Source: Xylocopilactobacillus apis (GTDB taxonomy: Bacteria > Bacillota > Bacilli > Lactobacillales > Lactobacillaceae). From it: a stretch of 64,000 bases of DNA. Location of the stretch: NCBI RefSeq assembly GCF_033095965.1, contig NZ_AP026801.1, positions 744,001 to 808,000 on the forward strand, in the 5' to 3' direction. The position numbers and the translations under genes are program-made. Position 1 is the stretch's first letter. Each line of letters starts with the position of its first letter. Positions 1-64,000 of this stretch are shown piece by piece. Below the pieces are notes generated by a model that made no database searches, had not been told where the DNA came from, and worked only from the letters and a program-made list of their open reading frames with translations.

Positions 1-68
1 TGATCGTTCTGTCGGTTATTGCTTTAATTTTAAATTTTTTAAAATTGGATAAAAAAATAAGTAAATAA
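1..68 (+). CDS. C-terminal end of an unknown membrane protein (partial)
   Basis: An open frame enters from the left edge and stops at TAA 66-68. The 21 visible residues are hydrophobic and then end in a basic tail (LKLDKKISK), as at the cytoplasmic end of a transporter or other membrane protein. A terminator follows directly. Too little is visible to name the family. Confidence 0.4.
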   Translation, partial: IVLSVIALILNFLKLDKKISK

Positions 69-102
69 AAAAACCCGTTGGCAAACGACCAGCGGTTTTT
101 TT
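67..102. terminator. Bidirectional rho-independent terminator
   Basis: Inverted repeat with A-rich left arm and T-rich right arm (AAAAAACC...GGTTTTTTT) around a GTTGG/CCAGC core. It separates the plus-strand gene at the left edge from the minus-strand pepD, so it probably serves both. Confidence 0.75.
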
Positions 103-112
103 AATGCTTAAA

Positions 113-1543
113 TTAAAGATTTTTATCCATATTAAAAGTGAGACGGGAAACAGTAATTCCTTTAGTGTAAAGTTCACCCATAAATTTACGGGTAGTATCT
201 TCAATTTCACTAACAGTCTTTTGATTTTCTTTAGTTAGATAATCTGTGAGGTCTTCACCTTTTAAGTTGCTATTAAGTGCATCATTGGTTATTTCAGCAA
301 CTCTAGCTCTTAAGGTTCGGCGAGCTTCTGTTAAGTAATCACGATCCATTTGAATAAAGTTTTTGTAATCAGATTCAACTAAAACTGAAAGTGATTTGTA
401 AAGCCAATATGCATCCTGATCGCAATAGTCTAATTTAGTATCGTTATATGAAGGAGCAGTATCATTCATATTAGTAAAGAATGGAACAAATGGGGTAAAT
501 GTAGGATAACCAAGACATAACCACATTACGGCAGCAACTTCTTCAGGAACATCATTTCTAATTTGTAAGACGTGAGCGTTTTGAGTTCTGTTTAAACCAA
601 TTGGACGATAGAGATACTTTCTAGGATCGTCACCTTTACTTAATGGATCAAAAGGCGTCTCATTGTAGTGTGATCCCAAAACATATTCGATATCATCGGG
701 TGAAATCTTTTTAGAGGTCCGACAAATAAATGGAAGTTCTGAGCTTTCTGGATCTTGTTCAATTTCAGGATTGAAATATCTTTGACCGTACCAAACACGA
801 GGTGTGTTATAATGGCGGTCTTTTTCGTTAGATGTGCCAAAAATGTGACGGTAATTAAAGCCCTCTTGATCAGTATTTAAGTGATGCTTCTCAACAAATT
901 CTTGAATACCTTCTGACCACATAAAGTTATCAGAGTCATTGAAATCAACTTGTTGAATTGAAACCTGATTAGCGCAAATTGCATATGCGTCGTCAGGAAT
1001 TCTTTGAGCAACCCAATGATGACCACTGGAAATTTCCATGTACCAGACTTCGTCTTTATCACTAAAAAGAACTGAATTTCCAGCCGGAGATCCGTATTGT
1101 TTGATTAAGTTTCCAAGGTATTTAACTGCTCCACGTGCGGAATCAACATACGGCAAAGTCATATTTACAATACAATCTTCGTCTAGTCCATCTTTAACCA
1201 ATGGATCAAAAGCGAGAACCCGTTCGTTGCCATAAGTGCTTTCAGTAGCGCTCATTGCAACGTTTTTTTCATTGATTCCACTTTCTTCGTAGTAACCTAA
1301 TTTTTTGTAATCAACATTTGGAACTGCCGGGTAGCGATAGCTATTTTCAGGCAGTTCAGCGGAAAAACCATTCAGCCATGATTTTAATACCCGTCCAGGT
1401 TCGTTATGAACTGCCGGATGTTGAATAAATTTATGTGGTGCAACAGCATGAAATGTATCGTCATTACGAGCTATCATTGTTGATCCATCAATCGAGGCTT
1501 TTTTTCCCACTAAGATTGAAGTACAACTAGAACCAATTTTCAT
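113..1543 (-). CDS. pepD: C69 family dipeptidase (PepD-like)
   Basis: 476 aa, normal length for family C69. These Ntn-hydrolases cleave dipeptides in the cytoplasm, with an N-terminal Cys exposed by autoprocessing as nucleophile. The sequence begins MKIGSSCTSILVGKKAS, so Cys7 is the expected nucleophile, followed by the family pattern DGSTMIARNDD. The rest (ADRxxxxW-poor, with VWYMEISSGHHW and a C-terminal helical tail) fits dipeptidase A enzymes of lactobacilli. No signal peptide is visible. It is monocistronic between terminators. The ATG at 1543 has a purine-rich RBS (AGAAAGAAGG) upstream. The dipeptide preference cannot be read from sequence. Confidence 0.93.
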   Translation of the reverse strand: MKIGSSCTSILVGKKASIDGSTMIARNDDTFHAVAPHKFIQHPAVHNEPGRVLKSWLNGFSAELPENSYRYPAVPNVDYKKLGYYEESGINEKNVAMSATESTYGNERVLAFDPLVKDGLDEDCIVNMTLPYVDSARGAVKYLGNLIKQYGSPAGNSVLFSDKDEVWYMEISSGHHWVAQRIPDDAYAICANQVSIQQVDFNDSDNFMWSEGIQEFVEKHHLNTDQEGFNYRHIFGTSNEKDRHYNTPRVWYGQRYFNPEIEQDPESSELPFICRTSKKISPDDIEYVLGSHYNETPFDPLSKGDDPRKYLYRPIGLNRTQNAHVLQIRNDVPEEVAAVMWLCLGYPTFTPFVPFFTNMNDTAPSYNDTKLDYCDQDAYWLYKSLSVLVESDYKNFIQMDRDYLTEARRTLRARVAEITNDALNSNLKGEDLTDYLTKENQKTVSEIEDTTRKFMGELYTKGITVSRLTFNMDKNL

Positions 1544-1673
1544 TTATAATCCTTCTTTCTTTCAATACAATTTATTTTACCGTAACTACTAAAAGTTTTG
1601 ATTAGAAAATATTAAAAATTTAAATAAATTTATTTTAAAATCAATACAAAATACGGATTTTATTAAATTATTA

Positions 1674-1715
1674 CAGAAAAAATACCCTGGAAATTATTTT
1701 TTCTTTCGGGTATTT
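1674..1715 (-). terminator. Terminator of the telA-like operon
   Basis: On the minus strand AAATACCC (1715-1708) pairs with GGGTATTT (1687-1680), followed by a T tract. It lies between the telA-like stop and pepD. Confidence 0.8.
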
Positions 1716-1729
1716 AGAATCAATTATTT

Positions 1730-2932
1730 TTATTCAAAATTATTTTTTTCTTTAGTTACGTAGTTTAATAGCTGATCTTTTAATTGTTTGTCCATATCAT
1801 TAAGCTGTCTGGATGCTTCTTCACGTCGCTTACGGCCTTCAGCTTGAATTTGTAAAGTTTCATTTAAGGTTTCAATTAAATTATTCTGAGTTTGAGTTAA
1901 TGTCTCGATATCAATTACGCCTCGTTGATTTTCTTTTTCAGCTTCAATAGAAGATCCCTTAATCATTTCACTATTTTTCTTCAAAAGATCATTAGTGGTT
2001 TCAGTAACTTTTCGTTGAAGTTCTAACGCATTTCTTTGACTTAATGCATTAATCAAAAGGGCAGTCTGATTTTTCCAGAGAGGAATTGCGGTATTAATTG
2101 ATGTTTGAATTTTATCAATTAGTTCTTCGTTCGTGCGCTGCATTTGACGAATTTGCGGTGCTTGTTGTAGTGTCATTTCTCTTACTAGTGAAAGATCGTA
2201 CACTCTTTTATCCAAACGCTCTCTAAATTGTCGCACATCATTGATTTCCTCAATTTCTAAATCGTTCATTTCACCGTTCTTTTGTTTGTTGCCAAGGTCA
2301 TCAATTTGCTGGTCAAGTTTTTGAATTTTCATTTGTCCAGCCGCAATAAAAATATTTAATGCCTCGTAATAATTTTTGTTCTCTTCGTACATGTCGTCAA
2401 GCACGCGATTATCCCGCATCAATATGTTTCGTTGGCGATTAAGTTTTTGGGATATAACATCGATTTGAGTTGTGACTTTTTGATAACGGGCTTTGACTTC
2501 GAACATCGATTGTTTAACTTGACCAAACATTCGCTGAATAAAAGAAGGCTTATTATTCTCAAGATCTTTTGGATCGGCTTGTTTAATATCGTATAAAAGA
2601 TCCGATAAAGTTTGACCTATTGGTCCCGTATCCTGATTTTGAACGTGGTCGAGGACTTTATCAGAAAATGCACTAATTTTTCTTTGAGCATCATTACCAA
2701 AATTTAAAACAGATTCGCGTTTTGTTTCATCAATCTGTTCGGCTAACTTTTGAGCACTTTCTCGATCAGTACTGTTTAAATGATCTACAACATCCTCGGC
2801 GATCGGTTTGATTGTTTGTTCCGAAGTAGTGGATGGAGGCTTAGGGGTTGAAAAAGCATTGTTAACTAGATCATTAACAATTGATTTTTCTTGGTTTGTT
2901 GTTGGTTGATTTAAATCGTTTTTATTATCCAT
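1730..2932 (-). CDS. TelA-like toxic anion resistance family protein
   Basis: 400 aa, soluble, very rich in charged coiled-coil helix. It matches the TelA/KlaA (DUF TelA) family: a variable low-complexity N-terminus (residues 1-60, Asn/Thr/Pro rich), then the core with PSFIQRMFGQVKQ near residue 128 and TALLINALSQRNALELQRKV near residue 290. TelA proteins are linked to tellurite, nisin and cell-envelope stress resistance, but the mechanism is not settled. It follows the XpaC-like gene by 5 bp, the usual lactobacillal pair, so the two probably act together at the membrane. Confidence 0.88.
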   Translation of the reverse strand: MDNKNDLNQPTTNQEKSIVNDLVNNAFSTPKPPSTTSEQTIKPIAEDVVDHLNSTDRESAQKLAEQIDETKRESVLNFGNDAQRKISAFSDKVLDHVQNQDTGPIGQTLSDLLYDIKQADPKDLENNKPSFIQRMFGQVKQSMFEVKARYQKVTTQIDVISQKLNRQRNILMRDNRVLDDMYEENKNYYEALNIFIAAGQMKIQKLDQQIDDLGNKQKNGEMNDLEIEEINDVRQFRERLDKRVYDLSLVREMTLQQAPQIRQMQRTNEELIDKIQTSINTAIPLWKNQTALLINALSQRNALELQRKVTETTNDLLKKNSEMIKGSSIEAEKENQRGVIDIETLTQTQNNLIETLNETLQIQAEGRKRREEASRQLNDMDKQLKDQLLNYVTKEKNNFE

Positions 2933-2937
2933 ATTAA

Positions 2938-3555
2938 TTATTCCTGAAAATTATCTGCTGCATCATGTAAAGTTTGAAGATCATCTGAAATAAATTTATG
3001 ATATTCTTCATTAATTTTATGATAAGCCTTTTCGATTGCTTCTTTACTAAGATTTAAAACTTTCTCGGTATCTTGATCTTTATATAAGTAGGAGTCAATT
3101 TCACTATACTTTTGATAAATTGTCGTAAGACTAGGCAATTCTTTAAATAGAAAATTGCTGGCAGCATCAATTCGATTAGGTTTAGCTACAATTGCTTTAA
3201 AAAAGCCATGCAATAAATGTTCTAAATTAAGTTCTTTATTAATACTTTTTAAAGTTTTGTTTTTTGAACTTATTGATTCGATTTGATTAATCTGTTTTAG
3301 AGCCGTCGCCATCATTTCACGAAAATAATCAATATCATGGTCGTTGAGCCCTTCTTTGTGATAGTTTGCAAGAACTTTTTTATTGATGTTTTTGCCTTTA
3401 TTACGTTGTTCTTTACACTTGCTTTTGGTGTTAATATAATGGAAGGACTTCCAAATAATAGATCCAATGGCTGAGATTAAGAAAATAAATATTATAATTC
3501 CTATTATGTGATGAAAATATCCCGCCATCGCGAAGGGTGTATCAATATAATCCAT
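2938..3555 (-). CDS. XpaC-like membrane protein (5-bromo-4-chloroindolyl phosphate hydrolysis family)
   Basis: 205 aa. One N-terminal membrane segment (about residues 13-33, IIGIIIFIFLISAIG) is followed by a cytoplasmic helical domain. Position and architecture match XpaC-family proteins, which pair with TelA proteins in Firmicutes. The name comes from a historical phosphatase assay; no phosphatase motif is visible. First gene of the xpaC-telA operon, with a GGAAAATGG start context. The region upstream is shared with a divergent plus-strand operon. Confidence 0.8.
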   Translation of the reverse strand: MDYIDTPFAMAGYFHHIIGIIIFIFLISAIGSIIWKSFHYINTKSKCKEQRNKGKNINKKVLANYHKEGLNDHDIDYFREMMATALKQINQIESISSKNKTLKSINKELNLEHLLHGFFKAIVAKPNRIDAASNFLFKELPSLTTIYQKYSEIDSYLYKDQDTEKVLNLSKEAIEKAYHKINEEYHKFISDDLQTLHDAADNFQE

Positions 3556-3608
3556 TTTCCAAGGCCAGCTTTCTTACTTGATTATAAAAATTTTAACACA
3601 AAGGGAAT

Positions 3609-3620
3609 CGAGCGCGCTCG
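3609..3620. promoter_or_regulatory. GC-only perfect palindrome between divergent operons
   Basis: CGAGCGCGCTCG is a perfect 12-bp palindrome in an otherwise AT-rich 74-bp gap between the minus-strand xpaC-telA operon and the plus-strand operon starting at 3630. Its placement suits an operator for a dimeric regulator, but no regulator gene is adjacent. Confidence 0.35.
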
Positions 3621-3629
3621 GTCTAAAGA

Positions 3630-3767
3630 ATGAATCTTTTTAAAAAAAATAAAAGCATTTTTTCAGAAGAAAAAAAATCAAAGATACTTAACAAGAAGTT
3701 AAATTTTATTATTATAACTGAGATTATTCTGCTTATTATAGTTTTTTTAGTACTGTTTTTTGTATAG
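3630..3767 (+). CDS. Small single-pass membrane protein upstream of mtnN
   Basis: A 45-codon ORF (ATG 3630, TAG 3765-3767). The N-terminal half is basic and polar (MNLFKKNKSIFSEEKKSK) and the C-terminal half is one hydrophobic helix ending LLIIVFLVLFFV. It sits 9 bp before mtnN, and the RBS of mtnN (GGAGG, 3768-3772) directly follows its stop. Small proteins of this layout precede mtnN in many lactobacilli; their function is unknown. Its own RBS is weak. Confidence 0.6.
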   Translation: MNLFKKNKSIFSEEKKSKILNKKLNFIIITEIILLIIVFLVLFFV

Positions 3768-3776
3768 GAGGCAAAA

Positions 3777-4484
3777 ATGAAAGATATTTTAATTATTTGT
3801 GCAATGGACGAAGAAATTACAAGGTTTACTGAAATGTTTTATTTTGAAGACAAACAAATTTCTGAGAACTTTCATTATTATGAAGGTGAAAAAGGAAATT
3901 TACGTTTAAGATTGGCTAAATCAGGCATTGGTAAAGTTCAAGTTGCAATGACTACAAGTTACTTAATTAGTCAGCGACAACCTGATCTGGTAATTAATAC
4001 CGGATCTGCTGGAGCAATTGATCCAAATGTCAGACAGCGTGATTGTATCATCGCCGATGGAGCTTTTTATCATGATGTTGACATGACAGCATTTGGATAT
4101 GAATTAGGACAATTATCAGGTCATGATTTGATCTTTAAAACCGAACCTTCTTTAACTGATCAGCTCATGGAAATTGATCAGAAGTTATACGGAGCTCATG
4201 CAAAAAGAGGCTTAATTGCAACTGGAGATTCTTTTGTGAGCAGTAATGAATTAAAAAATAAAATCTTTACTGAATTCCCTAAACCATTGTGTGCAGAAAT
4301 GGAAGGAGCAGCCATTGGTCAAGTTTGCAGTGAATTTGGAGTTGAGTTCGGCGAAATTCGCAGTATTAGCGATGACAACCCTGATGAATCAGCTAACCAA
4401 TTTGATGAAACCATTGATGATGCAGGCTTAATGGCTGCCGAAGTTGCAATTGAATACATAAATCAGCTATCAGACAAGAACTAA
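3777..4484 (+). CDS. mtnN: 5'-methylthioadenosine/S-adenosylhomocysteine nucleosidase
   Basis: 235 aa. Hydrolyses MTA and SAH to adenine plus the thioribose or ribosyl-homocysteine, clearing by-products of SAM-dependent reactions and feeding methionine and AI-2 routes. Family signatures are present: ICAMDEEI at the N-terminus (catalytic Glu near 12-13), INTGSAGA near 75, CAEMEGAAIGQV near 172 (substrate-binding Met-Glu) and RSISDD near 195 (catalytic Asp). Strong RBS GGAGG. It heads a run with nifS and mnmA, 9 bp before nifS. Confidence 0.95.
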   Translation: MKDILIICAMDEEITRFTEMFYFEDKQISENFHYYEGEKGNLRLRLAKSGIGKVQVAMTTSYLISQRQPDLVINTGSAGAIDPNVRQRDCIIADGAFYHDVDMTAFGYELGQLSGHDLIFKTEPSLTDQLMEIDQKLYGAHAKRGLIATGDSFVSSNELKNKIFTEFPKPLCAEMEGAAIGQVCSEFGVEFGEIRSISDDNPDESANQFDETIDDAGLMAAEVAIEYINQLSDKN

Positions 4485-4493
4485 GGAAAAAAA

Positions 4494-5648
4494 TTGAATA
4501 GATATTATTTTGACCATGCGGCGACCACGCCGGTTGCTCCAGAAGTCATTAAAGTAATTACTGATAGTTTAACTAATGACTTCGGTAATGTTTCAAGTAC
4601 CCATTTTTTTGGTCAACGCGAAAAACTAAAGCTGCGTAATGCTCGTAAAGTAATGGCTGATGAGATCCATGCAGATTTAAATGAAATATATTTTACAAGC
4701 GGGGCAACTGAAAGCAATAATACGGTGATCAGACAAGTTGCTTTAAAAAGAGCAAATGAGGGACGCCATCTAATCACAACTTCTGTTGAGCATCCTTCAG
4801 TTTTAAATGTGATGAAGTATTTATCAGAGCATGGTTATGAAGTAACTTTTTTGCCAGTAAATGATACGGGAGCAATCAATTTAAATGATCTGAAAAATGC
4901 TTTAAGACCAGACACGATCTTAGTATCAATTATGGCAGCAAATAACGAAACGGGCAGCTTGATGCCGATAAAAGAGATCGGAAAGACGTTGAAAGACCAC
5001 ACTGCTTGGTTTCATGTTGATGCCACGCAGGCACTTGGAATCGAAGCAATTGATGTCAAAGAACTTAACATTGATTTTTTGAGTGTTTCTGCCCATAAAA
5101 TTTATGGTCCAAAAGGGATCGGCTTTTTATATAAAAATCAAAAGTTGGTAATTCCTCCTTTATTGTTAGGCGGAGAGCAAGAGAACAAATTTCGAGCTGG
5201 AACGACAAATTTACCATTAATCATGGGATTTGAAGCAGCAATGAAGTTATGCACTCCAAAAAATGAACAAGAATGGGCTATAATATATAGGGAATATAAA
5301 CAAATTATTATTGATGAATTAAAAAATAGTGGGATTGAATTTGAAATAAATGGTGATTTAGATCATTCATTACCCCAAACTATTAACCTCTGGTTAAAAG
5401 ATATTCCTTCGCAAGTATTAATACCCAGATTAGATTTAGATGGATTTGCCGTTTCAGCAGGTTCTGCCTGCACTGCGGGAAGTGCTGAAGATTCACATGT
5501 GTTACTGGCAATGTATCCAGATAATTTAAAGAGAGTTCGTGAGTCAATCAGAATTAGCTTTGGTCGTGACAACAACAAAAATGATGTCGTGAAATTGGCT
5601 GAAGAGCTTGTCAAGCAGGTTACTCATCTAAAACAGAAAGGTCAGTAG
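4494..5648 (+). CDS. Cysteine desulfurase (IscS/NifS type) for tRNA thiolation
   Basis: 384 aa PLP enzyme of aminotransferase class V. It removes sulfur from cysteine as a persulfide. Motifs: YFDHAATTP at the N-terminus, ATESNN near 67, HVDATQALG near 176, SAHKIYGPKG with the PLP lysine near 203, and SAGSACTAGS with the persulfide Cys near 326. TTG start at 4494 with AAGGAAAA before it. It lies two genes before mnmA, so its main acceptor is probably MnmA. This is one of three cysteine desulfurases in the window. Confidence 0.93.
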   Translation: MNRYYFDHAATTPVAPEVIKVITDSLTNDFGNVSSTHFFGQREKLKLRNARKVMADEIHADLNEIYFTSGATESNNTVIRQVALKRANEGRHLITTSVEHPSVLNVMKYLSEHGYEVTFLPVNDTGAINLNDLKNALRPDTILVSIMAANNETGSLMPIKEIGKTLKDHTAWFHVDATQALGIEAIDVKELNIDFLSVSAHKIYGPKGIGFLYKNQKLVIPPLLLGGEQENKFRAGTTNLPLIMGFEAAMKLCTPKNEQEWAIIYREYKQIIIDELKNSGIEFEINGDLDHSLPQTINLWLKDIPSQVLIPRLDLDGFAVSAGSACTAGSAEDSHVLLAMYPDNLKRVRESIRISFGRDNNKNDVVKLAEELVKQVTHLKQKGQ

Positions 5649-5652
5649 AAGA

Positions 5653-7096
<1,444 letters not shown>

Positions 7097-7099
7097 TAG

Positions 7100-7753
7100 A
7101 TGATTGAATTGTACTTAGTGCGTCATGGGAAAACTGAATGGAATGATGAACATCGACTCCAAGGTGCTTGGGGTGATTCTCCGCTTTTAAAAGAGGATTT
7201 ACATCGAGTTAAAGCTTTGGCTGAGCGGCTTGAAGGAATTGAGTTTGCCGAAATTTATTCTTCGCCTTTAAAAAGAGCTTTTGAAACGGCTCAACTTTTA
7301 GCAAAAGCGATGAATTATGAGAAACCAATTAGAATTGCTGAAGCACTAAGAGAATTTGATTTTGGAGTGATGGAAGGCAAAAGGGATGAGGATCTTCCCG
7401 AAAAGTATCAGGCAGAAGTTTCATATTTTTTTAAAGAGCCTGAAAAATATAATGGGGAAAAGCTGCATGGAGAAAGTTACCAGCAGGCAGCACTTCGAAC
7501 CAAAAATTTTATAATCAGCCTTTTAAAAACTTATTCCGATCAATCCAAAATTATATTGGTAAGTCATGGTGGAATTTTAAATATTCTCATTAACGCTCTT
7601 TTACAAATACCGCTTAAGGATTATCGAAAGCACGGGGGAATTACAAATGCTTCATTGACGAGAGTTAATGTTAACGATGATCATTCTGCGCAATTAATTG
7701 ATTTTAATAATACAGATCACCTTAATTATTTGGATTCAACAGATACAATTTAA
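7100..7753 (+). CDS. Histidine phosphatase family protein (phosphoglycerate mutase-like)
   Basis: 217 aa. Begins LYLVRHGKTEWN with the RHG catalytic motif (phospho-His near residue 9). SSPLKRAFETA near 54 and VSHGGIL near 154 supply the second Arg and His. The length fits cofactor-dependent phosphatases such as GpmB/PhoE rather than true glycolytic dPGM, which is longer. It starts 3 bp after mnmA and ends just before recD2. Substrate unknown. Confidence 0.85.
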   Translation: MIELYLVRHGKTEWNDEHRLQGAWGDSPLLKEDLHRVKALAERLEGIEFAEIYSSPLKRAFETAQLLAKAMNYEKPIRIAEALREFDFGVMEGKRDEDLPEKYQAEVSYFFKEPEKYNGEKLHGESYQQAALRTKNFIISLLKTYSDQSKIILVSHGGILNILINALLQIPLKDYRKHGGITNASLTRVNVNDDHSAQLIDFNNTDHLNYLDSTDTI

Positions 7754-7754
7754 T

Positions 7755-10134
7755 ATGGAAGAAAATAACGATAAGTACGTAGTCGGAAAAGTAAAGAAAA
7801 TTATTTTCCGAAATTTAAAAGATCAGTTTTTTATAATCTCAGTAGATATTACTGAGATTTCTTTTGATTTTTCGACAGATGATATTACAATTACGGGAAC
7901 TCTTCCGGGATTAGCCGAAGGCTTAACTTATAAATTTTACGGTGAATTAACAACTCACCCAAAGTATGGTCGTCAATTTAAAGCAAAGACTTTTGAACCA
8001 GCTTCTGAACCCGATGATCCCAAAGCAGTTGTTAAATTTTTGGTGTCGAGAGAGTTACCAGGCATTGGGGAAAAAACAGCTCAAAAAATTGTTGATAAAT
8101 TAGGCGTCAATGCAGTTGATGAGATTATCAATGATCCGAACAGTTTAAATGGATTTAAGATTAATCCTGAGCGAAGAAAAGAAATCAGAAATAAACTAAC
8201 TGAAGATGTCGAATTGAATCAGGTTCTGTTAGCGTTTAGTCGTTTTCATATTTCCCAGTCAGCAGCAATTGATGCTTACAACATTTACGGTTTAGATGCC
8301 ATAAACATCTTAAATGATAATCCATATTATTTTTTAGGCCGGGTAGCGAGACTTTCATTTAGTCAGATTGATCAATCTTGTAAGTTAACTCAAATAAGTG
8401 TTAGTGAAGAAGAACGAATCAGCGGTGCTTTGAAATGGGTGGCTAGCGAGATGATCCTTCGTTCTGGCAGCACCCTAATTGAAAAAGAAAGAGTCTTACG
8501 GAATACTGCGTGGGTTTTGGGCGAAAATAGCGGAGCGATTGTTGATGAAGAATTAATTGAAAAATGTTTGAATGATAACGATGAAGAATATTTCTTCTTT
8601 CAGGGTGAAAGTGTCACAACTCTAGATTATGCAACCTATGAAAAAGAAATTAGTTCCAATTTAATTAAATTAAATCATCAGATTGAATCTGATGAAGATC
8701 AACTCTCACAAGAGATTCAAAATTTTGAAAAAAAGGCTGATTTAAAATTAGATCCTTTTCAAAAATCAGCTGTAAAAGCAGCGTTTCAAGATAATGTTAG
8801 TATCATTACGGGGGACCAGGAACAGGAAAGACGACCATCGTTCAGGCCATTATTGAGATTTTTGCCAATATTCATAAATTAGATCTAAAAGAGCAAGAAC
8901 ATGAAGAGGATTCGGGAATTCTTCTATCCGCACCTACTGGTAAAGCTGCGAAAGCTTTAAGTGATAAGACTAATTTTCCGGCTGCTACAATTCATCGATT
9001 ATTAAAAGTTCGAGATATCGAAGACCGAAATTCAGAAACTGATCTTATTAGCCCAGATTTACTAATTATTGATGAAATGTCACTAGTGGACACGGGTTTA
9101 TTTGCGCAACTGATTAGATCGTTAAAAACTGAACCAACGATTGTAATGTTAGGAGATGTCGATCAGCTTCCTTCTGTCGGTCCGGGGCAAGTATTCAAGG
9201 ATTTAATTAATAGCGATGTTTTAGCAGTTACTACTTTGCAGCATAACTTTCGCCAAGATTCAGGTGGAAATATTATTAATTTTGCCAGTCTTGTAAATTC
9301 TGGAGAAATTTATGACAGCATGGAAGATGATTATGAAGATTTAAAAATGATTTCAGCTAGTGGAGATGAAATTGTTCCTGCAATCGAAAAAATTGTCAAA
9401 GAAGAAATTAAAGAAGGAACCCCAATTACTGAACTACAGATTTTGGCTCCCATGTATAAGGGGAAGGGGGTATTTTTGAAATTAATGATTCAATTAGGCA
9501 GCTGGTAAATCCCCAAAAAAGCAAAATTAATGGTTTTGCGGTGGGTGATAAGGTGATTCAACTTGAAAATGATCCTGAAAAAGACATATATAATGGTGAA
9601 ATTGGAATTGTAAAGAGTGTCGCTAGAGTTCGTGGGCGCGTGGAAACGAGAGTTCTTTTTGATAACGATCATGAAATTGTTTATGAACCGGATGATTTAA
9701 ACCAATTGACGCTTGCTTATGCAATTTCAATTCATAAAGCTCAAGGCAGTGAGTTCAAAACCGTAATTGTGACAATGAACGGCCGATTTGATACGATGCT
9801 GCGTCGTAATTTACTTTATACGGCAGTTACAAGAGCACGAGAACATCTTTATTTAGTAGGAGATCTAGCTACTTTTATTAGAGCAGCCGGATTACCGTCA
9901 ATTATTCGAACGACTGGTTTAGTTCAAAGATTAGACCAAAAATTTGAAGAAGATCAGGATATTCCTTCTATAAGTAAAGAAATGCAAAAAGTTATTCCGG
10001 TTAAAAGTGAACTAATTGAAAAAAAAGAACCGCAGATAAATAATCAGCCAAAGACATATACTCTAACGCCTGAAAATTATCAAAATATTGATCCAATGAT
10101 TGGAATGTCAGATATTTCCCCAACTGATTTCTAA
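7755..10134 (+). pseudogene. recD2: RecD2 (SF1B 5'-3' DNA helicase), frame broken twice
   Basis: RecD2 helicases act in DNA damage and replication stress in Firmicutes lacking RecBC. The true start is ATG 7755, since the longer open frame from 7698 overlaps the preceding gene. Visible in order: N-terminal OB-like domain, helix-hairpin-helix region (PGIGEKTAQKI), Walker A, Walker B (LLIIDEMSL), and C-terminal helicase domain (SIHKAQGSEF, YTAVTRARE). The frame breaks at the G5 tract 8810-8814: one extra G restores GGPGTGKT. It breaks again at G5 9466-9470: one extra G restores KGGIFEIND and runs to 10134. The repaired product is about 794 aa, a normal length, and all motifs are intact. This favours sequencing error or very recent mutation over old decay. 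Confidence 0.9.
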
Positions 10135-10140
10135 AACAAA

Positions 10141-10178
10141 ACAAAAAAGGTAAAATTTTTAAATTTTACCTTTTTTGT
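10141..10178. terminator. Bidirectional terminator between recD2 and rnjA
   Basis: Perfect 18-bp inverted repeat (ACAAAAAAGGTAAAATTT and its complement) with a 2-nt loop. A-rich and T-rich flanks make it work in both directions for the convergent genes. Confidence 0.88.
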
Positions 10179-11866
10179 TAAACACTAATAATCATTGGAA
10201 TGACAATTGGCTTTCTTTCTGTTTTATCATATAAATAATCTTGTAAAGCATCGATAATTGCTTCGTTGAGCATGGATTCATTTACATGCTGCTGTTCACG
10301 GAAGCACTGCTTAATAGCATGATAAACTTGTTTTTGAGCTTGATTGATTAAGTCACCAGATTCTCTCATGTAGATAAACCCACGTGATAGAATATCTGGG
10401 CCTGATAGAATTTGACCAGTTTTCATCTTAACAGTTGCACATGCTGCGACTAATCCGTCTTCACTTAACAATTGTCTTTCATGAATAACAGCATTTCCAA
10501 TATCCCCAATTCCGTTACCGTCTACGAAAGCATCACTAGCTGGGAAGTGATCAACAACTTCTGCTTTTTCATGGTTAACTTCTAGAACATCACCATTTTC
10601 CATAATAAAACAATTTTCTTTTGGTACATCACATAACTGAGCTAATTCAGTATGAATTTTCAACATTCGGTATTCACCGTGAATCGGCATGAAAAATTTA
10701 GGCTTCATTAATCGAAGCATTAGCTTTTGTTCTTCTTGACCACCGTGTCCGGAAGTGTGAACATTGTTTACTTTCCCGTGAATGACGTTAGCTCCTGCCT
10801 CTTCCAATCCATTAATAACATGATTAACACTAGCAGTGTTACCTGGAATTGGTGAAGAAGAGAAGATGACGGTATCTCCAGGGACTATTGAAATTTGTTT
10901 ATGAGTTCCATTAGCAATTCTAGAAAGAGCAGCCATCGGCTCTCCTTGAGATCCCGTACAAAGAATCATCAATTTATCGCCAGAAACTTTATTAACGTCT
11001 TTTGGCTCAATTAAAGTATCTTTAGGGTAATCTAGATAGCCTAATTCTATTCCGTTTTTGATTGCGGCTTCCATACTACGACCGAAAACTGCAATTTTTC
11101 TTCCTTGCTCAATCGCTACGTCAGATGCTTGTTTAATTCTTGAAATATTAGAAGCAAAACTAGCGAAAATGATTCTTCCTTCAATTGCACCCATAATGTT
11201 TCTAATGGATGTTCCAACAAAACGTTCAGACTTGGTAAAAGTTGGAATTTCTGCATTTGTAGAATCAGACATTAAAAGTAGAACACCATCAGATCCAAGT
11301 TTGGCCATTCTTTGTAAATTTGGGGCAGGTTGACCATCAACGGGAGTTAAGTCAAACTTGAAGTCACCAGTTTGAACAATGATTCCTTCAGGAGTATGGA
11401 CAGCAACCCCTAAAGTATCAGGGATCGAGTGAGTTGTCCTAAAGAAAGTAACTGACATTTCTCCAAAATCTAAAACAGAATCTTCATTAATTTCATTTAA
11501 CTGGCAATCTTTAGTTAATCCATTTTCTTCTAGTTTACTTTGAATTAAAGCTAAAGCTAAAGGACCTGCATAAATATCAATACCAGGAAGCTGTCTCAAT
11601 AGAAAAGGGATACCGCCAATATGGTCTTCATGTCCGTGAGTGATTACAAGTCCTAAAATCTTATCGCGATTTTTAATAAGGTGTTGGTAATCGGAAATTA
11701 CATAATCAATCCCTAGTAAATCGTCTTCTGGAAATTTAATACCACAATCGATAACTACAATTTTATCGTTGTACTCAATACAGTACATGTTCTTTCCAAT
11801 TTCGCCTAGACCGCCAATTGCCGCAACTCGAACATTTTTTGTTTTTTTTGATTTCGTAGGCATCAT
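10178..11866 (-). CDS. rnjA: Ribonuclease J (RNase J1 type)
   Basis: 562 aa metallo-beta-lactamase/beta-CASP RNase with 5'-3' exo- and endonuclease activity in mRNA decay and rRNA maturation. Zn ligands HGHEDH lie at residues 77-82. Further motifs are TTHSIPDTLGV (His), GDFKFD, SDSTNAE and the beta-CASP signature TSGHGGQEEQ near 368. The C-terminal domain ends in IPMIISV. The gene overlaps rpoY by 4 bp, the gene order that identifies the J1 paralogue in Firmicutes. The start is either of two adjacent ATGs. Confidence 0.96.
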   Translation of the reverse strand: MMPTKSKKTKNVRVAAIGGLGEIGKNMYCIEYNDKIVVIDCGIKFPEDDLLGIDYVISDYQHLIKNRDKILGLVITHGHEDHIGGIPFLLRQLPGIDIYAGPLALALIQSKLEENGLTKDCQLNEINEDSVLDFGEMSVTFFRTTHSIPDTLGVAVHTPEGIIVQTGDFKFDLTPVDGQPAPNLQRMAKLGSDGVLLLMSDSTNAEIPTFTKSERFVGTSIRNIMGAIEGRIIFASFASNISRIKQASDVAIEQGRKIAVFGRSMEAAIKNGIELGYLDYPKDTLIEPKDVNKVSGDKLMILCTGSQGEPMAALSRIANGTHKQISIVPGDTVIFSSSPIPGNTASVNHVINGLEEAGANVIHGKVNNVHTSGHGGQEEQKLMLRLMKPKFFMPIHGEYRMLKIHTELAQLCDVPKENCFIMENGDVLEVNHEKAEVVDHFPASDAFVDGNGIGDIGNAVIHERQLLSEDGLVAACATVKMKTGQILSGPDILSRGFIYMRESGDLINQAQKQVYHAIKQCFREQQHVNESMLNEAIIDALQDYLYDKTERKPIVIPMIISV

Positions 11867-12081
11867 AAGTCCTTTATGATTGAGAAATCAGGGTTGTGTT
11901 CCTTCTCATAGTTTAAATATTCATCATTTAACTCTGTAACATATTCAATACCGTAGTTAAATTTATCTGTTATTTTTTTCTTTAAATCCGGAATGCTTTC
12001 AGCTTCCGCATATAGACACTTTGTACTTTCCCGACGGGGAGCACTTTCAGAGTCTTCTTGATAATAAACTTTATAAATCAT
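11863..12081 (-). CDS. rpoY: RNA polymerase epsilon subunit RpoY (DUF1447)
   Basis: 72 aa. Matches the small auxiliary RNA polymerase subunit of Firmicutes: begins MIYKVYYQE, with the family pattern PRRESTKCLYAEAES and the end region NDEYLNYEKEHNPDF. RpoY binds near the downstream DNA channel. Translationally coupled to rnjA (ATGA-type overlap) and preceded by a good RBS (GGAGG at about 12085-12089). Confidence 0.93.
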   Translation of the reverse strand: MIYKVYYQEDSESAPRRESTKCLYAEAESIPDLKKKITDKFNYGIEYVTELNDEYLNYEKEHNPDFSIIKDL

Positions 12082-12092
12082 ATTCCTCCAAT

Positions 12093-12647
12093 TTATTCAA
12101 TAATTATTGTATTTTCAGGTAATTTAAAAGGAGATTCTTTATCAATGTGATCATAAAAAAGAGTCCCATTCAAATGGTCAATTTCATGCTGAACGACAAT
12201 TGCTGGATAATTTTCCAATTTAATTTCATGGCGTTCACCATTAACATCATAATATTCAAGGGTAATCCGGTCAGTTCTAATAACAAGACCTGCTACATTG
12301 CGATCGACAGAAAGACAGCCCTCACCTTCGTTGAGTGCTGCGCGTTTCACTGATTCTCTTAATATCCTTGGGTTATAAAGTACATCTTTAAAAACAATTG
12401 ATCCATCATTGTCGGGCACTAAAACTGCCGCAACTCTTTTTGAAACATCAATTTGAGGAGCTGCTAAACCAACGCCGGCTCTAAGATGATACTTTTCAGC
12501 CAATTTTTCGTCTTGACTGACTTCGAGATATTTCATCATTTTTTTTCCAAGATCACGATCTTCTTGGGAAAGAGGAAATGAGACTTTTTTTGCTGTCGCT
12601 CTTAATGTTGGATTTCCTTCACGAATAATATCCTTCATTAAAATCAT
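12093..12647 (-). CDS. def: Peptide deformylase (type 2)
   Basis: 184 aa. Removes the formyl group from nascent N-terminal Met. Three metal-site motifs: GVGLAAPQ at 58-65, EGCLSV with Cys111, and QHEIDHLNG with His154, Glu155 and His158. The insert between motifs 1 and 2 and the length fit the type 2 enzymes of Gram-positives. The first ATG (12647) has AAAGGAAG 6-7 nt upstream, so it is preferred over the Met at codon 4. 11 bp upstream of rpoY on the same strand. Confidence 0.95.
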
Positions 12648-12748
12648 GACAATCTTCCTTTGGTTAAAATTTACTTAATAATAACATAGATAATTCACTT
12701 TGGCATCGATAACGTTAACTATTATTTTATTTTTTATAATTTTATAAC

Positions 12749-13417
12749 CTATTTTGCCGTACTATTTCCAGCTGAATATTTTTGATGGCTGCGATAAGTA
12801 AAAAGTTTAAGGCTATTGTCTTCATACGTTGCGAGATAAATATCACTAGCTTGAAAGCCTCTCTTTTTTATTTCTTGTTTTAGCCAATCTTCATCTTTAT
12901 TTATGGATTCTAGTGACTCTATTAAAATTTGACCGTCCGTAATTAAAGGTGCGTTAATCATTGATTCACCTTCTTGAATTATTGTAAGCTGACCATTTTG
13001 TTCAAGAACCGCTTTTTTTACTTTTTTTAAGTCTTCAATTCCATCAGTTCTTAATTGGAACATAAGAGTACTAGCGGTCATTCCCCGGTTGGTAAGAGCA
13101 TCAACATTTATTTTTCCATTTGAAATAACGGTAAGCGGTGATCCTTCGACAAGCTTTTTGACTACTCGTGTATGATTAGTTAGAAATCTTATTAACAAAA
13201 CAACAATAGTCCAAATTACTAATACTAAGAAAAATTGAAGGGGAGTAATAGCTTCGTTGTAAATAATACCACCAACAATTCCCCCTAAAACATAATTTTG
13301 CATTTGGTCAATTACGTTTGTTGGTGCTAGATTTCCTTTTCCTGATAGATTGATTTGAGCAATTATACAAATAAAACCTAATACAAATTTAATTGCAACT
13401 TCACTATAATTAATCAT
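12749..13417 (-). CDS. DUF421 membrane protein (YetF-like)
   Basis: 222 aa. Three N-terminal membrane helices (about residues 7-90) are followed by a soluble alpha/beta domain starting near VVKKLVEGSPLTVISNGK, the typical DUF421/YetF architecture. The pattern RGMTASTLMFQLRTDGI is the conserved DUF421 core. Downstream partner of the DUF3290 gene (10 bp). Function is unestablished. Confidence 0.88.
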   Translation of the reverse strand: MINYSEVAIKFVLGFICIIAQINLSGKGNLAPTNVIDQMQNYVLGGIVGGIIYNEAITPLQFFLVLVIWTIVVLLIRFLTNHTRVVKKLVEGSPLTVISNGKINVDALTNRGMTASTLMFQLRTDGIEDLKKVKKAVLEQNGQLTIIQEGESMINAPLITDGQILIESLESINKDEDWLKQEIKKRGFQASDIYLATYEDNSLKLFTYRSHQKYSAGNSTAK

Positions 13418-13427
13418 TGTAGACTCC

Positions 13428-13871
13428 TTACTTTATAAAATTGATGTCTTTATTTACAAGTGCGGCTTTGACTAGCTGATAACTGGAAAAATCACTATTA
13501 AAAAGAACTTGATAATAGTCTTTTTTGATTTTTACCACCATTTGGTTCGTAAGGGTCGTTTGATTACAAGATATCTCGCTAGTTTTAACCTTTTTATCTT
13601 TACTTAGATTTCGTAAAAAAGAAGTCATTTGAGATGCTTGATTGGTACTGCTTTGTGACTGCTGATAGTTAGTGAATTGAATTCCCAACAACAAAATGCC
13701 GCAAAGGACAAAAATTATAATTAAATCACGGTATTTATTATCATCGCGATGATGCGCAAATTGAAAAGCTAAAGCAACCAAGATAACCCCAAAAATAGCT
13801 GCTACAATAAATTTCATATTTTGCGAACTGTTAATTTGTTTTACTAAATAGTCATAAGTATAGAAGTTCAT
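13428..13871 (-). CDS. DUF3290 family membrane protein
   Basis: 147 aa. Two membrane helices (about residues 19-37 and 48-66) flank a short basic HHRDDNKYRD segment, followed by an external or cytoplasmic beta-rich domain. This arrangement and adjacency to a DUF421 gene define DUF3290 proteins in lactobacilli. RBS GGGAGG precedes the ATG at 13871. Function unknown. Confidence 0.86.
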   Translation of the reverse strand: MNFYTYDYLVKQINSSQNMKFIVAAIFGVILVALAFQFAHHRDDNKYRDLIIIFVLCGILLLGIQFTNYQQSQSSTNQASQMTSFLRNLSKDKKVKTSEISCNQTTLTNQMVVKIKKDYYQVLFNSDFSSYQLVKAALVNKDINFIK

Positions 13872-13944
13872 ATTATCCTCCCTTAATCTTTCGTTTATAA
13901 TTATACTTGGAATTTTTAAGTTGGGTTATAAAAAATGAAAAATA

Positions 13945-13973
13945 TTGACAGTTCTTCTTTTTTTAGATAGAAT
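13945..13973 (+). promoter_or_regulatory. Promoter of tRNA-Gln
   Basis: TTGACA (13945-13950), 17-bp spacer, TAGAAT (13968-13973). The predicted start at about 13980 is 7 nt before the tRNA. Confidence 0.85.
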
Positions 13974-13986
13974 TTTATATTGTTCA

Positions 13987-14058
13987 TGGGTAGTAGCCAA
14001 GCGGTAAGGCAGTGGACTCTGAATCCATAATGCGTAGGTTCGAATCCTATCTACCCAA
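13987..14058 (+). tRNA. tRNA-Gln (anticodon CTG)
   Basis: Cloverleaf with acceptor TGGGTAG/CTACCCA (U1-A72, typical of Gln tRNAs), anticodon stem GTGGA/TCCAT and loop CTCTGAA with anticodon CTG, and the T-loop GTTCGAAT. No encoded CCA. A hairpin terminator follows at 14078. Confidence 0.93.
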
Positions 14059-14077
14059 TGTCAGGAAATTAAAAATG

Positions 14078-14107
14078 CCATCGTTGAATTCAGCGATGGT
14101 TTTTTTG
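14078..14107 (+). terminator. Terminator of tRNA-Gln
   Basis: CCATCG (14078-14083) pairs with CGATGG (14094-14099), enclosing TGAATTCA, then an uninterrupted T tract. Confidence 0.85.
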
Positions 14108-14134
14108 TTTTCAAAAATCAATGGGGGTATCAAA

Positions 14135-14929
14135 TTGAAAAAAAGTAGTAGTTGGTACAAAGTATTTATTATTTTGGGTGCGTATCTTTTGTTTCGCTTT
14201 TTCATAAAAGTTGCTGAAAATTTTGGCTTATTTTCAAAATTACATATTCATAGTTTTGTTTGGCTGCAGACGATACTAGAAATTTTGATTATTGTTTATA
14301 TGATTTTGATAAACCATTATTTTATAAGACAAATGATTAGTTATGATATAAAAATTAAAAACTCTTTTTTAGTTCTTTTACCAGTAGTTTTATTGTTATT
14401 GATGTTTATGGCTTCGATTTCGGAAAGCGGAAGTGATCAGACATATGCTTACGTTTTGCCGCTTCCGTTGGCAGCAGGTTTTTTTGAAGAGTACTTGTGT
14501 CGAGGCTTGCTCCTTCCTCAAATATTAAAATCAATAAATGGGATCAAAAAAGTTGAAAGTAAAAATGTTTATTTAGCAGTATTCTTCTCTTCTTTAATAT
14601 TTGCTTGCCTTCACTTTTTTAACTTAGCATCACAAGATCTTGTAACTACTTGTCTGCAAGTATGGTTTGCATTGTGCGCAGGAGTATTCTTTTCAAGTCT
14701 TTATGTCAGTTCTGAATCAATTATTCCTTCATTTCTATTTCACTTTTTATATGATTATTTATCTATGTATACGAATGGACCCGCGCAGCAAAAAGTTTCT
14801 GTAAATTACCAGACCATTTTATCAATTTCCATTTCAACTATTTTTTTCCTTGGATACAGTTGGCTTTTGATTAACAAAAATAAATTAAAAAAGAGAAGCG
14901 ATTGGCTTAGCAATTTAATTAATAATTAA
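14135..14929 (+). CDS. CPBP family intramembrane glutamic endopeptidase
   Basis: About 264 aa from a TTG at 14135, chosen because a GGGGG RBS lies 7-8 nt upstream. The longer open frame runs back through the tRNA and is not coding. Seven or so hydrophobic helices. CPBP/Abi motifs: EEYLCRG (EExxxR), FACLHFFN (second His) and FLFHFLYDY (HxxxD). Such proteases process prenylated or bacteriocin-related substrates and occur beside bacteriocin immunity genes, but no bacteriocin gene is visible here. Confidence 0.88.
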   Translation: MKKSSSWYKVFIILGAYLLFRFFIKVAENFGLFSKLHIHSFVWLQTILEILIIVYMILINHYFIRQMISYDIKIKNSFLVLLPVVLLLLMFMASISESGSDQTYAYVLPLPLAAGFFEEYLCRGLLLPQILKSINGIKKVESKNVYLAVFFSSLIFACLHFFNLASQDLVTTCLQVWFALCAGVFFSSLYVSSESIIPSFLFHFLYDYLSMYTNGPAQQKVSVNYQTILSISISTIFFLGYSWLLINKNKLKKRSDWLSNLINN

Positions 14930-15008
14930 ATTTCAAACATGAATGCATTGTAAGCGCATTTTTGGTAAAGTAGTAATATTAATTATTTTTTAGAATTGGG
15001 AGATTGTA

Positions 15009-18000
15009 ATGAAAAAATATAGTGTTGGTCTAGATATAGGAATTGGTTCAGTAGGATGGGCAGTAATCGATGATGACTATCAGGTTTTAAAAGCCAGAGG
15101 TAAAAATTTGATGGGAGCAAATCTGTTCAATTCTGCTGAAACAGCAGCTGACCGTCGTGTGTATAGAACTACAAGACGTCGACTTTCTAGAAGAAGATGG
15201 CGAATCAATCTCCTGAATGAAATTTTTGCGCCAGAACTTGCATTAGTAGATGAGAATTTTCTTAAGCGTTTAAAATATACTTGGGTACATCCTTTAGATG
15301 AAAAAAATCGTAGTTATTTTTATGGAGGTGCGGTTTTTGGAGATTCACAAGGTGATAAAGATTTTTATAAAGAATATCCGACAATTTACCATTTGCGTAA
15401 AAAGTTAGCTGAAGATGATAATAAGCACGACCTTAGAGAGGTTTATTTAGCGATTCATCATTTAATTAAATATCGTGGTCATTTTTTAATTGAAGGAAAA
15501 ATAAATCCTGAAAATACTTTTGATATTAACGAGTTAGTTGATTATTTAAAAGAATTTAACGAAATTTTTTATAGTGATAGTCCGATATTTGAAATTAAAG
15601 ATTCAAGTTTAATTAACCAAGGGTTATTAGATTTTGATAAATCCAAAACAGAGAGAGTAGAAAATGCTATTAAGGGCTTTGAGGTTGAAAAAGGTGACTT
15701 GCCAATCTTAAAAGCTATTTTGATGGCAATTGTTGGTAATACGGTTGATTTAATAAAGATTTTTGATAAATCACAAGAAGTTGAAAAAGAAGAACAGAAG
15801 AACTATAAATTCAAGTTTTCAGATGAAAACTTAGATGAAACTCTTGGAAATTTAGCATCAATTTTGTCTGAAGATGAGTTTCAATTTGTTAACAATTTAC
15901 ATAACGCATATGACGGTTTGACACTTCGTTCGATTTTACAAGAACATAAATCAATTTCCGAAGCAATGGTTCAACGTTATGAAGATCATAAAAGAAATCT
16001 GAAACTTTTAAAAACTAAGTTTCGTAATCCTAAAACAAAGGAAGCATTTGATGAAGCGTATCGTAAAGTTTTGTCACATGATGAGAAACTTCAAGAACCT
16101 GGCAGAAAATACTTTCGAGATGTAATTGTTGATAAAATTGCGGAAGAATTTAGTAATGAGCCAGAATTTGATTCTATCAGCGGTGTTATAACTAATAATA
16201 AAAGTCGTGAACAAGATGTTCAGCAATCTATTGTTGAGTTAACGGCGATTGTTAAAAAAAGGGTCGATAAACTTGATCCTTTGGCAATAGAAGATTATCA
16301 ACTTGTACAAATGCTGAATGATATAAATTTAGGGAATTTCTTGTTGACACAGCGTAATAAAAGCAACGGAGTTATTCCGCATCAGCTGCATGAGAATGAA
16401 TTAAGAAAAATTATTGAAAAACAGAGTAAATATTACCCGTTTTTAAACTCTACTTATCAAAAAGAAGAGAAAACCGAAAATAAAATTGTTGGTCTTTTAA
16501 CTTTTAGAGTTCCTTATTATGTTGGTCCACTTGTAGAAAAAGAAAAAGTTCAAGGTGATAGTACGAATCATTGGATGAAGCGAAAACGTGAAGGTGTTAT
16601 AACACCTTGGAATCTGGATGATATGGTTGATACAGATGAATCTGCCAAACAGTTTATTAAAAGGATGACAATTAAGGATACTTATTTAATTCATGAGGAT
16701 ACAATCCCGCAAAATTCAATGATTTATCAAAAATACACGGTTCTTCAGGAGTTAAATAATGTTCGCTATGTACTAAAGGGTGAAACAAGGCGTTGTCGGC
16801 TACCTGTTAAATTAAAACAGAAAATTTTTAATAATGTCTTTAAAGAACATTCCAACGTAACCAAAAGAATGGTCGAAGATTATATTTTAAGTAACGAAGG
16901 TTTAAATGCAGAAATTGTTGGATTAGCTAGCAAGACTAAGTTTAATAATTCACTGAAGACTTATAACTATTTTGTTAGTGTGTTTGGAAGAGATTTTGTC
17001 GAAGATCCAAAACATGAAGAATTACTTGAAGACATCGTTGAAATTCAAACCATTTTTGAAGATAAGAAACTTATAAAGAGGCAATTATCCAAACACGAAG
17101 AATTATCTGAAGAGCAAATTAAGAAGCTTAGCAATAAACATTACACAGGCTGGGGAAGACTCTCAAAGAAATTTTTAACTGCAAAAAAGATTTATGTTAA
17201 ATTGCCGGAAAATGCCACATCTAGCAATTACAGCATTTTAGACCTTTTATATTTAACAGGCCTTAATTTAATGGAAATTATCAATGATCCTGTATACAAA
17301 GTAAATGATTGGATTTCTAAAGAGAATCAAAGTGTTGAAGAAAAAAACAATATTTATCAAGCAATTAGTGATTTAGCAGGGGCTCCAAATATTAAAAGAG
17401 GCATCAGACAATCTTTTAGGATTCTAGATGATATTAAAAAAGCGATGGGCGGAGTGGCTCCTAGTAATGTTTTTTTGGAATTTGCAAGAGAAACTCAAGC
17501 TTCTAAAACAACGAATTCTCGAATCAATCGGTTAAAACAGCTTTATAGTAATAAAGAAATTAAAGCCGAATTTGCAGAAATTTCAAAACAATTATCTGAA
17601 GAAAATAAAGAAACAATCAAAGATGATCGTCTTTATTTATATTATCTTCAACTTGGAAAAGATATGTATACTGGTAAACCAATTCCAATTGAAGATATCT
17701 CTTCTAACTATGATATCGATCATATTGTTCCTCAAGCCTATACCAAAAATAACTCACTTGATAATCGAGTTTTAGTTAATAGAGCTGATAATGCAAGAAA
17801 AAGCGATTCTCCAACTTACGTACCAGAATTAATTGAAAGAATGCGTCCATTTTGGTTACACCTTTTGAACCTTGGATTGATTAGTAAGGATAAGTTTAAT
17901 TCGTTGACTCGAAAAGGGGATTTTGATGAAACTCAAAAGAAAAGATTTATTGCTAGATCTTTGGTTGAGACAAGACAAATTATTAAAAACGTTGCTGCTT

Positions 18001-19256
18001 TAATTGAAGATTATTTTGGAGAAGATACAAAAGCGGTGGCAATTAGAGCTAGCTTAACTGGTGATATGAGAAGATATACTCATAAATTAAAGAATCGTGA
18101 TATTAACGATTATCATCATGCTCATGATGCTTTAATGATTGCAACGGTCGGGAAGTATATTCAACGGCGAGGTTTTGATGCTAACGGCGATTTTACTTAT
18201 GATGCTTTTAATCGGTATACCAAAAAATGGCTCAAAGAAAAACGTGAAGAAGGTAAGGATAATGATCGCATTGATCCTTATGGTTTTGTAGTTGGAAGTA
18301 TGAGAAGTCAGTCTTTAATTCAGCAAACTAATCGAGAAACCGGTGAAATTGTCTGGACCGAAGAAAATTATCAATATTTATTAAAACAGCTCGAAGAAAG
18401 AAATATATTATTTACTCGTCGAACTGAAGATTCAAAAGGACAGTTATATAAGGAGACTCGTTTTCCAAGTAAGCTTCATGATCCAAAAACTAAAGGGAAG
18501 CAGCCATTTAATGATAAACAATCTGTTGAGTTGTACGGTGGATTTGATTCCATTCAACTAGCTTATTCGATTCTCGTTTACTATAAAAAAGAATTTCGTT
18601 TAATGGGCGTTAGAAGGATTTGGGTTGATGCAATGAAGAAAGACCCAGAATTTTTAGAACGAAAAGTTGAAGAGATTGCACCTGGAGCTAAAATTATTTT
18701 AAGCCATATTCCAAGTGAACAAGAGATTATTAAAGATGGGGCCCGGATGACCATTGGTTCAGCCACCGAACTCCATAATGCTCAACAATTGTATCTTGCA
18801 CATGATTTATATAATAATTTAACGATAGTTTTAAAGGCAGATAACGAAGAACAAGCAGATGCAAGATTAGAGAGAGTTACTACAAAAACTGCTTCTGATA
18901 TTTTAAACCAGGCTTTTGATGCAATCACTCAAGCAATGAAAGAGTATTTTCCGATGCATAAAAATTATTTAAAACAGATGTTGGAGTATCGTGATAAGTT
19001 TATTGAAAGTAAATTTGAAGATCAAAGAGACTTATTACAAGGAATCTTAAGTGGACTTCATGCTGATGCAACTTATAAAAAAATAGACTTTAGTTCTAGC
19101 TTTGGCAGGTTCCAGAGAAAGATTAATCTTTCATATGGATTAACATTAGGACATAATTTTAGCATTAACGATGTTTTTCTTTTCAATTCGCCTTCAGGAA
19201 TTTTTCAAAGAAAAGTACAAATTAAAAATTTGCCATCAATTCGAGATTTAGAATAA
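15009..19256 (+). CDS. cas9: CRISPR-associated endonuclease Cas9 (type II-A)
   Basis: 1415 aa. crRNA/tracrRNA-guided double-strand DNA cutter. RuvC-I: YSVGLDIGIGSVGWAV with Asp9. Arg-rich bridge helix: RRVYRTTRRRLSRRRWR near 55-72. RuvC-II: VFLEFARE with Glu824. HNH: YDIDHIVPQAY with Asp904 and His905, followed by the Asn in DNRVLVN. RuvC-III: DYHHAHDA with His1036/Asp1040. All catalytic residues are present, so it should be active. RBS GGGAG precedes the ATG. The C-terminal PAM-interacting domain is complete, but the PAM cannot be predicted by eye. Overall order and size match SpCas9-like II-A enzymes of lactobacilli. Confidence 0.98.
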   Translation: MKKYSVGLDIGIGSVGWAVIDDDYQVLKARGKNLMGANLFNSAETAADRRVYRTTRRRLSRRRWRINLLNEIFAPELALVDENFLKRLKYTWVHPLDEKNRSYFYGGAVFGDSQGDKDFYKEYPTIYHLRKKLAEDDNKHDLREVYLAIHHLIKYRGHFLIEGKINPENTFDINELVDYLKEFNEIFYSDSPIFEIKDSSLINQGLLDFDKSKTERVENAIKGFEVEKGDLPILKAILMAIVGNTVDLIKIFDKSQEVEKEEQKNYKFKFSDENLDETLGNLASILSEDEFQFVNNLHNAYDGLTLRSILQEHKSISEAMVQRYEDHKRNLKLLKTKFRNPKTKEAFDEAYRKVLSHDEKLQEPGRKYFRDVIVDKIAEEFSNEPEFDSISGVITNNKSREQDVQQSIVELTAIVKKRVDKLDPLAIEDYQLVQMLNDINLGNFLLTQRNKSNGVIPHQLHENELRKIIEKQSKYYPFLNSTYQKEEKTENKIVGLLTFRVPYYVGPLVEKEKVQGDSTNHWMKRKREGVITPWNLDDMVDTDESAKQFIKRMTIKDTYLIHEDTIPQNSMIYQKYTVLQELNNVRYVLKGETRRCRLPVKLKQKIFNNVFKEHSNVTKRMVEDYILSNEGLNAEIVGLASKTKFNNSLKTYNYFVSVFGRDFVEDPKHEELLEDIVEIQTIFEDKKLIKRQLSKHEELSEEQIKKLSNKHYTGWGRLSKKFLTAKKIYVKLPENATSSNYSILDLLYLTGLNLMEIINDPVYKVNDWISKENQSVEEKNNIYQAISDLAGAPNIKRGIRQSFRILDDIKKAMGGVAPSNVFLEFARETQASKTTNSRINRLKQLYSNKEIKAEFAEISKQLSEENKETIKDDRLYLYYLQLGKDMYTGKPIPIEDISSNYDIDHIVPQAYTKNNSLDNRVLVNRADNARKSDSPTYVPELIERMRPFWLHLLNLGLISKDKFNSLTRKGDFDETQKKRFIARSLVETRQIIKNVAALIEDYFGEDTKAVAIRASLTGDMRRYTHKLKNRDINDYHHAHDALMIATVGKYIQRRGFDANGDFTYDAFNRYTKKWLKEKREEGKDNDRIDPYGFVVGSMRSQSLIQQTNRETGEIVWTEENYQYLLKQLEERNILFTRRTEDSKGQLYKETRFPSKLHDPKTKGKQPFNDKQSVELYGGFDSIQLAYSILVYYKKEFRLMGVRRIWVDAMKKDPEFLERKVEEIAPGAKIILSHIPSEQEIIKDGARMTIGSATELHNAQQLYLAHDLYNNLTIVLKADNEEQADARLERVTTKTASDILNQAFDAITQAMKEYFPMHKNYLKQMLEYRDKFIESKFEDQRDLLQGILSGLHADATYKKIDFSSSFGRFQRKINLSYGLTLGHNFSINDVFLFNSPSGIFQRKVQIKNLPSIRDLE

Positions 19257-19266
19257 AAATGAGCAT

Positions 19267-19372
19267 AAAAAAAGTCCCTCTCGGGACAGTACATAAACTC
19301 TCAGATAAACTGATTGTTTTACTTCAATTCACTATGTCAGTTCAACGAGGTAGACCATGTAGATTTACCTAC
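19267..19372 (-). ncRNA. tracrRNA (antisense, between cas9 and cas1)
   Basis: Plus-strand bases 19331-19345 are identical to repeat positions 9-23, so a minus-strand RNA is a perfect 15-bp anti-repeat there. The next bases give the SpCas9-like layout: upper stem, bulge (GA in crRNA against GAAU in tracrRNA), then a 6-bp lower stem GCUUCA/UGAAGU. Downstream is a small nexus-like hairpin UCAG/CUGA (19313-19301). A terminator hairpin GUCCC-GAGA-GGGAC then runs into U7 (19267). The 5' anti-repeat continues through GGUCUA pairing with UAGACC, with a 2-nt bulge. Length about 106 nt from the predicted start. Confidence 0.9.
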
Positions 19373-19378
19373 AAAGAT

Positions 19379-19407
19379 AATATACATTATTAGATAGGAT
19401 TTGTAAA
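19379..19407 (-). promoter_or_regulatory. Predicted tracrRNA promoter
   Basis: Minus strand TTTACA (19407-19402), 17-bp spacer, TATATT (19384-19379). The -35 box touches the cas1 start codon (ATG 19407) on the other strand. Confidence 0.7.
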
Positions 19408-20303
19408 TGGGATGGCGAACAGTTGTTATAACTAAGCACTCAAAAGCTTCTTATAAGATGGAACATTTGATTATTCAAACTGAAGATGATGTTGTAAAGA
19501 TACCGATGTCGGATATTCAAATTTTATTAATTGCAACAACTGAATCGGTTATAACATCTCATCTTGTAATGGAATTGGCAAAAAGAGATATAAAAATCAT
19601 CTTTACGGATAATAAGAAAATGCCTGTTGGAGAGTTTAATCCGTATTATAGTAATTTAAATCGAAATAGAAATATTTTAAAACAAATTTCCTGGGATTCA
19701 GATAAAAAATCGTTGTTGTGGCAGGCGATTATAAAAATAAAAATTACTAACCAAGCAAAGCTCTTAGCAAAGTATGACCGCGAAAAATATGATGGGAATC
19801 TGGCAAATATAGATTTAGAAGAATTAATTAACCAGATTGAAATTGGAGATGTTACCAATCGAGAAGCTGTCGCGGCCAGAATGTATTTTCAAAGATTGTT
19901 TGATACAAAGTTTAATCGAAGAAATGATGAAAATGAAATTAATGGTTATTTAAATTTTGGATATTCGATACTATTATCGTTAATAACTCAAGAAATTTGT
20001 TGTGCTGGATATTTAACTGAGTTAGGGGTTCATCATAATAGTATGGAAAATTTTTATAATCTTGCTTCAGATTTTATAGAACCTTTTCGAATTTTTGTTG
20101 ATGAAATTGCCTTTAATAAAACACCGGGATCAGAATTAGATATGTCTGATAAATTAGAATTAGTAGATCTTTTAAATCAAACAATTACAACGAACAATGG
20201 AGATGCGTTGTTATCAGGTGTTATCAAGACGTTTGTTAGAAGCTGTCTTAAATATTTATCAGAAGACGTTGAGAATATCCCTGAATTAGAGATAAAAGTA
20301 TGA
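19407..20303 (+). CDS. cas1: CRISPR integrase subunit Cas1 (type II)
   Basis: 298 aa. Begins MGWRTVVITKHSK, the standard start of II-A Cas1. Metal-site candidates Glu153 (NREAVAARMYF), His209/210 (LGVHHNSMENF) and Glu225 (SDFIEPFR) are present. With Cas2 it integrates new spacers at the leader end. Overlaps cas2 by 4 bp. The start region also carries the antisense tracrRNA promoter, so transcription of the two may interfere. Confidence 0.96.
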   Translation: MGWRTVVITKHSKASYKMEHLIIQTEDDVVKIPMSDIQILLIATTESVITSHLVMELAKRDIKIIFTDNKKMPVGEFNPYYSNLNRNRNILKQISWDSDKKSLLWQAIIKIKITNQAKLLAKYDREKYDGNLANIDLEELINQIEIGDVTNREAVAARMYFQRLFDTKFNRRNDENEINGYLNFGYSILLSLITQEICCAGYLTELGVHHNSMENFYNLASDFIEPFRIFVDEIAFNKTPGSELDMSDKLELVDLLNQTITTNNGDALLSGVIKTFVRSCLKYLSEDVENIPELEIKV

Positions 20304-20626
20304 GCTTAAGGTATCGTGTTATGAGATTATTAATTTTCTTTGATGTACCAACTTTGACTGCAGATGATCGAAGAAATTATCGTAAGTTGCATCAATCTTT
20401 AGTTAAGGAGGGCTTTTTAATGATTCAGGAATCAGTTTATTCTAGAGTTTTAATAAATAAACAATCTGCTGCTTTTTTAGAAGAAAGAATCCAAAGAGTT
20501 GCTCCAGTAAATGGAATTGTTCAATCAATGATTGTTACTGAAAAGCAATATTCTGAAATTAAATTTCTTGCAGGTAAAAAGATTGATGATGTTAGAAATT
20601 CTGATGAACGGATGATCGTAATATGA
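20300..20626 (+). CDS. cas2: CRISPR integrase subunit Cas2
   Basis: 108 aa. Ferredoxin-like fold start RLLIFFDVPTLTADDRRNYRK, with the conserved Asp after the first strand (FFDVPT). Family size. Overlaps cas1 and csn2 by 4 bp each, so the adaptation genes are translationally coupled. Confidence 0.95.
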   Translation: MSLRYRVMRLLIFFDVPTLTADDRRNYRKLHQSLVKEGFLMIQESVYSRVLINKQSAAFLEERIQRVAPVNGIVQSMIVTEKQYSEIKFLAGKKIDDVRNSDERMIVI

Positions 20627-21300
20627 CTAAATCTCTGACAATTTTTCCTTTTGATCCGATTAGTTTAAAAAATGGCTATAATTCAATAAATATTCAAAAT
20701 ATACCTTTGTTTTGGAAGATAATAAATAGTTTAAAAGAAGAAGATAAGGATGTTTTAGTATTTAGCGAAAATAACAAAATTTTAGATTTTTCTAAGTATA
20801 TAGTTTATTTAGGAGATATTGGAAGTTGTCCAAGTCCAAAACAAGTTTTTTATAAACAAATCTTAAAAAAATTAAATAGTTTTATTTCTGATGAAAGTAA
20901 ACATAATATTTATCTTTTAGATCGTGAGATCAGAAATATTCTTTCAAAAGAAGTTTTTAATTTAGGATTGCCCTTAGAAGTAAGTCAGGAATGGTCTTTT
21001 GATGATATAATTAAAATGTTGGATTTAAGTTATAGTTTTCATCAGAATACAAATCCAATAGATTTACTTAACGAGTTTGTGGATTTATCTTTTTATCTTG
21101 GTGATATTAGAATTTTAATTTTTACCAACCTTAGCTATTATTTTTCTAAGGAAGAATTTGAAAAAGTTGTCTATGAGCTTGAGAGTAAAGAAGTTTTAGT
21201 TTTGTCGTTAAATTTGTCAATTGAGGGCATAAGTAAAAATGAAGCGGATAAACATGGTTGTTTTATTGATAGTGATTTCACTATGTTCACTAACTGGTAA
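20623..21300 (+). CDS. csn2: CRISPR adaptation protein Csn2 (type II-A)
   Basis: 225 aa, standard length for the short Csn2 group. Csn2 forms a tetrameric DNA-end-binding ring needed for spacer acquisition. Recognised by position after cas2 and by the N-terminal pattern LTIFPFDPISLKNG. Its presence defines subtype II-A. The stop lies only 16 bp before the first repeat, so the array leader must be inside its 3' coding sequence. Confidence 0.9.
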   Translation: MTKSLTIFPFDPISLKNGYNSINIQNIPLFWKIINSLKEEDKDVLVFSENNKILDFSKYIVYLGDIGSCPSPKQVFYKQILKKLNSFISDESKHNIYLLDREIRNILSKEVFNLGLPLEVSQEWSFDDIIKMLDLSYSFHQNTNPIDLLNEFVDLSFYLGDIRILIFTNLSYYFSKEEFEKVVYELESKEVLVLSLNLSIEGISKNEADKHGCFIDSDFTMFTNW

Positions 21301-21316
21301 TTCGAACGCATGTTCC
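21258..21316 (+). promoter_or_regulatory. CRISPR leader / candidate pre-crRNA promoter inside csn2
   Basis: TTGTTT (21258-21263), 18-bp spacer, TATGTT (21282-21287) would start transcription just before the first repeat. The match is modest. The array is oriented with its intact repeats here and its degenerate repeat at the far end, so this is the leader side. Confidence 0.4.
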
Positions 21317-22541
21317 GCTTCAGAACTATGTCAGTTCAATGAGGGTTAGACCTCTATTTTTAATAAATAGTTTTGATTTTTTGCTTCAGAACTATGTCAG
21401 TTCAATGAGGGTTAGACCGCCCGTTTAATCTTTATAATTGAATTAAGAGCTTCAGAACTATGTCAGTTCAATGAGGGTTAGACCTAGGTTTCGAGCCTTG
21501 CCGAGCACATTTAAGCTTCAGAACTATGTCAGTTCAATGAGGGTTAGACCACGATTTCGACGATTTGAAGTGTTTAATCTGCTTCAGAACTATGTCAGTT
21601 CAATGAGGGTTAGACCTTGAAGTTTACTCTCACCTACTGAAGAAGAGCTTCAGAACTATGTCAGTTCAATGAGGGTTAGACCTGGCGATCATACCACAAA
21701 TGATGTTATCAAGCTTCAGAACTATGTCAGTTCAATGAGGGTTAGACCAAAATCAGGATCGCTATCACGTGCTACAAGAGCTTCAGAACTATGTCAGTTC
21801 AATGAGGGTTAGACCATTGATCCGGACTATTATCAAGATAAAAACGCTTCAGAACTATGTCAGTTCAATGAGGGTTAGACCGCAGACGTACCAGATCGAT
21901 TTAATCGATGTGCTTCAGAACTATGTCAGTTCAATGAGGGTTAGACCTGGTGGTTCGTCAGAGCGCTTTTGCACTAAGCTTCAGAACTATGTCAGTTCAA
22001 TGAGGGTTAGACCTGTCATACTTTAAACGATAGCCAACATCACGCTTCAGAACTATGTCAGTTCAATGAGGGTTAGACCAGATTACTTTGCAAATTATGC
22101 TCAACAAACGCTTCAGAACTATGTCAGTTCAATGAGGGTTAGACCTACTAAGCTGAAACATTTTCTGCTCTAAAAGCTTCAGAACTATGTCAGTTCAATG
22201 AGGGTTAGACCTATTTTACACAGACACAGTACAAAATTATGGCTTCAGAACTATGTCAGTTCAATGAGGGTTAGACCGGCGGATATCTTGGATCAAGCTC
22301 CACAGATGCTTCAGAACTATGTCAGTTCAATGAGGGTTAGACCCTTGTAGCGCCTGTCCGTGTGAAGCCATTAGCTTCAGAACTATGTCAGTTCAATGAG
22401 GGTTAGACCTCTCGATCTCTAAGTTCTACCGAGCCTAAGGCTTCAGAACTATGTCAGTTCAATGAGGGTTAGACCGCCATTGCGTACCCGTTTTTAACTT
22501 CTGGTGCTTCAGAACTATGTCAGTTTAATAAGAGTCTAGTT
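21317..22541 (+). CRISPR. Type II-A CRISPR array, 19 repeats and 18 spacers
   Basis: 36-nt repeats beginning GCTTCAGAACTATG and ending GGGTTAGACC occur every 66 bp from 21317 to 22506. Spacers are 30 nt, except the seventh (21749-21779), which is 31 nt. I saw no differences among repeats 1-18. The last repeat (22506-22541) is degenerate in its 3' half, marking the old end of the array. The direction spacer-GCTTCAGA matches transcription from the csn2 side and pairing with the tracrRNA at 19267-19372. By eye none of the spacers matches a gene in this window. Confidence 0.98.
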
Positions 22542-22646
22542 CCATTCAAACATGTAAAGTAATTAAAAAAATTGATCCTCTAATTTATGACAATACTTAT
22601 ATGTTTTCTATTTAAATTGTTTGTAGATGTTCAAATTCCAAAACCA

Positions 22647-22687
22647 AAAAATCTCTCCAGTTATACACAAAAACTGAAGAGATTTTT
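22647..22687. terminator. Bidirectional terminator after the CRISPR array
   Basis: AAAAATCTCTCCAGTT (22647-22662) pairs with AACTGAAGAGATTTTT (22672-22687) with one mismatch. A- and T-rich arms allow use by pre-crRNA transcripts and by the short minus-strand ORF at 22728-22814. The rest of 22542-22727 holds nothing else I recognise. Confidence 0.8.
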
Positions 22688-22727
22688 AATTTAAAGAAAT
22701 TATCTTTATAATGAAATTAGGAATTAT

Positions 22728-22814
22728 TTATTCTTTGCCCGCTTTTTTCAGCGAGAAGAAAATGAACCCTAGAGCGCCACAAGAAATTATACTTAAAATT
22801 ATCATTGAATTCAC
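22728..22814 (-). CDS. Candidate 28-aa membrane peptide
   Basis: GTG start at 22814 (or ATG at 22805). The peptide is a single hydrophobic helix (MIILSIISCGALGFIFF) followed by a basic tail (SLKKAGKE). Transcription would run into the terminator at 22647-22687, giving a short monocistronic mRNA. Size, one helix and charged C-terminus resemble type I toxins, but no antitoxin RNA or family match can be shown. RBS weak. Confidence 0.3.
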   Translation of the reverse strand: MNSMIILSIISCGALGFIFFSLKKAGKE

Positions 22815-22880
22815 TACTTAACCCGCTTTCTTATTGTTTAGATCAGTGTAACAAAAATAAAGGTAAAATTAACTAAAAAT

Positions 22881-23054
22881 ATGAAACAAAATAAAAATTT
22901 AATCTATATTTTAAGAATAATTGTGACGGCGGTTATCATTTGTATTTTGTTTTGGGTTGCGCTTACTGGGAGTGAGCAGCTGTTACAAGGATTAATTGGA
23001 ATTTTAATCATCTCGTTCATTGTGAATTTGTTAAATCAATTGCATTTTAATTAG
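22881..23054 (+). CDS. Small two-helix membrane protein
   Basis: 57 codons, ATG 22881 to TAG 23052-23054. A basic start (MKQNKNLIYILR) is followed by two hydrophobic segments (VTAVIICILFWVAL and GLIGILIISFIVNLL). AAAGGTAAAATTAACTAAAAAT upstream gives a distant RBS. Small proteins of this kind are common orphan genes in lactobacilli; no function is known to me. Confidence 0.5.
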   Translation: MKQNKNLIYILRIIVTAVIICILFWVALTGSEQLLQGLIGILIISFIVNLLNQLHFN

Positions 23055-23159
23055 CAAAAGATGAGGGTATAATCTTTTTTCCAGATAAATGTTCAAAGAA
23101 AAAGCAAAATTTTCTGATACATTTATTAATTGATTAACGTTATAAAAGGAGATATACCA

Positions 23160-23657
23160 ATGTCTAGTAACGACAAGAATTCAATAGCTTCAGGTTTTCG
23201 CCGTTTTCTTTTACGAGATAATGTGATTGGAATGGCAATCGGCTTAGTAGTAGGATCAGCTTTTTCAAATATTATTCGTTCTTTTGTCAGTAATTTAATT
23301 AACCCATTTGTAAGCATTATCTTAAATCGTGTTAACTTTGCCCAAAAAGTACTACAGGTTGGTGAAGGTCCAAATGCAATTTATGTTCGTTGGGGTCAAT
23401 TCATAAGTGACTTACTTAATTTTTTAATTTTGGCTTTCATCGTTTATATGATTATTTGGTGGTTAAATAAAACCATTGCTAAAAATCCAGAAGATCGTTT
23501 TGGGTATAATGCTGAGTTGGATGAGCTAAAAGAAATTCGAAAAATTATGGCATATCAAACCTTACAGCAAGATAAAGAACGGAAACAACAGAAAGAATAC
23601 AATTACAGGAATGGATCTGCTAATGAGCCAAGAAATAATGAACATTATCGAAGATAA
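23160..23657 (+). CDS. mscL: Large-conductance mechanosensitive channel MscL
   Basis: 165 aa from ATG 23160, chosen because AAAGGAG lies 8 nt upstream; an upstream TTG at 23130 has no RBS. Opens under membrane tension in hypo-osmotic shock. N-terminal amphipathic stretch, TM1 with DNVIGMAIGLVVGSAFSNII (pore-lining Gly/Ala pattern), periplasmic loop, TM2 (LLNFLILAFIVYMIIWWL). The charged C-terminal tail (KERKQQKEYNYRN) is longer than in E. coli MscL (136 aa). Alone between the CRISPR locus and an acyltransferase. Confidence 0.88.
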   Translation: MSSNDKNSIASGFRRFLLRDNVIGMAIGLVVGSAFSNIIRSFVSNLINPFVSIILNRVNFAQKVLQVGEGPNAIYVRWGQFISDLLNFLILAFIVYMIIWWLNKTIAKNPEDRFGYNAELDELKEIRKIMAYQTLQQDKERKQQKEYNYRNGSANEPRNNEHYRR

Positions 23658-23686
23658 TTTTTTTGTTTTAAAAAAAGTACAAAGTA

Positions 23687-24859
23687 TTGTTTAATAATAA
23701 TATGGAAATTTCACGAAGAACAAGATCGCACGTAGATTATAGTCATTATCGTCAGTCAAATTTTGAAGTGCTGCGTATATTAAGTATGTACGCAATCATT
23801 ATTCACCATTTAATTGCCCACAGCGGCTTCACGTGGAGTCAATTTAAAGTTACGCCAATTAAAATCTGGCTGATGTCAATACTCCCTTTGGGAAAAGTTG
23901 GTGTTGGAACTTTTATCCTGATTACGGGATATTTTACTTTTCGGCATCCTCCCAAGTTAAAAACGTTGTTGCGCATTGTAACTACTACCAGCTTTTATTC
24001 AATCCTGATTTATATTTTGGCTAATTTAACCATTCCAGGCACAAGGGTTACACCGCAAACTTTTTTTCAGAGCGTATTTCCAATTATTTCTAATTTTTAT
24101 TGGTTTGCGACTGCTTACTTTTTCATGTATATTTTGATGCCTTATCTTAATACTCTTGCAGAAAAAATGGCTTTAAAACAATACATTATTTTGTTGGCAG
24201 TATTAATTTTTGTAATTTGCGGACCGGCTTATTTAATGTATTATGGGATCCCCGTTTATGGTTACACAGATGTTGCAGTTATGGTTCTTTTATGGTTTAC
24301 GGGAGCATTTCTTCGCAAGTATGAGCAATACATTAATATCAGAAGCTGGCTTCTGCTTATTTTCTTACTAGTTCTAATTGCAGGTAATTTTTTATTTCAC
24401 TTTTGGGGTTTTAATATTGGAATTGAACACCCTAAGGTTTATACATATACAATGAATATCGGAATGTATAACTATAGTTTCTATAGTTATGTTGTGGCAA
24501 TTGTGGTTTTTCTTTTATTTAGAAACATGCGGTTGAAGCCTAATTTTCTTGTCAATTACGCAGCCAGCGGCGTTTTTGCTGTTTATTTAATTCACGATAA
24601 TCCATATATTTCTGGCTTAATTTTTAGAAATTTTATTCATTTTACCAAGGTAAAAGAATTACCGATGGTAATGCAACAGACTTTTACAATTCCAGCGGTG
24701 ATACTTTTTGTTTGTCTTTTGATAGAGTATTCAAGAACAATTATGTTTGGTAAATTTCAGAATTATTATATTAATTTTCTTGCAAAAATAATTGGTAAAC
24801 TTGATCTAATTTTTACTAAGATTTTAGCGCGTGTTTTTAAAAGAAGAAAAACTGATTGA
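23687..24859 (+). CDS. Acyltransferase family 3 integral membrane protein
   Basis: About 385-390 aa; start at TTG 23687 or ATG 23702, neither with a strong RBS. About ten hydrophobic helices. The family-3 acyltransferase start is visible: RQSNFEVLRILSMYAIIIHHL, with the conserved Arg and HH pair, and later VYLIHDNPYISG. Such enzymes O-acetylate surface polysaccharide or teichoic acid. It ends with a basic tail KRRKTD. No glycan cluster surrounds it. Confidence 0.82.
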   Translation: MFNNNMEISRRTRSHVDYSHYRQSNFEVLRILSMYAIIIHHLIAHSGFTWSQFKVTPIKIWLMSILPLGKVGVGTFILITGYFTFRHPPKLKTLLRIVTTTSFYSILIYILANLTIPGTRVTPQTFFQSVFPIISNFYWFATAYFFMYILMPYLNTLAEKMALKQYIILLAVLIFVICGPAYLMYYGIPVYGYTDVAVMVLLWFTGAFLRKYEQYINIRSWLLLIFLLVLIAGNFLFHFWGFNIGIEHPKVYTYTMNIGMYNYSFYSYVVAIVVFLLFRNMRLKPNFLVNYAASGVFAVYLIHDNPYISGLIFRNFIHFTKVKELPMVMQQTFTIPAVILFVCLLIEYSRTIMFGKFQNYYINFLAKIIGKLDLIFTKILARVFKRRKTD

Positions 24860-24877
24860 AAATAAAAAGGAGTTTAT

Positions 24878-25546
24878 ATGAAAAGGCAAGAACAAATCCG
24901 TAAAGATCTTATTGAAGTTTTTAATCGTCGTTATGCAACGAAAAAGTTTGATCAGACTAAAAAAATATCTAATGAAGACTGGCAAATTATTATGGAAGCA
25001 GCCAGATTATCTCCTAGTTCTTTTGGCTATGAGCCATGGAAGTTTTTATTGATCGAAAATCAGCAAATAAAAGAAGACTTGAAGGATTTGGCTTGGGGAG
25101 CAGTAAATAGTCTGAATGGTGCGAGTCACTTTATTATTTGTTTAGCTCGTAATGATGTCACTGCTGATAGTAAATACGCCAAATATATGGTTGAAGAGGT
25201 TTTTCATAATCAATATGAAGAGCATTCTCCGCGGACTGATGCTTTTCGAAATTTTCAAGCAAATGATTTTCAGCTTAATGATTCAAAATCTTTATTTGAA
25301 TGGGCATGTAAGCAGACATATATTGCATTGGGTAATATGTTAACCACTGCTGCATGGCTTGGGATTGATAGTTGTCCAATCGAAGGATTTAATCGTGAAA
25401 AGGTTAGTAGTTATTTAATTGATCATAATTTAATGGATCCAGAGCATTATGGACTTTCTCATATGGCAGGATTTGGTTATCGAGATCAGCAAATCACTCC
25501 AAAGACACGTCAACCGTTAGATAAAATTTATGAAGTTATAAAATAA
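24878..25546 (+). CDS. Nitroreductase family FMN oxidoreductase
   Basis: 222 aa. FMN/NAD(P)H oxidoreductase fold: FNRRYATKKFDQTKKI, AARLSPSSFGYEPWKFLLIEN near 45, GNMLTTAAWLGIDSCPIEGF near 155 and GFGYRDQ near the end. Closest in pattern to NfsB/YfkO-type proteins that reduce quinones and nitro compounds. RBS AAAAGGAG. Physiological substrate unknown. 18 bp upstream of the acyltransferase-domain gene. Confidence 0.9.
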   Translation: MKRQEQIRKDLIEVFNRRYATKKFDQTKKISNEDWQIIMEAARLSPSSFGYEPWKFLLIENQQIKEDLKDLAWGAVNSLNGASHFIICLARNDVTADSKYAKYMVEEVFHNQYEEHSPRTDAFRNFQANDFQLNDSKSLFEWACKQTYIALGNMLTTAAWLGIDSCPIEGFNREKVSSYLIDHNLMDPEHYGLSHMAGFGYRDQQITPKTRQPLDKIYEVIK

Positions 25547-25564
25547 AAGCAGAGTCCACTTTTA

Positions 25565-26371
25565 ATGAGTTTAAAAAAGAATCTTAAATTAATAGAAATG
25601 CCTTCAAGAATTAGTTTCGCAATTCTTGATTTTTGTTATTCTGACCAAAATTTTGAAGATGATCGAACCCTTTTTTATTTTAACGAAGAAAAGTTATTTC
25701 ATAAAATTTCCCAAACTGGCAATCCAAACTTATACATGTTGGTTTTTCTTTGCAGAATAATGGACCAAACTGAACAAATATACAAAAAGCAGTGGATATC
25801 AGACAAAATATTTGTTGATTCAATGAAAGATTTAACAATTTGGGCCGAAAGTTATTTTGAGAGAACTCAAACATATGGAGTTGATCAGTGGCATTGGTTA
25901 GCTTTGACGATGAAAGGTAAAGTTTTTCGTTTAGGAAGGTTACAGTTTGAGCCCAAATTACTTACTGAGGCGATTACTAAGGGTAATGATCATTTTTCAA
26001 TTGGGACTAAATATTTAAAAATTCATATTCCTGCTGGCAATCATTTATCTAATGGATTAGTTTCTGATTCGCTAAAGCAAGCATCAGAACATTGGCTGGA
26101 TTATCAAATAGGGATTTGTGAATCTTGGTTATTAGCTCCCGCATTAATCAAAATTTTATCTTCAAATAGTAATATTTTGCAATTTCAAAGACGTTTTATT
26201 TTGCTTAATACTGATTTACACAACAAGCAGGCGGAAGAGAGAATTTTTAATTTTGTTCAGGATATAAAACATTATCCAGCTCAAACATCTTTACAAAAAA
26301 AGGCGCAATCTTTTCTTCTTTCTGGAAAAAAGATTGGCACCGCTAAAGGATATTTATTCTTAAAGTCATAA
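25565..26371 (+). CDS. Acyltransferase domain-containing protein (DUF5596-like, GNAT-related)
   Basis: 268 aa, soluble. Recognised from the C-terminal pattern LKIHIPAGNHLSNGLV followed by CESWLLAPALIKILSSNSNI, typical of a Firmicutes family annotated as acyltransferase (DUF5596). The N-terminal half is a poorly conserved helical domain. No acyl-CoA-binding motif can be assigned by eye and the acceptor is unknown. 18 bp after the nitroreductase, probably co-transcribed, and ends at a strong terminator. Confidence 0.65.
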   Translation: MSLKKNLKLIEMPSRISFAILDFCYSDQNFEDDRTLFYFNEEKLFHKISQTGNPNLYMLVFLCRIMDQTEQIYKKQWISDKIFVDSMKDLTIWAESYFERTQTYGVDQWHWLALTMKGKVFRLGRLQFEPKLLTEAITKGNDHFSIGTKYLKIHIPAGNHLSNGLVSDSLKQASEHWLDYQIGICESWLLAPALIKILSSNSNILQFQRRFILLNTDLHNKQAEERIFNFVQDIKHYPAQTSLQKKAQSFLLSGKKIGTAKGYLFLKS

Positions 26372-26402
26372 AAAGGAGTTGCGTTTTTTACAACTCCTTT
26401 TT
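26371..26402. terminator. Bidirectional terminator
   Basis: AAAAGGAGTTG (26371-26381) pairs perfectly with CAACTCCTTTT (26391-26401). It separates the convergent DUF5596-like gene and the minus-strand membrane protein at 26401. Confidence 0.88.
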
Positions 26403-26889
26403 ATTTGGCATCAGTTTGTTTAACGTTGTTAACAAAAGTATCCCAGCCAACTGACAAATAATCGATTTGACTTTTATTTTGATCAGGCATATTAACTACT
26501 GCACTTATTAAATCAACTGAAGAACCCTTAGTTTTGTTATTAATCTTACCCTGAATTTCCCAACCGTTGGTACGAGCTTTTTTATTTTTCTTGACATAAT
26601 AAGGTCCAGAGGTTTTTACTGCGGTAATTTGAATGTCTGATTTTTTAATCTTTTGCTTCTTCTCTTTAGATAAATAATTGTATATTGCTGTTTCTGCTAC
26701 TTCTTTGGCTTTTGACTTCTTAGTGACAGGTGTTACTTTTTTTACTGTTTTTGTACTTGAATCTTTAACATTAGCGGTCTTATTTGATATTAAAGTACTG
26801 CTAAAATATCCACCTACGATAACGATGATAAGTATAATAATCCAAAACCACCAAGTTTTGTAAAAAGGCTTTTTATTTGTTTGATCCAT
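26401..26889 (-). CDS. Membrane-anchored extracytoplasmic protein, unknown
   Basis: 162 aa. A short cytoplasmic start with KPFYKTWWFW leads into one membrane helix (about residues 14-33), then a Lys/Thr/Val-rich linker and a small outside domain. The KTWWFWIIILI start is common in Firmicute surface proteins with DUF4352- or DUF5067-like domains. No lipobox. I do not recognise the outside domain. Preceded by a good RBS; probably separate from the next gene, 64 bp upstream. Confidence 0.6.
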   Translation of the reverse strand: MDQTNKKPFYKTWWFWIIILIIVIVGGYFSSTLISNKTANVKDSSTKTVKKVTPVTKKSKAKEVAETAIYNYLSKEKKQKIKKSDIQITAVKTSGPYYVKKNKKARTNGWEIQGKINNKTKGSSVDLISAVVNMPDQNKSQIDYLSVGWDTFVNNVKQTDAK

Positions 26890-26953
26890 TATTTAATTAA
26901 TTCACTCCTAATCAATAAAATCTCTTTAACCATTATAAACGAAAGATAAAGAA

Positions 26954-27676
26954 TTATTTTTTGTTTTTAACATCATTAATAACTTTTTGAACTTCATTTT
27001 GCTGTAATTCATTAGTTATTTTATTTATTAATTTCTGATCCATTTGAGGTGTCATCTGAGGATTTTTAAGATGTGCTTCTTTAACTTTCTGACCAATAGC
27101 ATTTTTCATGTAAGATTTTTGTTCTGCTGTTGGTTTACTGAGCTTTTTAAGTTTTTTTCCGAGCAACTGGCTTTGCTTGACGGTCAGGACAGTCCAATTT
27201 TTAGGAATCTTAAAAGTATTATTTTGTTCGATAAATTCGTGATCATTGTTGTTGTTAAAAAAAGATTTTGTGAAATTATTTGAATAACCCCAATATGTTT
27301 CTCTTTTTACTAGAATAGCTCCATTATTATTAGTAAATTGAACGCTATTGTTTACATGATACCTAAGATCGGTATTATTGTTTTTACCTTTAGGTTGATC
27401 TTTATAAAGATAAATTGACAGATCTTTATTTAAAGTTTGGTAAACTAGTAACGGAAACTGTTTTCTTGAAGAAACACTATAAATTTGTTTGGTTTCTAGA
27501 TCATTTTGTTTAGTCATTCCAAAATGAAAAAGTGTATTCACTGCAAATAAAACAATTGAGATGAACGTAATTAAACCAGTTAATGTAATTAATCCGATTT
27601 TTATTTTTTTTTGTTTGATTAAAATCAAAGACAAAAAAAGACATAGTATGCTGATGACAGCAATCCAAATGACCAT
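26954..27676 (-). CDS. DUF4811 family membrane protein
   Basis: 240 aa. Two N-terminal membrane helices (about residues 2-22 and 27-50), then the DUF4811 pattern: TKQIYSVSSRKQFPLLVYQ, a YLYKD strand, KRETYWGYSNNFTKSFF and a helical Lys-rich C-terminus. Restricted to lactobacilli and relatives; function not known. The tail QEVQKVINDVKNKK is coiled-coil-like. Confidence 0.8.
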   Translation of the reverse strand: MVIWIAVISILCLFLSLILIKQKKIKIGLITLTGLITFISIVLFAVNTLFHFGMTKQNDLETKQIYSVSSRKQFPLLVYQTLNKDLSIYLYKDQPKGKNNNTDLRYHVNNSVQFTNNNGAILVKRETYWGYSNNFTKSFFNNNNDHEFIEQNNTFKIPKNWTVLTVKQSQLLGKKLKKLSKPTAEQKSYMKNAIGQKVKEAHLKNPQMTPQMDQKLINKITNELQQNEVQKVINDVKNKK

Positions 27677-27709
27677 TTGTTGTTACTCCTGTTAATTGTA
27701 TTTAAAAAA

Positions 27710-27925
27710 TTATTCTTTAGCTTTGTTTTTGAATAATGCGTTTTGTAAATGATTTTCGCTATCGTTTATAAGAACTGAATCATCATTAGAAGATGAAAAG
27801 CAAATTCTAAAACATTTATCGCTTAATTCATTTTTTTCTCTAAAAATTCTGGTGACTTTGTCTAAATTAATCCAGACTTCAAACTCTTTTTCACCTTTTA
27901 TTTCTTTTAATAAAATAAAGCTCAC
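27710..27925 (-). CDS. Small soluble protein, unknown
   Basis: 71 aa from a GTG at 27925, preferred to an ATG 21 bp upstream because a GGTGGG RBS precedes it. The N-terminus VSFILLKEIKGEKEFEVW with INLDKVTRIF resembles short bacterial proteins of the form residue-gives-W-I-N-x-D-x-V, for instance FlbD-like single-domain proteins, but the match is weak. 33 bp upstream of the DUF4811 gene on the same strand and probably transcribed with it. Confidence 0.5.
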   Translation of the reverse strand: MSFILLKEIKGEKEFEVWINLDKVTRIFREKNELSDKCFRICFSSSNDDSVLINDSENHLQNALFKNKAKE

Positions 27926-28028
27926 TTTTAAGACCCACCATTTCAAATAATAAGATTATACATCAGATTACTTTCTTTTTTGGTATAAAATGATTTGTAT
28001 TCAAATAATAAAGAGGTCCAAAAAATTA

Positions 28029-29381
28029 ATGACTGAAGATTTTACAGATAATTATTCTAAAATAGAACTTTCCAAAGATCATCACATGCAGATACCTTGG
28101 TATGATCTAATTGATGACGATAATGATAAAGTTATAACTGCTGCTTTAAAAGAAAGGGCTTCAATTGTTGGAAGAGTTGGGATCATGCTTTTATCATGCG
28201 GTACTGGTGCTTGGAGGGTTCGTGAAGCAATGAACAATATTGCTCGAAACTTAAGTCTAACTTGTTCAGCAGATATTGGGTTAACCTCGATCTCATTTAC
28301 CTGTTTTTATAAAAATCATTCCTACTCTGAGGTCTTGACGCTTTCAAAAAGTGGGGTAGATACCGATAAACTTGATGCATTAGAACGTTTTGTAAGAAAT
28401 TTTTCCGAAAATGTTCATCAAATGTCAACGAGAGATATTCATAAAGAATTAGATAAAATTCAAAAGATGCCTGGAAATTATAGTGCAGTTATTACTGGTT
28501 TAGCTGCAGGTTTAGCATGTAGTGCTTTTGTTTTTCTTTTGGGAGGAGGATCAATTGAAATGGTTTGTTGCTTTTTTGGAGCTGCAATCGGTAATTGGAT
28601 TCGAACCAAATTATTACAAAAAAGATTAACTTTAATTGCAACAGTGGCTTTGGGAGTTGCAAGTGCGTGTTTAGTTTATTTATTGATGTTTCATGTTCTT
28701 GAGATTATTTTTAATATTTCAGGGCAACATGAAGCTGGATATATTGGAGCTATGTTATTTGTAATTCCAGGTTTTCCGTTTATTACCAGCATGCTTGATA
28801 TTTCTAAACAGGATTTACGTTCAGGTTTAGAAAGATTAGTTTACGCTTTAATGATTACAACAGTAGCAACACTAGTAGGTTGGTTAGTTGCTTTAACAGT
28901 TCACTTAAAACCAGCTAATTTTTTACCACTCAATTTACCCCCCTTTCTAATGCTGGGATTGAGATTGATAGCAAGTTTTTGTGGTGTTTTTGGATTTTCA
29001 ATTATGTTTAATAGTCCCTATCGAATGGCGTTTTTAAGTGGCATCATTGGAGCAATTGCAAATACTTTAAGATTGGAAATTGTTGATTATTCTAAGATAC
29101 CGCCTGCAGCGGCAGCCTTTATTGCAGCACTTTTTGCCGGTTTAATTGCGTCTGGAATGAACCACTTTAATGGATATCCACGAATTTCTTTGACAGTTCC
29201 CTCAATTGTGATTATGGTTCCAGGGCTGTATATTTACCGTGGAATGTACAATATTGGCTTAAATAATATTAGTGTAGGGGCATCATGGATGTCTAGAGCA
29301 GTTTTAATAATCATGATGCTTCCTTTAGGTTTGTTTACCGCTCGAGTAATCATGGATAAACGTTGGCGAAGGAATGATTAA
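28029..29381 (+). CDS. Threonine/serine exporter, fused ThrE-type (DUF1212 + DUF3815)
   Basis: 450 aa from ATG 28029. An upstream ATG at 27990 overlaps the likely -10 TATAAA and is rejected. An N-terminal cytoplasmic domain with GTGAWRVREAMNNIARNLSL is followed by ten or so membrane helices in two sets. The first set is DUF1212 (ThrE N) and the second DUF3815 (ThrE C), starting near VTLVGWLVALTVHL. Members export threonine or serine, but the substrate is not shown here. Often split into two genes; fused here. Confidence 0.88.
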   Translation: MTEDFTDNYSKIELSKDHHMQIPWYDLIDDDNDKVITAALKERASIVGRVGIMLLSCGTGAWRVREAMNNIARNLSLTCSADIGLTSISFTCFYKNHSYSEVLTLSKSGVDTDKLDALERFVRNFSENVHQMSTRDIHKELDKIQKMPGNYSAVITGLAAGLACSAFVFLLGGGSIEMVCCFFGAAIGNWIRTKLLQKRLTLIATVALGVASACLVYLLMFHVLEIIFNISGQHEAGYIGAMLFVIPGFPFITSMLDISKQDLRSGLERLVYALMITTVATLVGWLVALTVHLKPANFLPLNLPPFLMLGLRLIASFCGVFGFSIMFNSPYRMAFLSGIIGAIANTLRLEIVDYSKIPPAAAAFIAALFAGLIASGMNHFNGYPRISLTVPSIVIMVPGLYIYRGMYNIGLNNISVGASWMSRAVLIIMMLPLGLFTARVIMDKRWRRND

Positions 29382-29385
29382 ATGT

Positions 29386-29408
29386 AAAAAAAATAAGCCA
29401 GTGGCTTA
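29386..29408 (-). terminator. Terminator of tRNA-Glu
   Basis: Minus strand TAAGCC-ACT-GGCTTA followed by T8, just downstream of the tRNA. The thrE-like gene on the other strand ends at 29381. Confidence 0.8.
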
Positions 29409-29414
29409 CTATAA

Positions 29415-29486
29415 TCACCCGAACGGGAATCGAACCCGTGTCTTCGCGATGAGAACGCGACGTCTTAACCCCTTGACTATCGGGCA
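29415..29486 (-). tRNA. tRNA-Glu (anticodon CTC)
   Basis: Anticodon stem TCGCG/CGCGA with loop TTCTCAT, anticodon CTC. D arm GTC...GAC, T arm ACGGG/CCCGT with TTCGATT. Acceptor TGCCCGA pairs with TCGGGTG, giving a wobble U1-G72 and G2-U71 at the very end of the stem where G1-C72 is usual for Glu. No encoded CCA. Confidence 0.9.
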
Positions 29487-29509
29487 ATAAGATCAAAAAC
29501 AATAGTCTT

Positions 29510-29537
29510 ATTTTACATGAATAACTAGTTTTGTCAA
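29510..29537 (-). promoter_or_regulatory. Promoter of tRNA-Glu
   Basis: Minus strand TTGACA (29537-29532), 16-bp spacer, TAAAAT (29515-29510). Its -35 box overlaps that of the divergent tdk promoter. Confidence 0.75.
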
Positions 29538-29559
29538 TTTATGAGACTTCTCTTATAAT
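29531..29559 (+). promoter_or_regulatory. Promoter of the tdk-prfA operon
   Basis: TTGTCA (29531-29536), 17-bp spacer, TATAAT (29554-29559). The -35 bases are shared with the tRNA-Glu promoter on the other strand. Confidence 0.8.
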
Positions 29560-29588
29560 TAATAGGAATTTCTTTGGAAGGATGGAAG

Positions 29589-30181
29589 ATGGCACAATTA
29601 TTTTTTAACTATGGGGCAATGAATAGTGGTAAAAGTATTGAAATACTAAAGGTTGCACATAATTACGAGGAAGAGGGGAAAAAAGTTTTAGTTTTTACTT
29701 CTGGACTCGACTCACGGTTTGGACACGGTAAAATTAAGAGCCGGATTGGAATCGGACGATCTGCTGAGGTAATTGATCCAGATACAAATTTTTTTGAAAA
29801 AGTAAAAAATGAAACAAAGGATGCACATATATCGTGTGTATTAATTGATGAAGCTCAATTTTTGTCAAAGCAGAATGTAATTGATTGCGCTCGAATTGTG
29901 GATGATTTAAAAGTACCCGTGATGGCTTTTGGACTTAAAAATGATTTTCAAAACCATCTTTTCGAAGGGACACAGTATTTATTACTTTATGCTGATAAAT
30001 TTGAGGAAATTAAGACAATCTGTTGGTTTTGTGACCATAAAGCAACTATGAATCTTCGGCTTTCAAATAATAAACCAGTTTATGAAGGAGAACAGTTTAT
30101 GCTGGGGGCAATGAGTCATATTTACCAGTTTGTCGTTACCACTACTTTAATCCCAATATAAAGGAATTACGAAATGAATAA
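29589..30181 (+). pseudogene. tdk: Thymidine kinase, frameshifted near the 3' end
   Basis: Phosphorylates thymidine to dTMP. Start ATG 29589 ([17 protein letters not shown]-loop at 9-16) with GGAAGG upstream. DEAQFL and the first Zn pair CWFC are visible. As read, the frame ends at 30161 with a nonsense tail and no second Zn pair. One added G in the G5 tract 30104-30108 restores [16 protein letters not shown] (the missing Cys/His pair) and runs to TAA 30181, overlapping prfA by 8 bp. The repaired protein is of normal length (197 aa). Sequencing error is the simplest cause. Confidence 0.9.
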
Positions 30182-31259
30182 TTTTTTAGATAAAATTCAA
30201 GCAATAGCCGATCGATACAGTGAATTAGAAGGTATGATGAGCGACCCGGAAATTATTGCAAATACTGATCGTTACATGGAACTTTCAAAAGAAGAGGCTA
30301 ATTTACGACCAATTATTGAAAAGTATGATCGTTATGTTAAAAATCAAAATTTAATTAAAGAAAATCAAGAGATTATTAACAGTTCAGAGGATTCAGAATT
30401 AATTGAATTGGCTAAAGATGAATCGAAAACTGCAAATGAAGAAAATAAAAATTTAGAGCAAGAAATTAGACTAGACCTGCTGCCAGAAGATCCGAATGAT
30501 GAAAAAAATATTATCATGGAAATCAGAGGAGCAGCAGGTGGAGATGAAGCATCTTTATTTGCTGGAGATCTTTTGAGCATGTATGAGAAATTTGTTGCAA
30601 CTCAACCCGGTTGGAAGATGGAAATTGTCAGTTCTTCGCCAACTGAGGTCGGCGGCTACAAAGAAGTTGAAGCAATGATTACCGGAGATCATGTTTATTC
30701 TAAGTTAAAATATGAGAATGGAGCTCACCGGGTTCAGAGAGTTCCTGTTACTGAGTCTCAAGGTCGAGTTCATACTTCAACGGCAACAGTAATTATTATG
30801 CCTGAATATAGTGAAACTGATTATAAAATTGAACCTAAAGATATTAGAGTAGATGTTTTACGTTCAAGTGGTGCAGGAGGCCAGCATATTAACAAAACTT
30901 CTAGTGCAGTTCGAATGCTCCATTTACCAACTGGCATTATGGTATTTATGGAAGAACAGAGATCACAGCAGCAAAATCGTGCTAAAGCACTACAAATTCT
31001 AACCACTAGAGTTCATGATTATTATGAATCGCAAAATCAAGAAGAATATGACTCTACTAGAAAAAATTTGGTCGGTACAGGTGATCGATCAGAAAGAATC
31101 AGAACCTACAATTACCCGCAAAATCGGGTTACTGATCACAGAATCGGCTTAACTCTAAATAAACTCGATAAAATTATGGATGGCGGCTTAGGTGAGGTTA
31201 TTGATGCATTAGTTGCATATGATCAAGCCCAAAAATTAAAAGAAATTGAAAATGGATGA
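30174..31259 (+). CDS. prfA: Peptide chain release factor 1
   Basis: 361 aa. Reads UAA and UAG and releases the peptide. GGQ motif in [15 protein letters not shown], and the N-terminal helical domain plus PxT-region residues [13 protein letters not shown] fit RF1. RF1 rather than RF2 is also supported by the absence of a programmed frameshift. Second gene of the tdk operon, RBS AAGGAA, overlapping the repaired tdk end and the start of prmC, its modifying enzyme. Confidence 0.97.
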
Positions 31260-32061
31260 TCAGTTAGTATCTAAATTTTTAGAAGAAGCAAAAAAAATGT
31301 TAGGATCTGAACCAGAAATTGCTGATTATATTGCTGCTGATCTTTTAAAAATACCTTTGAGTAATTTGCCCATGTATTACGGGAAGTCTTTTGAACAAAC
31401 TACGATAGCGTACCAATGGTTAGACAAGTTTTTAACCGGGGTTCCGTATCAGTACGTTAGTCATCAGGCTTATTTTTTTGATTTAACTTTTTATGTTGAT
31501 CAAAATGTTTTAATTCCGCGTCCAGAGACTGAAGAGTTGGTGGAATGGATTTTAAAAAATCATAATACAGACCATTTGAAAGTTTTGGATTTAGGAACTG
31601 GTTCGGGGGCGATTGCGATTACTTTGAAACATTATCGACCAAATTGGCAGGTGACAGCAAGTGATATTTCAAGTGAAGCTTTGAAGATAGCAAAATTTAA
31701 TGCTAAAAAAATTAAAACTGAAATTGAATTTATCCAAAGTGATTTGTTTAAGCAAATTAAAGATAAATATGACGTAATTGTCTCAAATCCTCCTTATATT
31801 TCGTCTTTTGAAGTTAATGAGATGGATAAGTCTGTTTTGAATTATGAACCGTATAATGCACTATTTGCACCAAATAATGGCCTTTATTTTTATCAACAAA
31901 TTTCAAAACAAGTTAAAGATTTTTTAAATCAAAACGGAGAATTATTTATGGAGTTTGGTCACAATCAAAAGGATAAAATAAATCCTTTATTCTCAGACGG
32001 TAGTTTAACTTTTAAAAAAGATCTTGGGGGACGAGATCGAATGTTAAGGTGGATTAAATGA
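31246..32061 (+). CDS. prmC: Release factor glutamine methyltransferase PrmC
   Basis: 271 aa from TTG 31246 (or 269 from ATG 31252). Methylates the Gln of the GGQ motif of RF1/RF2 using SAM. SAM motif [12 protein letters not shown] near 114-125 and substrate motif NPPY at 181-184. N-terminal helical RF-binding domain with PVQYV-like GVPYQYV. Overlaps prfA by 14 bp and the tsaC-like gene by 4 bp. Confidence 0.95.
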
Positions 32062-32972
32062 CGGAAAAATATCAAGTAGGTAATTATATTGATTCAATTC
32101 CTTTTATTCAAGAAGGAGCAATTACGGTTTATCCAACTGAAACGGTTTATGGAATTGGGGCAGTAGCTGTTAATTCGCAGTCTTTAAAGAAAATTTTTGC
32201 AATAAAAAAAAGATCTCTAAAAAAGCCTTTAAGTCTAAACATTTCTAACGTTAGAATGGCTCAATCGTTTATTAGTTCAGAGGATTTTAAACTTTATCAA
32301 AAAATTGCTGCAAAATTCTTACCGGGGCCTTTATCCGTTATTTTTAAAACGAATTACTCAAAATCAGGTAGTGAATACTTTACGCATCAAGGAACAATCT
32401 CTCTTCGAATGCCTGCTAATGATTTATTTTTAAAAGTTTTAGAAAAAGTGGGACCAATGCCTGGGACGTCGGCCAATTTAAGCGGCAATCTCTCTTTAAC
32501 CCAAGAATCTGATGTTTTGAACGAAATGAACAACAAGGCTGATATTATTCTTTTAGATGGTGATGCGACCGTCGGTGTTGAATCGACAATATTAGATTTG
32601 TCTAAAACCCCGATAATTCGACGCTCTGGAGCAATTTCAGCAGCTGATCTTTCAAACTTTTTAGAAGAAAAAATTGAAGTTATATCAGATTTCAAGCATT
32701 ATCAGCTAAAAAAGAAATTGTTTGTTTACCATAACAAAGATGAATTAGCTAATTTAATAAAATTAAATAAAAACGATAATTTTGTGATTTGGGGCAATAG
32801 TTTTGGTTTTGAAGGAAATAAAAAAACGTTAGGGGAAAACCCATTAAAAGACTTTTTCAAAGTTTTAACAAAGTTAGATAACGATCCACACATAAGTATT
32901 ATTTTTGCACAGAACCTTGAAAATGATTTATATACTCAAAAATTAAAGGAAATAGCTACAAAATGGGAATAG
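32058..32972 (+). CDS. L-threonylcarbamoyladenylate synthase (Sua5/YwlC type)
   Basis: 304 aa. Makes threonylcarbamoyl-AMP for t6A37 of ANN-decoding tRNAs. YrdC domain in the first 200 residues: YPTETVYGIGA, KKRSLKKPLSLNI, GPMPGTSANLSG and STILDLSKTPIIRRSGAIS. A Sua5-type C-terminal domain follows but looks short (about 90 residues instead of about 120). Its stop overlaps the next ORF by 10 bp, so the next protein is translationally coupled. Confidence 0.93.
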   Translation: MTEKYQVGNYIDSIPFIQEGAITVYPTETVYGIGAVAVNSQSLKKIFAIKKRSLKKPLSLNISNVRMAQSFISSEDFKLYQKIAAKFLPGPLSVIFKTNYSKSGSEYFTHQGTISLRMPANDLFLKVLEKVGPMPGTSANLSGNLSLTQESDVLNEMNNKADIILLDGDATVGVESTILDLSKTPIIRRSGAISAADLSNFLEEKIEVISDFKHYQLKKKLFVYHNKDELANLIKLNKNDNFVIWGNSFGFEGNKKTLGENPLKDFFKVLTKLDNDPHISIIFAQNLENDLYTQKLKEIATKWE

Positions 32973-33904
32973 ATTTATACTCAAAAGGGAACAAGAATCT
33001 ATCAGAGGACTTGAGTCAAAAGTACCAGAAACTGTTGGGAGTAGAGACAGTAGAAATAGTACCCCAAAGTGAAATAATGGCATTTAATATCTTAATTGAT
33101 TCTTTAATGAAACAAAATGAACGTCTTTTAATAATCACATCAGAGTTTAAAAATCTTGCTTGTAAATTTAGGTGGGTTTTAGATCATTATCAAGTTGAAT
33201 ATATTCATCAAGAGTTTAATGATCTTGATTTAAAAAAAGTTGAATCAATTATTGAAAGTTATTGTCCACAGGTTATTGTTTACGATTTTCTTAGTTTTTC
33301 TTCATCACCTGATTGGGAACAATTGAGACACTTGAGTCGAATTAATGGCTCTGAGCTGGTTGTTTGTTTAGGCGAAGCTATTACCAGTGATTTAGCTCAA
33401 GAAACTAGTTTGAGTGAACATGCTGATTTTATGACTGCGCAGTGGGGTGATGGGTTAATTATCTCAAAAAATTCAGATAGTTCTCTAATTGATGAAGCTA
33501 TTTTAAATTTCTTCCAATTTAAGCCCATGTTGGCATCTGAAGAAGTTGATGTTTTAAAATCAAATGAAAATATGGATTCTTTATGTCTTGAGTTAAATAA
33601 AACTTTTTCTTGTGAACCAATTGGCAGCTTTTCTCATTTAATTTTTAAAGAGAAAGAAGATCGAATTGAAGATTTTCAAAAGATTTTGCGACAAATTGGA
33701 ATTGAAGTGAAAGAAGAAAATATAGATATAGATGGGAAAAAGTCTTTTGGCCTGTCAACTTATCAAGTAACCCATCAAGGCTATACTTCCAAAGATGTTA
33801 AAAATTTTGGAAAACTAATTTGTAATGCTTTTAACGAGCAAAAAAACATAATAAGACTTGAAGAATTGAATCAACAAGTATTAAAATCTATCAGGATCGA
33901 TTAA
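32963..33904 (+). CDS. SHMT-derived protein in the glyA slot, catalytic lysine lost
   Basis: 313 aa (SHMT is about 410). In related lactobacilli glyA lies between tsaC/sua5 and upp, exactly here. The protein follows the SHMT pattern. Residues 2-27 resemble the YYGG...ELA..RAK.LFG segment, 28-50 the VQPHSGsqAN segment (VEIVPQSEIMAFNILIDSLM), and 101-140 the PKlI..G.SaY.r..D segment. Residues 260-290 resemble SGiRiGTpA.TtRG (KSFGLSTYQVTHQGYTSKDV). But the PLP-lysine motif THKTLRGPRGG is replaced around 157-168 by MTAQWGDGLIIS, with no Lys. The carboxylate-binding Arg is Leu, and about 60 N-terminal residues are missing. It should not bind PLP as an aldimine. The intact frame and coupling to tsaC argue that it is retained for some non-catalytic role, which is inference. 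Confidence 0.75.
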   Translation: MGIDLYSKGNKNLSEDLSQKYQKLLGVETVEIVPQSEIMAFNILIDSLMKQNERLLIITSEFKNLACKFRWVLDHYQVEYIHQEFNDLDLKKVESIIESYCPQVIVYDFLSFSSSPDWEQLRHLSRINGSELVVCLGEAITSDLAQETSLSEHADFMTAQWGDGLIISKNSDSSLIDEAILNFFQFKPMLASEEVDVLKSNENMDSLCLELNKTFSCEPIGSFSHLIFKEKEDRIEDFQKILRQIGIEVKEENIDIDGKKSFGLSTYQVTHQGYTSKDVKNFGKLICNAFNEQKNIIRLEELNQQVLKSIRID

Positions 33905-33940
33905 TAAGGAAAAAGGATAAGTTCAAATTGGAGGTGTTTA

Positions 33941-34570
33941 GTGAGTAATTTTACAGTATTAAATCATCCGTTAATTCAACATAAACTAACGATGATTAGA
34001 AATAAGAACGTCGGAACGAAAGATTTTCGGGAAGTAGCCAATGAAATTGCTGAATTAATGGTTTACGAAATTACCCGAGATCTGCCTCTTAAAGATGTTG
34101 AGGTTGAAACACCGATGGGTAAGTCGATTCAAAAAACTTTAGCAGGAAAAAAACTAGCCGTTGTTCCAATTTTAAGAGCAGGTCTCGGAATGGTTGATGG
34201 AGTTTTAAGATTAATTCCAGCTGCTAAAGTTGGTCATGTGGGCATGTATCGTGATGAAAAAACGTTAAAACCTCATGAATATTTTGTTAAAATGCCATCT
34301 GATATTGACAAAAGAATCCTTTTTGTTGTTGATCCAATGCTGGCGACTGGGGGTTCTGCTAATATGGCTATTGAAGCTCTCAAAAAAAGAGGAGCAAAAT
34401 CAATTAGGCTTGTTGTTTTAGTAGCTGCACCTGAAGGAGTTAAAGAAGTTCAAGAAAAAAATCCCGATGTGGACATCTATGCCGCAGCTTTGGATGAGAG
34501 ATTAAACGACAACGGATATATTGTTCCAGGACTAGGTGACGCAGGCGATCGACTGTTCGGAACAAAATAA
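33941..34570 (+). CDS. upp: Uracil phosphoribosyltransferase
   Basis: 209 aa. Converts uracil and PRPP to UMP in pyrimidine salvage. PRPP motif [18 protein letters not shown] near 126-143, [13 protein letters not shown] near 74 and uracil-binding [12 protein letters not shown] near the end. GTG start at 33941 with GGAGG 7 nt upstream. Last gene of the tdk block, followed by the atp promoter. No PyrR attenuator is visible in the 36-bp upstream gap. Confidence 0.97.
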
Positions 34571-34630
34571 AAGCGTTTCCTTGTTTTAAAATCTGGTTCA
34601 CTTTTTGTTTTTAAGGTGTATTATAACTAC

Positions 34631-34659
34631 TTGACAAGAAGAACTTAAAAAGTTCTAAT
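34631..34659 (+). promoter_or_regulatory. atp operon promoter with an embedded palindrome
   Basis: TTGACA (34631-34636), 17-bp spacer, TCTAAT (34654-34659). A 7-bp inverted repeat AGAACTT-AAA-AAGTTCT (34640-34656) covers the spacer and enters the -10 box, as an operator would. Predicted start at about 34666, only 17 nt before the atpB start. A weaker alternative, TTCACT/TATTAT, lies at 34597-34624. Confidence 0.7.
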
Positions 34660-34682
34660 TTTGTTGAAAGTGAGGTAAGGAT

Positions 34683-35399
34683 ACGGATAAGGATGCAGTA
34701 ATAAGTATTTTTGGATTACGTTTTAACCTTGCCAACGATATTCCCATTTTAGTAATAGCTGTTTTGATTTTTTTCTTGGTTTATTATTGGTCGCGCAATT
34801 TACAAATGAAACCTGGAAAAAAGCAAAATGCTCTAGAATGGTTGGTAGATTTTACCAACAATGTCGTAAATAGTAATTTATCAGGAGAGGAAGAAAGAAA
34901 ACCGGCAAGATTGTTTGGATTTGTAATCTTCTTATTCATTATTGTAAGTAATGAAATTGGATTATTTTTCCAGCTCTCTGGTAATGGGTATAGCTTCTTT
35001 AGGTCACCAACTGCTTCAGCTGTTGTTACAATGACTCTAGCAACGATGGTACTTGCATACTCCCATTATGTTGGAGTAAAAAAACATGGGTTGAAAAATT
35101 ACCTTAAAAGTTTTGTCCAGCCCTTTGCCCTTTTTCTACCAATTAACTTGATTGATGATTTTTCAAGCTTTTTAACGCTTTCGTTACGTTTGTATGGAAA
35201 TATCTATGCAGGTGAAGTTTTGATTCATTTAATCACTGAATTGGCCTTTGGTATTAAGGGATTTGCTTTTGTAACAGTTCCTTTTGCCTTTATCTTGATG
35301 TTAATCTGGCAAGCATTTTCGCTCTTTATTGGCGCAGTCCAGACGTATGTATTTTTAAATTTATCAATGGTTTACATTGATCGAAAAGCAAATGAGTAA
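34683..35399 (+). CDS. atpB: ATP synthase Fo subunit a, probable ACG start
   Basis: Proton channel subunit, five to six membrane helices. Key residues: RLYGNIYAGEVLIHL with the essential Arg, and the last helix with QTYVFLNLSMVYI. The first ATG/GTG/TTG in frame (TTG 34764) would remove the N-terminal segment ISIFGLRFNL, conserved in lactobacillal AtpB. Upstream in frame there is no standard start before the TGA at 34671. ACG at 34683 sits 7 nt after GAGG and gives MDKDAVISIFGL and 238 aa, the normal length. ACG is one base from ATG. No atpI gene precedes it. Confidence 0.88.
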   Translation, partial: TDKDAVISIFGLRFNLANDIPILVIAVLIFFLVYYWSRNLQMKPGKKQNALEWLVDFTNNVVNSNLSGEEERKPARLFGFVIFLFIIVSNEIGLFFQLSGNGYSFFRSPTASAVVTMTLATMVLAYSHYVGVKKHGLKNYLKSFVQPFALFLPINLIDDFSSFLTLSLRLYGNIYAGEVLIHLITELAFGIKGFAFVTVPFAFILMLIWQAFSLFIGAVQTYVFLNLSMVYIDRKANE

Positions 35400-35422
35400 A
35401 AAATTGGAGGATTTTTATAAAA

Positions 35423-35641
35423 ATGGGAATTAATTTAATCGCAGCAGCTTTTGCAGCAGCTTTTGCAGCTATTGCAGGTGGTTTTGGTGATGCAATTGTT
35501 GTAAGTAAAGCATTAGAAAGTATGGCTCGTCAGCCAGAACAAAGTGGAACTATCCGTGGAACGATGATTCTTGGCGTTGGTTTAACTGAATCAACTCCTA
35601 TTTTAGCAATTGTTATTGCCCTTATCTTAGTATTTAAATAA
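35423..35641 (+). CDS. atpE: ATP synthase Fo subunit c
   Basis: 72 aa hairpin of two membrane helices. Polar loop ARQPEQSG, and the ion-binding carboxylate is the Glu in GVGLTESTPIL. The Ala/Gly-rich first helix (AAAFAAAFAAIAGGFGDA) fits ring packing. No Na+-site pattern is obvious, so a proton ring is assumed. Strong RBS GGAGG, as expected for the most abundant subunit. Confidence 0.97.
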   Translation: MGINLIAAAFAAAFAAIAGGFGDAIVVSKALESMARQPEQSGTIRGTMILGVGLTESTPILAIVIALILVFK

Positions 35642-35673
35642 TAATTGTTTAAAGTTAGAAAGGTGTAGAGAAG

Positions 35674-36177
35674 ATGCTTAATTTAGGAATGAATAGTCTT
35701 GAAATAGGCGATCCTCTTCTGTTGCTCGCGACTTTGATTGTTATGATCTTTTTAATTGGGAAGTATGCGTATGGCCCGGTTAATAAGATGCTTGAAGATC
35801 GTCGAAATAAAATCAATGACGATCTTGATTCTGCACAATCAGAGCGAGAAAAAGCTACTAAACTTGCTGCACAACGTCAAAAAGAAGTTAGTGCCAGTCA
35901 TGCTGAAGCTAATTTGATTATTGAAAAGGCCGAAAAAGATGGTCAAAATCAAAGAAGTGTAATTATTGAACAGGCTCATGATGATGCACAAGCTATTACT
36001 GAGCGTGCTAAAGATGATATTGCAAGCCAAAAAGAAGAAATGCTTGGCGAAGTTAAAAATAATTTAGTCGAAGTATCAGCTAAAATGGCGGCAAGTATCT
36101 TAAAAGATCAAATCGATGAAGATAAGCAAAAACAATCGGTTAATGATTTTTTGCAGAAACTTGAGGCTAGTAAATGA
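35674..36177 (+). CDS. atpF: ATP synthase Fo subunit b
   Basis: 167 aa. One N-terminal membrane helix (LLLLATLIVMIFLIG), then a long charged coiled coil (EDRRNKINDDLDSAQSEREK) forming the peripheral stalk. C-terminus binds delta. Overlaps atpH by 4 bp. Confidence 0.96.
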   Translation: MLNLGMNSLEIGDPLLLLATLIVMIFLIGKYAYGPVNKMLEDRRNKINDDLDSAQSEREKATKLAAQRQKEVSASHAEANLIIEKAEKDGQNQRSVIIEQAHDDAQAITERAKDDIASQKEEMLGEVKNNLVEVSAKMAASILKDQIDEDKQKQSVNDFLQKLEASK

Positions 36178-36743
36178 GTTATGATCGAGAAAAGTATGCT
36201 CAAGCTTATGTTAATGCTTTAGGAGATATCGTTTCAGTTAAAGATGGCGGTAAATTTATCGATCAGCTAACTGAGTTGAATGAGTATGTAAAGGATCACG
36301 AAGAATTAGTTCTTGCTTTTGCTAGTCGGAGGTTACCGACTGATGTAGAAAAAAGTTTAATTAATGCTTTGTGTAATGGTTATGACAGTAACGTTGAGAA
36401 ATTTCTACAAGTTCTGGTTCAAAATGGACATATTATGATTTTGAATCGGGTGCGCGACAAATTTGTTGATTTTCAAAATGAACGTCTTAAACTTATGGCC
36501 TTTAAAGTAACAGTCACATATAAGCTCGATAACGCACAACAACAGAAGTTAGAAGAGACTTTAAAAAATAAATTTGATCTGAATGAGGTTCAAATCAATT
36601 ATCAGGTCGATAAGGATCTAATTGGAGGGATCATCATTGAAAGTAATACGTACTTGATTGATGATTCCATTCGTACGAGATTAGATCGGATAAAAGAATC
36701 GTTGTTTCATATAAAAATTAATGATAAAGGATTGGAGGCATAA
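36174..36743 (+). CDS. atpH: ATP synthase F1 subunit delta
   Basis: 189 aa. N-terminal helical bundle ([12 protein letters not shown]) and C-terminal domain with the family pattern [32 protein letters not shown]. Links the b stalk to the top of F1. Coupled to atpF and 2 bp before atpA. Confidence 0.96.
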
Positions 36744-36745
36744 TT

Positions 36746-38302
36746 TTGGCAACTACTGAGGCATTAGCTGAGTTTATAAAAAAACAGCTGAGCCAATATC
36801 AAGACGAGATAAAAGTTGATGAAATTGGTGCCGTTACTTATTTAGGTGATGGAATTGTCCGAGCATCTGGACTTAACAACGCCATGTATGGTGAACTTGT
36901 ACAGTTTGAAAACGGCGTGTTCGGCTTAATTCAGAACCTTGAGAGAGACGATGTCGGAATCATCGTTCTTGGAGATTATGATGAAATCTCAGAGGGCGAC
37001 ACCGTTAAAAGAACTGGTCGAATCATGGAAGTGCCAGTTGGTGATGATATGATTGGTCGAGTTGTTGATCCACTGGGTCGTCCAATAGATGGTTTAGGAG
37101 AAATACATTCAACTGAAAATCGTCCAATTGAATATAAAGCTCCAGGAGTTATGCAGCGAAAATCAGTTGATGAACCACTGCAGACAGGAATTAAAGCAAT
37201 TGATGCTATTGTTCCAATTGGTCGAGGTCAGCGTGAATTGATCATTGGAGATAGAAAAACTGGAAAAACCTCATTAGCAATTGATACTATTTTGAACCAA
37301 AAGGGTCAAGATATGATTTGTATTTATGTTGCTATTGGGCAAAAACAATCAACTGTACGTTCTCAAGTTGAAACATTAAGAAAGTATGGAGCACTTGATT
37401 ACACGTTTGTTGTTGAAGCTGGACCTTCTGAACCAGCACCACTGCTTTATATTGCACCTTATGCAGGATCAGCAATGGGTGAATATTTTATGTACAAAGG
37501 TAAAGACGTCTTGATTGTATTCGATGACTTATCGAAGCAAGCAGTCGCTTACCGTGAAATATCGTTGTTACTTCGTCGTCCGCCAGGACGTGAAGCTTAT
37601 CCCGGTGATATTTTCTATACCCACTCACGTTTACTTGAAAGAAGTGCAAAGCTTAGCGATGAACTAGGTGGTGGATCAATGACCGCATTACCAATTATTG
37701 AAACTCAGGCAGGAGATATTTCAGCATATATTCCTACTAATGTTATTTCAATTACTGACGGTCAGATCTTCTTACTTAGTGATTTATTCTTTGCTGGAAC
37801 TCGACCAGCGGTTGATGCCGGTGCTTCAGTATCTCGTGTTGGTGGAGCCGCTCAGACAAAGGCTATGAAGAAGTTATCAGGTACTTTAAGAATTGATTTA
37901 GCCAGTTACCGAGAATTAGAATCATTCTCTCAATTTGGAACAGATCTTGATGCAGCTACACAGTCGAAACTTAATCGTGGACGTCGAACTGTAGAAGTAT
38001 TAAAGCAAAAACTTCACCAAATGTTATCAGTTTCTGACGAAACAGTGATTTTTTATGCTTTAACTAAAGGCTATGTAGATAACGTACCAATTAATGATAT
38101 TACTGCTTATGAAGAAGATTTAATTAAGAAGATGCATGCTCAGTATTCGGACCTTATGAAAGAAATCCAAGAAAAGAAGGATTTACCTGAAGGGGACGGA
38201 TTGGATCAAGCAGTTAAAGAAATCACAGACAGTTTTATCTCTACGTTAAAAAGTAATAATCCGAATGCAGCAGGTAAAATTGCTAATCAGATTTCTAATT
38301 AG
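36746..38302 (+). CDS. atpA: ATP synthase F1 subunit alpha
   Basis: 518 aa. Walker [10 protein letters not shown] near 170, signature [17 protein letters not shown] near 352, and Arg finger region SVSRVGG. TTG start at 36746 with GGAGG 6 nt upstream. The C-terminus carries an acidic extension ([16 protein letters not shown]) slightly longer than E. coli AtpA (513 aa). Confidence 0.97.
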
Positions 38303-38310
38303 GTGATGAA

Positions 38311-40811
<2,501 letters not shown>

Positions 40812-40818
40812 GTGAAAT

Positions 40819-41241
40819 ATGAGTGATGATAAAGTATTTCAAGTAAATATCGTAACTCCAGATGGTTTAGTTTATGATCATCGAACCACTTTGGTTGTTG
40901 TTAAAGCGATTGGTGGAGAAATTGGTTTTCAAGCCAAACATGAGCCCGCTTTGGTTTCTTTGCAGATTGCGCCGGTTAAAATTTACCGGACTAATGGACA
41001 AGTACAGTATGTAGCAGTTAATGGTGGCTTTTTAGAAATGGATAACAACGTAGCGACAATTGTTGCCAATACTGCTGAGCGCCCCAGCGATATTGATGTT
41101 GATCGAGCACAGTCTGCTGAAGAGAGAGCTAAAGAAAAGATAGAAAAAGCAAAACGAGAACACGATGAGGCAGAGCTTCGACGTGCAACTGTGGCTTTGA
41201 ATCGAGCAATTAACCGAATTAATACAGTATCTTTAAGATAA
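40819..41241 (+). CDS. atpC: ATP synthase F1 subunit epsilon
   Basis: 140 aa. Beta-sandwich N-terminal domain (VNIVTPDGLVYDH, GEIGFQAKHEPALVSL in place of the usual GxxGxLPxHxPL) and C-terminal helical hairpin (AEERAKEKIEKAKREHDEAE). Last gene of the operon, ending at a strong terminator. Unlike many lactobacilli, DUF1146 and murA do not follow. Confidence 0.96.
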   Translation: MSDDKVFQVNIVTPDGLVYDHRTTLVVVKAIGGEIGFQAKHEPALVSLQIAPVKIYRTNGQVQYVAVNGGFLEMDNNVATIVANTAERPSDIDVDRAQSAEERAKEKIEKAKREHDEAELRRATVALNRAINRINTVSLR

Positions 41242-41245
41242 ATAC

Positions 41246-41288
41246 AATCTTGGATTAAACAAATGAATTGTTTAAATCTGAGATTTTT
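41246..41288 (+). terminator. Terminator of the atp operon
   Basis: AATCTTGGATTAAACAA pairs with TTGTTTAAATCTGAGATT around loop ATGAA, followed by TTTTT. Confidence 0.85.
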
Positions 41289-41290
41289 TA

Positions 41291-41328
41291 TTTTCTTAAA
41301 AAATTTTGTAGCATAAAATTTTAAGAAA
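41291..41328. repeat. AT-rich inverted repeat before mreB
   Basis: TTTTCTTAAAAAATTTT and AAAATTTTAAGAAA form a 14-bp stem with a 2-base bulge around GTAGCAT. It lies between the atp terminator and the mreB promoter; it could be an operator or a second terminator. Confidence 0.5.
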
Positions 41329-41370
41329 CAACGAATTATCAATAATTTTTAATTTTTAATGGGATAAAAT

Positions 41371-41378
41371 GTTATAAT
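41371..41378 (+). promoter_or_regulatory. Extended -10 promoter of the mreB-rodA operon
   Basis: TGTTATAAT: extended TGn and perfect TATAAT at 41373-41378. No good -35 box is visible. The leader to the ATG at 41426 is about 40 nt. Confidence 0.6.
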
Positions 41379-41425
41379 TAATTTCATTGAGATATTCATA
41401 AATATAATAAATTTGGAGAATACGC

Positions 41426-42415
41426 ATGGCTAAAGAAATTGGCATTGATCTAGGGACCGCCAATGTCCTTATTAATCAAAAAGATAAGGGGATTGTTTTA
41501 AATGAACCATCTGTAGTTGCAGTGGAAACGAAAAGTAATCGGGTAGTTGCTGTTGGTTCAGAAGCTTACCGGATGGTAGGAAGAACCCCCGGAGATATTA
41601 GAGTGATACGCCCACTTAAAGATGGAGTCATTGCTGATTTTGATATTACTGAACAGATGTTGACTTATTTTATCAATAAATTGAATTTGAAAGGTTTTAT
41701 GTCACGCCCAACGATTTTGATTTGCTGTCCAACTAATATTACATCGATTGAACAAAAGGCAATTATTGATGCTGCTGAAAAGGCTGGCGGGAAAAAAGTT
41801 TATCTTGAATTAGAACCCAAAGTAGCTGCAGTTGGAGCAGGTCTTGATATTTATGAACCGAGCGGTAATATGGTAGTTGATATTGGTGGTGGAACGAGTG
41901 ATATTGCTGTTCTTTCAATGGGAGAAGTAGTCACGAGCCGATCTTTGAGACTTGCTGGAGATGCAATGGATACAGAGATTGCTAATTTTGTACGGCAAAA
42001 GCATAACCTTTTGATCGGAGAGAGAACTGCTGAAAAGATTAAAATCGACATTGGCTATGTGTATAAACCCGATCCAGAGGTTTCTGTTGAAGTTAGAGGA
42101 CGTGACATGGTTTCTGGTTTGCCGCGTGAAATCACAATAAGTTCTGTAGAAGTATCAGAGGCATTGCATGATTCGATGTTATCAATTATTGCTGGAGCAA
42201 AGGAAGTTTTAGAAAAAACTCCTCCTGAGCTTTCGGCTGATATTGTAGACCGTGGTGTAATGTTAACAGGGGGCGGAGCTTTATTACGAGGAATCTCTCA
42301 AATGTTTTCAGATAGTTTACAAATTCCAGTTATTGTTGGTGATGAACCTTTATTAGCAGTTGCGCTTGGAACAGGAATTTTACTCGATCATCTTGATAAA
42401 GGATTAAAAATTTAA
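41426..42415 (+). CDS. Rod shape-determining protein MreB/Mbl (canonical)
   Basis: 329 aa actin-fold ATPase that forms membrane-bound filaments guiding lateral wall synthesis. Phosphate-1 GIDLGTANVLI, connect/adenosine region LELEPKVAAVGAGLD, phosphate-2 VDIGGGTSDIAVLS and adenosine motif TGGGALLRGIS are all intact. It heads an operon with epuA, yidD and rodA, the order in which Mbl is found in lactobacilli. It is the only MreB in this window with a complete nucleotide site. Confidence 0.95.
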   Translation: MAKEIGIDLGTANVLINQKDKGIVLNEPSVVAVETKSNRVVAVGSEAYRMVGRTPGDIRVIRPLKDGVIADFDITEQMLTYFINKLNLKGFMSRPTILICCPTNITSIEQKAIIDAAEKAGGKKVYLELEPKVAAVGAGLDIYEPSGNMVVDIGGGTSDIAVLSMGEVVTSRSLRLAGDAMDTEIANFVRQKHNLLIGERTAEKIKIDIGYVYKPDPEVSVEVRGRDMVSGLPREITISSVEVSEALHDSMLSIIAGAKEVLEKTPPELSADIVDRGVMLTGGGALLRGISQMFSDSLQIPVIVGDEPLLAVALGTGILLDHLDKGLKI

Positions 42416-42417
42416 TT

Positions 42418-42594
42418 TTGCGAACAGATAAAGGAAAAACAAACTTTTTGATAAAAGTTGTGATTTATATTTTGACCTTTATTCTCTTAGTTTTAATTGG
42501 TACCGGCATCGGCTTTATGGTCGGTGGCGGTAATTTTTTTCAAGCGTTTAATTGGTCAACATGGCAGCATTTATTAGATTATTTTAAGAGGTGA
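42418..42594 (+). CDS. EpuA-like small membrane protein
   Basis: 58 aa. TTG start at 42418, 2 bp after mreB. One membrane helix ([19 protein letters not shown]), then the family pattern [21 protein letters not shown] seen in EpuA proteins (often annotated as DNA-directed RNA polymerase subunit beta without evidence). Function unknown. Confidence 0.75.
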
Positions 42595-42596
42595 GG

Positions 42597-42854
42597 ATGC
42601 GAATAATTTTAATAGCTTTTGTTAGATTTTATCAAAAATTTATTTCGCCTATTTTTCCTCCGAGTTGTCGATTTTATCCAACTTGTTCAAGTTACATGAT
42701 CGTAGCTTTAAAAAAACATGGTCCAATTTTAGGATTAATTATGGGGGTTGCACGAGTTTTGCGGTGTAATCCATTTAATAGAGGTGGAATTGATCACGTT
42801 CCTGATCATTTTACTATTTTTCGTAATCGTGAAAATGAAAGAGAAGTACGATAA
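42597..42854 (+). CDS. yidD: Membrane protein insertion efficiency factor YidD
   Basis: 85 aa from ATG 42597 (GTG 42591 is also possible). Amphipathic N-terminus [19 protein letters not shown], the YidD signature [21 protein letters not shown] with three Cys, and [13 protein letters not shown]. YidD assists YidC-mediated insertion. Unusual neighbours: it lies between epuA and rodA rather than near rnpA-yidC. Confidence 0.94.
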
Positions 42855-42863
42855 TCTTATCTT

Positions 42864-44075
42864 ATGAAAAATGAATCGAAGTTAGATAATAAAATAGATT
42901 ATGGCATTTTATTTAGTGTCTTTTTATTAGTTATAATTGGGATGGCTGCCCTTTATGTTTCGTTAATGCATGATCCACTTAATGTTAGCCTTATTAAACC
43001 AATGGTTTCTCAAGGTGTTTGGTATGTATTTGGGGCTGCTTGTATGGTTGCAGTAATGCAGTTAGACTCTGAACAGCTTTGGAGATTAACTCCTTATTTT
43101 TACGCTGCTGGCATTTTTCTTCTAATTTTAGTTTTAGTTTTTTTTGATCGACAAATTGCATTTGATAATGGAGCTAAAAGCTGGTTTCGAATTGGATCAT
43201 TTACTTTTCAGCCTTCAGAAGTTGCAAAACCGGCTTATATTGTCATGTTGGCTCGAATTACAACGCTGCATAATACAAGATATCCAACGCACTCAATTCA
43301 TAGTGACTTTGTTTTAATTTTTGAATTGATAGGTTGGACACTTCCGATTATTGGCCTTATTATGCTGCAGCCGGATTTAGGGACGACTTTAGTATTTGTT
43401 GCAATTTTTTTGGGAATTTTGATTATGTCAGGAATTATGTGGCAGATTTTAGTGCCTTCATTTCTTGCAGTTGGTGGGCTTATAGGCGGCGTTTTAGCTT
43501 TAGTAGTGTTTGATCAAGGCTTTTTAATAAAGCTTGGTTTTAAACCTTATCAGTTTGATCGAATTTTTGATTGGCTCAATCCAACAAGCGGAAGTGTTTC
43601 TTCAAATCAGGTTTTAAGCAGTATTCAGGCAATTGGATCTGGTCAGCTTTGGGGTAAAGGTTTTGGTGTATCTCAAGTTTATGTCCCAGTTAGAGAATCT
43701 GATATGATTTTTTCTGTCATAGGTGAGAATTTTGGCTTTATTGGTTCTTGTGTTCTAATTTTTATTTATTTTGTTCTAATTTATCAAATGTTAAGTACGA
43801 CTTTTGAAACAAAAAATGAGTTTTATGCCTATATTTCGACTGGTGTAATTATGATGATTCTTTTCCACGTATTTGAAAATATTGGGATGTCAATTGGCCT
43901 TTTACCAATGACGGGGGTTCCATTACCTTTTATATCACAAGGGGGGTCTAATCTATTGAGTAATATGATTGGAGTTGGTCTTGTGATGTCGATGAAATTC
44001 CACTATAAAAATTATATGTTTTCTCGTAATAGCGAAACTTTTAGCTCTACCGAAGGTGAGGTTTATATAAAATGA
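42864..44075 (+). CDS. rodA: Peptidoglycan glycosyltransferase RodA (SEDS family)
   Basis: 403 aa, ten membrane helices. SEDS motifs: FRIGSFTFQPSEVAKPAY with the Trp/Arg region, MLQPDLGTTLVF with the catalytic Asp, VPVRESDMIFSVIGENFGFIG and PLPFISQGGSNLLSN. RodA polymerises lateral wall glycan with a class B PBP and MreB. The QGGS codons contain an intact G6 tract, useful as a control for the frameshifts elsewhere. Overlaps sufC by 4 bp. Confidence 0.93.
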   Translation: MKNESKLDNKIDYGILFSVFLLVIIGMAALYVSLMHDPLNVSLIKPMVSQGVWYVFGAACMVAVMQLDSEQLWRLTPYFYAAGIFLLILVLVFFDRQIAFDNGAKSWFRIGSFTFQPSEVAKPAYIVMLARITTLHNTRYPTHSIHSDFVLIFELIGWTLPIIGLIMLQPDLGTTLVFVAIFLGILIMSGIMWQILVPSFLAVGGLIGGVLALVVFDQGFLIKLGFKPYQFDRIFDWLNPTSGSVSSNQVLSSIQAIGSGQLWGKGFGVSQVYVPVRESDMIFSVIGENFGFIGSCVLIFIYFVLIYQMLSTTFETKNEFYAYISTGVIMMILFHVFENIGMSIGLLPMTGVPLPFISQGGSNLLSNMIGVGLVMSMKFHYKNYMFSRNSETFSSTEGEVYIK

Positions 44076-44830
44076 CAGTATTAGAAATAAAAGATTTATA
44101 TGTTGAAGTGACTAACGACGAAAATGAAAAAGAAGAGATTCTTAAAGGGGTTAATTTAGTCGTTAAAACTGGTGAGATTCATGCAATTATGGGGCCAAAT
44201 GGCACTGGTAAGTCAACTCTCTCAGAAACGATTATGGGAAATCCTCATTATGAAGTAACTCATGGAGATATCCTTATTGATGGTGAATCAATCTTACCGT
44301 TAACGGTTGATCAGAGAGCTCGAAAAGGGTTGTTTTTGGGAATGCAGTATCCCGCTGAAGTTCCGGGTGTAACTAATACGGAGTTTATTAGAACCGCCAT
44401 GAATGAACGTGATCCAGAACATAAAATTTCAATTAAGGATTTTATAAAAAAATTAGATTACACTATGGATTTACTTCATATTTCAGAAGAATTTGAGGAG
44501 CGAAACTTAAACCAAGGTTATTCAGGCGGTGAAAAGAAAAGAAACGAGATTCTTCAACTAATGATGCTTGAACCAAAGTTTGCGATTCTTGATGAGATTG
44601 ATTCAGGTCTTGATATTGATGCTTTGAAAATTGTTGCTAAGGGTGTTAATTCAATGCGTTCAGATCGATTTGGATCCTTGATTATTACTCATTATCAACG
44701 ATTGCTTGAATATATTAAGCCAGACTTTGTTCACGTTATGATGGGTGGCAAAGTTATTAAAACTGGTTCAGCAGAATTAGCTGCAGAATTAGAACGAGTA
44801 GGATATGATGGCTTTAAAGAGGAACTATAA
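44072..44830 (+). CDS. sufC: Fe-S cluster assembly ATPase SufC
   Basis: 252 aa ABC ATPase without membrane partner. Walker A GPNGTGKST, Q-loop GMQYPAEVPGV (SufC-specific), signature YSGGEKKR, Walker B FAILDEIDSGLD. Drives conformational change of SufBD. First of sufCDSUB; its start overlaps the rodA stop, an odd coupling of wall and Fe-S genes. Confidence 0.97.
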   Translation: MTVLEIKDLYVEVTNDENEKEEILKGVNLVVKTGEIHAIMGPNGTGKSTLSETIMGNPHYEVTHGDILIDGESILPLTVDQRARKGLFLGMQYPAEVPGVTNTEFIRTAMNERDPEHKISIKDFIKKLDYTMDLLHISEEFEERNLNQGYSGGEKKRNEILQLMMLEPKFAILDEIDSGLDIDALKIVAKGVNSMRSDRFGSLIITHYQRLLEYIKPDFVHVMMGGKVIKTGSAELAAELERVGYDGFKEEL

Positions 44831-46059
44831 TGGAAAATGACAGATTAATTCCAAAAGAAATCCTAACTTTACAAAGTGAATTAAATTCTGAAGGCCCAAA
44901 AGATTTACAATTACCATCTTTTGATCAAATTAATGTCAAATCTCTTCAATTAATTAGACCTGACGAAACTTTTAATCAAATGGATTCTGAAGATACTTTT
45001 GAGTTATCCGATAACTTTGCTTTTTCTTTTAAAGGCGGGGAGTTAAACACAATCAAGGTTCCTCAGGAATATTTAGATCAAGGCTTAATAATTACTGATA
45101 TGACGCATGCTTTTAGTGAATATGCAAATATTTTCTCGTCATATTTTTCAAAATTAATCTCTGCTAGAGAAGATTTAATTACTTTTGAGCATTACAGACG
45201 CTTGAGCGGCGGCGTTTTTATTTATGTGCCGGATGAAATGAAAATTAAAGAAACTTTACAAGCATATTTTCACTATTCAACTCATGCAAGTCAGAGCATC
45301 CAAGTAGTTTTAATCGTTGGAAAAAATGCAAAATTATCTATTACTGAGAATCAGATGGCTGAAATGGTAGCTGAGGGAGATTATTCCAACTTTTTTGAAA
45401 TATATCCGCAGGAAGGTTCGGTGTTATCATACGTTGTAAATGATCAATCCAAAACAACCGGACATAATTATTTTTATCGTTATTTTGAGACGAGCGAACG
45501 TGCAACAGTTAATTTAACTTCTGGTGAGTTTACAGAAGGAAACGTGCTAATTAACAATAAGATAAGACTCAAAGGCAATGATTCAACTGGAGAAGTTAAA
45601 ACAGTAGCAATTGCTCAAAATGATCAGTTGTCTGCAATTAATAGTCGAGTTACAAATGTTGGCCTTAGAACAAAAGGTAATATTTTACAGCATGGGGTTA
45701 TTTTAGATCGAGCTAAATTAGTTTTTAACGGTATTGGGCAAATTTTAAAGGGTGCTCGCGGTTCAGATTCACAGCAGGAAAATCGAGTTTTAATGTTGAG
45801 TGAAAAAGCTCGTGGGGATGCAAATCCAATTCTTCTAATCGATGAAAATGATGTAACAGCGGGTCACGCTGCTTCTGTAGGCCGAATTGATGAAGAACAG
45901 TTGTATTATTTAGAGAGCCGTGGTCTTGATGCGGATATGGCTAAAAGGCTAATTATAAAAGGCTTTTTGGAATCAGTAATAACTGTTGTTGAGAGTCAAA
46001 GGACTCAAAAAATGCTCCGTTCTGTGATTGAGAGGAGCTTAAACATTGACAATCAGTAA
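44830..46059 (+). CDS. sufD: Fe-S cluster assembly protein SufD
   Basis: 409 aa, SufBD family beta-helix core with a helical N-terminus. C-terminal pattern TAGHAASVGRIDEEQLYYLESRGL is the SufD form, with the conserved His. Forms the SufBC2D scaffold. Overlaps sufC and sufS. Confidence 0.95.
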   Translation: MENDRLIPKEILTLQSELNSEGPKDLQLPSFDQINVKSLQLIRPDETFNQMDSEDTFELSDNFAFSFKGGELNTIKVPQEYLDQGLIITDMTHAFSEYANIFSSYFSKLISAREDLITFEHYRRLSGGVFIYVPDEMKIKETLQAYFHYSTHASQSIQVVLIVGKNAKLSITENQMAEMVAEGDYSNFFEIYPQEGSVLSYVVNDQSKTTGHNYFYRYFETSERATVNLTSGEFTEGNVLINNKIRLKGNDSTGEVKTVAIAQNDQLSAINSRVTNVGLRTKGNILQHGVILDRAKLVFNGIGQILKGARGSDSQQENRVLMLSEKARGDANPILLIDENDVTAGHAASVGRIDEEQLYYLESRGLDADMAKRLIIKGFLESVITVVESQRTQKMLRSVIERSLNIDNQ

Positions 46060-47272
46060 TAATATTAGGAAAGACTTTCCTTTTTTTAATCAAAAGGTTA
46101 ATGGAAAAAGGTTAGATTATTTAGACAGTGCTGCTACTTCCCAAAAACCTCAAATTGTCATTGATTCTTTAAATCAGTATTACTCATTTGGCAATGCTAA
46201 TATTCATCGTGGAGTTTACCAAATTGCCGAGCAAGCTACTGAACAATTTGAATCAGTCCGAGATTTAATTAAAGATTTTATTCATGCTGACAGACGTGAA
46301 GAAATAGTTTTTACGAAAGGAGCGACACAAAGTTTAAATTGGGTCGCTTTTGGCTTTTTTAAGCAGTTTTTGAAACCAGGTGATGAAATTCTTATTTCAG
46401 TAATGGAACATCATAGTAATCTAGTTCCTTGGCAGCAGATCGCTAAATTAACAGGAGCCCATCTTAAGTACGTACAATTAAATGACGATGGGGAATTTGA
46501 TCTTGAAGATTTTAAAAATAAATTAAATCATCATGTAAAAGTTGTAGCTGTTGCTCATGTTTCAAACGTCTTAGGATCTTTAAATCCTGTTGAAGAAATT
46601 TGTAGACTTGCTCATGACGCAGGATCTTTAGCAGTGGTTGATGGTGCCCAGGCAGTCGGACATTTACCCGTTAATGTTCATAGCTTAGATTGTGATTTTT
46701 ATGCTTTTTCGGCTCATAAGATGTTTGGGCCAACGGGAGTTGGAGTATTATATGGTAAGTATGATCTATTAAATCAATTAAAACCAGTCGAATATGGGGG
46801 TGAAATGATTGAAGATGTTGATTATCAAAATACAACATTTAAGGACTTGCCGCTGCGTCTTGAAGCAGGGACTCAAAATATTGCCGGGGTAATTGGACTT
46901 GGAGCTGCTGTAAGATATATTGATCAAGTTGGGTTAAAAGAAATTGAAACTCATAACTCCCAACTTTTGGATTCAGCTTTTAACAAATTAAGTAATTTGC
47001 CAGAAATAAAAATATATGGTTCCAAAGGTGCACTTAAACATCATGATATTATTTCTTTTAATTTAAATGGGATTCACCCTCATGACGCAGCTACAGTATT
47101 TGATTCGTTGGGGGTTGAAGTAAGAGCAGGGCATCATTGTGCTCAAGTATTAATGCGTTATTTTAATATTTCGGCATGTTTGAGGATTAGCATTCATGCT
47201 TATAATGATGAAGAAGATATTAATCAGTTAATTACTGCAGTAAAGGAAGTTCAGAGGTTTTTCAAACACTAA
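46046..47272 (+). CDS. sufS: Cysteine desulfurase SufS
   Basis: 408 aa, group II cysteine desulfurase. LDSAATSQKP at the start, TKGATQSLN near 92, VDGAQAVGH near 203, SAHKMFGPTG with the PLP Lys near 229, and RAGHHCAQ with the persulfide Cys near 364 (short loop as in SufS). Start TTG at 46046, inside sufD. Passes sulfur to SufU, the next gene. Confidence 0.96.
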   Translation: MTISNNIRKDFPFFNQKVNGKRLDYLDSAATSQKPQIVIDSLNQYYSFGNANIHRGVYQIAEQATEQFESVRDLIKDFIHADRREEIVFTKGATQSLNWVAFGFFKQFLKPGDEILISVMEHHSNLVPWQQIAKLTGAHLKYVQLNDDGEFDLEDFKNKLNHHVKVVAVAHVSNVLGSLNPVEEICRLAHDAGSLAVVDGAQAVGHLPVNVHSLDCDFYAFSAHKMFGPTGVGVLYGKYDLLNQLKPVEYGGEMIEDVDYQNTTFKDLPLRLEAGTQNIAGVIGLGAAVRYIDQVGLKEIETHNSQLLDSAFNKLSNLPEIKIYGSKGALKHHDIISFNLNGIHPHDAATVFDSLGVEVRAGHHCAQVLMRYFNISACLRISIHAYNDEEDINQLITAVKEVQRFFKH

Positions 47273-47273
47273 A

Positions 47274-47714
47274 ATGGCTAATTTAATGAATCTTTATCGT
47301 GAAATGATTATTGAATATGGGGAGTCTCCTCATAATTTTGGTGAAATAAAAGATCCAACAATTTCAACGGAATTGCATAATCCAACATGTGGAGACGTTC
47401 TAAATTTACAATTAAAAGTTGCTAATGACCAGATTGTCGAAATAAAATTTGATGGCAGTGGTTGCATTATTTCACAAGCCAGTGCTTCAATGATGACGGA
47501 TTTAGTAAAAGGGAAAAGTTTAAAAGAAGCGAAAAATTTAAAAGAAGTTTTTTCTAAAATGATTACTGATCCAGACTTTAAAGACACTGATGTTTTAGAA
47601 GATGCTGAAATTTTACAAGGAGTAAGGCAATTTCCACCAAGGATTAAATGTGCTACATTAGCGTGGAATGCATTGGAAAAGTCAATTATGAAAATGGAGG
47701 ATGATAATGGTTGA
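47274..47714 (+). CDS. sufU: SufU sulfur transfer / scaffold protein
   Basis: 146 aa. Zn-binding sulfurtransferase that takes the persulfide from SufS. Motifs: NPTCGDVL with Cys, [14 protein letters not shown] with Cys, and RIKCATLAW with Cys; the Asp near NPTCGD completes the Zn site. The 18-21-residue insert between second and third Cys distinguishes SufU from IscU. Overlaps sufB by 14 bp. Confidence 0.96.
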
Positions 47715-49146
47715 GGCAAAGACAAAAAACACCAAAAATAATGAAGATATTGCTGAAAAAATTCAAATTGATGAAAGTTTTGATTATGGATTTTCTGATG
47801 ACTTTGAACCGGTTTTTTCAACTGGAAGAGGATTAACTGAAGAAATTGTTCGTTCGATCTCAAGAGAGAAAAATGAACCAGAATGGATGCTTGATTATCG
47901 ACTCCATGCATTTAAAGTTTATCAGCAGCTGGAAATGCCTGACTATGGTCCCGATTTAAGTGACTTAGACTTTAAAGATATGCTTTATTATCAAAAAGCA
48001 ACTGATCGTAAATATCGAAAATGGGAAGACGTTCCAGATACCATAAAAGAAACTTTTGAAAAGTTAGGAGTTCCTCAAGCTGAAAGAAAGTTTTTGGCCG
48101 GTTCATCTGCTCAATATGAATCAGAAGTTGTTTATCATAACATGAAAGAACAATTTGATAAGTTAGGAATTGTGTTTACTGATACTGACACAGCTCTGCA
48201 TGAGTATCCCGAAATTTTTAAAAAGTATTTTGGTACATTAGTAAAGCCTAATTTAAATAAATTTACTGCTTTAAATAGTGCAGTATGGTCAGGGGGAACT
48301 TTTATTTATGTACCAAAAGGTGTAAAAGTTGAGACTCCAATTCAATCTTATTTTAGAATAAATGCAGAAAATTCAGGTCAATTTGAACGAACTTTAATTG
48401 TTGTTGATGAAGGGGCATCGGTAAACTATGTAGAAGGGTGTACAGCTCCTAATTATTCCAGTGATAGTCTTCATGCGGCAGTTGTTGAAGTTTTTGTTGA
48501 ACGTGATGCATATTGCCGTTATACCACAATTCAAAATTGGTCTAAAAATGTTTATAGTCTTGAAACAAAAAGAGCTCAAGCAATGGAAAATGCCACAATG
48601 GAATGGGTTGATGGTAATCTTGGGTCTAAAGTAACAATGAAATATCCTGCAGTTTATTTAGACGGTCGCGGAGCAAAAGGGACAATGCTTTCTATTGCTT
48701 TTGCTTCTAAGGATGTTGATCAAGATAACGGTGCAAGAATGATTCATAATGCACCAGATACAACAAGTTCAATAATTTCTAAATCTATTTCAAAAGACGG
48801 AGGTGCGGTTGATTATCGAGGAACAGTTCGCTTTGGTCCCAAATCTGATCGTTCGTTTTGTCATGTAGAATGTGACACGATTATTATGGATGAACAATCA
48901 AGTTCGGATACAATTCCCTATAATGAGATTTTAAATGGTAATGTAACCATGGAACATGAGGCAAAAGTTTCTAAAATTTCTGAGGAACAACTTTACTATT
49001 TAATGAGTCGAGGAATATCCGAAGAAAAGGCGACAGAAATGATAGTCATGGGTTTTGTTGAACCGTTTACCAAAGAATTACCGATGGAATATGCCGTTGA
49101 GTTGAATCGATTAATCGGAATGGAATTTGTCGGAGGAATTGGCTGA
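47701..49146 (+). CDS. sufB: Fe-S cluster assembly protein SufB
   Basis: 481 aa, the cluster-building SufBD-family subunit. The core has [21 protein letters not shown] with its Cys, and FCHVECDTI with a second Cys and His. C-terminal [22 protein letters not shown]. Last gene of the suf operon. Start either ATG 47701/47707 with GGAGG just upstream. Confidence 0.96.
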
Positions 49147-49164
49147 TTTTGTTAGATTTAGAAG

Positions 49165-49189
49165 ATATCCCTGAGGGGGTATTTTTTTT
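49165..49189 (+). terminator. Terminator of the suf operon
   Basis: ATATCCC (49165-49171) pairs with GGGGTAT (49176-49182) including one G-U pair, then T7-8. Confidence 0.8.
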
Positions 49190-49297
49190 AATATTTATTA
49201 CAAAAAGAAATATTTTTTAAAAATGTATTTCCCTGGATCAAAATAAATGTTATTATTATAAACATTCAAAATTGTGTATATTAGGAGGGAAATTAAC

Positions 49298-50332
49298 ATG
49301 CAGGAAAAAGCAAAACCAAGTGATTTCGATTGGGAGAATCTAGGTTTCTCATATCACGATCTACCGTATCGTTATCGGGTTACGTATGAAAATGGTGAAT
49401 GGGGCGAAGGAGGGTTGACAGAAGACTCTAATTTAGTAATGTCTGAAGCAACTCCATCTCTACATTATGGGCAACAAATTTTTGAAGGAATGAAAGCATA
49501 TCGCCGTAAAGATGGAGGAATTAATCTTTTTCGTCCAGATGAAAATTCAAAAAGAATGAACAGATCTGCAAGTCGATTGTTAATGCCTGCATTCCCAACT
49601 GATCGATTTATTGAGGCAGTTAAAAAAGTTGTTCTAGCAAATGAAGAGTTTGTACCTCCGTATGGCAGTGGTGCGACTCTTTATATCAGACCTTTGATGA
49701 TTGCTGTTGATTCTGTTGTTGGTGTTCAGCCGGGAAAGAAATATATTTTAAACATATATGTGACACCTGTTGGGCCATATTTTAAAGGAGGCCTTATTCC
49801 GACTGCATTCGTTACTTCCTTATACGATCGGGCAGCTCATGGTGGAACAGGACAATCTAAAGTAGGCGGTAATTATGCTGCTAGCTTGTATCCAGGCCAA
49901 AAAGCACATAGCGATGGATATTCAGATGTTGTTTATCTTGATCCAACAGAGCATGAATATATTGAAGAATTGGGCTCAGCCAATTTCTTTGGTATTACCA
50001 AGATGGGTCAATTATTGACACCTAAATCGCCTTCAATTTTACCATCAATTACAAAACTATCAGTTTTGACTTTAGCAGAAAAAATGGGATTAAAACCTGC
50101 GCAAGTTCAGATCTCAATTAATGATATCGATGAATTTTCTGAAGCAGGAGCGATGGGTACAGCAGCAGTTATTTCACCAGTTGGCTCGATTACTCATAAT
50201 GGTGAAAAGCATGTATTTTATTCAGAAACTGAGCCAGGACCGGTAACTTTAAAACTTTATAATCAATTAACAGGAATTCAGTTCGGAGATGTTGAAGGGC
50301 CTGATGGTTGGGTCGTAGATCTTGGTAAATAA
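49298..50332 (+). CDS. ilvE: Branched-chain amino acid aminotransferase
   Basis: 344 aa from ATG 49298, with AGGAGG 8 nt upstream (an earlier ATG at 49274 lacks an RBS). PLP fold type IV: HYGQQIFEGMKAYR near 67, RPLMIAVDSVVGVQP, catalytic Lys in GQSKVGGNYAAS near 190, and EELGSANFFGI. Interconverts Leu/Ile/Val and keto acids; in lactobacilli mainly catabolic. Own transcription unit, ending at a MITE-like repeat. Confidence 0.95.
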   Translation: MQEKAKPSDFDWENLGFSYHDLPYRYRVTYENGEWGEGGLTEDSNLVMSEATPSLHYGQQIFEGMKAYRRKDGGINLFRPDENSKRMNRSASRLLMPAFPTDRFIEAVKKVVLANEEFVPPYGSGATLYIRPLMIAVDSVVGVQPGKKYILNIYVTPVGPYFKGGLIPTAFVTSLYDRAAHGGTGQSKVGGNYAASLYPGQKAHSDGYSDVVYLDPTEHEYIEELGSANFFGITKMGQLLTPKSPSILPSITKLSVLTLAEKMGLKPAQVQISINDIDEFSEAGAMGTAAVISPVGSITHNGEKHVFYSETEPGPVTLKLYNQLTGIQFGDVEGPDGWVVDLGK

Positions 50333-50493
50333 AAAAGATGCTGTGACATAACTGCCTCTCAAAACTAAAATAACGCTGATGAAATCGAAATCGTTCTTGA
50401 TCTCGTTTTTCATCAGCGTTTTTGTTTAAACTCAGACTATAATTGCACGTCTGATCGATTTTTGTGACTTATGTCTCAACCTCTTTTTTATCT
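50331..50493. repeat. MITE-like element with terminal inverted repeats and internal hairpins
   Basis: Left end AAAAAAGATGCTGTGACATA (50331-50350) and the inverted right end AAAAAAGAGGTTGAGACATA (minus strand, from 50490) match in 17 of 20 bases. Inside are a 12-13-bp stem AACGCTGATGAAA/TTTCATCAGCGTT (50372-50384 with about 50408-50420) and a 6-bp stem TCAGAC/GTCTGA (50432-50454). No coding capacity. It is placed between the convergent ilvE and uspA, where it can also terminate transcription. Confidence 0.6.
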
Positions 50494-50510
50494 ACTGTGA
50501 GATTTTAAAT

Positions 50511-50939
50511 TTAACTTTTTACAATTAAACAGTCGCATTTTGCATTATTAATGACATATTCAGTAACTGATCCAATAAATATCTTTTCAATTTCACTCAT
50601 TCCGGTAGCGCCCATTACAATTAAGTCATGTTTTTTAGAAAAAATATCTTTCGAAATGATGACTTTGGGATTTCCTAACTCAACAAATCTTTGAACGGAT
50701 TTTACACCTTTTTTCTTAGCTTTATCAGTCAACTCACTAATTTCATTAATGACCCCATCACGAATTTGTTGGATGTAATCAGTATCAAAACTTGAAATAC
50801 CTTTAAGCATATGATTGTCAATAACTGAAATTATATCTAAATTTGCACCAGTTTTGAGTGCAAGATGACAAGCTTTGGCGTAAGCAAAAAAAGATCCGTC
50901 TGAGCCGTCAAAAGCAATTAATATATTTCTGTAAGTCAT
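50511..50939 (-). CDS. Universal stress protein UspA family
   Basis: 142 aa. Rossmann-like fold start RNILIAFDGSDGSFFA and the ATP-binding signature VMGATGMSEIEKIFIGSVTEYV (G-2x-G-9x-G-S). Likely ATP-binding Usp subtype. Starts directly at the stop of the upstream small membrane protein gene, so the two form an operon. Confidence 0.9.
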   Translation of the reverse strand: MTYRNILIAFDGSDGSFFAYAKACHLALKTGANLDIISVIDNHMLKGISSFDTDYIQQIRDGVINEISELTDKAKKKGVKSVQRFVELGNPKVIISKDIFSKKHDLIVMGATGMSEIEKIFIGSVTEYVINNAKCDCLIVKS

Positions 50940-51194
50940 CTATTTACCTTTCATCGATTTGATAAGAAGCCGATTGATCATGAAAGCTATTATTGCACCT
51001 AGAAATAATGATAAAAATTCTAACCAAGAATTCTTAGTCACTATTGCAAAAATGGTGATCACAACAACAATGCCGATAATTATATCGTAACATAATACTT
51101 TAAGATTAGTTAATTTTAAAAAACTTCTTTTTACAGTAATAAAAACACCACACAAACTGATTAAAATCGCATAGATGGCAAATAAAAAATACAT
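50940..51194 (-). CDS. Small three-helix membrane protein, unknown
   Basis: 84 aa. Three hydrophobic segments (about residues 2-20, 35-52 and 58-76) separated by basic loops, ending LIKSMKGK. RBS GTGAGGAAAA precedes the ATG. Coupled to uspA. No family recognised. Confidence 0.65.
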   Translation of the reverse strand: MYFLFAIYAILISLCGVFITVKRSFLKLTNLKVLCYDIIIGIVVVITIFAIVTKNSWLEFLSLFLGAIIAFMINRLLIKSMKGK

Positions 51195-51207
51195 ATATTT
51201 TCCTCAC

Positions 51208-51239
51208 TAAAAAAATAAACTGGATTTATCCAGTTTATT
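51208..51239 (-). terminator. Terminator of the candidate 6S RNA
   Basis: Perfect 12-bp inverted repeat AATAAACTGGAT/ATCCAGTTTATT with a 2-nt loop, followed on the minus strand by a T tract (51215-51209). Confidence 0.88.
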
Positions 51240-51418
51240 AAATCTCTTGGTGTCGTTCACTAAGCACTTTTGGTTGATCCCACGATATAGTTAGGTGGGA
51301 ACTATATCCAAATGCCCCATTACCTTTGTGCCAGGTCTATGTTGACAAGTGTGTTTTGTTCCCAATATCAATGTTTGTCGGTCAACACAATTTGGACTTA
51401 GTTCGACCACTAGAGAAC
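51240..51418 (-). ncRNA. Structured RNA, candidate 6S RNA (ssrS)
   Basis: About 180 nt plus terminator, with no conserved ORF. Own promoter downstream of rpsD: minus strand TTGTTG (51453-51448), 17-bp spacer, TATATT (51430-51425), start about 51418. The first bases TCTCT (51416-51412) and adjacent TGGTCG pair with the last ones CGAC..CCA and AGAGA (51247-51243), closing one long rod. Internal pairings include GATATAGTT/AACTATATC and TGTTGAC/GTCAACA. Length, closed rod, own promoter and terminator fit 6S RNA, which sequesters sigma-A polymerase. I cannot confirm the family by covariance. Confidence 0.55.
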
Positions 51419-51464
51419 ACTTCAAATATATCACAAAGATTTATTACCAACAATATTATTGATA

Positions 51465-52079
51465 CTAAAGTCTCTTATTGTAGTATTCAACGATTAGCTG
51501 TTCATCAATATCTGGATCTAGTTCATCACGAACAGGTACACGAACGTAAGTACCTTCCAACTTGTTATCATCAAATGTAACATAATTAGGACGACTTATA
51601 GTACTGTCAAGCGCAGTCTTAACAATGTCAAGATTCTTTGATTTTTCTCTTAAGCTGATAACTTGTCCAGGTTCTACAATATAAGAAGGAATATCAACTC
51701 TTTTGCCATCAACCGTAATATGACCATGATTAACCAATTGGCGAGCTTGACGACGAGTCAAAGCAAATCCAAATCGATAAACTAGACTATCAAGTCTTGA
51801 TTCAAGTAAGTTAAGCAAATTTTCGCCGTGAGTATATTCACTGTTAATTTTACCGGCTTTAATAAAAGAATTTCTGAATTGACGTTCGTTTAAACCATAG
51901 AGTAAGCGAGCCTTTTGTTTTTCTTTTAATTGAGTAGAATATTCAGATGGTTTAGAGCGATTGTTTCGTCCATGATCACCAGGAGCGTATGGTCTTCTTT
52001 GTAACTCTTTACCAGTTCCTAATAATGAATATCCTAATCTTCTAGATTGTTTCCAAATTGGTTTAATATTTCTAGACAT
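51465..52079 (-). CDS. rpsD: 30S ribosomal protein S4
   Basis: 204 aa. Begins [19 protein letters not shown] with no N-terminal Cys motif (zinc-free form). S4 RNA-binding domain: [32 protein letters not shown]. Primary 16S rRNA binder and translational repressor of its own mRNA in Firmicutes. Monocistronic with a 150-nt structured leader. RBS GGAGG. Confidence 0.97.
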
Positions 52080-52157
52080 TTTTATCCTCCAAATTTTTGT
52101 CTTGGAGTAAAATAACTATCATCCTTATCTCGTACAATTTAACCTAATTTTCGCTTT

Positions 52158-52233
52158 AGCAGCAAAGTTACTCATTCCTTAAAATGTGTAAATTGTTGAC
52201 GTCCGATTAGATGATTGCTGCTATTCTACACAA
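52158..52233 (-). promoter_or_regulatory. rpsD mRNA leader, S4 autoregulatory pseudoknot
   Basis: In RNA order: TTGTGTA (52233-52227), AGCAGCAA (52222-52215), TACACA (52190-52185), TTGCTGCT (52165-52158). The first pairs with the third and the second with the fourth (8 bp perfect), an H-type pseudoknot. S4 leaders of this topology repress rpsD in Firmicutes. Confidence 0.7.
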
Positions 52234-52239
52234 TTTTTA

Positions 52240-52268
52240 ATTTTACTTTATTTAGCTTTTATAGTCAA
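52240..52268 (-). promoter_or_regulatory. Promoter of rpsD
   Basis: Minus strand TTGACT (52268-52263), 17-bp spacer, TAAAAT (52245-52240). The start near 52233 places the pseudoknot at the extreme 5' end of the mRNA. Confidence 0.85.
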
Positions 52269-52305
52269 TTTCTCTTAATTATAATTTTTATTGATTGGAA
52301 TTTGG

Positions 52306-52311
52306 TATAAT
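52306..52311 (+). promoter_or_regulatory. Extended -10 promoter of ezrA
   Basis: TGGTATAAT with perfect TATAAT at 52306-52311, 33 bp before the ezrA start. No clear -35. Divergent from the rpsD promoter 38 bp away. Confidence 0.6.
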
Positions 52312-52343
52312 TTAACATATTATAGTGAGGCTTTTGTGAAATT

Positions 52344-54062
52344 ATGTTGTGGATATCAGTATTTATAGTTTTTATAGTTATTATACTCGGATGGTTTGGT
52401 ATTGTTTTTTATCAGCGTCGAGTTAGTTTAAGAATTGATTCTTTAGATCAAGAGAAAAAAAAGTTACTTGACCCTAGTATTGATGAAGAATTTGTTAAGT
52501 TAAAACAGTCAAGTCCTAGTGGAGAGAGTCTGGTTGATCTTAATCATTGGCAGCAAGTATATGAAAGAGTTAAAAATCGTCAACTTGTTGATTTAGAAAC
52601 TTTTTTCTTTAAAGCTGAAGATGCAAATAATAAATTTCAGTTTGTTCAGGGACGTCAAAGAGTGGCTGAGCTAGAAAAAAAGCTCAAAGATTCTAAAAAA
52701 GATATTGCCGAAATCAAACAAGCTTTATTTAAAATACAGGACGTTCAAGATCTTGATAAGAAGTTAATTGATGGAATTAATAACGAATTAACTGACGTGA
52801 AGAGAAGTATTTTATCTAAAGGGTATGCTTATGGACCTGCCCAGGATATTTTGGAAAATCGGCTTTCAAAAATTGATGAAGCATACGACAGTGCCCAGCA
52901 AGTTTATCTTGGCGGTGATTATTCAAAAGCTAAAGCACTTTTTGAAACAATCACTCACGAATTAGCTGATTTAAAAAATGATATGAAAGAGATTTCAATC
53001 CTTTTTGAGCAGGTAAATAAAACTTTTCCTGGACAGCTTAAAGAGATTAGAGCCACTTACGAAAAAATGAAAGCAAGTGGTTATAAATTTATTGACGATG
53101 ATTTTGACAATAAAATTTTAACTCTGCAAAATTTAGTTGATCAGACAAAGGAATTGTTAACGCAGGCAGCTATTGATGATATTAGAGCAAATTGCGAACA
53201 CATTTCTAAAGAGATAGATAAATTATATACGATTCTTGAAAGAGAGTATAAGTCTCATCGTAAAGTAAAAAATACTAAAGATGATCTTTACCAATTCATT
53301 ATTCATGCAGGACGTCAAAATAGAACGCTAAGCGAAAATATTTATCAAGCATCAAATACTTTTGTATTAAAAAATAATGAAGAAAAGCAAGCAGCTGATT
53401 TTGAACTTCAAATTGAAAATATTAGGTTGGATTACAATCGTGACATGCAGAAGGTAACAGATAAAGAAGCTGTTTTAAGTGTAATTAATCGTGATTTTGA
53501 ATTATGGCGCAAACAGCTGACAGAAATTGAGCAGAGACAAATAGAGATTGTTGATGAAGTTTCTAAAAAATATGATAAATTAGAAGAATTTAAAAAAGAT
53601 CTGTTAGACTATGATTCTGCTTTTAAAGTTATTGCTCGATATGTAGAAAAAGAGAATTTGCCTGGTGTTTTAGAAGATTACCGCGAATTTTATCTAGTTG
53701 TAAGTAAAGAATTAAAGAAAATGAAGAGTTTGATCACTTCTTCTAAAATTGATATTGATGAAATAGAAAACGTATCTTCGTTACTCAAAGAAGATTTAAT
53801 AACCTTAAGCGATCAAACTAATGAAATGGTTAAAAATTCTCGGTTAACAGAAATTTTGATTCAAAACGCTATTCAATATCAGGAAACAAATCCTTCAGTT
53901 ACTCAATCTATTAACAAAGCTAAAGAAATTTATGCAAATCAGTTTGATTATGGACAGGCCGTAAATGTTTTAGCTAAAGAGCTCGAATTAATTAAACCTG
54001 GATCTTTTCAGGAAATAGCAGCCAATTACAATGAAAGCGATGAAATAAAAATTCAATTATAA
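52344..54062 (+). CDS. ezrA: Septation ring formation regulator EzrA
   Basis: 572 aa. N-terminal membrane helix (WISVFIVFIVIILGWFGIVF), then a cytoplasmic spectrin-like rod of long helices. The EzrA pattern NRQLVDLETFFFKAEDANNKFQF near 80-105 is visible. Limits FtsZ ring formation away from mid-cell and links division to wall synthesis. Followed by nifS and thiI, the usual order in Lactobacillales. Confidence 0.95.
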   Translation: MLWISVFIVFIVIILGWFGIVFYQRRVSLRIDSLDQEKKKLLDPSIDEEFVKLKQSSPSGESLVDLNHWQQVYERVKNRQLVDLETFFFKAEDANNKFQFVQGRQRVAELEKKLKDSKKDIAEIKQALFKIQDVQDLDKKLIDGINNELTDVKRSILSKGYAYGPAQDILENRLSKIDEAYDSAQQVYLGGDYSKAKALFETITHELADLKNDMKEISILFEQVNKTFPGQLKEIRATYEKMKASGYKFIDDDFDNKILTLQNLVDQTKELLTQAAIDDIRANCEHISKEIDKLYTILEREYKSHRKVKNTKDDLYQFIIHAGRQNRTLSENIYQASNTFVLKNNEEKQAADFELQIENIRLDYNRDMQKVTDKEAVLSVINRDFELWRKQLTEIEQRQIEIVDEVSKKYDKLEEFKKDLLDYDSAFKVIARYVEKENLPGVLEDYREFYLVVSKELKKMKSLITSSKIDIDEIENVSSLLKEDLITLSDQTNEMVKNSRLTEILIQNAIQYQETNPSVTQSINKAKEIYANQFDYGQAVNVLAKELELIKPGSFQEIAANYNESDEIKIQL

Positions 54063-54085
54063 CGAATGGAGCATCTGAAAAATTA

Positions 54086-55231
54086 ATGATATATTTTGAT
54101 AATAGTGCAACAACACCAATTGCTCCAGAAGTACTAGAAACATATGTTACAGTATCGAAAAAGTTTTTCGGGAACCCTTCTAGTTTAAATAAATTAGGTC
54201 TAGAAGCTGCAGAAGTACTTAAAGTTTCGCGTCAACAATTAAAAGATCTGCTCAATCTTAAAACTAAGGAAATTATTTTTACGAGCGGCGGATCTGAAGG
54301 TGATAATTTAGTAATTAAAGGAGTCGCCTTGGCTCGTAAAATAAGCGGCAATCATATTATTGTAAGTTCAATTGAACATGCAGCGGTTCTTGAAGCAGTT
54401 AAACAGTTAGAAAAATACGGATTTGAAATTACATACCTAAAGCCTAATAAATTAGGCCAAATTGACCCTAAGAAATTAGCTGAAGCGATTAGACCAAACA
54501 CCACATTAATTTCAATTATGGCCGTTAATAACGAGACTGGAGCTATTCAGCCTATTAGTGAGATAGCTGAGATTTTGCAAGATCATCCTCAGATTGTTTT
54601 TCATGTTGATGCTGTTCAAGCGGTTGGCAAAAATCTAGAAAAATTATATTCAAATCCTCGGATTGATTTTGCAACATTTTCTGGACATAAATTTCAAGGA
54701 CCGCGAGGAGTAGGTTTTATTATTTATAATCCTGATCGACATTTAGAGCCGTTAATTAACGGAGGAGGTCAGGAGAAAAATTTAAGAAGCGGAACTGAAA
54801 ATACTCCAGCTATCGCTGCAATGGTGAAAGCTTTCAGGATATCCTTAGAAGGCAGCATAGAAAATCATAAAAAGTATCAGAAAATGAAAAATATTTTACT
54901 TGATTTTTTAAAGGATGATCCAGATTTTTGTCTTGTTTCTAAAGATTCATCAATCTATACACCTTCGATAATTTCCTTTGCAGTTCTTGGAATTAAAGGA
55001 GAAACTGCCGTTCACTATTTAGAAAAGAAAAATATTTATATTTCGACAACGAGTGCTTGTTCATCGCAAAATAATAAACCTTCACATGTTTTAGCTTCAA
55101 TGAATTTGCCGGATGAAGTTTTGAAAGGGGCGTTAAGGGTTAGTTTAGGATCTCAAAATATGTTAAGTGAAATGCAAAGTTTTATAAATGCTTTGAAACA
55201 AATGAAAGAGGATATTAAGGTGATTAATTAA
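54086..55231 (+). CDS. Cysteine desulfurase (NifS type) paired with thiI
   Basis: 381 aa. YFDNSATTPIAPEVL start, TSGGSEGDN near 69, HVDAVQAVG near 179, SGHKFQGPRG with the PLP Lys near 202, and STTSACSSQ with the persulfide Cys near 322. Supplies sulfur to ThiI for 4-thiouridine in tRNA; stop and thiI start overlap by 1 bp. Distinct from the copy at 4494 and from SufS. Confidence 0.94.
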   Translation: MIYFDNSATTPIAPEVLETYVTVSKKFFGNPSSLNKLGLEAAEVLKVSRQQLKDLLNLKTKEIIFTSGGSEGDNLVIKGVALARKISGNHIIVSSIEHAAVLEAVKQLEKYGFEITYLKPNKLGQIDPKKLAEAIRPNTTLISIMAVNNETGAIQPISEIAEILQDHPQIVFHVDAVQAVGKNLEKLYSNPRIDFATFSGHKFQGPRGVGFIIYNPDRHLEPLINGGGQEKNLRSGTENTPAIAAMVKAFRISLEGSIENHKKYQKMKNILLDFLKDDPDFCLVSKDSSIYTPSIISFAVLGIKGETAVHYLEKKNIYISTTSACSSQNNKPSHVLASMNLPDEVLKGALRVSLGSQNMLSEMQSFINALKQMKEDIKVIN

Positions 55232-56451
55232 TGCAATATAATGAATTGATGATCCGTTATGGTGAATTATCAACGAAAGGAAAAAATAGAGGACAATTTA
55301 TTGAAAATCTCCGACGAGATATTAAAAGTAAATTAACTGATTTTTCAGTTGAAATTAAAACTACCCGTGACCACCTACATGTAATTCTTAATGATGAAGA
55401 TCCAGATCCGATTATAAAAATTCTTAAAACCATTTTTGGAATTCAAAGTATTTGTAAAGTAGTACGGGTTGAATTAGATATTGAAAGAATTAAAGAAGCC
55501 TCTGTTTTTGTGATAAATAATTTCAGTCATGAAGCAAAAACTTTTAAAGTTCGAACGAAGAGATCCAATAAAGATTTTTCTTACGGAACATTTGAGATTA
55601 ATAATTTAATTGGCGACTTGATTTTAGAAACACATCCTTATTTAACAGTGAATGTTCATGACCCTGATATTGAGTTGACAATTGAAATTAGAGGTGATGC
55701 AGCATACTTGTATAGTGAGGTAATTGCAGGAGCCCATGGGATGCCGGCCGGAACTGCGGGATTAGTTCACGTGATGCTTTCAGGTGGGATTGATTCTCCA
55801 GTAGCAGCTTATTTAGCCTTAAAAAGAGGAATGCGGGTTGAAATGATTCACTTCTTTTCTCCACCGTATACCTCGGAGCAGGCACTAGCAAAAAGTAAAG
55901 AATTAACAAAAAAGTTAATTCCCTTTACTGGAGCAAATGGGATTCAGTTTATCGCAGTACCTTTTGCTGCAATTCAGGAAGAAATTAGGAAGAAAGTTCC
56001 TGAAGGCTATTTAATGACAATTCAGCGTCGTATGATGCTAAGATTAGCTGATTTGGTTAGAAGACAAAGAAATGGATTAGCAATTGTTAACGGAGAGTCT
56101 GTTGGACAGGTGGCCTCGCAAACCTTAGAGAGTATGATGGCAATTAATGATGTGACAACAACTCCGATATTACGTCCTTTAGTGTCTTTTGATAAAAATG
56201 AAATTATTTCTATTGCCAAAAAAATTGATACTTTTGATTTATCAATTATGCCATTTGAGGATTGCTGTACGATTTTTGCTCCTCCTCAGCCAAAAACTAG
56301 ACCGCATTTAGATCAAGCAAGAAATTATGAAAAATTATTAGATGTTGAGCAGTTGATTGATGATGCTTTAAATAATATTCAAATTACTAATATTAAAATA
56401 GATCAAAACTATCTAAATAATGAAAAAGAAGAAATATTAAATCTTTTATAA
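55231..56451 (+). CDS. thiI: tRNA 4-thiouridine synthetase ThiI
   Basis: 406 aa. Ferredoxin-like and THUMP domains (residues 1-165, with LMIRYGELSTKGKNRGQF), then the PP-loop MLSGGIDSPVAAYLALKRG near 185 and EDCCTIFAPPQPKTRP near 345. No C-terminal rhodanese domain, as in B. subtilis, so it relies on the adjacent NifS and its own Cys pair. Makes s4U8 in tRNA. Confidence 0.96.
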   Translation: MQYNELMIRYGELSTKGKNRGQFIENLRRDIKSKLTDFSVEIKTTRDHLHVILNDEDPDPIIKILKTIFGIQSICKVVRVELDIERIKEASVFVINNFSHEAKTFKVRTKRSNKDFSYGTFEINNLIGDLILETHPYLTVNVHDPDIELTIEIRGDAAYLYSEVIAGAHGMPAGTAGLVHVMLSGGIDSPVAAYLALKRGMRVEMIHFFSPPYTSEQALAKSKELTKKLIPFTGANGIQFIAVPFAAIQEEIRKKVPEGYLMTIQRRMMLRLADLVRRQRNGLAIVNGESVGQVASQTLESMMAINDVTTTPILRPLVSFDKNEIISIAKKIDTFDLSIMPFEDCCTIFAPPQPKTRPHLDQARNYEKLLDVEQLIDDALNNIQITNIKIDQNYLNNEKEEILNLL

Positions 56452-56522
56452 TAGTTTTTAATAATTTTATTGATTTAAATTATAGGTAATTTGGTAAATG
56501 GATTAGATTTTTTGTTTTAATT

Positions 56523-56576
56523 ATTTGCTTTGCGTAATTTTTTTATATAGGAATAAAAAAGGAGCGTAAAGCAAAT
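56523..56576 (+). promoter_or_regulatory. Hairpin sequestering the radC start codon
   Basis: ATTTGCTTTGCG (56523-56534) pairs with CGTAAAGCAAAT (56565-56576), 12 bp with one G-U. The right arm ends inside the ATG (56575-56577) and starts just after the GGAG RBS (56561-56564). Confidence 0.5.
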
Positions 56577-57222
56577 GGATTCATTAAGAACTTTTGAAAT
56601 TTATGATCAAATTAAAAATTTTGGAATTTCAACAATTACAACAGAAGATCTACTTTCAATAATTATTCGTTCTGATTCGAGAGAAGATGATGAAGTAAGT
56701 GATGACTTTGATTTGAGAGATTTAGCATTTTTAAATTTCAAGGAATTAAAAGATAAGACCGGTATTTGTGATAATACAATCTATAAATTATTATGTTCAG
56801 TAGAATTAGGCAATCGTGTTTTTAAAAGCTGCCGTTTGAGGTATGGACAATTAACAACTAGTAAGGAAGCCGGAGAGATATCTCTTAGTTTTTTCAATAA
56901 TATTTATCAGGAATGTTTGGTTGGCTTTTTTCTAGATGTTAATAGAAAACTGATCAAGAGTGAAATAATCTTTAAAGGAACCCTTGATGCTAGTATTGCA
57001 TGTCCAAGAGAAATTTTAGAATTTGCCTTAAAATATCATGCGCATAGTTTTATTTTGGCTCATAATCATCCAAGTGGGGAATGTAGTATATCTCCTGAAG
57101 ATATTCGTTTTACTAAAAAAATGAATAGAGCTGCCCGAATTGTAGGAATTGAATTTACGGATCATCTAATTATAGGGACTGAACGCTATTTGTCCTTGCA
57201 AGAAGAAAATTTATTTAGTTAG
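56575..57222 (+). CDS. radC: RadC family JAB-domain protein
   Basis: 215 aa. N-terminal helix-hairpin-helix-like part (shortened: IIIRSDSREDDEV where ELLAILLRTGT is usual), then the JAB metalloprotease fold with AHNHPSGECSISPEDI and ITD-like FTDHLIIG. The JAMM residues (His-x-His...Ser...Asp) are present. The role in repair is doubtful despite the name. First gene before mreBCD, the standard order in Firmicutes. Confidence 0.92.
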   Translation: MDSLRTFEIYDQIKNFGISTITTEDLLSIIIRSDSREDDEVSDDFDLRDLAFLNFKELKDKTGICDNTIYKLLCSVELGNRVFKSCRLRYGQLTTSKEAGEISLSFFNNIYQECLVGFFLDVNRKLIKSEIIFKGTLDASIACPREILEFALKYHAHSFILAHNHPSGECSISPEDIRFTKKMNRAARIVGIEFTDHLIIGTERYLSLQEENLFS

Positions 57223-57233
57223 GGTTGAAAAAA

Positions 57234-58220
57234 ATGTTTAATTTTGGTGTTAAATACCTTTCAGTTGATCTGGGACAAGTCAATACAACTATTAAGTACG
57301 ACCAGACAGATAACTTGGTAAAAGAGCCAACTATTGTGGCTTTTGATGTTATAAAAAAGGATTATATTTCATTTGGAATAAATGCAGAGCAACTTGTGGG
57401 ACGGTTTCCAACTAGTAAATTAATTGTTAGACCTTTTAAGAATGGGAAGATTGTAAATTATAATGCAATGCTATATTTTGTAAAAAGTCTTTTGATGAAA
57501 TTTGGACCACTAGATCGGCTTAATGTTTTGATTTCTATCCCTAATTTTCCTAATTTTAGAACCAAAGAGCGTTTCAAACATGAATTAATGGCAATGGGTG
57601 TTAGAAATGTGACTGTTGAGGATAAAATTATAACAAATACTGTTTATTTAAGAAAAAAAGAAAAGTTATCGGTTAGTCATTATTTATTGATAGATATTGG
57701 GAGTAATCTTACAAGTTTTGCCAATTTTTCTGACCAAAAATTAAAAGTAAGATTGTTCAGACAAGGAATTAATAGTTTTAATCAACTAGTAAAGAAGGAA
57801 TTTATTGAAAAATTTGGAGTAATTTTAAGTAATAATACTGTAGAATATCTAAAAAGTAATTTTTTTATGAATTCATCCGATTATGATGGCAATCGTAATT
57901 TAAAAATTAAAGGAATTGAATCGAAGACAGGGTTGCCAATATATTTAAATATTTCTAATAAAATTATTGAGCAAATTACGAATAAAACGATGGATAGGTT
58001 TAGTAAAGAAATAAAAAAATTTATAAAAATACTTCCAGAATCAATTCAAAATCATATAATAAGACAAGGAATTATTTTGACTGGTGACAGTTCCTTGCTT
58101 AATAACCTATCGTTAGCAGTAAAAGAAAAAACCGGGTTAACGGTTTTAATACCTCCCAATCCAGCTGATAGCGCAGCAATTGGTGGCTGGGATAAATTAA
58201 TTGAGTTAAGCCATGGATAA
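57234..58220 (+). CDS. mreB: Degenerate MreB in the mreBCD operon
   Basis: 328 aa from ATG 57234 (AGGG 8 nt upstream). Position radC-mreB-mreC-mreD and overall pattern (REP-like VKEPTIVAFD, VGRFPTSKLIVRPFKNGKIVNY) show it is MreB. But phosphate-1 is VDLGQVNTTI instead of DLGTANT. Phosphate-2 is IDIGSNLTSF instead of DIGGGTTE. The catalytic Glu region IEEPMAAA is VEDKIITNTV, and the adenosine motif is LTGDSSLLNN instead of LTGGGALL. It is unlikely to hydrolyse ATP; it may be a pseudo-actin that copolymerises with the canonical MreB at 41426. Confidence 0.82.
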   Translation: MFNFGVKYLSVDLGQVNTTIKYDQTDNLVKEPTIVAFDVIKKDYISFGINAEQLVGRFPTSKLIVRPFKNGKIVNYNAMLYFVKSLLMKFGPLDRLNVLISIPNFPNFRTKERFKHELMAMGVRNVTVEDKIITNTVYLRKKEKLSVSHYLLIDIGSNLTSFANFSDQKLKVRLFRQGINSFNQLVKKEFIEKFGVILSNNTVEYLKSNFFMNSSDYDGNRNLKIKGIESKTGLPIYLNISNKIIEQITNKTMDRFSKEIKKFIKILPESIQNHIIRQGIILTGDSSLLNNLSLAVKEKTGLTVLIPPNPADSAAIGGWDKLIELSHG

Positions 58221-58240
58221 TAGAAAAGAAAAAAGAGCAA

Positions 58241-59097
58241 ATGCCTAAATTTTTTTCCAATAAAAGATTAATTGTAATTTTAATATCATTTATTTTAGCA
58301 GCTTCATCGATTGTGTTTTCGATCCGAATCATTAACTATTCTAAAACTCCACCTTATCTTTTAAAATTAACAAATGATGTCATTGGAGTGACGAGCTATG
58401 TAGTTAATGAACCGGGAAAGTTAATTAACAATGGTTTTAAATTTCAAGGAGAATTGGTTTCAACGTATAGTGAAAATCAACGTTTGAAAAAAAAGATTGA
58501 TGAACTTGAACAAAATGAAACTAAGCTTGCAGTTTTGACTAAGGAAAACAAAGAATTAAAGAAAGAACTCCAGTTAAATGCAACTTTATCTGATTATTCT
58601 CAAATAACGGCAGCAGTTATTTCTCGTTCTCCTTCTAACTGGCAGGATTTGGTTATAATTAATCGTGGAACGGTGAACGGAGTTAAGAAAAATATGCCTG
58701 TGATGTCTGGATCGGGAGTGATCGGAAGAGTTATTGAAGCGGCAGACTTTACTTCTAAAGTTGAATTAATATCTTCTAATAGTAAAGTTGCTAATCATTT
58801 TTCTGCCCAAATAACATCATCTAACGGAGATGTTATTAATGGTGTAATTACAGGATTTTCTCAGAGTGAAGACGCGTTGATTTTTGGTGATGTTTCTAAA
58901 GATAGTTCGATAAAAGTTGGAGATTCAGTAGTTACGTCAGGTTTGGGGGGATTGTTCCTAAAGGTCTTTTAATTGGAAAAGTTAATAAAGTTGAAAAAAA
59001 AGATTACGGACTATCAACAATGATTTATGTAAAATCGGCAACTGATATTAATGATTTTAGCGTGGTAACGGTAATTGATCGCACAGTTGGTGATTAA
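58241..59097 (+). pseudogene. mreC: MreC, frameshifted
   Basis: Outer-face scaffold linking MreB, RodA and PBP2. Short cytoplasmic start, one membrane helix (RLIVILISFILAASSIVFSI), coiled coil (SENQRLKKKIDELEQNE), then the double beta-barrel. As read, the frame ends at 58972 within the barrel. Adding one G to the G6 tract 58945-58950 gives SGLGGIVPKGLLIGKVNKVE and an open frame to TAA 59095-59097. The repaired length of about 285 aa is normal and the remainder is well conserved, so this looks like a homopolymer error rather than decay. Confidence 0.88.
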
Positions 59098-59099
59098 GG

Positions 59100-59645
59100 A
59101 TGGATAGAAAATTATCTTTTAAAATTGGACTTTTTGCATTTATTGTTTTGTATATTTTGATTTTGATTGATGGATCAATCAGTTTTATTTCTCATTCAAT
59201 TCCCTTTATTTTTTCAAGTCGGATTTCTTGGATGGGTGGGCTAATCGGATTAACTGTTTTAACTTTTGAAATTGATTTCAATTTTGTCTGGGTTGCTTTA
59301 GTAGTCGGAATTATTGAAGATATCTTTTACTCAGGAGTAATTGGTTTTTATGCAGTTTCCTTTGTGATTTCAGCATTATTCCTTAGATGGTTAGAAAATC
59401 ATTTGCCGAATAATTTTATATATATTTTATCTTCCTTTTTTTTAACAATCACGTTATTTAGCTCAATTTATTATTTGCTTAATAGTTATCTTAATTTAAC
59501 TGATATAAGATTATTTCAGTATATTTCAGTATATTTGCCGACCACTTTATTTACTAATTTAATTTATTTTGTTATTTTATACTTACCAACAGAAAAAATT
59601 GTTGAGTATTTTAGGAAAAAGCTGGAATTGAAACATGAAAAATAA
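59100..59645 (+). CDS. mreD: Rod shape-determining protein MreD
   Basis: 181 aa, five or six membrane helices, no soluble domain. 2 bp after the repaired mreC end. Weakly conserved family; identified by position, length and hydropathy (FKIGLFAFIVLYILILIDG start). Overlaps thiT by 11 bp. Confidence 0.85.
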   Translation: MDRKLSFKIGLFAFIVLYILILIDGSISFISHSIPFIFSSRISWMGGLIGLTVLTFEIDFNFVWVALVVGIIEDIFYSGVIGFYAVSFVISALFLRWLENHLPNNFIYILSSFFLTITLFSSIYYLLNSYLNLTDIRLFQYISVYLPTTLFTNLIYFVILYLPTEKIVEYFRKKLELKHEK

Positions 59646-60234
59646 TCAAAATGGATCAAGTATTGTAACTGTTCGTTTAATAGTTGAAGACGCATTATTT
59701 GCAGCTTTGGCAATGGTTTTAAATGAGTTTAAACCAAAATCATCAGCTGGAGATGTTCTTAATATCTCTTTAGGTTTAGTTCCAATTGTTTTTTTTGCAT
59801 TAAAAAGAGGGTTAGTAAACGGGACTATCTCAGGTTTTATTTTTGGTATTTTAGATCTGTTTTTAAGAGGAATTGGGTCAAGCAGTGTTGTTTCTCCGCT
59901 TCAAGCATTTTTAGAATATATTGTAGCATTTAGTTTGATTGGTTTAGCGGGGATTGTTCATGGACCGCTTCAATTAGCGATAAACAAAAAAAAGCATGCC
60001 TTTGCTGTGCTTTTTGTGTTTTTAGGAATTTTGGTTGCCTGTATTGGTAAATTCTTGTGTCACACAGCTGCTTCGGTTATTTTCTTTGGCAAATATTTAA
60101 CGGTACCAAAGAATGGCAGTATGTGGTTGGCAGCATTAATTTATCAGCTCCCAAGTTTTCTAGCAACTTTTGCTGTTGCAGCGGTATGTTTAGTGTTACT
60201 TTATGCAATTAGGCCTCAATTATACGAAAAGTAA
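59635..60234 (+). CDS. thiT: ECF transporter thiamine-specific S component ThiT
   Basis: 199 aa, six membrane helices. The N-terminal pattern RLIVEDALFAALAMVLN with the Ala-rich ECF-binding helix, LNISLGLVPIVFFALKRG and QAFLEYIVAFSLIGLAG fit ThiT. Uses a shared EcfAAT module not in this window. No TPP riboswitch is possible upstream because the gene starts inside mreD. Confidence 0.85.
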   Translation: MKNNQNGSSIVTVRLIVEDALFAALAMVLNEFKPKSSAGDVLNISLGLVPIVFFALKRGLVNGTISGFIFGILDLFLRGIGSSSVVSPLQAFLEYIVAFSLIGLAGIVHGPLQLAINKKKHAFAVLFVFLGILVACIGKFLCHTAASVIFFGKYLTVPKNGSMWLAALIYQLPSFLATFAVAAVCLVLLYAIRPQLYEK

Positions 60235-60354
60235 CTACCATTGATTAAGAACAGCAACAACAGTTAGAATGACTCCCGAAACCGTTGCAATAATCATCAA
60301 CCAAACTGCAATATTAGTTATTCTTTGAAATTTACTTGTTTTTTTCTTCTTCAT
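60235..60354 (-). CDS. DUF4044 small membrane protein
   Basis: 39 aa. ATG 60352-60354 with AAGGA 6 nt upstream; TAG at 60235-60237. Begins MKKKKTSKFQRIT, then one membrane helix (IAVWLMIIATVSGVIL). This is the DUF4044 family found next to the dcw cluster in lactobacilli. Function unknown. Confidence 0.8.
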   Translation of the reverse strand: MKKKKTSKFQRITNIAVWLMIIATVSGVILTVVAVLNQW

Positions 60355-60405
60355 TGTATTTTCCTTAGTTAGTTATTTTAACAAAATATCAAATAAAGTG
60401 GTAAT

Positions 60406-60765
60406 ATGGGTGGCATTCAAATCTTTAGTTTAATTTTGATAATTATTTTTATTATAGTAGTTGGTACAATAAACCTTTTTATGATTAATTTTGCACCTAG
60501 ACATAAAATAAAATTAAGTCATTGGATTTCAATTCCTTTGGCTTTTTCTCTTTGGCTTGAGACAAAAAATAATTATGTGAATTCCATTTTACCATTATTC
60601 TTTTTAATGTATTTTATTTTCGAAATAATTTTTATTTTAGCATATACATTAAATTTCAAACGATTTCGTTATCGTTATTTTTTTAGGCAGTCGAGAAAAT
60701 TCCTTAATTTACTTTTGTTTGGATGGTATTTTATCTTTTTCATTATCAGTTTTTTTAATAACTAG
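60406..60765 (+). CDS. DUF3397 membrane protein
   Basis: 119 aa, three to four membrane helices with a basic loop (FKRFRYRYFFRQSRKF). Position directly before mraZ and length fit DUF3397. Function unknown. The ATG at 60406 follows a likely -10 (TAATAT), so the leader is short. Confidence 0.75.
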   Translation: MGGIQIFSLILIIIFIIVVGTINLFMINFAPRHKIKLSHWISIPLAFSLWLETKNNYVNSILPLFFLMYFIFEIIFILAYTLNFKRFRYRYFFRQSRKFLNLLLFGWYFIFFIISFFNN

Positions 60766-60822
60766 TTTAAACGGTTAGAAAGCCTTAGAACTGATGTTCT
60801 CTTATTAAAATTATATTACAAA

Positions 60823-60862
60823 GTGTCACTTCGTGGTGAGAAGTGGTGGTATGTGGTAGAAT
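60823..60862 (+). promoter_or_regulatory. MraZ operator and dcw promoter
   Basis: Direct repeats GTGGTG (60833), GTGGTG (60843) and GTGGTA (60853), plus a weaker GTGTCA (60823), spaced exactly 10 bp, one helical turn. MraZ octamers bind such arrays. The last repeat overlaps an extended -10, TGGTAGAAT (60857-60862 core). Confidence 0.75.
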
Positions 60863-60881
60863 TTTTTTGAGGGTAATTGAT

Positions 60882-61316
60882 ATGTTTATGGGTGAATTTC
60901 GTCACAATTTAGACCAAAAAGGCAGAATCATTATTCCTTCTAAGTTTCGCAGTGAACTAGGAGGATCTTTTATTGTTACCAGAGGAATGGATGGTTGCCT
61001 TTTCGTGTACTCTCAATTGTCCTGGGATTCTCTCGTCAAAAAACTTTCTTCTTTACCTTTAACTAAAAAAGATTCACGAGCTTTTAGCAGATTTTTCTAT
61101 TCTGGAGCGACAGAGGTTGAGATAGATAAACAAGGTAGAATAAATTTACCTCAAAATTTGATTTCTTTTGCTAAGTTAGAAAAAGAATGTATTGTTTTAG
61201 GCGTCAATTCCCGGGTGGAAATTTGGGACGCTGATACATATCAGAAAGTTGACAGCGAGATGGCGGACAATATTAGTGAAATTTCTGAAAATTTGATGGA
61301 TATTGATTTTGACTGA
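60882..61316 (+). CDS. mraZ: Transcriptional regulator MraZ
   Basis: 144 aa from ATG 60882 (MFMGEFRHNLDQKGRI, the standard start), with GAGGG 8 nt upstream. An earlier ATG at 60843 lies inside the operator and is rejected. Two SpoVT-AbrB-like domains: DQKGRIIIPSKFR and DKQGRINLPQNL. Represses its own dcw operon; the operator is just upstream. Confidence 0.95.
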   Translation: MFMGEFRHNLDQKGRIIIPSKFRSELGGSFIVTRGMDGCLFVYSQLSWDSLVKKLSSLPLTKKDSRAFSRFFYSGATEVEIDKQGRINLPQNLISFAKLEKECIVLGVNSRVEIWDADTYQKVDSEMADNISEISENLMDIDFD

Positions 61317-62268
61317 ATTAGTACATAATAGTGTTTTATTAAAGGAAGCTGTTGATTCTTTAGGTATAAGATCAAATGAAATTTATGTCGATGCTACTTT
61401 TGGTAGAGGCGGTTATACATTTGAAATGCTTAAAAATATTAATCAAGGGCATGTGATTAGCCTTGACCTTGATGAAGCAGCAATTTCTTTTGGTAAACAA
61501 CGTTTTAATTCAGAAATAAAGACAAATAGATTGATTCTTTTAAAGTCTAACTATGGACAAATAAAAGATGCCGTTTCCTCAGCTGGCTTTAATAGCGTTT
61601 CAGGTATTGTGTTTGATTTAGGTGTATCTTCTCCACAGTTTGATGATCCTGAACGCGGTTTTAGTTATCGTTTCGATGGCCCATTAGATATGAGAATGGA
61701 TCAAAAACAAGATTTAACTGCTTATGATGTTATTAATACATATAGCGCTGAAGAATTAAAAAAAGTTTTTCAAAAATATGGAAATGCTCCTGTTCCATAT
61801 AAGGTAGCTAATGCAATTGTAAAAAGCAGAAGTCGTCGATCAATTAAAACGACTTTAGAATTAGTTAAAATAATTGAAGATAGTTTACCTGAACCAGTAA
61901 AACGAAAAAAGGGACATCCATCAAAAAAATTCTTTCAAGCAATAAGAATTGAAGTAAATAATGAACTAGATTCTTTAAAAGATGGATTAAGACAAAGTCT
62001 TGAAATTTTGAAGGTTGGAGGAATTATTTCGGTAGTCACTTTCCAACCTCTTGAAGATAGACTTGTATCTAAGACTTTCAGAAGACTAGCTCAATATAAG
62101 TCATATCCAAAAGGAATTCCAATCATTCCTGAAGATGTTAAACCACAATTAGAAATTGTTCAAAAAAAAGCAATTACGCCAACTGAGGCTGAGTTAACAA
62201 ATAATCATCGTGCACATAGTGCACGTTTAAGAGTAGCAAAAAAAATTAGAAAGATTAGTTTTAGGTAA
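61303..62268 (+). CDS. rsmH: 16S rRNA m4C1402 methyltransferase RsmH
   Basis: 321 aa from TTG 61303 (or TTG 61309), overlapping mraZ by 14 bp. SAM methyltransferase: HNSVLLKEAVDSL, VDATFGRGGYTFEML near 30, DLGVSSPQFDDPERGFSYR near 105, FFQAIRIEVNNEL near 207 and VVTFQPLEDRLV (VSFHSLEDR type). Second gene of the dcw cluster. Confidence 0.96.
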   Translation: MILTELVHNSVLLKEAVDSLGIRSNEIYVDATFGRGGYTFEMLKNINQGHVISLDLDEAAISFGKQRFNSEIKTNRLILLKSNYGQIKDAVSSAGFNSVSGIVFDLGVSSPQFDDPERGFSYRFDGPLDMRMDQKQDLTAYDVINTYSAEELKKVFQKYGNAPVPYKVANAIVKSRSRRSIKTTLELVKIIEDSLPEPVKRKKGHPSKKFFQAIRIEVNNELDSLKDGLRQSLEILKVGGIISVVTFQPLEDRLVSKTFRRLAQYKSYPKGIPIIPEDVKPQLEIVQKKAITPTEAELTNNHRAHSARLRVAKKIRKISFR

Positions 62269-62703
62269 ATGAGACAAGAGAATATTGATTCAGATATTTT
62301 ATATAGTGGAACTAAAAGAATTGACGACAGCTCTGCTAGTTTAGACATCATTCCAAAAGAATATGTTAGAACTAGAACTAAATCTCATGCGAATGAACGA
62401 GAAAATTTAAAGAGTATTCGCGTCGGGCGTGTCAAATTAAGCCTTTTTGAAAAATTGCTGCTTTCTATTTGTTTTTTATCAGTTTTTGTAGGACTATTTG
62501 TGATTTTACAAGGGAGAATCAGAAATTCTAATGTTAGTTATCAAATTGATCACGTTAATAGTCAAATTCAAATGGTTAGTCAAAAAAATCAAGATTTAAA
62601 TGCAGAGGTTCAAGTTCTGTCAAATAGTTCAAGATTAGAAGAATTAGCTCGTCAGTACGGCTTTCAACTTGATGAAAGTCGCGTTCAAAATGTATCTAAG
62701 TAA
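62269..62703 (+). CDS. ftsL: Cell division protein FtsL
   Basis: 144 aa. Cytoplasmic basic N-terminus (about 60 residues), one membrane helix (LLLSICFLSVFVGLFVI), then a leucine-zipper-like extracellular coiled coil (VNSQIQMVSQKNQDLNAEVQ) ending at LEELARQYGFQ. Partner of DivIC in the divisome. Starts immediately after rsmH. Confidence 0.9.
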   Translation: MRQENIDSDILYSGTKRIDDSSASLDIIPKEYVRTRTKSHANERENLKSIRVGRVKLSLFEKLLLSICFLSVFVGLFVILQGRIRNSNVSYQIDHVNSQIQMVSQKNQDLNAEVQVLSNSSRLEELARQYGFQLDESRVQNVSK

Positions 62704-62706
62704 CAA

Positions 62707-64000
62707 ATGAAAAATAAAAATGCATCTAAAAATCATGGTGAATTAACTTATCGAAACCGAAGAAGATTCGGTTTATTTTTTCTTTTTATAGTTATAATTG
62801 TCTTTTTAATTTTTTCTTTTCGTTTTATTTGGATTGTGTCTAATCACAGGGCAAGCGGAGTTGATCTTAATAAAAAACAAGAAATAATTCATCAATCAAA
62901 AACCGTTTTACCAGCAAATCGGGGACATATTTATGATCAGTTAGGGAATGTAATTGCGCAAGATTCAAGTAAGTTTACGATTACTGTTACAACAGATAAA
63001 AAAGCCGGTAAAAAAATTGAAAATGATAAAAAAATCCCTCTTTATGTTACTAATAAAGAAAAAATTGTTAACTTAATCAGTAAAAATTTGCCGATCAGTA
63101 AAGATTTGGCTTGGAAGCAATTACAATTAAAAGGATATCAAATTAGATTTGGAGCTGGGGGAGATAACATTCCAGTCTCTAATAAGGAAAAAATTGAAGA
63201 AGAAATAAAAAAAGATCATATAACGGGAATTGAATTTTTAAGAAGGCCATCTCGTCTTTACAATGGTGGAATATTTGCCTCACAAATCGTAGGAATTGCT
63301 GATTTAACAGATAAGGAAAAAGATGCTCAATCTCCACAATTGACTGGTCGCTTAGGCATTGAAAAGCAGTTTAACAAACAACTAATGGGTAAAAATGGGT
63401 ATATTGAACGAAAAGCAAATTTAGGGGCAAGTTTTGGTAATCGGACCATTGAAAATAGAATAAACGCTCAAGATGGTAATGATATTTATTTAACCTTAAA
63501 TACGGATTATCAAAAATATTTAGAAAAATTAATTAGTGAAGTAAATAGTAATTACCAACCAGTTGCAATGAATGCCGTATTAATGGAGGCAAAAACAGGT
63601 CGAATCTTAGCTGCTACTCAAAGACCATCTTTTGATACCAACACATTAAAGGGATTATCTGATATGTGGCGTGATAATTTAGTAGAAGATGGTTTTGAAC
63701 CAGGATCCGTTTTTAAAGCAGTTACCTTAAGTTCTGCAATTAATTCAGGTGTATATAATCCAAATGAATATTATGATTCAGGTTCAATAAAAATTGGCCC
63801 AAATATCATTTATGATTGGCAAAGAGCAGGCTGGGGAATTATTCCAATGTCTCAGGCCTTTCCTAGGTCTAGTAATGTTGGTTTTGTAAAATTGGAAAAG
63901 GAAATTGGCGGTGATCGTTGGAAAAATTATATTGATCAATTCGGCTTTTGTAAAAAAACAGGTATTACTTTACCTAATGAAAATGAAGGATCTCTTCAGT
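62707..64000 (+). CDS. Class B penicillin-binding protein (division transpeptidase), cut by the window end
   Basis: 431 codons visible from ATG 62707, open to the edge. N-terminal membrane helix (FGLFFLFIVIIVFLIFSFRF), dimerisation domain with TVLPANRGHIYDQLG, and transpeptidase domain with the active Ser334-Val-Phe-Lys337 (EPGSVFKAVTLSS) and the second motif Ser-Ser-Asn (RSSNVGFVKLE). KTG and PASTA domains would lie beyond the edge. Position after ftsL identifies it as the PBP2B/PBP2x division enzyme that works with FtsW. Confidence 0.95.
   Translation, partial: MKNKNASKNHGELTYRNRRRFGLFFLFIVIIVFLIFSFRFIWIVSNHRASGVDLNKKQEIIHQSKTVLPANRGHIYDQLGNVIAQDSSKFTITVTTDKKAGKKIENDKKIPLYVTNKEKIVNLISKNLPISKDLAWKQLQLKGYQIRFGAGGDNIPVSNKEKIEEEIKKDHITGIEFLRRPSRLYNGGIFASQIVGIADLTDKEKDAQSPQLTGRLGIEKQFNKQLMGKNGYIERKANLGASFGNRTIENRINAQDGNDIYLTLNTDYQKYLEKLISEVNSNYQPVAMNAVLMEAKTGRILAATQRPSFDTNTLKGLSDMWRDNLVEDGFEPGSVFKAVTLSSAINSGVYNPNEYYDSGSIKIGPNIIYDWQRAGWGIIPMSQAFPRSSNVGFVKLEKEIGGDRWKNYIDQFGFCKKTGITLPNENEGSLQ

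Follow-up and report, generated by a model that had tools for sequence, protein, structure and literature searches.

A long-standing question is how much of MreB function depends on its ATP cycle and how much on passive scaffolding. The closest precedent for the protein described here is the low-ATPase MreB3 of Spiroplasma. SpeMreB3 is without the E...T-X-[D/E] motif, polymerises when nucleotide binds, and has been suggested to serve as an anchor for partner MreBs; among 4832 non-Spiroplasma MreBs, this motif is reported from 95.8%, with ~4% being without some of it (PMC9597168). In some nucleotide states, SpeMreB1 is reported to reduce SpeMreB5 filament amounts (PMC12337190) and, therefore, one MreB paralogue can affect another. 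Depletion of mreB1CD rounds the cells of L. plantarum (PMC6473061), and ovococci are reported to encode MreCD but no MreB (PMC4607420). Among the residues mapped in Caulobacter MreB (CcMreB), E140, T167, and E169 comprise the ATPase core (PMC4051119, PMC9597168) and the substitution V118E leads to single protofilaments (PMC4051119), while the beta6-alpha2 loop of MreB closes the nucleotide pocket (PMC10718530). A limited search of part of the open-access literature yielded no description of a walled bacterium whose MreB is inactive or degenerate.

Here, we describe a divergent MreB homolog (hereafter, pseudo-MreB) encoded in the elongation operon of Xylocopilactobacillus apis. The reading that we favour, with the balance standing about even, is that pseudo-MreB diverged in place to become a non-ATPase, non-essential accessory of the Rod complex.

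The locus and its host

The DNA that was analysed (the window) comprises 64,000 nucleotides of the X. apis genome and lies within a single contig of 2,271,855 bases; the G+C content of its blocks ranged from 31.8 to 35.0%. Positions are those of the window, and all features given by window coordinates are on the plus strand. The pseudo-MreB open reading frame (57234..58220) encodes 328 amino acids from an ATG at 57234, or 331 amino acids from a TTG at 57225. The ATG is favoured as the start, and the copy in the sister species G001 (probably X. apicola) begins at the aligned Met, with both proteins starting with MF; residue numbers nevertheless count the TTG as residue 1. Immediately upstream is radC (56575..57222; named by position and similarity), and downstream are mreC (58241..58972) and the mreD open reading frame (59100..59645). 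The order radC-mreB-mreC-mreD was also found in G001, where the same divergent mreB is in place with an intact frame and encodes a protein that is ~54% identical. The open reading frame and gene order therefore bear out the original prediction of a full-length protein in the canonical radC-mreB-mreC-mreD place. MreC, MreD, and a RodZ-type HTH_25 protein are encoded in all four genomes of the genus.

In X. apis, the mreC frame is broken at a run of six G (58945-58950) and reads on in another frame to 59097, while the three congeners encode an mreC of 285 amino acids. The break is possibly a homopolymer error (the published assembly is from PacBio data); otherwise, the strain has a truncated MreC. 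A further difference among the genomes concerns valS, which the three congeners have between thiI and radC and which is not present there in the window (56452-56574). The X. apis valS sits elsewhere (genome positions 497149-499797) and its product is 61% identical to that of G001 (534/876), while those of G001 and G002 are 78% identical (684/881). X. apis valS is perhaps a xenologous replacement.

X. apis KimC2 (2.27 Mbp, 34.9% G+C) and X. apicola XA3 (2.31 Mbp) were isolated from carpenter bees and are described as non-motile rods of 0.5 x 2-5 um (PMC10433979); the host habitat is very probably the carpenter-bee gut. This description contradicts the coccoid lineage that had been suggested as a setting for the divergent gene. 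The term 'mreB' is absent from the main text of the species description (PMC10433979).

Nucleotide motifs and contact residues of pseudo-MreB

The only match of pseudo-MreB in Pfam was MreB_Mbl (PF06723), at 124.6 bits across residues 11-321 and above the gathering score of 27 bits. Its score against the NCBIfam MreB model NF010539 was 121.3 bits, under the cut-off of 293, as compared to 455 for the canonical MreB of X. apis, with which it is 25% identical (MAFFT alignment). In phmmer searches, the E value was 1.3e-25 to PDB 7zpt, which we take to be Geobacillus MreB, versus 2.6e-6 to 7e1c, presumably the SpeMreB3 structure. Full-length homology to solved MreBs (E values of 6.6e-26 and 1.3e-25) suggests that pseudo-MreB adopts the MreB actin fold. 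Two AlphaFold models (pLDDT 49.0, pTM 0.43; pLDDT 36.5, pTM 0.27) were too poor to judge the pocket or surfaces.

Pseudo-MreB was aligned with CcMreB (PDB 4cze) and with 81 canonical MreBs, comprising 40 radC-linked and 40 atp-linked copies from 40 genomes (37 other genera) and the canonical copy of X. apis. The term 'radC-linked' denotes a position beside mreC, which was found at 40/40 loci, with a radC match at 26/40 and an mreD match at 27/40. The triad corresponding to E140, T167, and E169 was E, T, and D in 81/81 canonical copies. The phosphate-1 D-L-G-T and N, the three phosphate-2 glycines, and the adenosine T-G-G were likewise invariant in these copies, the phosphate-2 Asp being N in one copy and the last two adenosine positions varying among atp-linked copies.

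Against this background, all four nucleotide motifs of pseudo-MreB are altered, as had been predicted. In the phosphate-1 loop (57261..57290; residues 13-22, SVDLGQVNTT versus GIDLGTANT in the radC-linked family), DLGTANT became DLGQVNT with D, L, G, N, and T kept; LG and NT were kept in both species, preceded by D in X. apis and N in G001. In the phosphate-2 loop (57687..57716; residues 155-164, LIDIGSNLTS versus VVDIGGGTTD), DIGGGT-x-D became DIGSNL-T-S, such that D, I, and G are kept and the last two glycines are lost. The G001 copy has DLGARQ here and, thus, GGG was replaced by GSN in one species and by GAR in the other. At the triad, X. apis has K134 (57624..57626), L162, and S164, whereas G001 has Glu, Gln, and Ser. 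In the adenosine motif (58077..58100; residues 285-292, LTGDSSLL versus LTGGGALL), TGGGA became TGDSS in X. apis and NGGGS in G001. Four residues near the beta6-alpha2 loop are also missing from both proteins relative to canonical MreB (57462..57467, between N80 and A81). By alignment, the nucleotide motifs of pseudo-MreB are broken, not erased.

Displacement of the motifs, as opposed to their loss, was rejected. The phmmer alignment to 4cze agreed with MAFFT at E140, T167, and E169. At the E140 column, the phmmer alignments to the two best PDB chains are shifted by one (Asp instead of Lys, still not Glu), and a MAFFT alignment of only the two window MreBs misplaces the E140 stretch. Because the gene occupies the same place and is similarly altered in a second species, the motif loss is not a product of chance or misalignment.

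Contact residues have also changed. The CcMreB V118 position, at the antiparallel interface, is Arg in both species (R112 in X. apis; 57558..57560), a position at which all 40 radC-linked copies have V and all 41 atp-linked copies have I or V. At the intra-filament position S283, both species have Asn where 40/40 radC-linked copies have A or S, a change that is not obviously disruptive. In the hydrophobic alpha2-beta7 membrane-loop region (57489..57515), the stretch LLMKFGPLD is identical in X. apis and G001, with the CcMreB hydrophobic pair F102-V103 replaced by P-L.

These substitutions bear on whether pseudo-MreB might still bind nucleotide. A low-ATPase, nucleotide-binding MreB could form stable, slow-turnover filaments to which the canonical MreB is anchored, in the manner suggested for Spiroplasma MreB3, which polymerises on nucleotide binding without the same E...T-X-[D/E] motif (PMC9597168). 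Both species retain the phosphate-1 L, G, N, and T and the phosphate-2 D and G, and the catalytic Glu and adenosine glycines of G001 leave room for some nucleotide binding. However, phosphate-2, the pocket-closing region, and the contact changed from V to R are altered beyond what is described for SpeMreB3 (PMC9597168), and we consider this explanation unlikely.

Distribution, origin, and selection

In the X. apis genome, PF06723 matched one other MreB and two long open reading frames (629 and 449 amino acids), which were read as DnaK and FtsA. A third mreB, which the original prediction had left to be sought, was not found in a search of the genome. The other MreB is encoded at 41426..42415, downstream of atp genes; alignment and a score of 470.5 bits to PF06723 confirm it as canonical with all motifs present, and it also touches the FtsA, actin, and HSP70 models. 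All four genomes of the genus keep one canonical MreB, and these are 98.5-100% identical in pairwise comparisons, with 325/329 residues identical between the atp-linked MreBs of X. apis and G001.

We then surveyed 397 sampled genomes of the family (E <= 1e-55, at most five candidates scored per genome). Two canonical MreBs were identified in 374 genomes, none in 16, and one in seven. The latter comprised the four genomes of this genus together with G065 and G167 (each ~65% complete) and G340, in which the second copy is divided between the ends of two contigs. Within this sample, a reduction from two canonical MreBs to one was confined to this genus. Among the genomes without a canonical MreB was G343, which is 100% complete and belongs to a genus whose other sampled members show two each; a switch from rod to coccus may have occurred inside that genus.

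A profile of the two divergent proteins was searched against 295 genomes of the order, a sample that does not include G001. The self match scored 670 bits and the next at most 132 bits, which is the level of canonical MreBs; G061 (131 bits) and G039 (129 bits) were both canonical by alignment. Genome-contig scans with the divergent protein and a viral-contig scan with the canonical MreB found no relative. In BLAST searches, radC-linked copies scored above atp-linked copies (best 126 versus 106 bits) and, in a FastTree reconstruction, the divergent pair was sister to the canonical radC-linked clade (support 0.865), with several backbone supports low. The branch leading to the pair is very long (3.3), leaving its placement open to long-branch attraction. 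Horizontal replacement was rejected, since the BLAST scores and the tree, notwithstanding the long branch, put pseudo-MreB beside the radC-linked Lactobacillaceae clade.

The two remaining congeners, G002 and G003 (85% complete), each encode one MreB, and their radC and mreC are 344 and 355 bp apart. No mreB remnant was found between these genes, the best tblastn match having an E value of 0.004 and being on the opposite strand. An assembly gap was rejected as the cause because a single contig spans radC and mreC. The absence of pseudo-MreB holds for the locus, and a copy may exist in the unassembled part of these genomes. The stretch between radC and mreC (L048 4268-4611; L049 13962-14316) is AT-rich and alike in both genomes, with an inverted repeat (GCCGC...GCGGC) close to mreC; the G002 stretch had no match in Rfam. 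Because half of the genus is without the gene at the locus, pseudo-MreB is dispensable in some backgrounds.

For the same reason, an explanation as a slowly dying gene stays alive and is the main rival. One MreB would be enough and the radC-linked copy would have lost its function, the frame being preserved by its location with radC on one side and mreC on the other (translation coupling, polarity) or by the harm that a misfolded product would do, with the lineage of G002 and G003 having completed the loss. Such a history is consistent with the absence without trace in these genomes and with the rate of change. Between X. apis and G001, the divergent MreB is 53.5% identical (174/325) and is the fastest evolving of the measured operon genes, as compared to 69.3% for RadC (147/212), 70.7% for MreD (128/181), 208/317 for MraW, and 79.4% for MreC (193/243, the X. 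apis part before the frame break). The X. apis copy is also more decayed than that of G001, in that E140 is Lys and fewer conserved columns are kept. These columns are the 157 that were at least 95% uniform in the 40 radC-linked copies, of which X. apis kept 48, G001 kept 57, and both kept 38. Against decay, neither species has a stop or frameshift despite saturated synonymous divergence, and omega = 1 is rejected under pairwise codon modelling (2dlnL 188), with the intact frames of both species under purifying selection. Shared changes at the conserved columns also argue against it: of the 90 columns changed in both species, 49 have the same new residue and three the same deletion, whereas 38 changed differently. 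On this evidence, we judge gradual gene death to be rather unlikely.

Additional measures of rate point in both directions. Across the five genes modelled (divergent MreB, RadC, MreC, MreD, and MraW), omega for the divergent MreB was 0.021 (0.007-0.064) and within the range of its four neighbours (0.013-0.043), values that are unreliable given saturated dS. NG86 dN/dS was 0.23, as compared to 0.16 for RadC, 0.12 for MreD, 0.06 for MreC, and 0.17 for MraW, and identity by codon position was 0.65/0.77/0.47. On a fixed tree, the branch lengths of the divergent MreB were 13x those of MreC on the stem and 8.9x on later branches, and 7.9x and 4.8x, respectively, those of RadC (28 taxa). Along with the 49 identical replacements, 85 residues common to both species were never seen in the 40 radC-linked copies; therefore, much of the change was in place before the two species separated and has been retained since. 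Collectively, the divergent MreB was remodelled on the stem of the genus and has since been maintained as a protein while continuing to change. The suggestion of relaxed selection in the original prediction thus stands in part: the gene is faster than its measured neighbours and is absent at the locus in two congeners, while the coccoid setting does not apply.

That many positions, known contacts included, changed alike in both species would also fit a repurposed MreB-fold protein that acts outside the Rod complex (e.g., with RadC) and makes no contact to MreB filaments. However, the operon place with mreC and mreD is conserved in both species and there is no positive sign of another partner, and we regard such repurposing as highly improbable.

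Proposed role and comparison with described systems

Our preferred interpretation, in which pseudo-MreB assists the Rod complex without ATPase activity, follows from the loss of the triad, of two phosphate-2 glycines, and of the antiparallel contact in an intact protein that has been held in the mre operon. The radC-linked MreB would have been inherited vertically and, on the stem of the genus, freed from ATP-driven filament formation, with the atp-linked MreB keeping that work. Pseudo-MreB would then neither hydrolyse ATP nor bind it tightly, and would not assemble into the usual antiparallel double filament. It would be made together with MreC and MreD and, given the conserved stretch at the hydrophobic loop, may stay near the membrane. 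The operon place and this stretch suggest that pseudo-MreB could link MreCD/RodZ to the single canonical MreB filament, as an adaptor or a cap, such that the earlier proposal of a catalytically dead MreB acting as an adaptor between MreC and the active filament is plausible. Several observations count against an accessory role: evolution was fast after the species split, with dN/dS above that of the neighbours, which is not what a settled new function would show; the gene is missing from the locus in two congeners; the mapped interface residues are changed; and G001 keeps the catalytic Glu and adenosine glycines. The more specific proposal, that pseudo-MreB is a nucleotide-free pseudo-actin of the elongasome in a walled rod, possibly the first described, and a hetero-partner linking MreCD to the ATP-driven MreB filament, is one that we advance tentatively and with more doubt than confidence.

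A motif-stripped MreB that a rod keeps in its elongation operon, alongside a near-unchanging active MreB and with relatives that are without it, represents a natural experiment on ATP-independent MreB contacts. If it is a hetero-partner, it would be a natural separation of MreB scaffolding from the ATP cycle; if it is a dying gene, it would document a two-MreB system shrinking to one in a rod.

Among described systems, the canonical radC-linked MreB of Lactobacillaceae, which we take to be mreB1 of L. plantarum mreB1CD, shares with pseudo-MreB its place before mreC and its length, and is its sister in the tree. It differs in that E...T-X-D, the phosphate-2 glycines, and V118 are kept in 40/40 copies, whereas the X. 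apis copy lost all of these and the G001 copy all but E140. The atp-linked, Mbl-type paralogue of X. apis belongs to the same family but has canonical motifs throughout. Like the ovococci, G002 and G003 have MreCD without an operon MreB at this locus; unlike them, all four genomes of the genus keep a canonical MreB elsewhere and the two described species are rods. Spiroplasma MreB3 is likewise an MreB paralogue without the ATPase motif beside active MreBs, but its host is wall-less and it still polymerises on nucleotide binding. Furthermore, the positions of E140, T167, and E169 are D, K, and S or T in Spiroplasma MreB3, as compared to K, L, and S in X. apis and E, Q, and S in G001 and, in this respect, pseudo-MreB is not MreB3-like.
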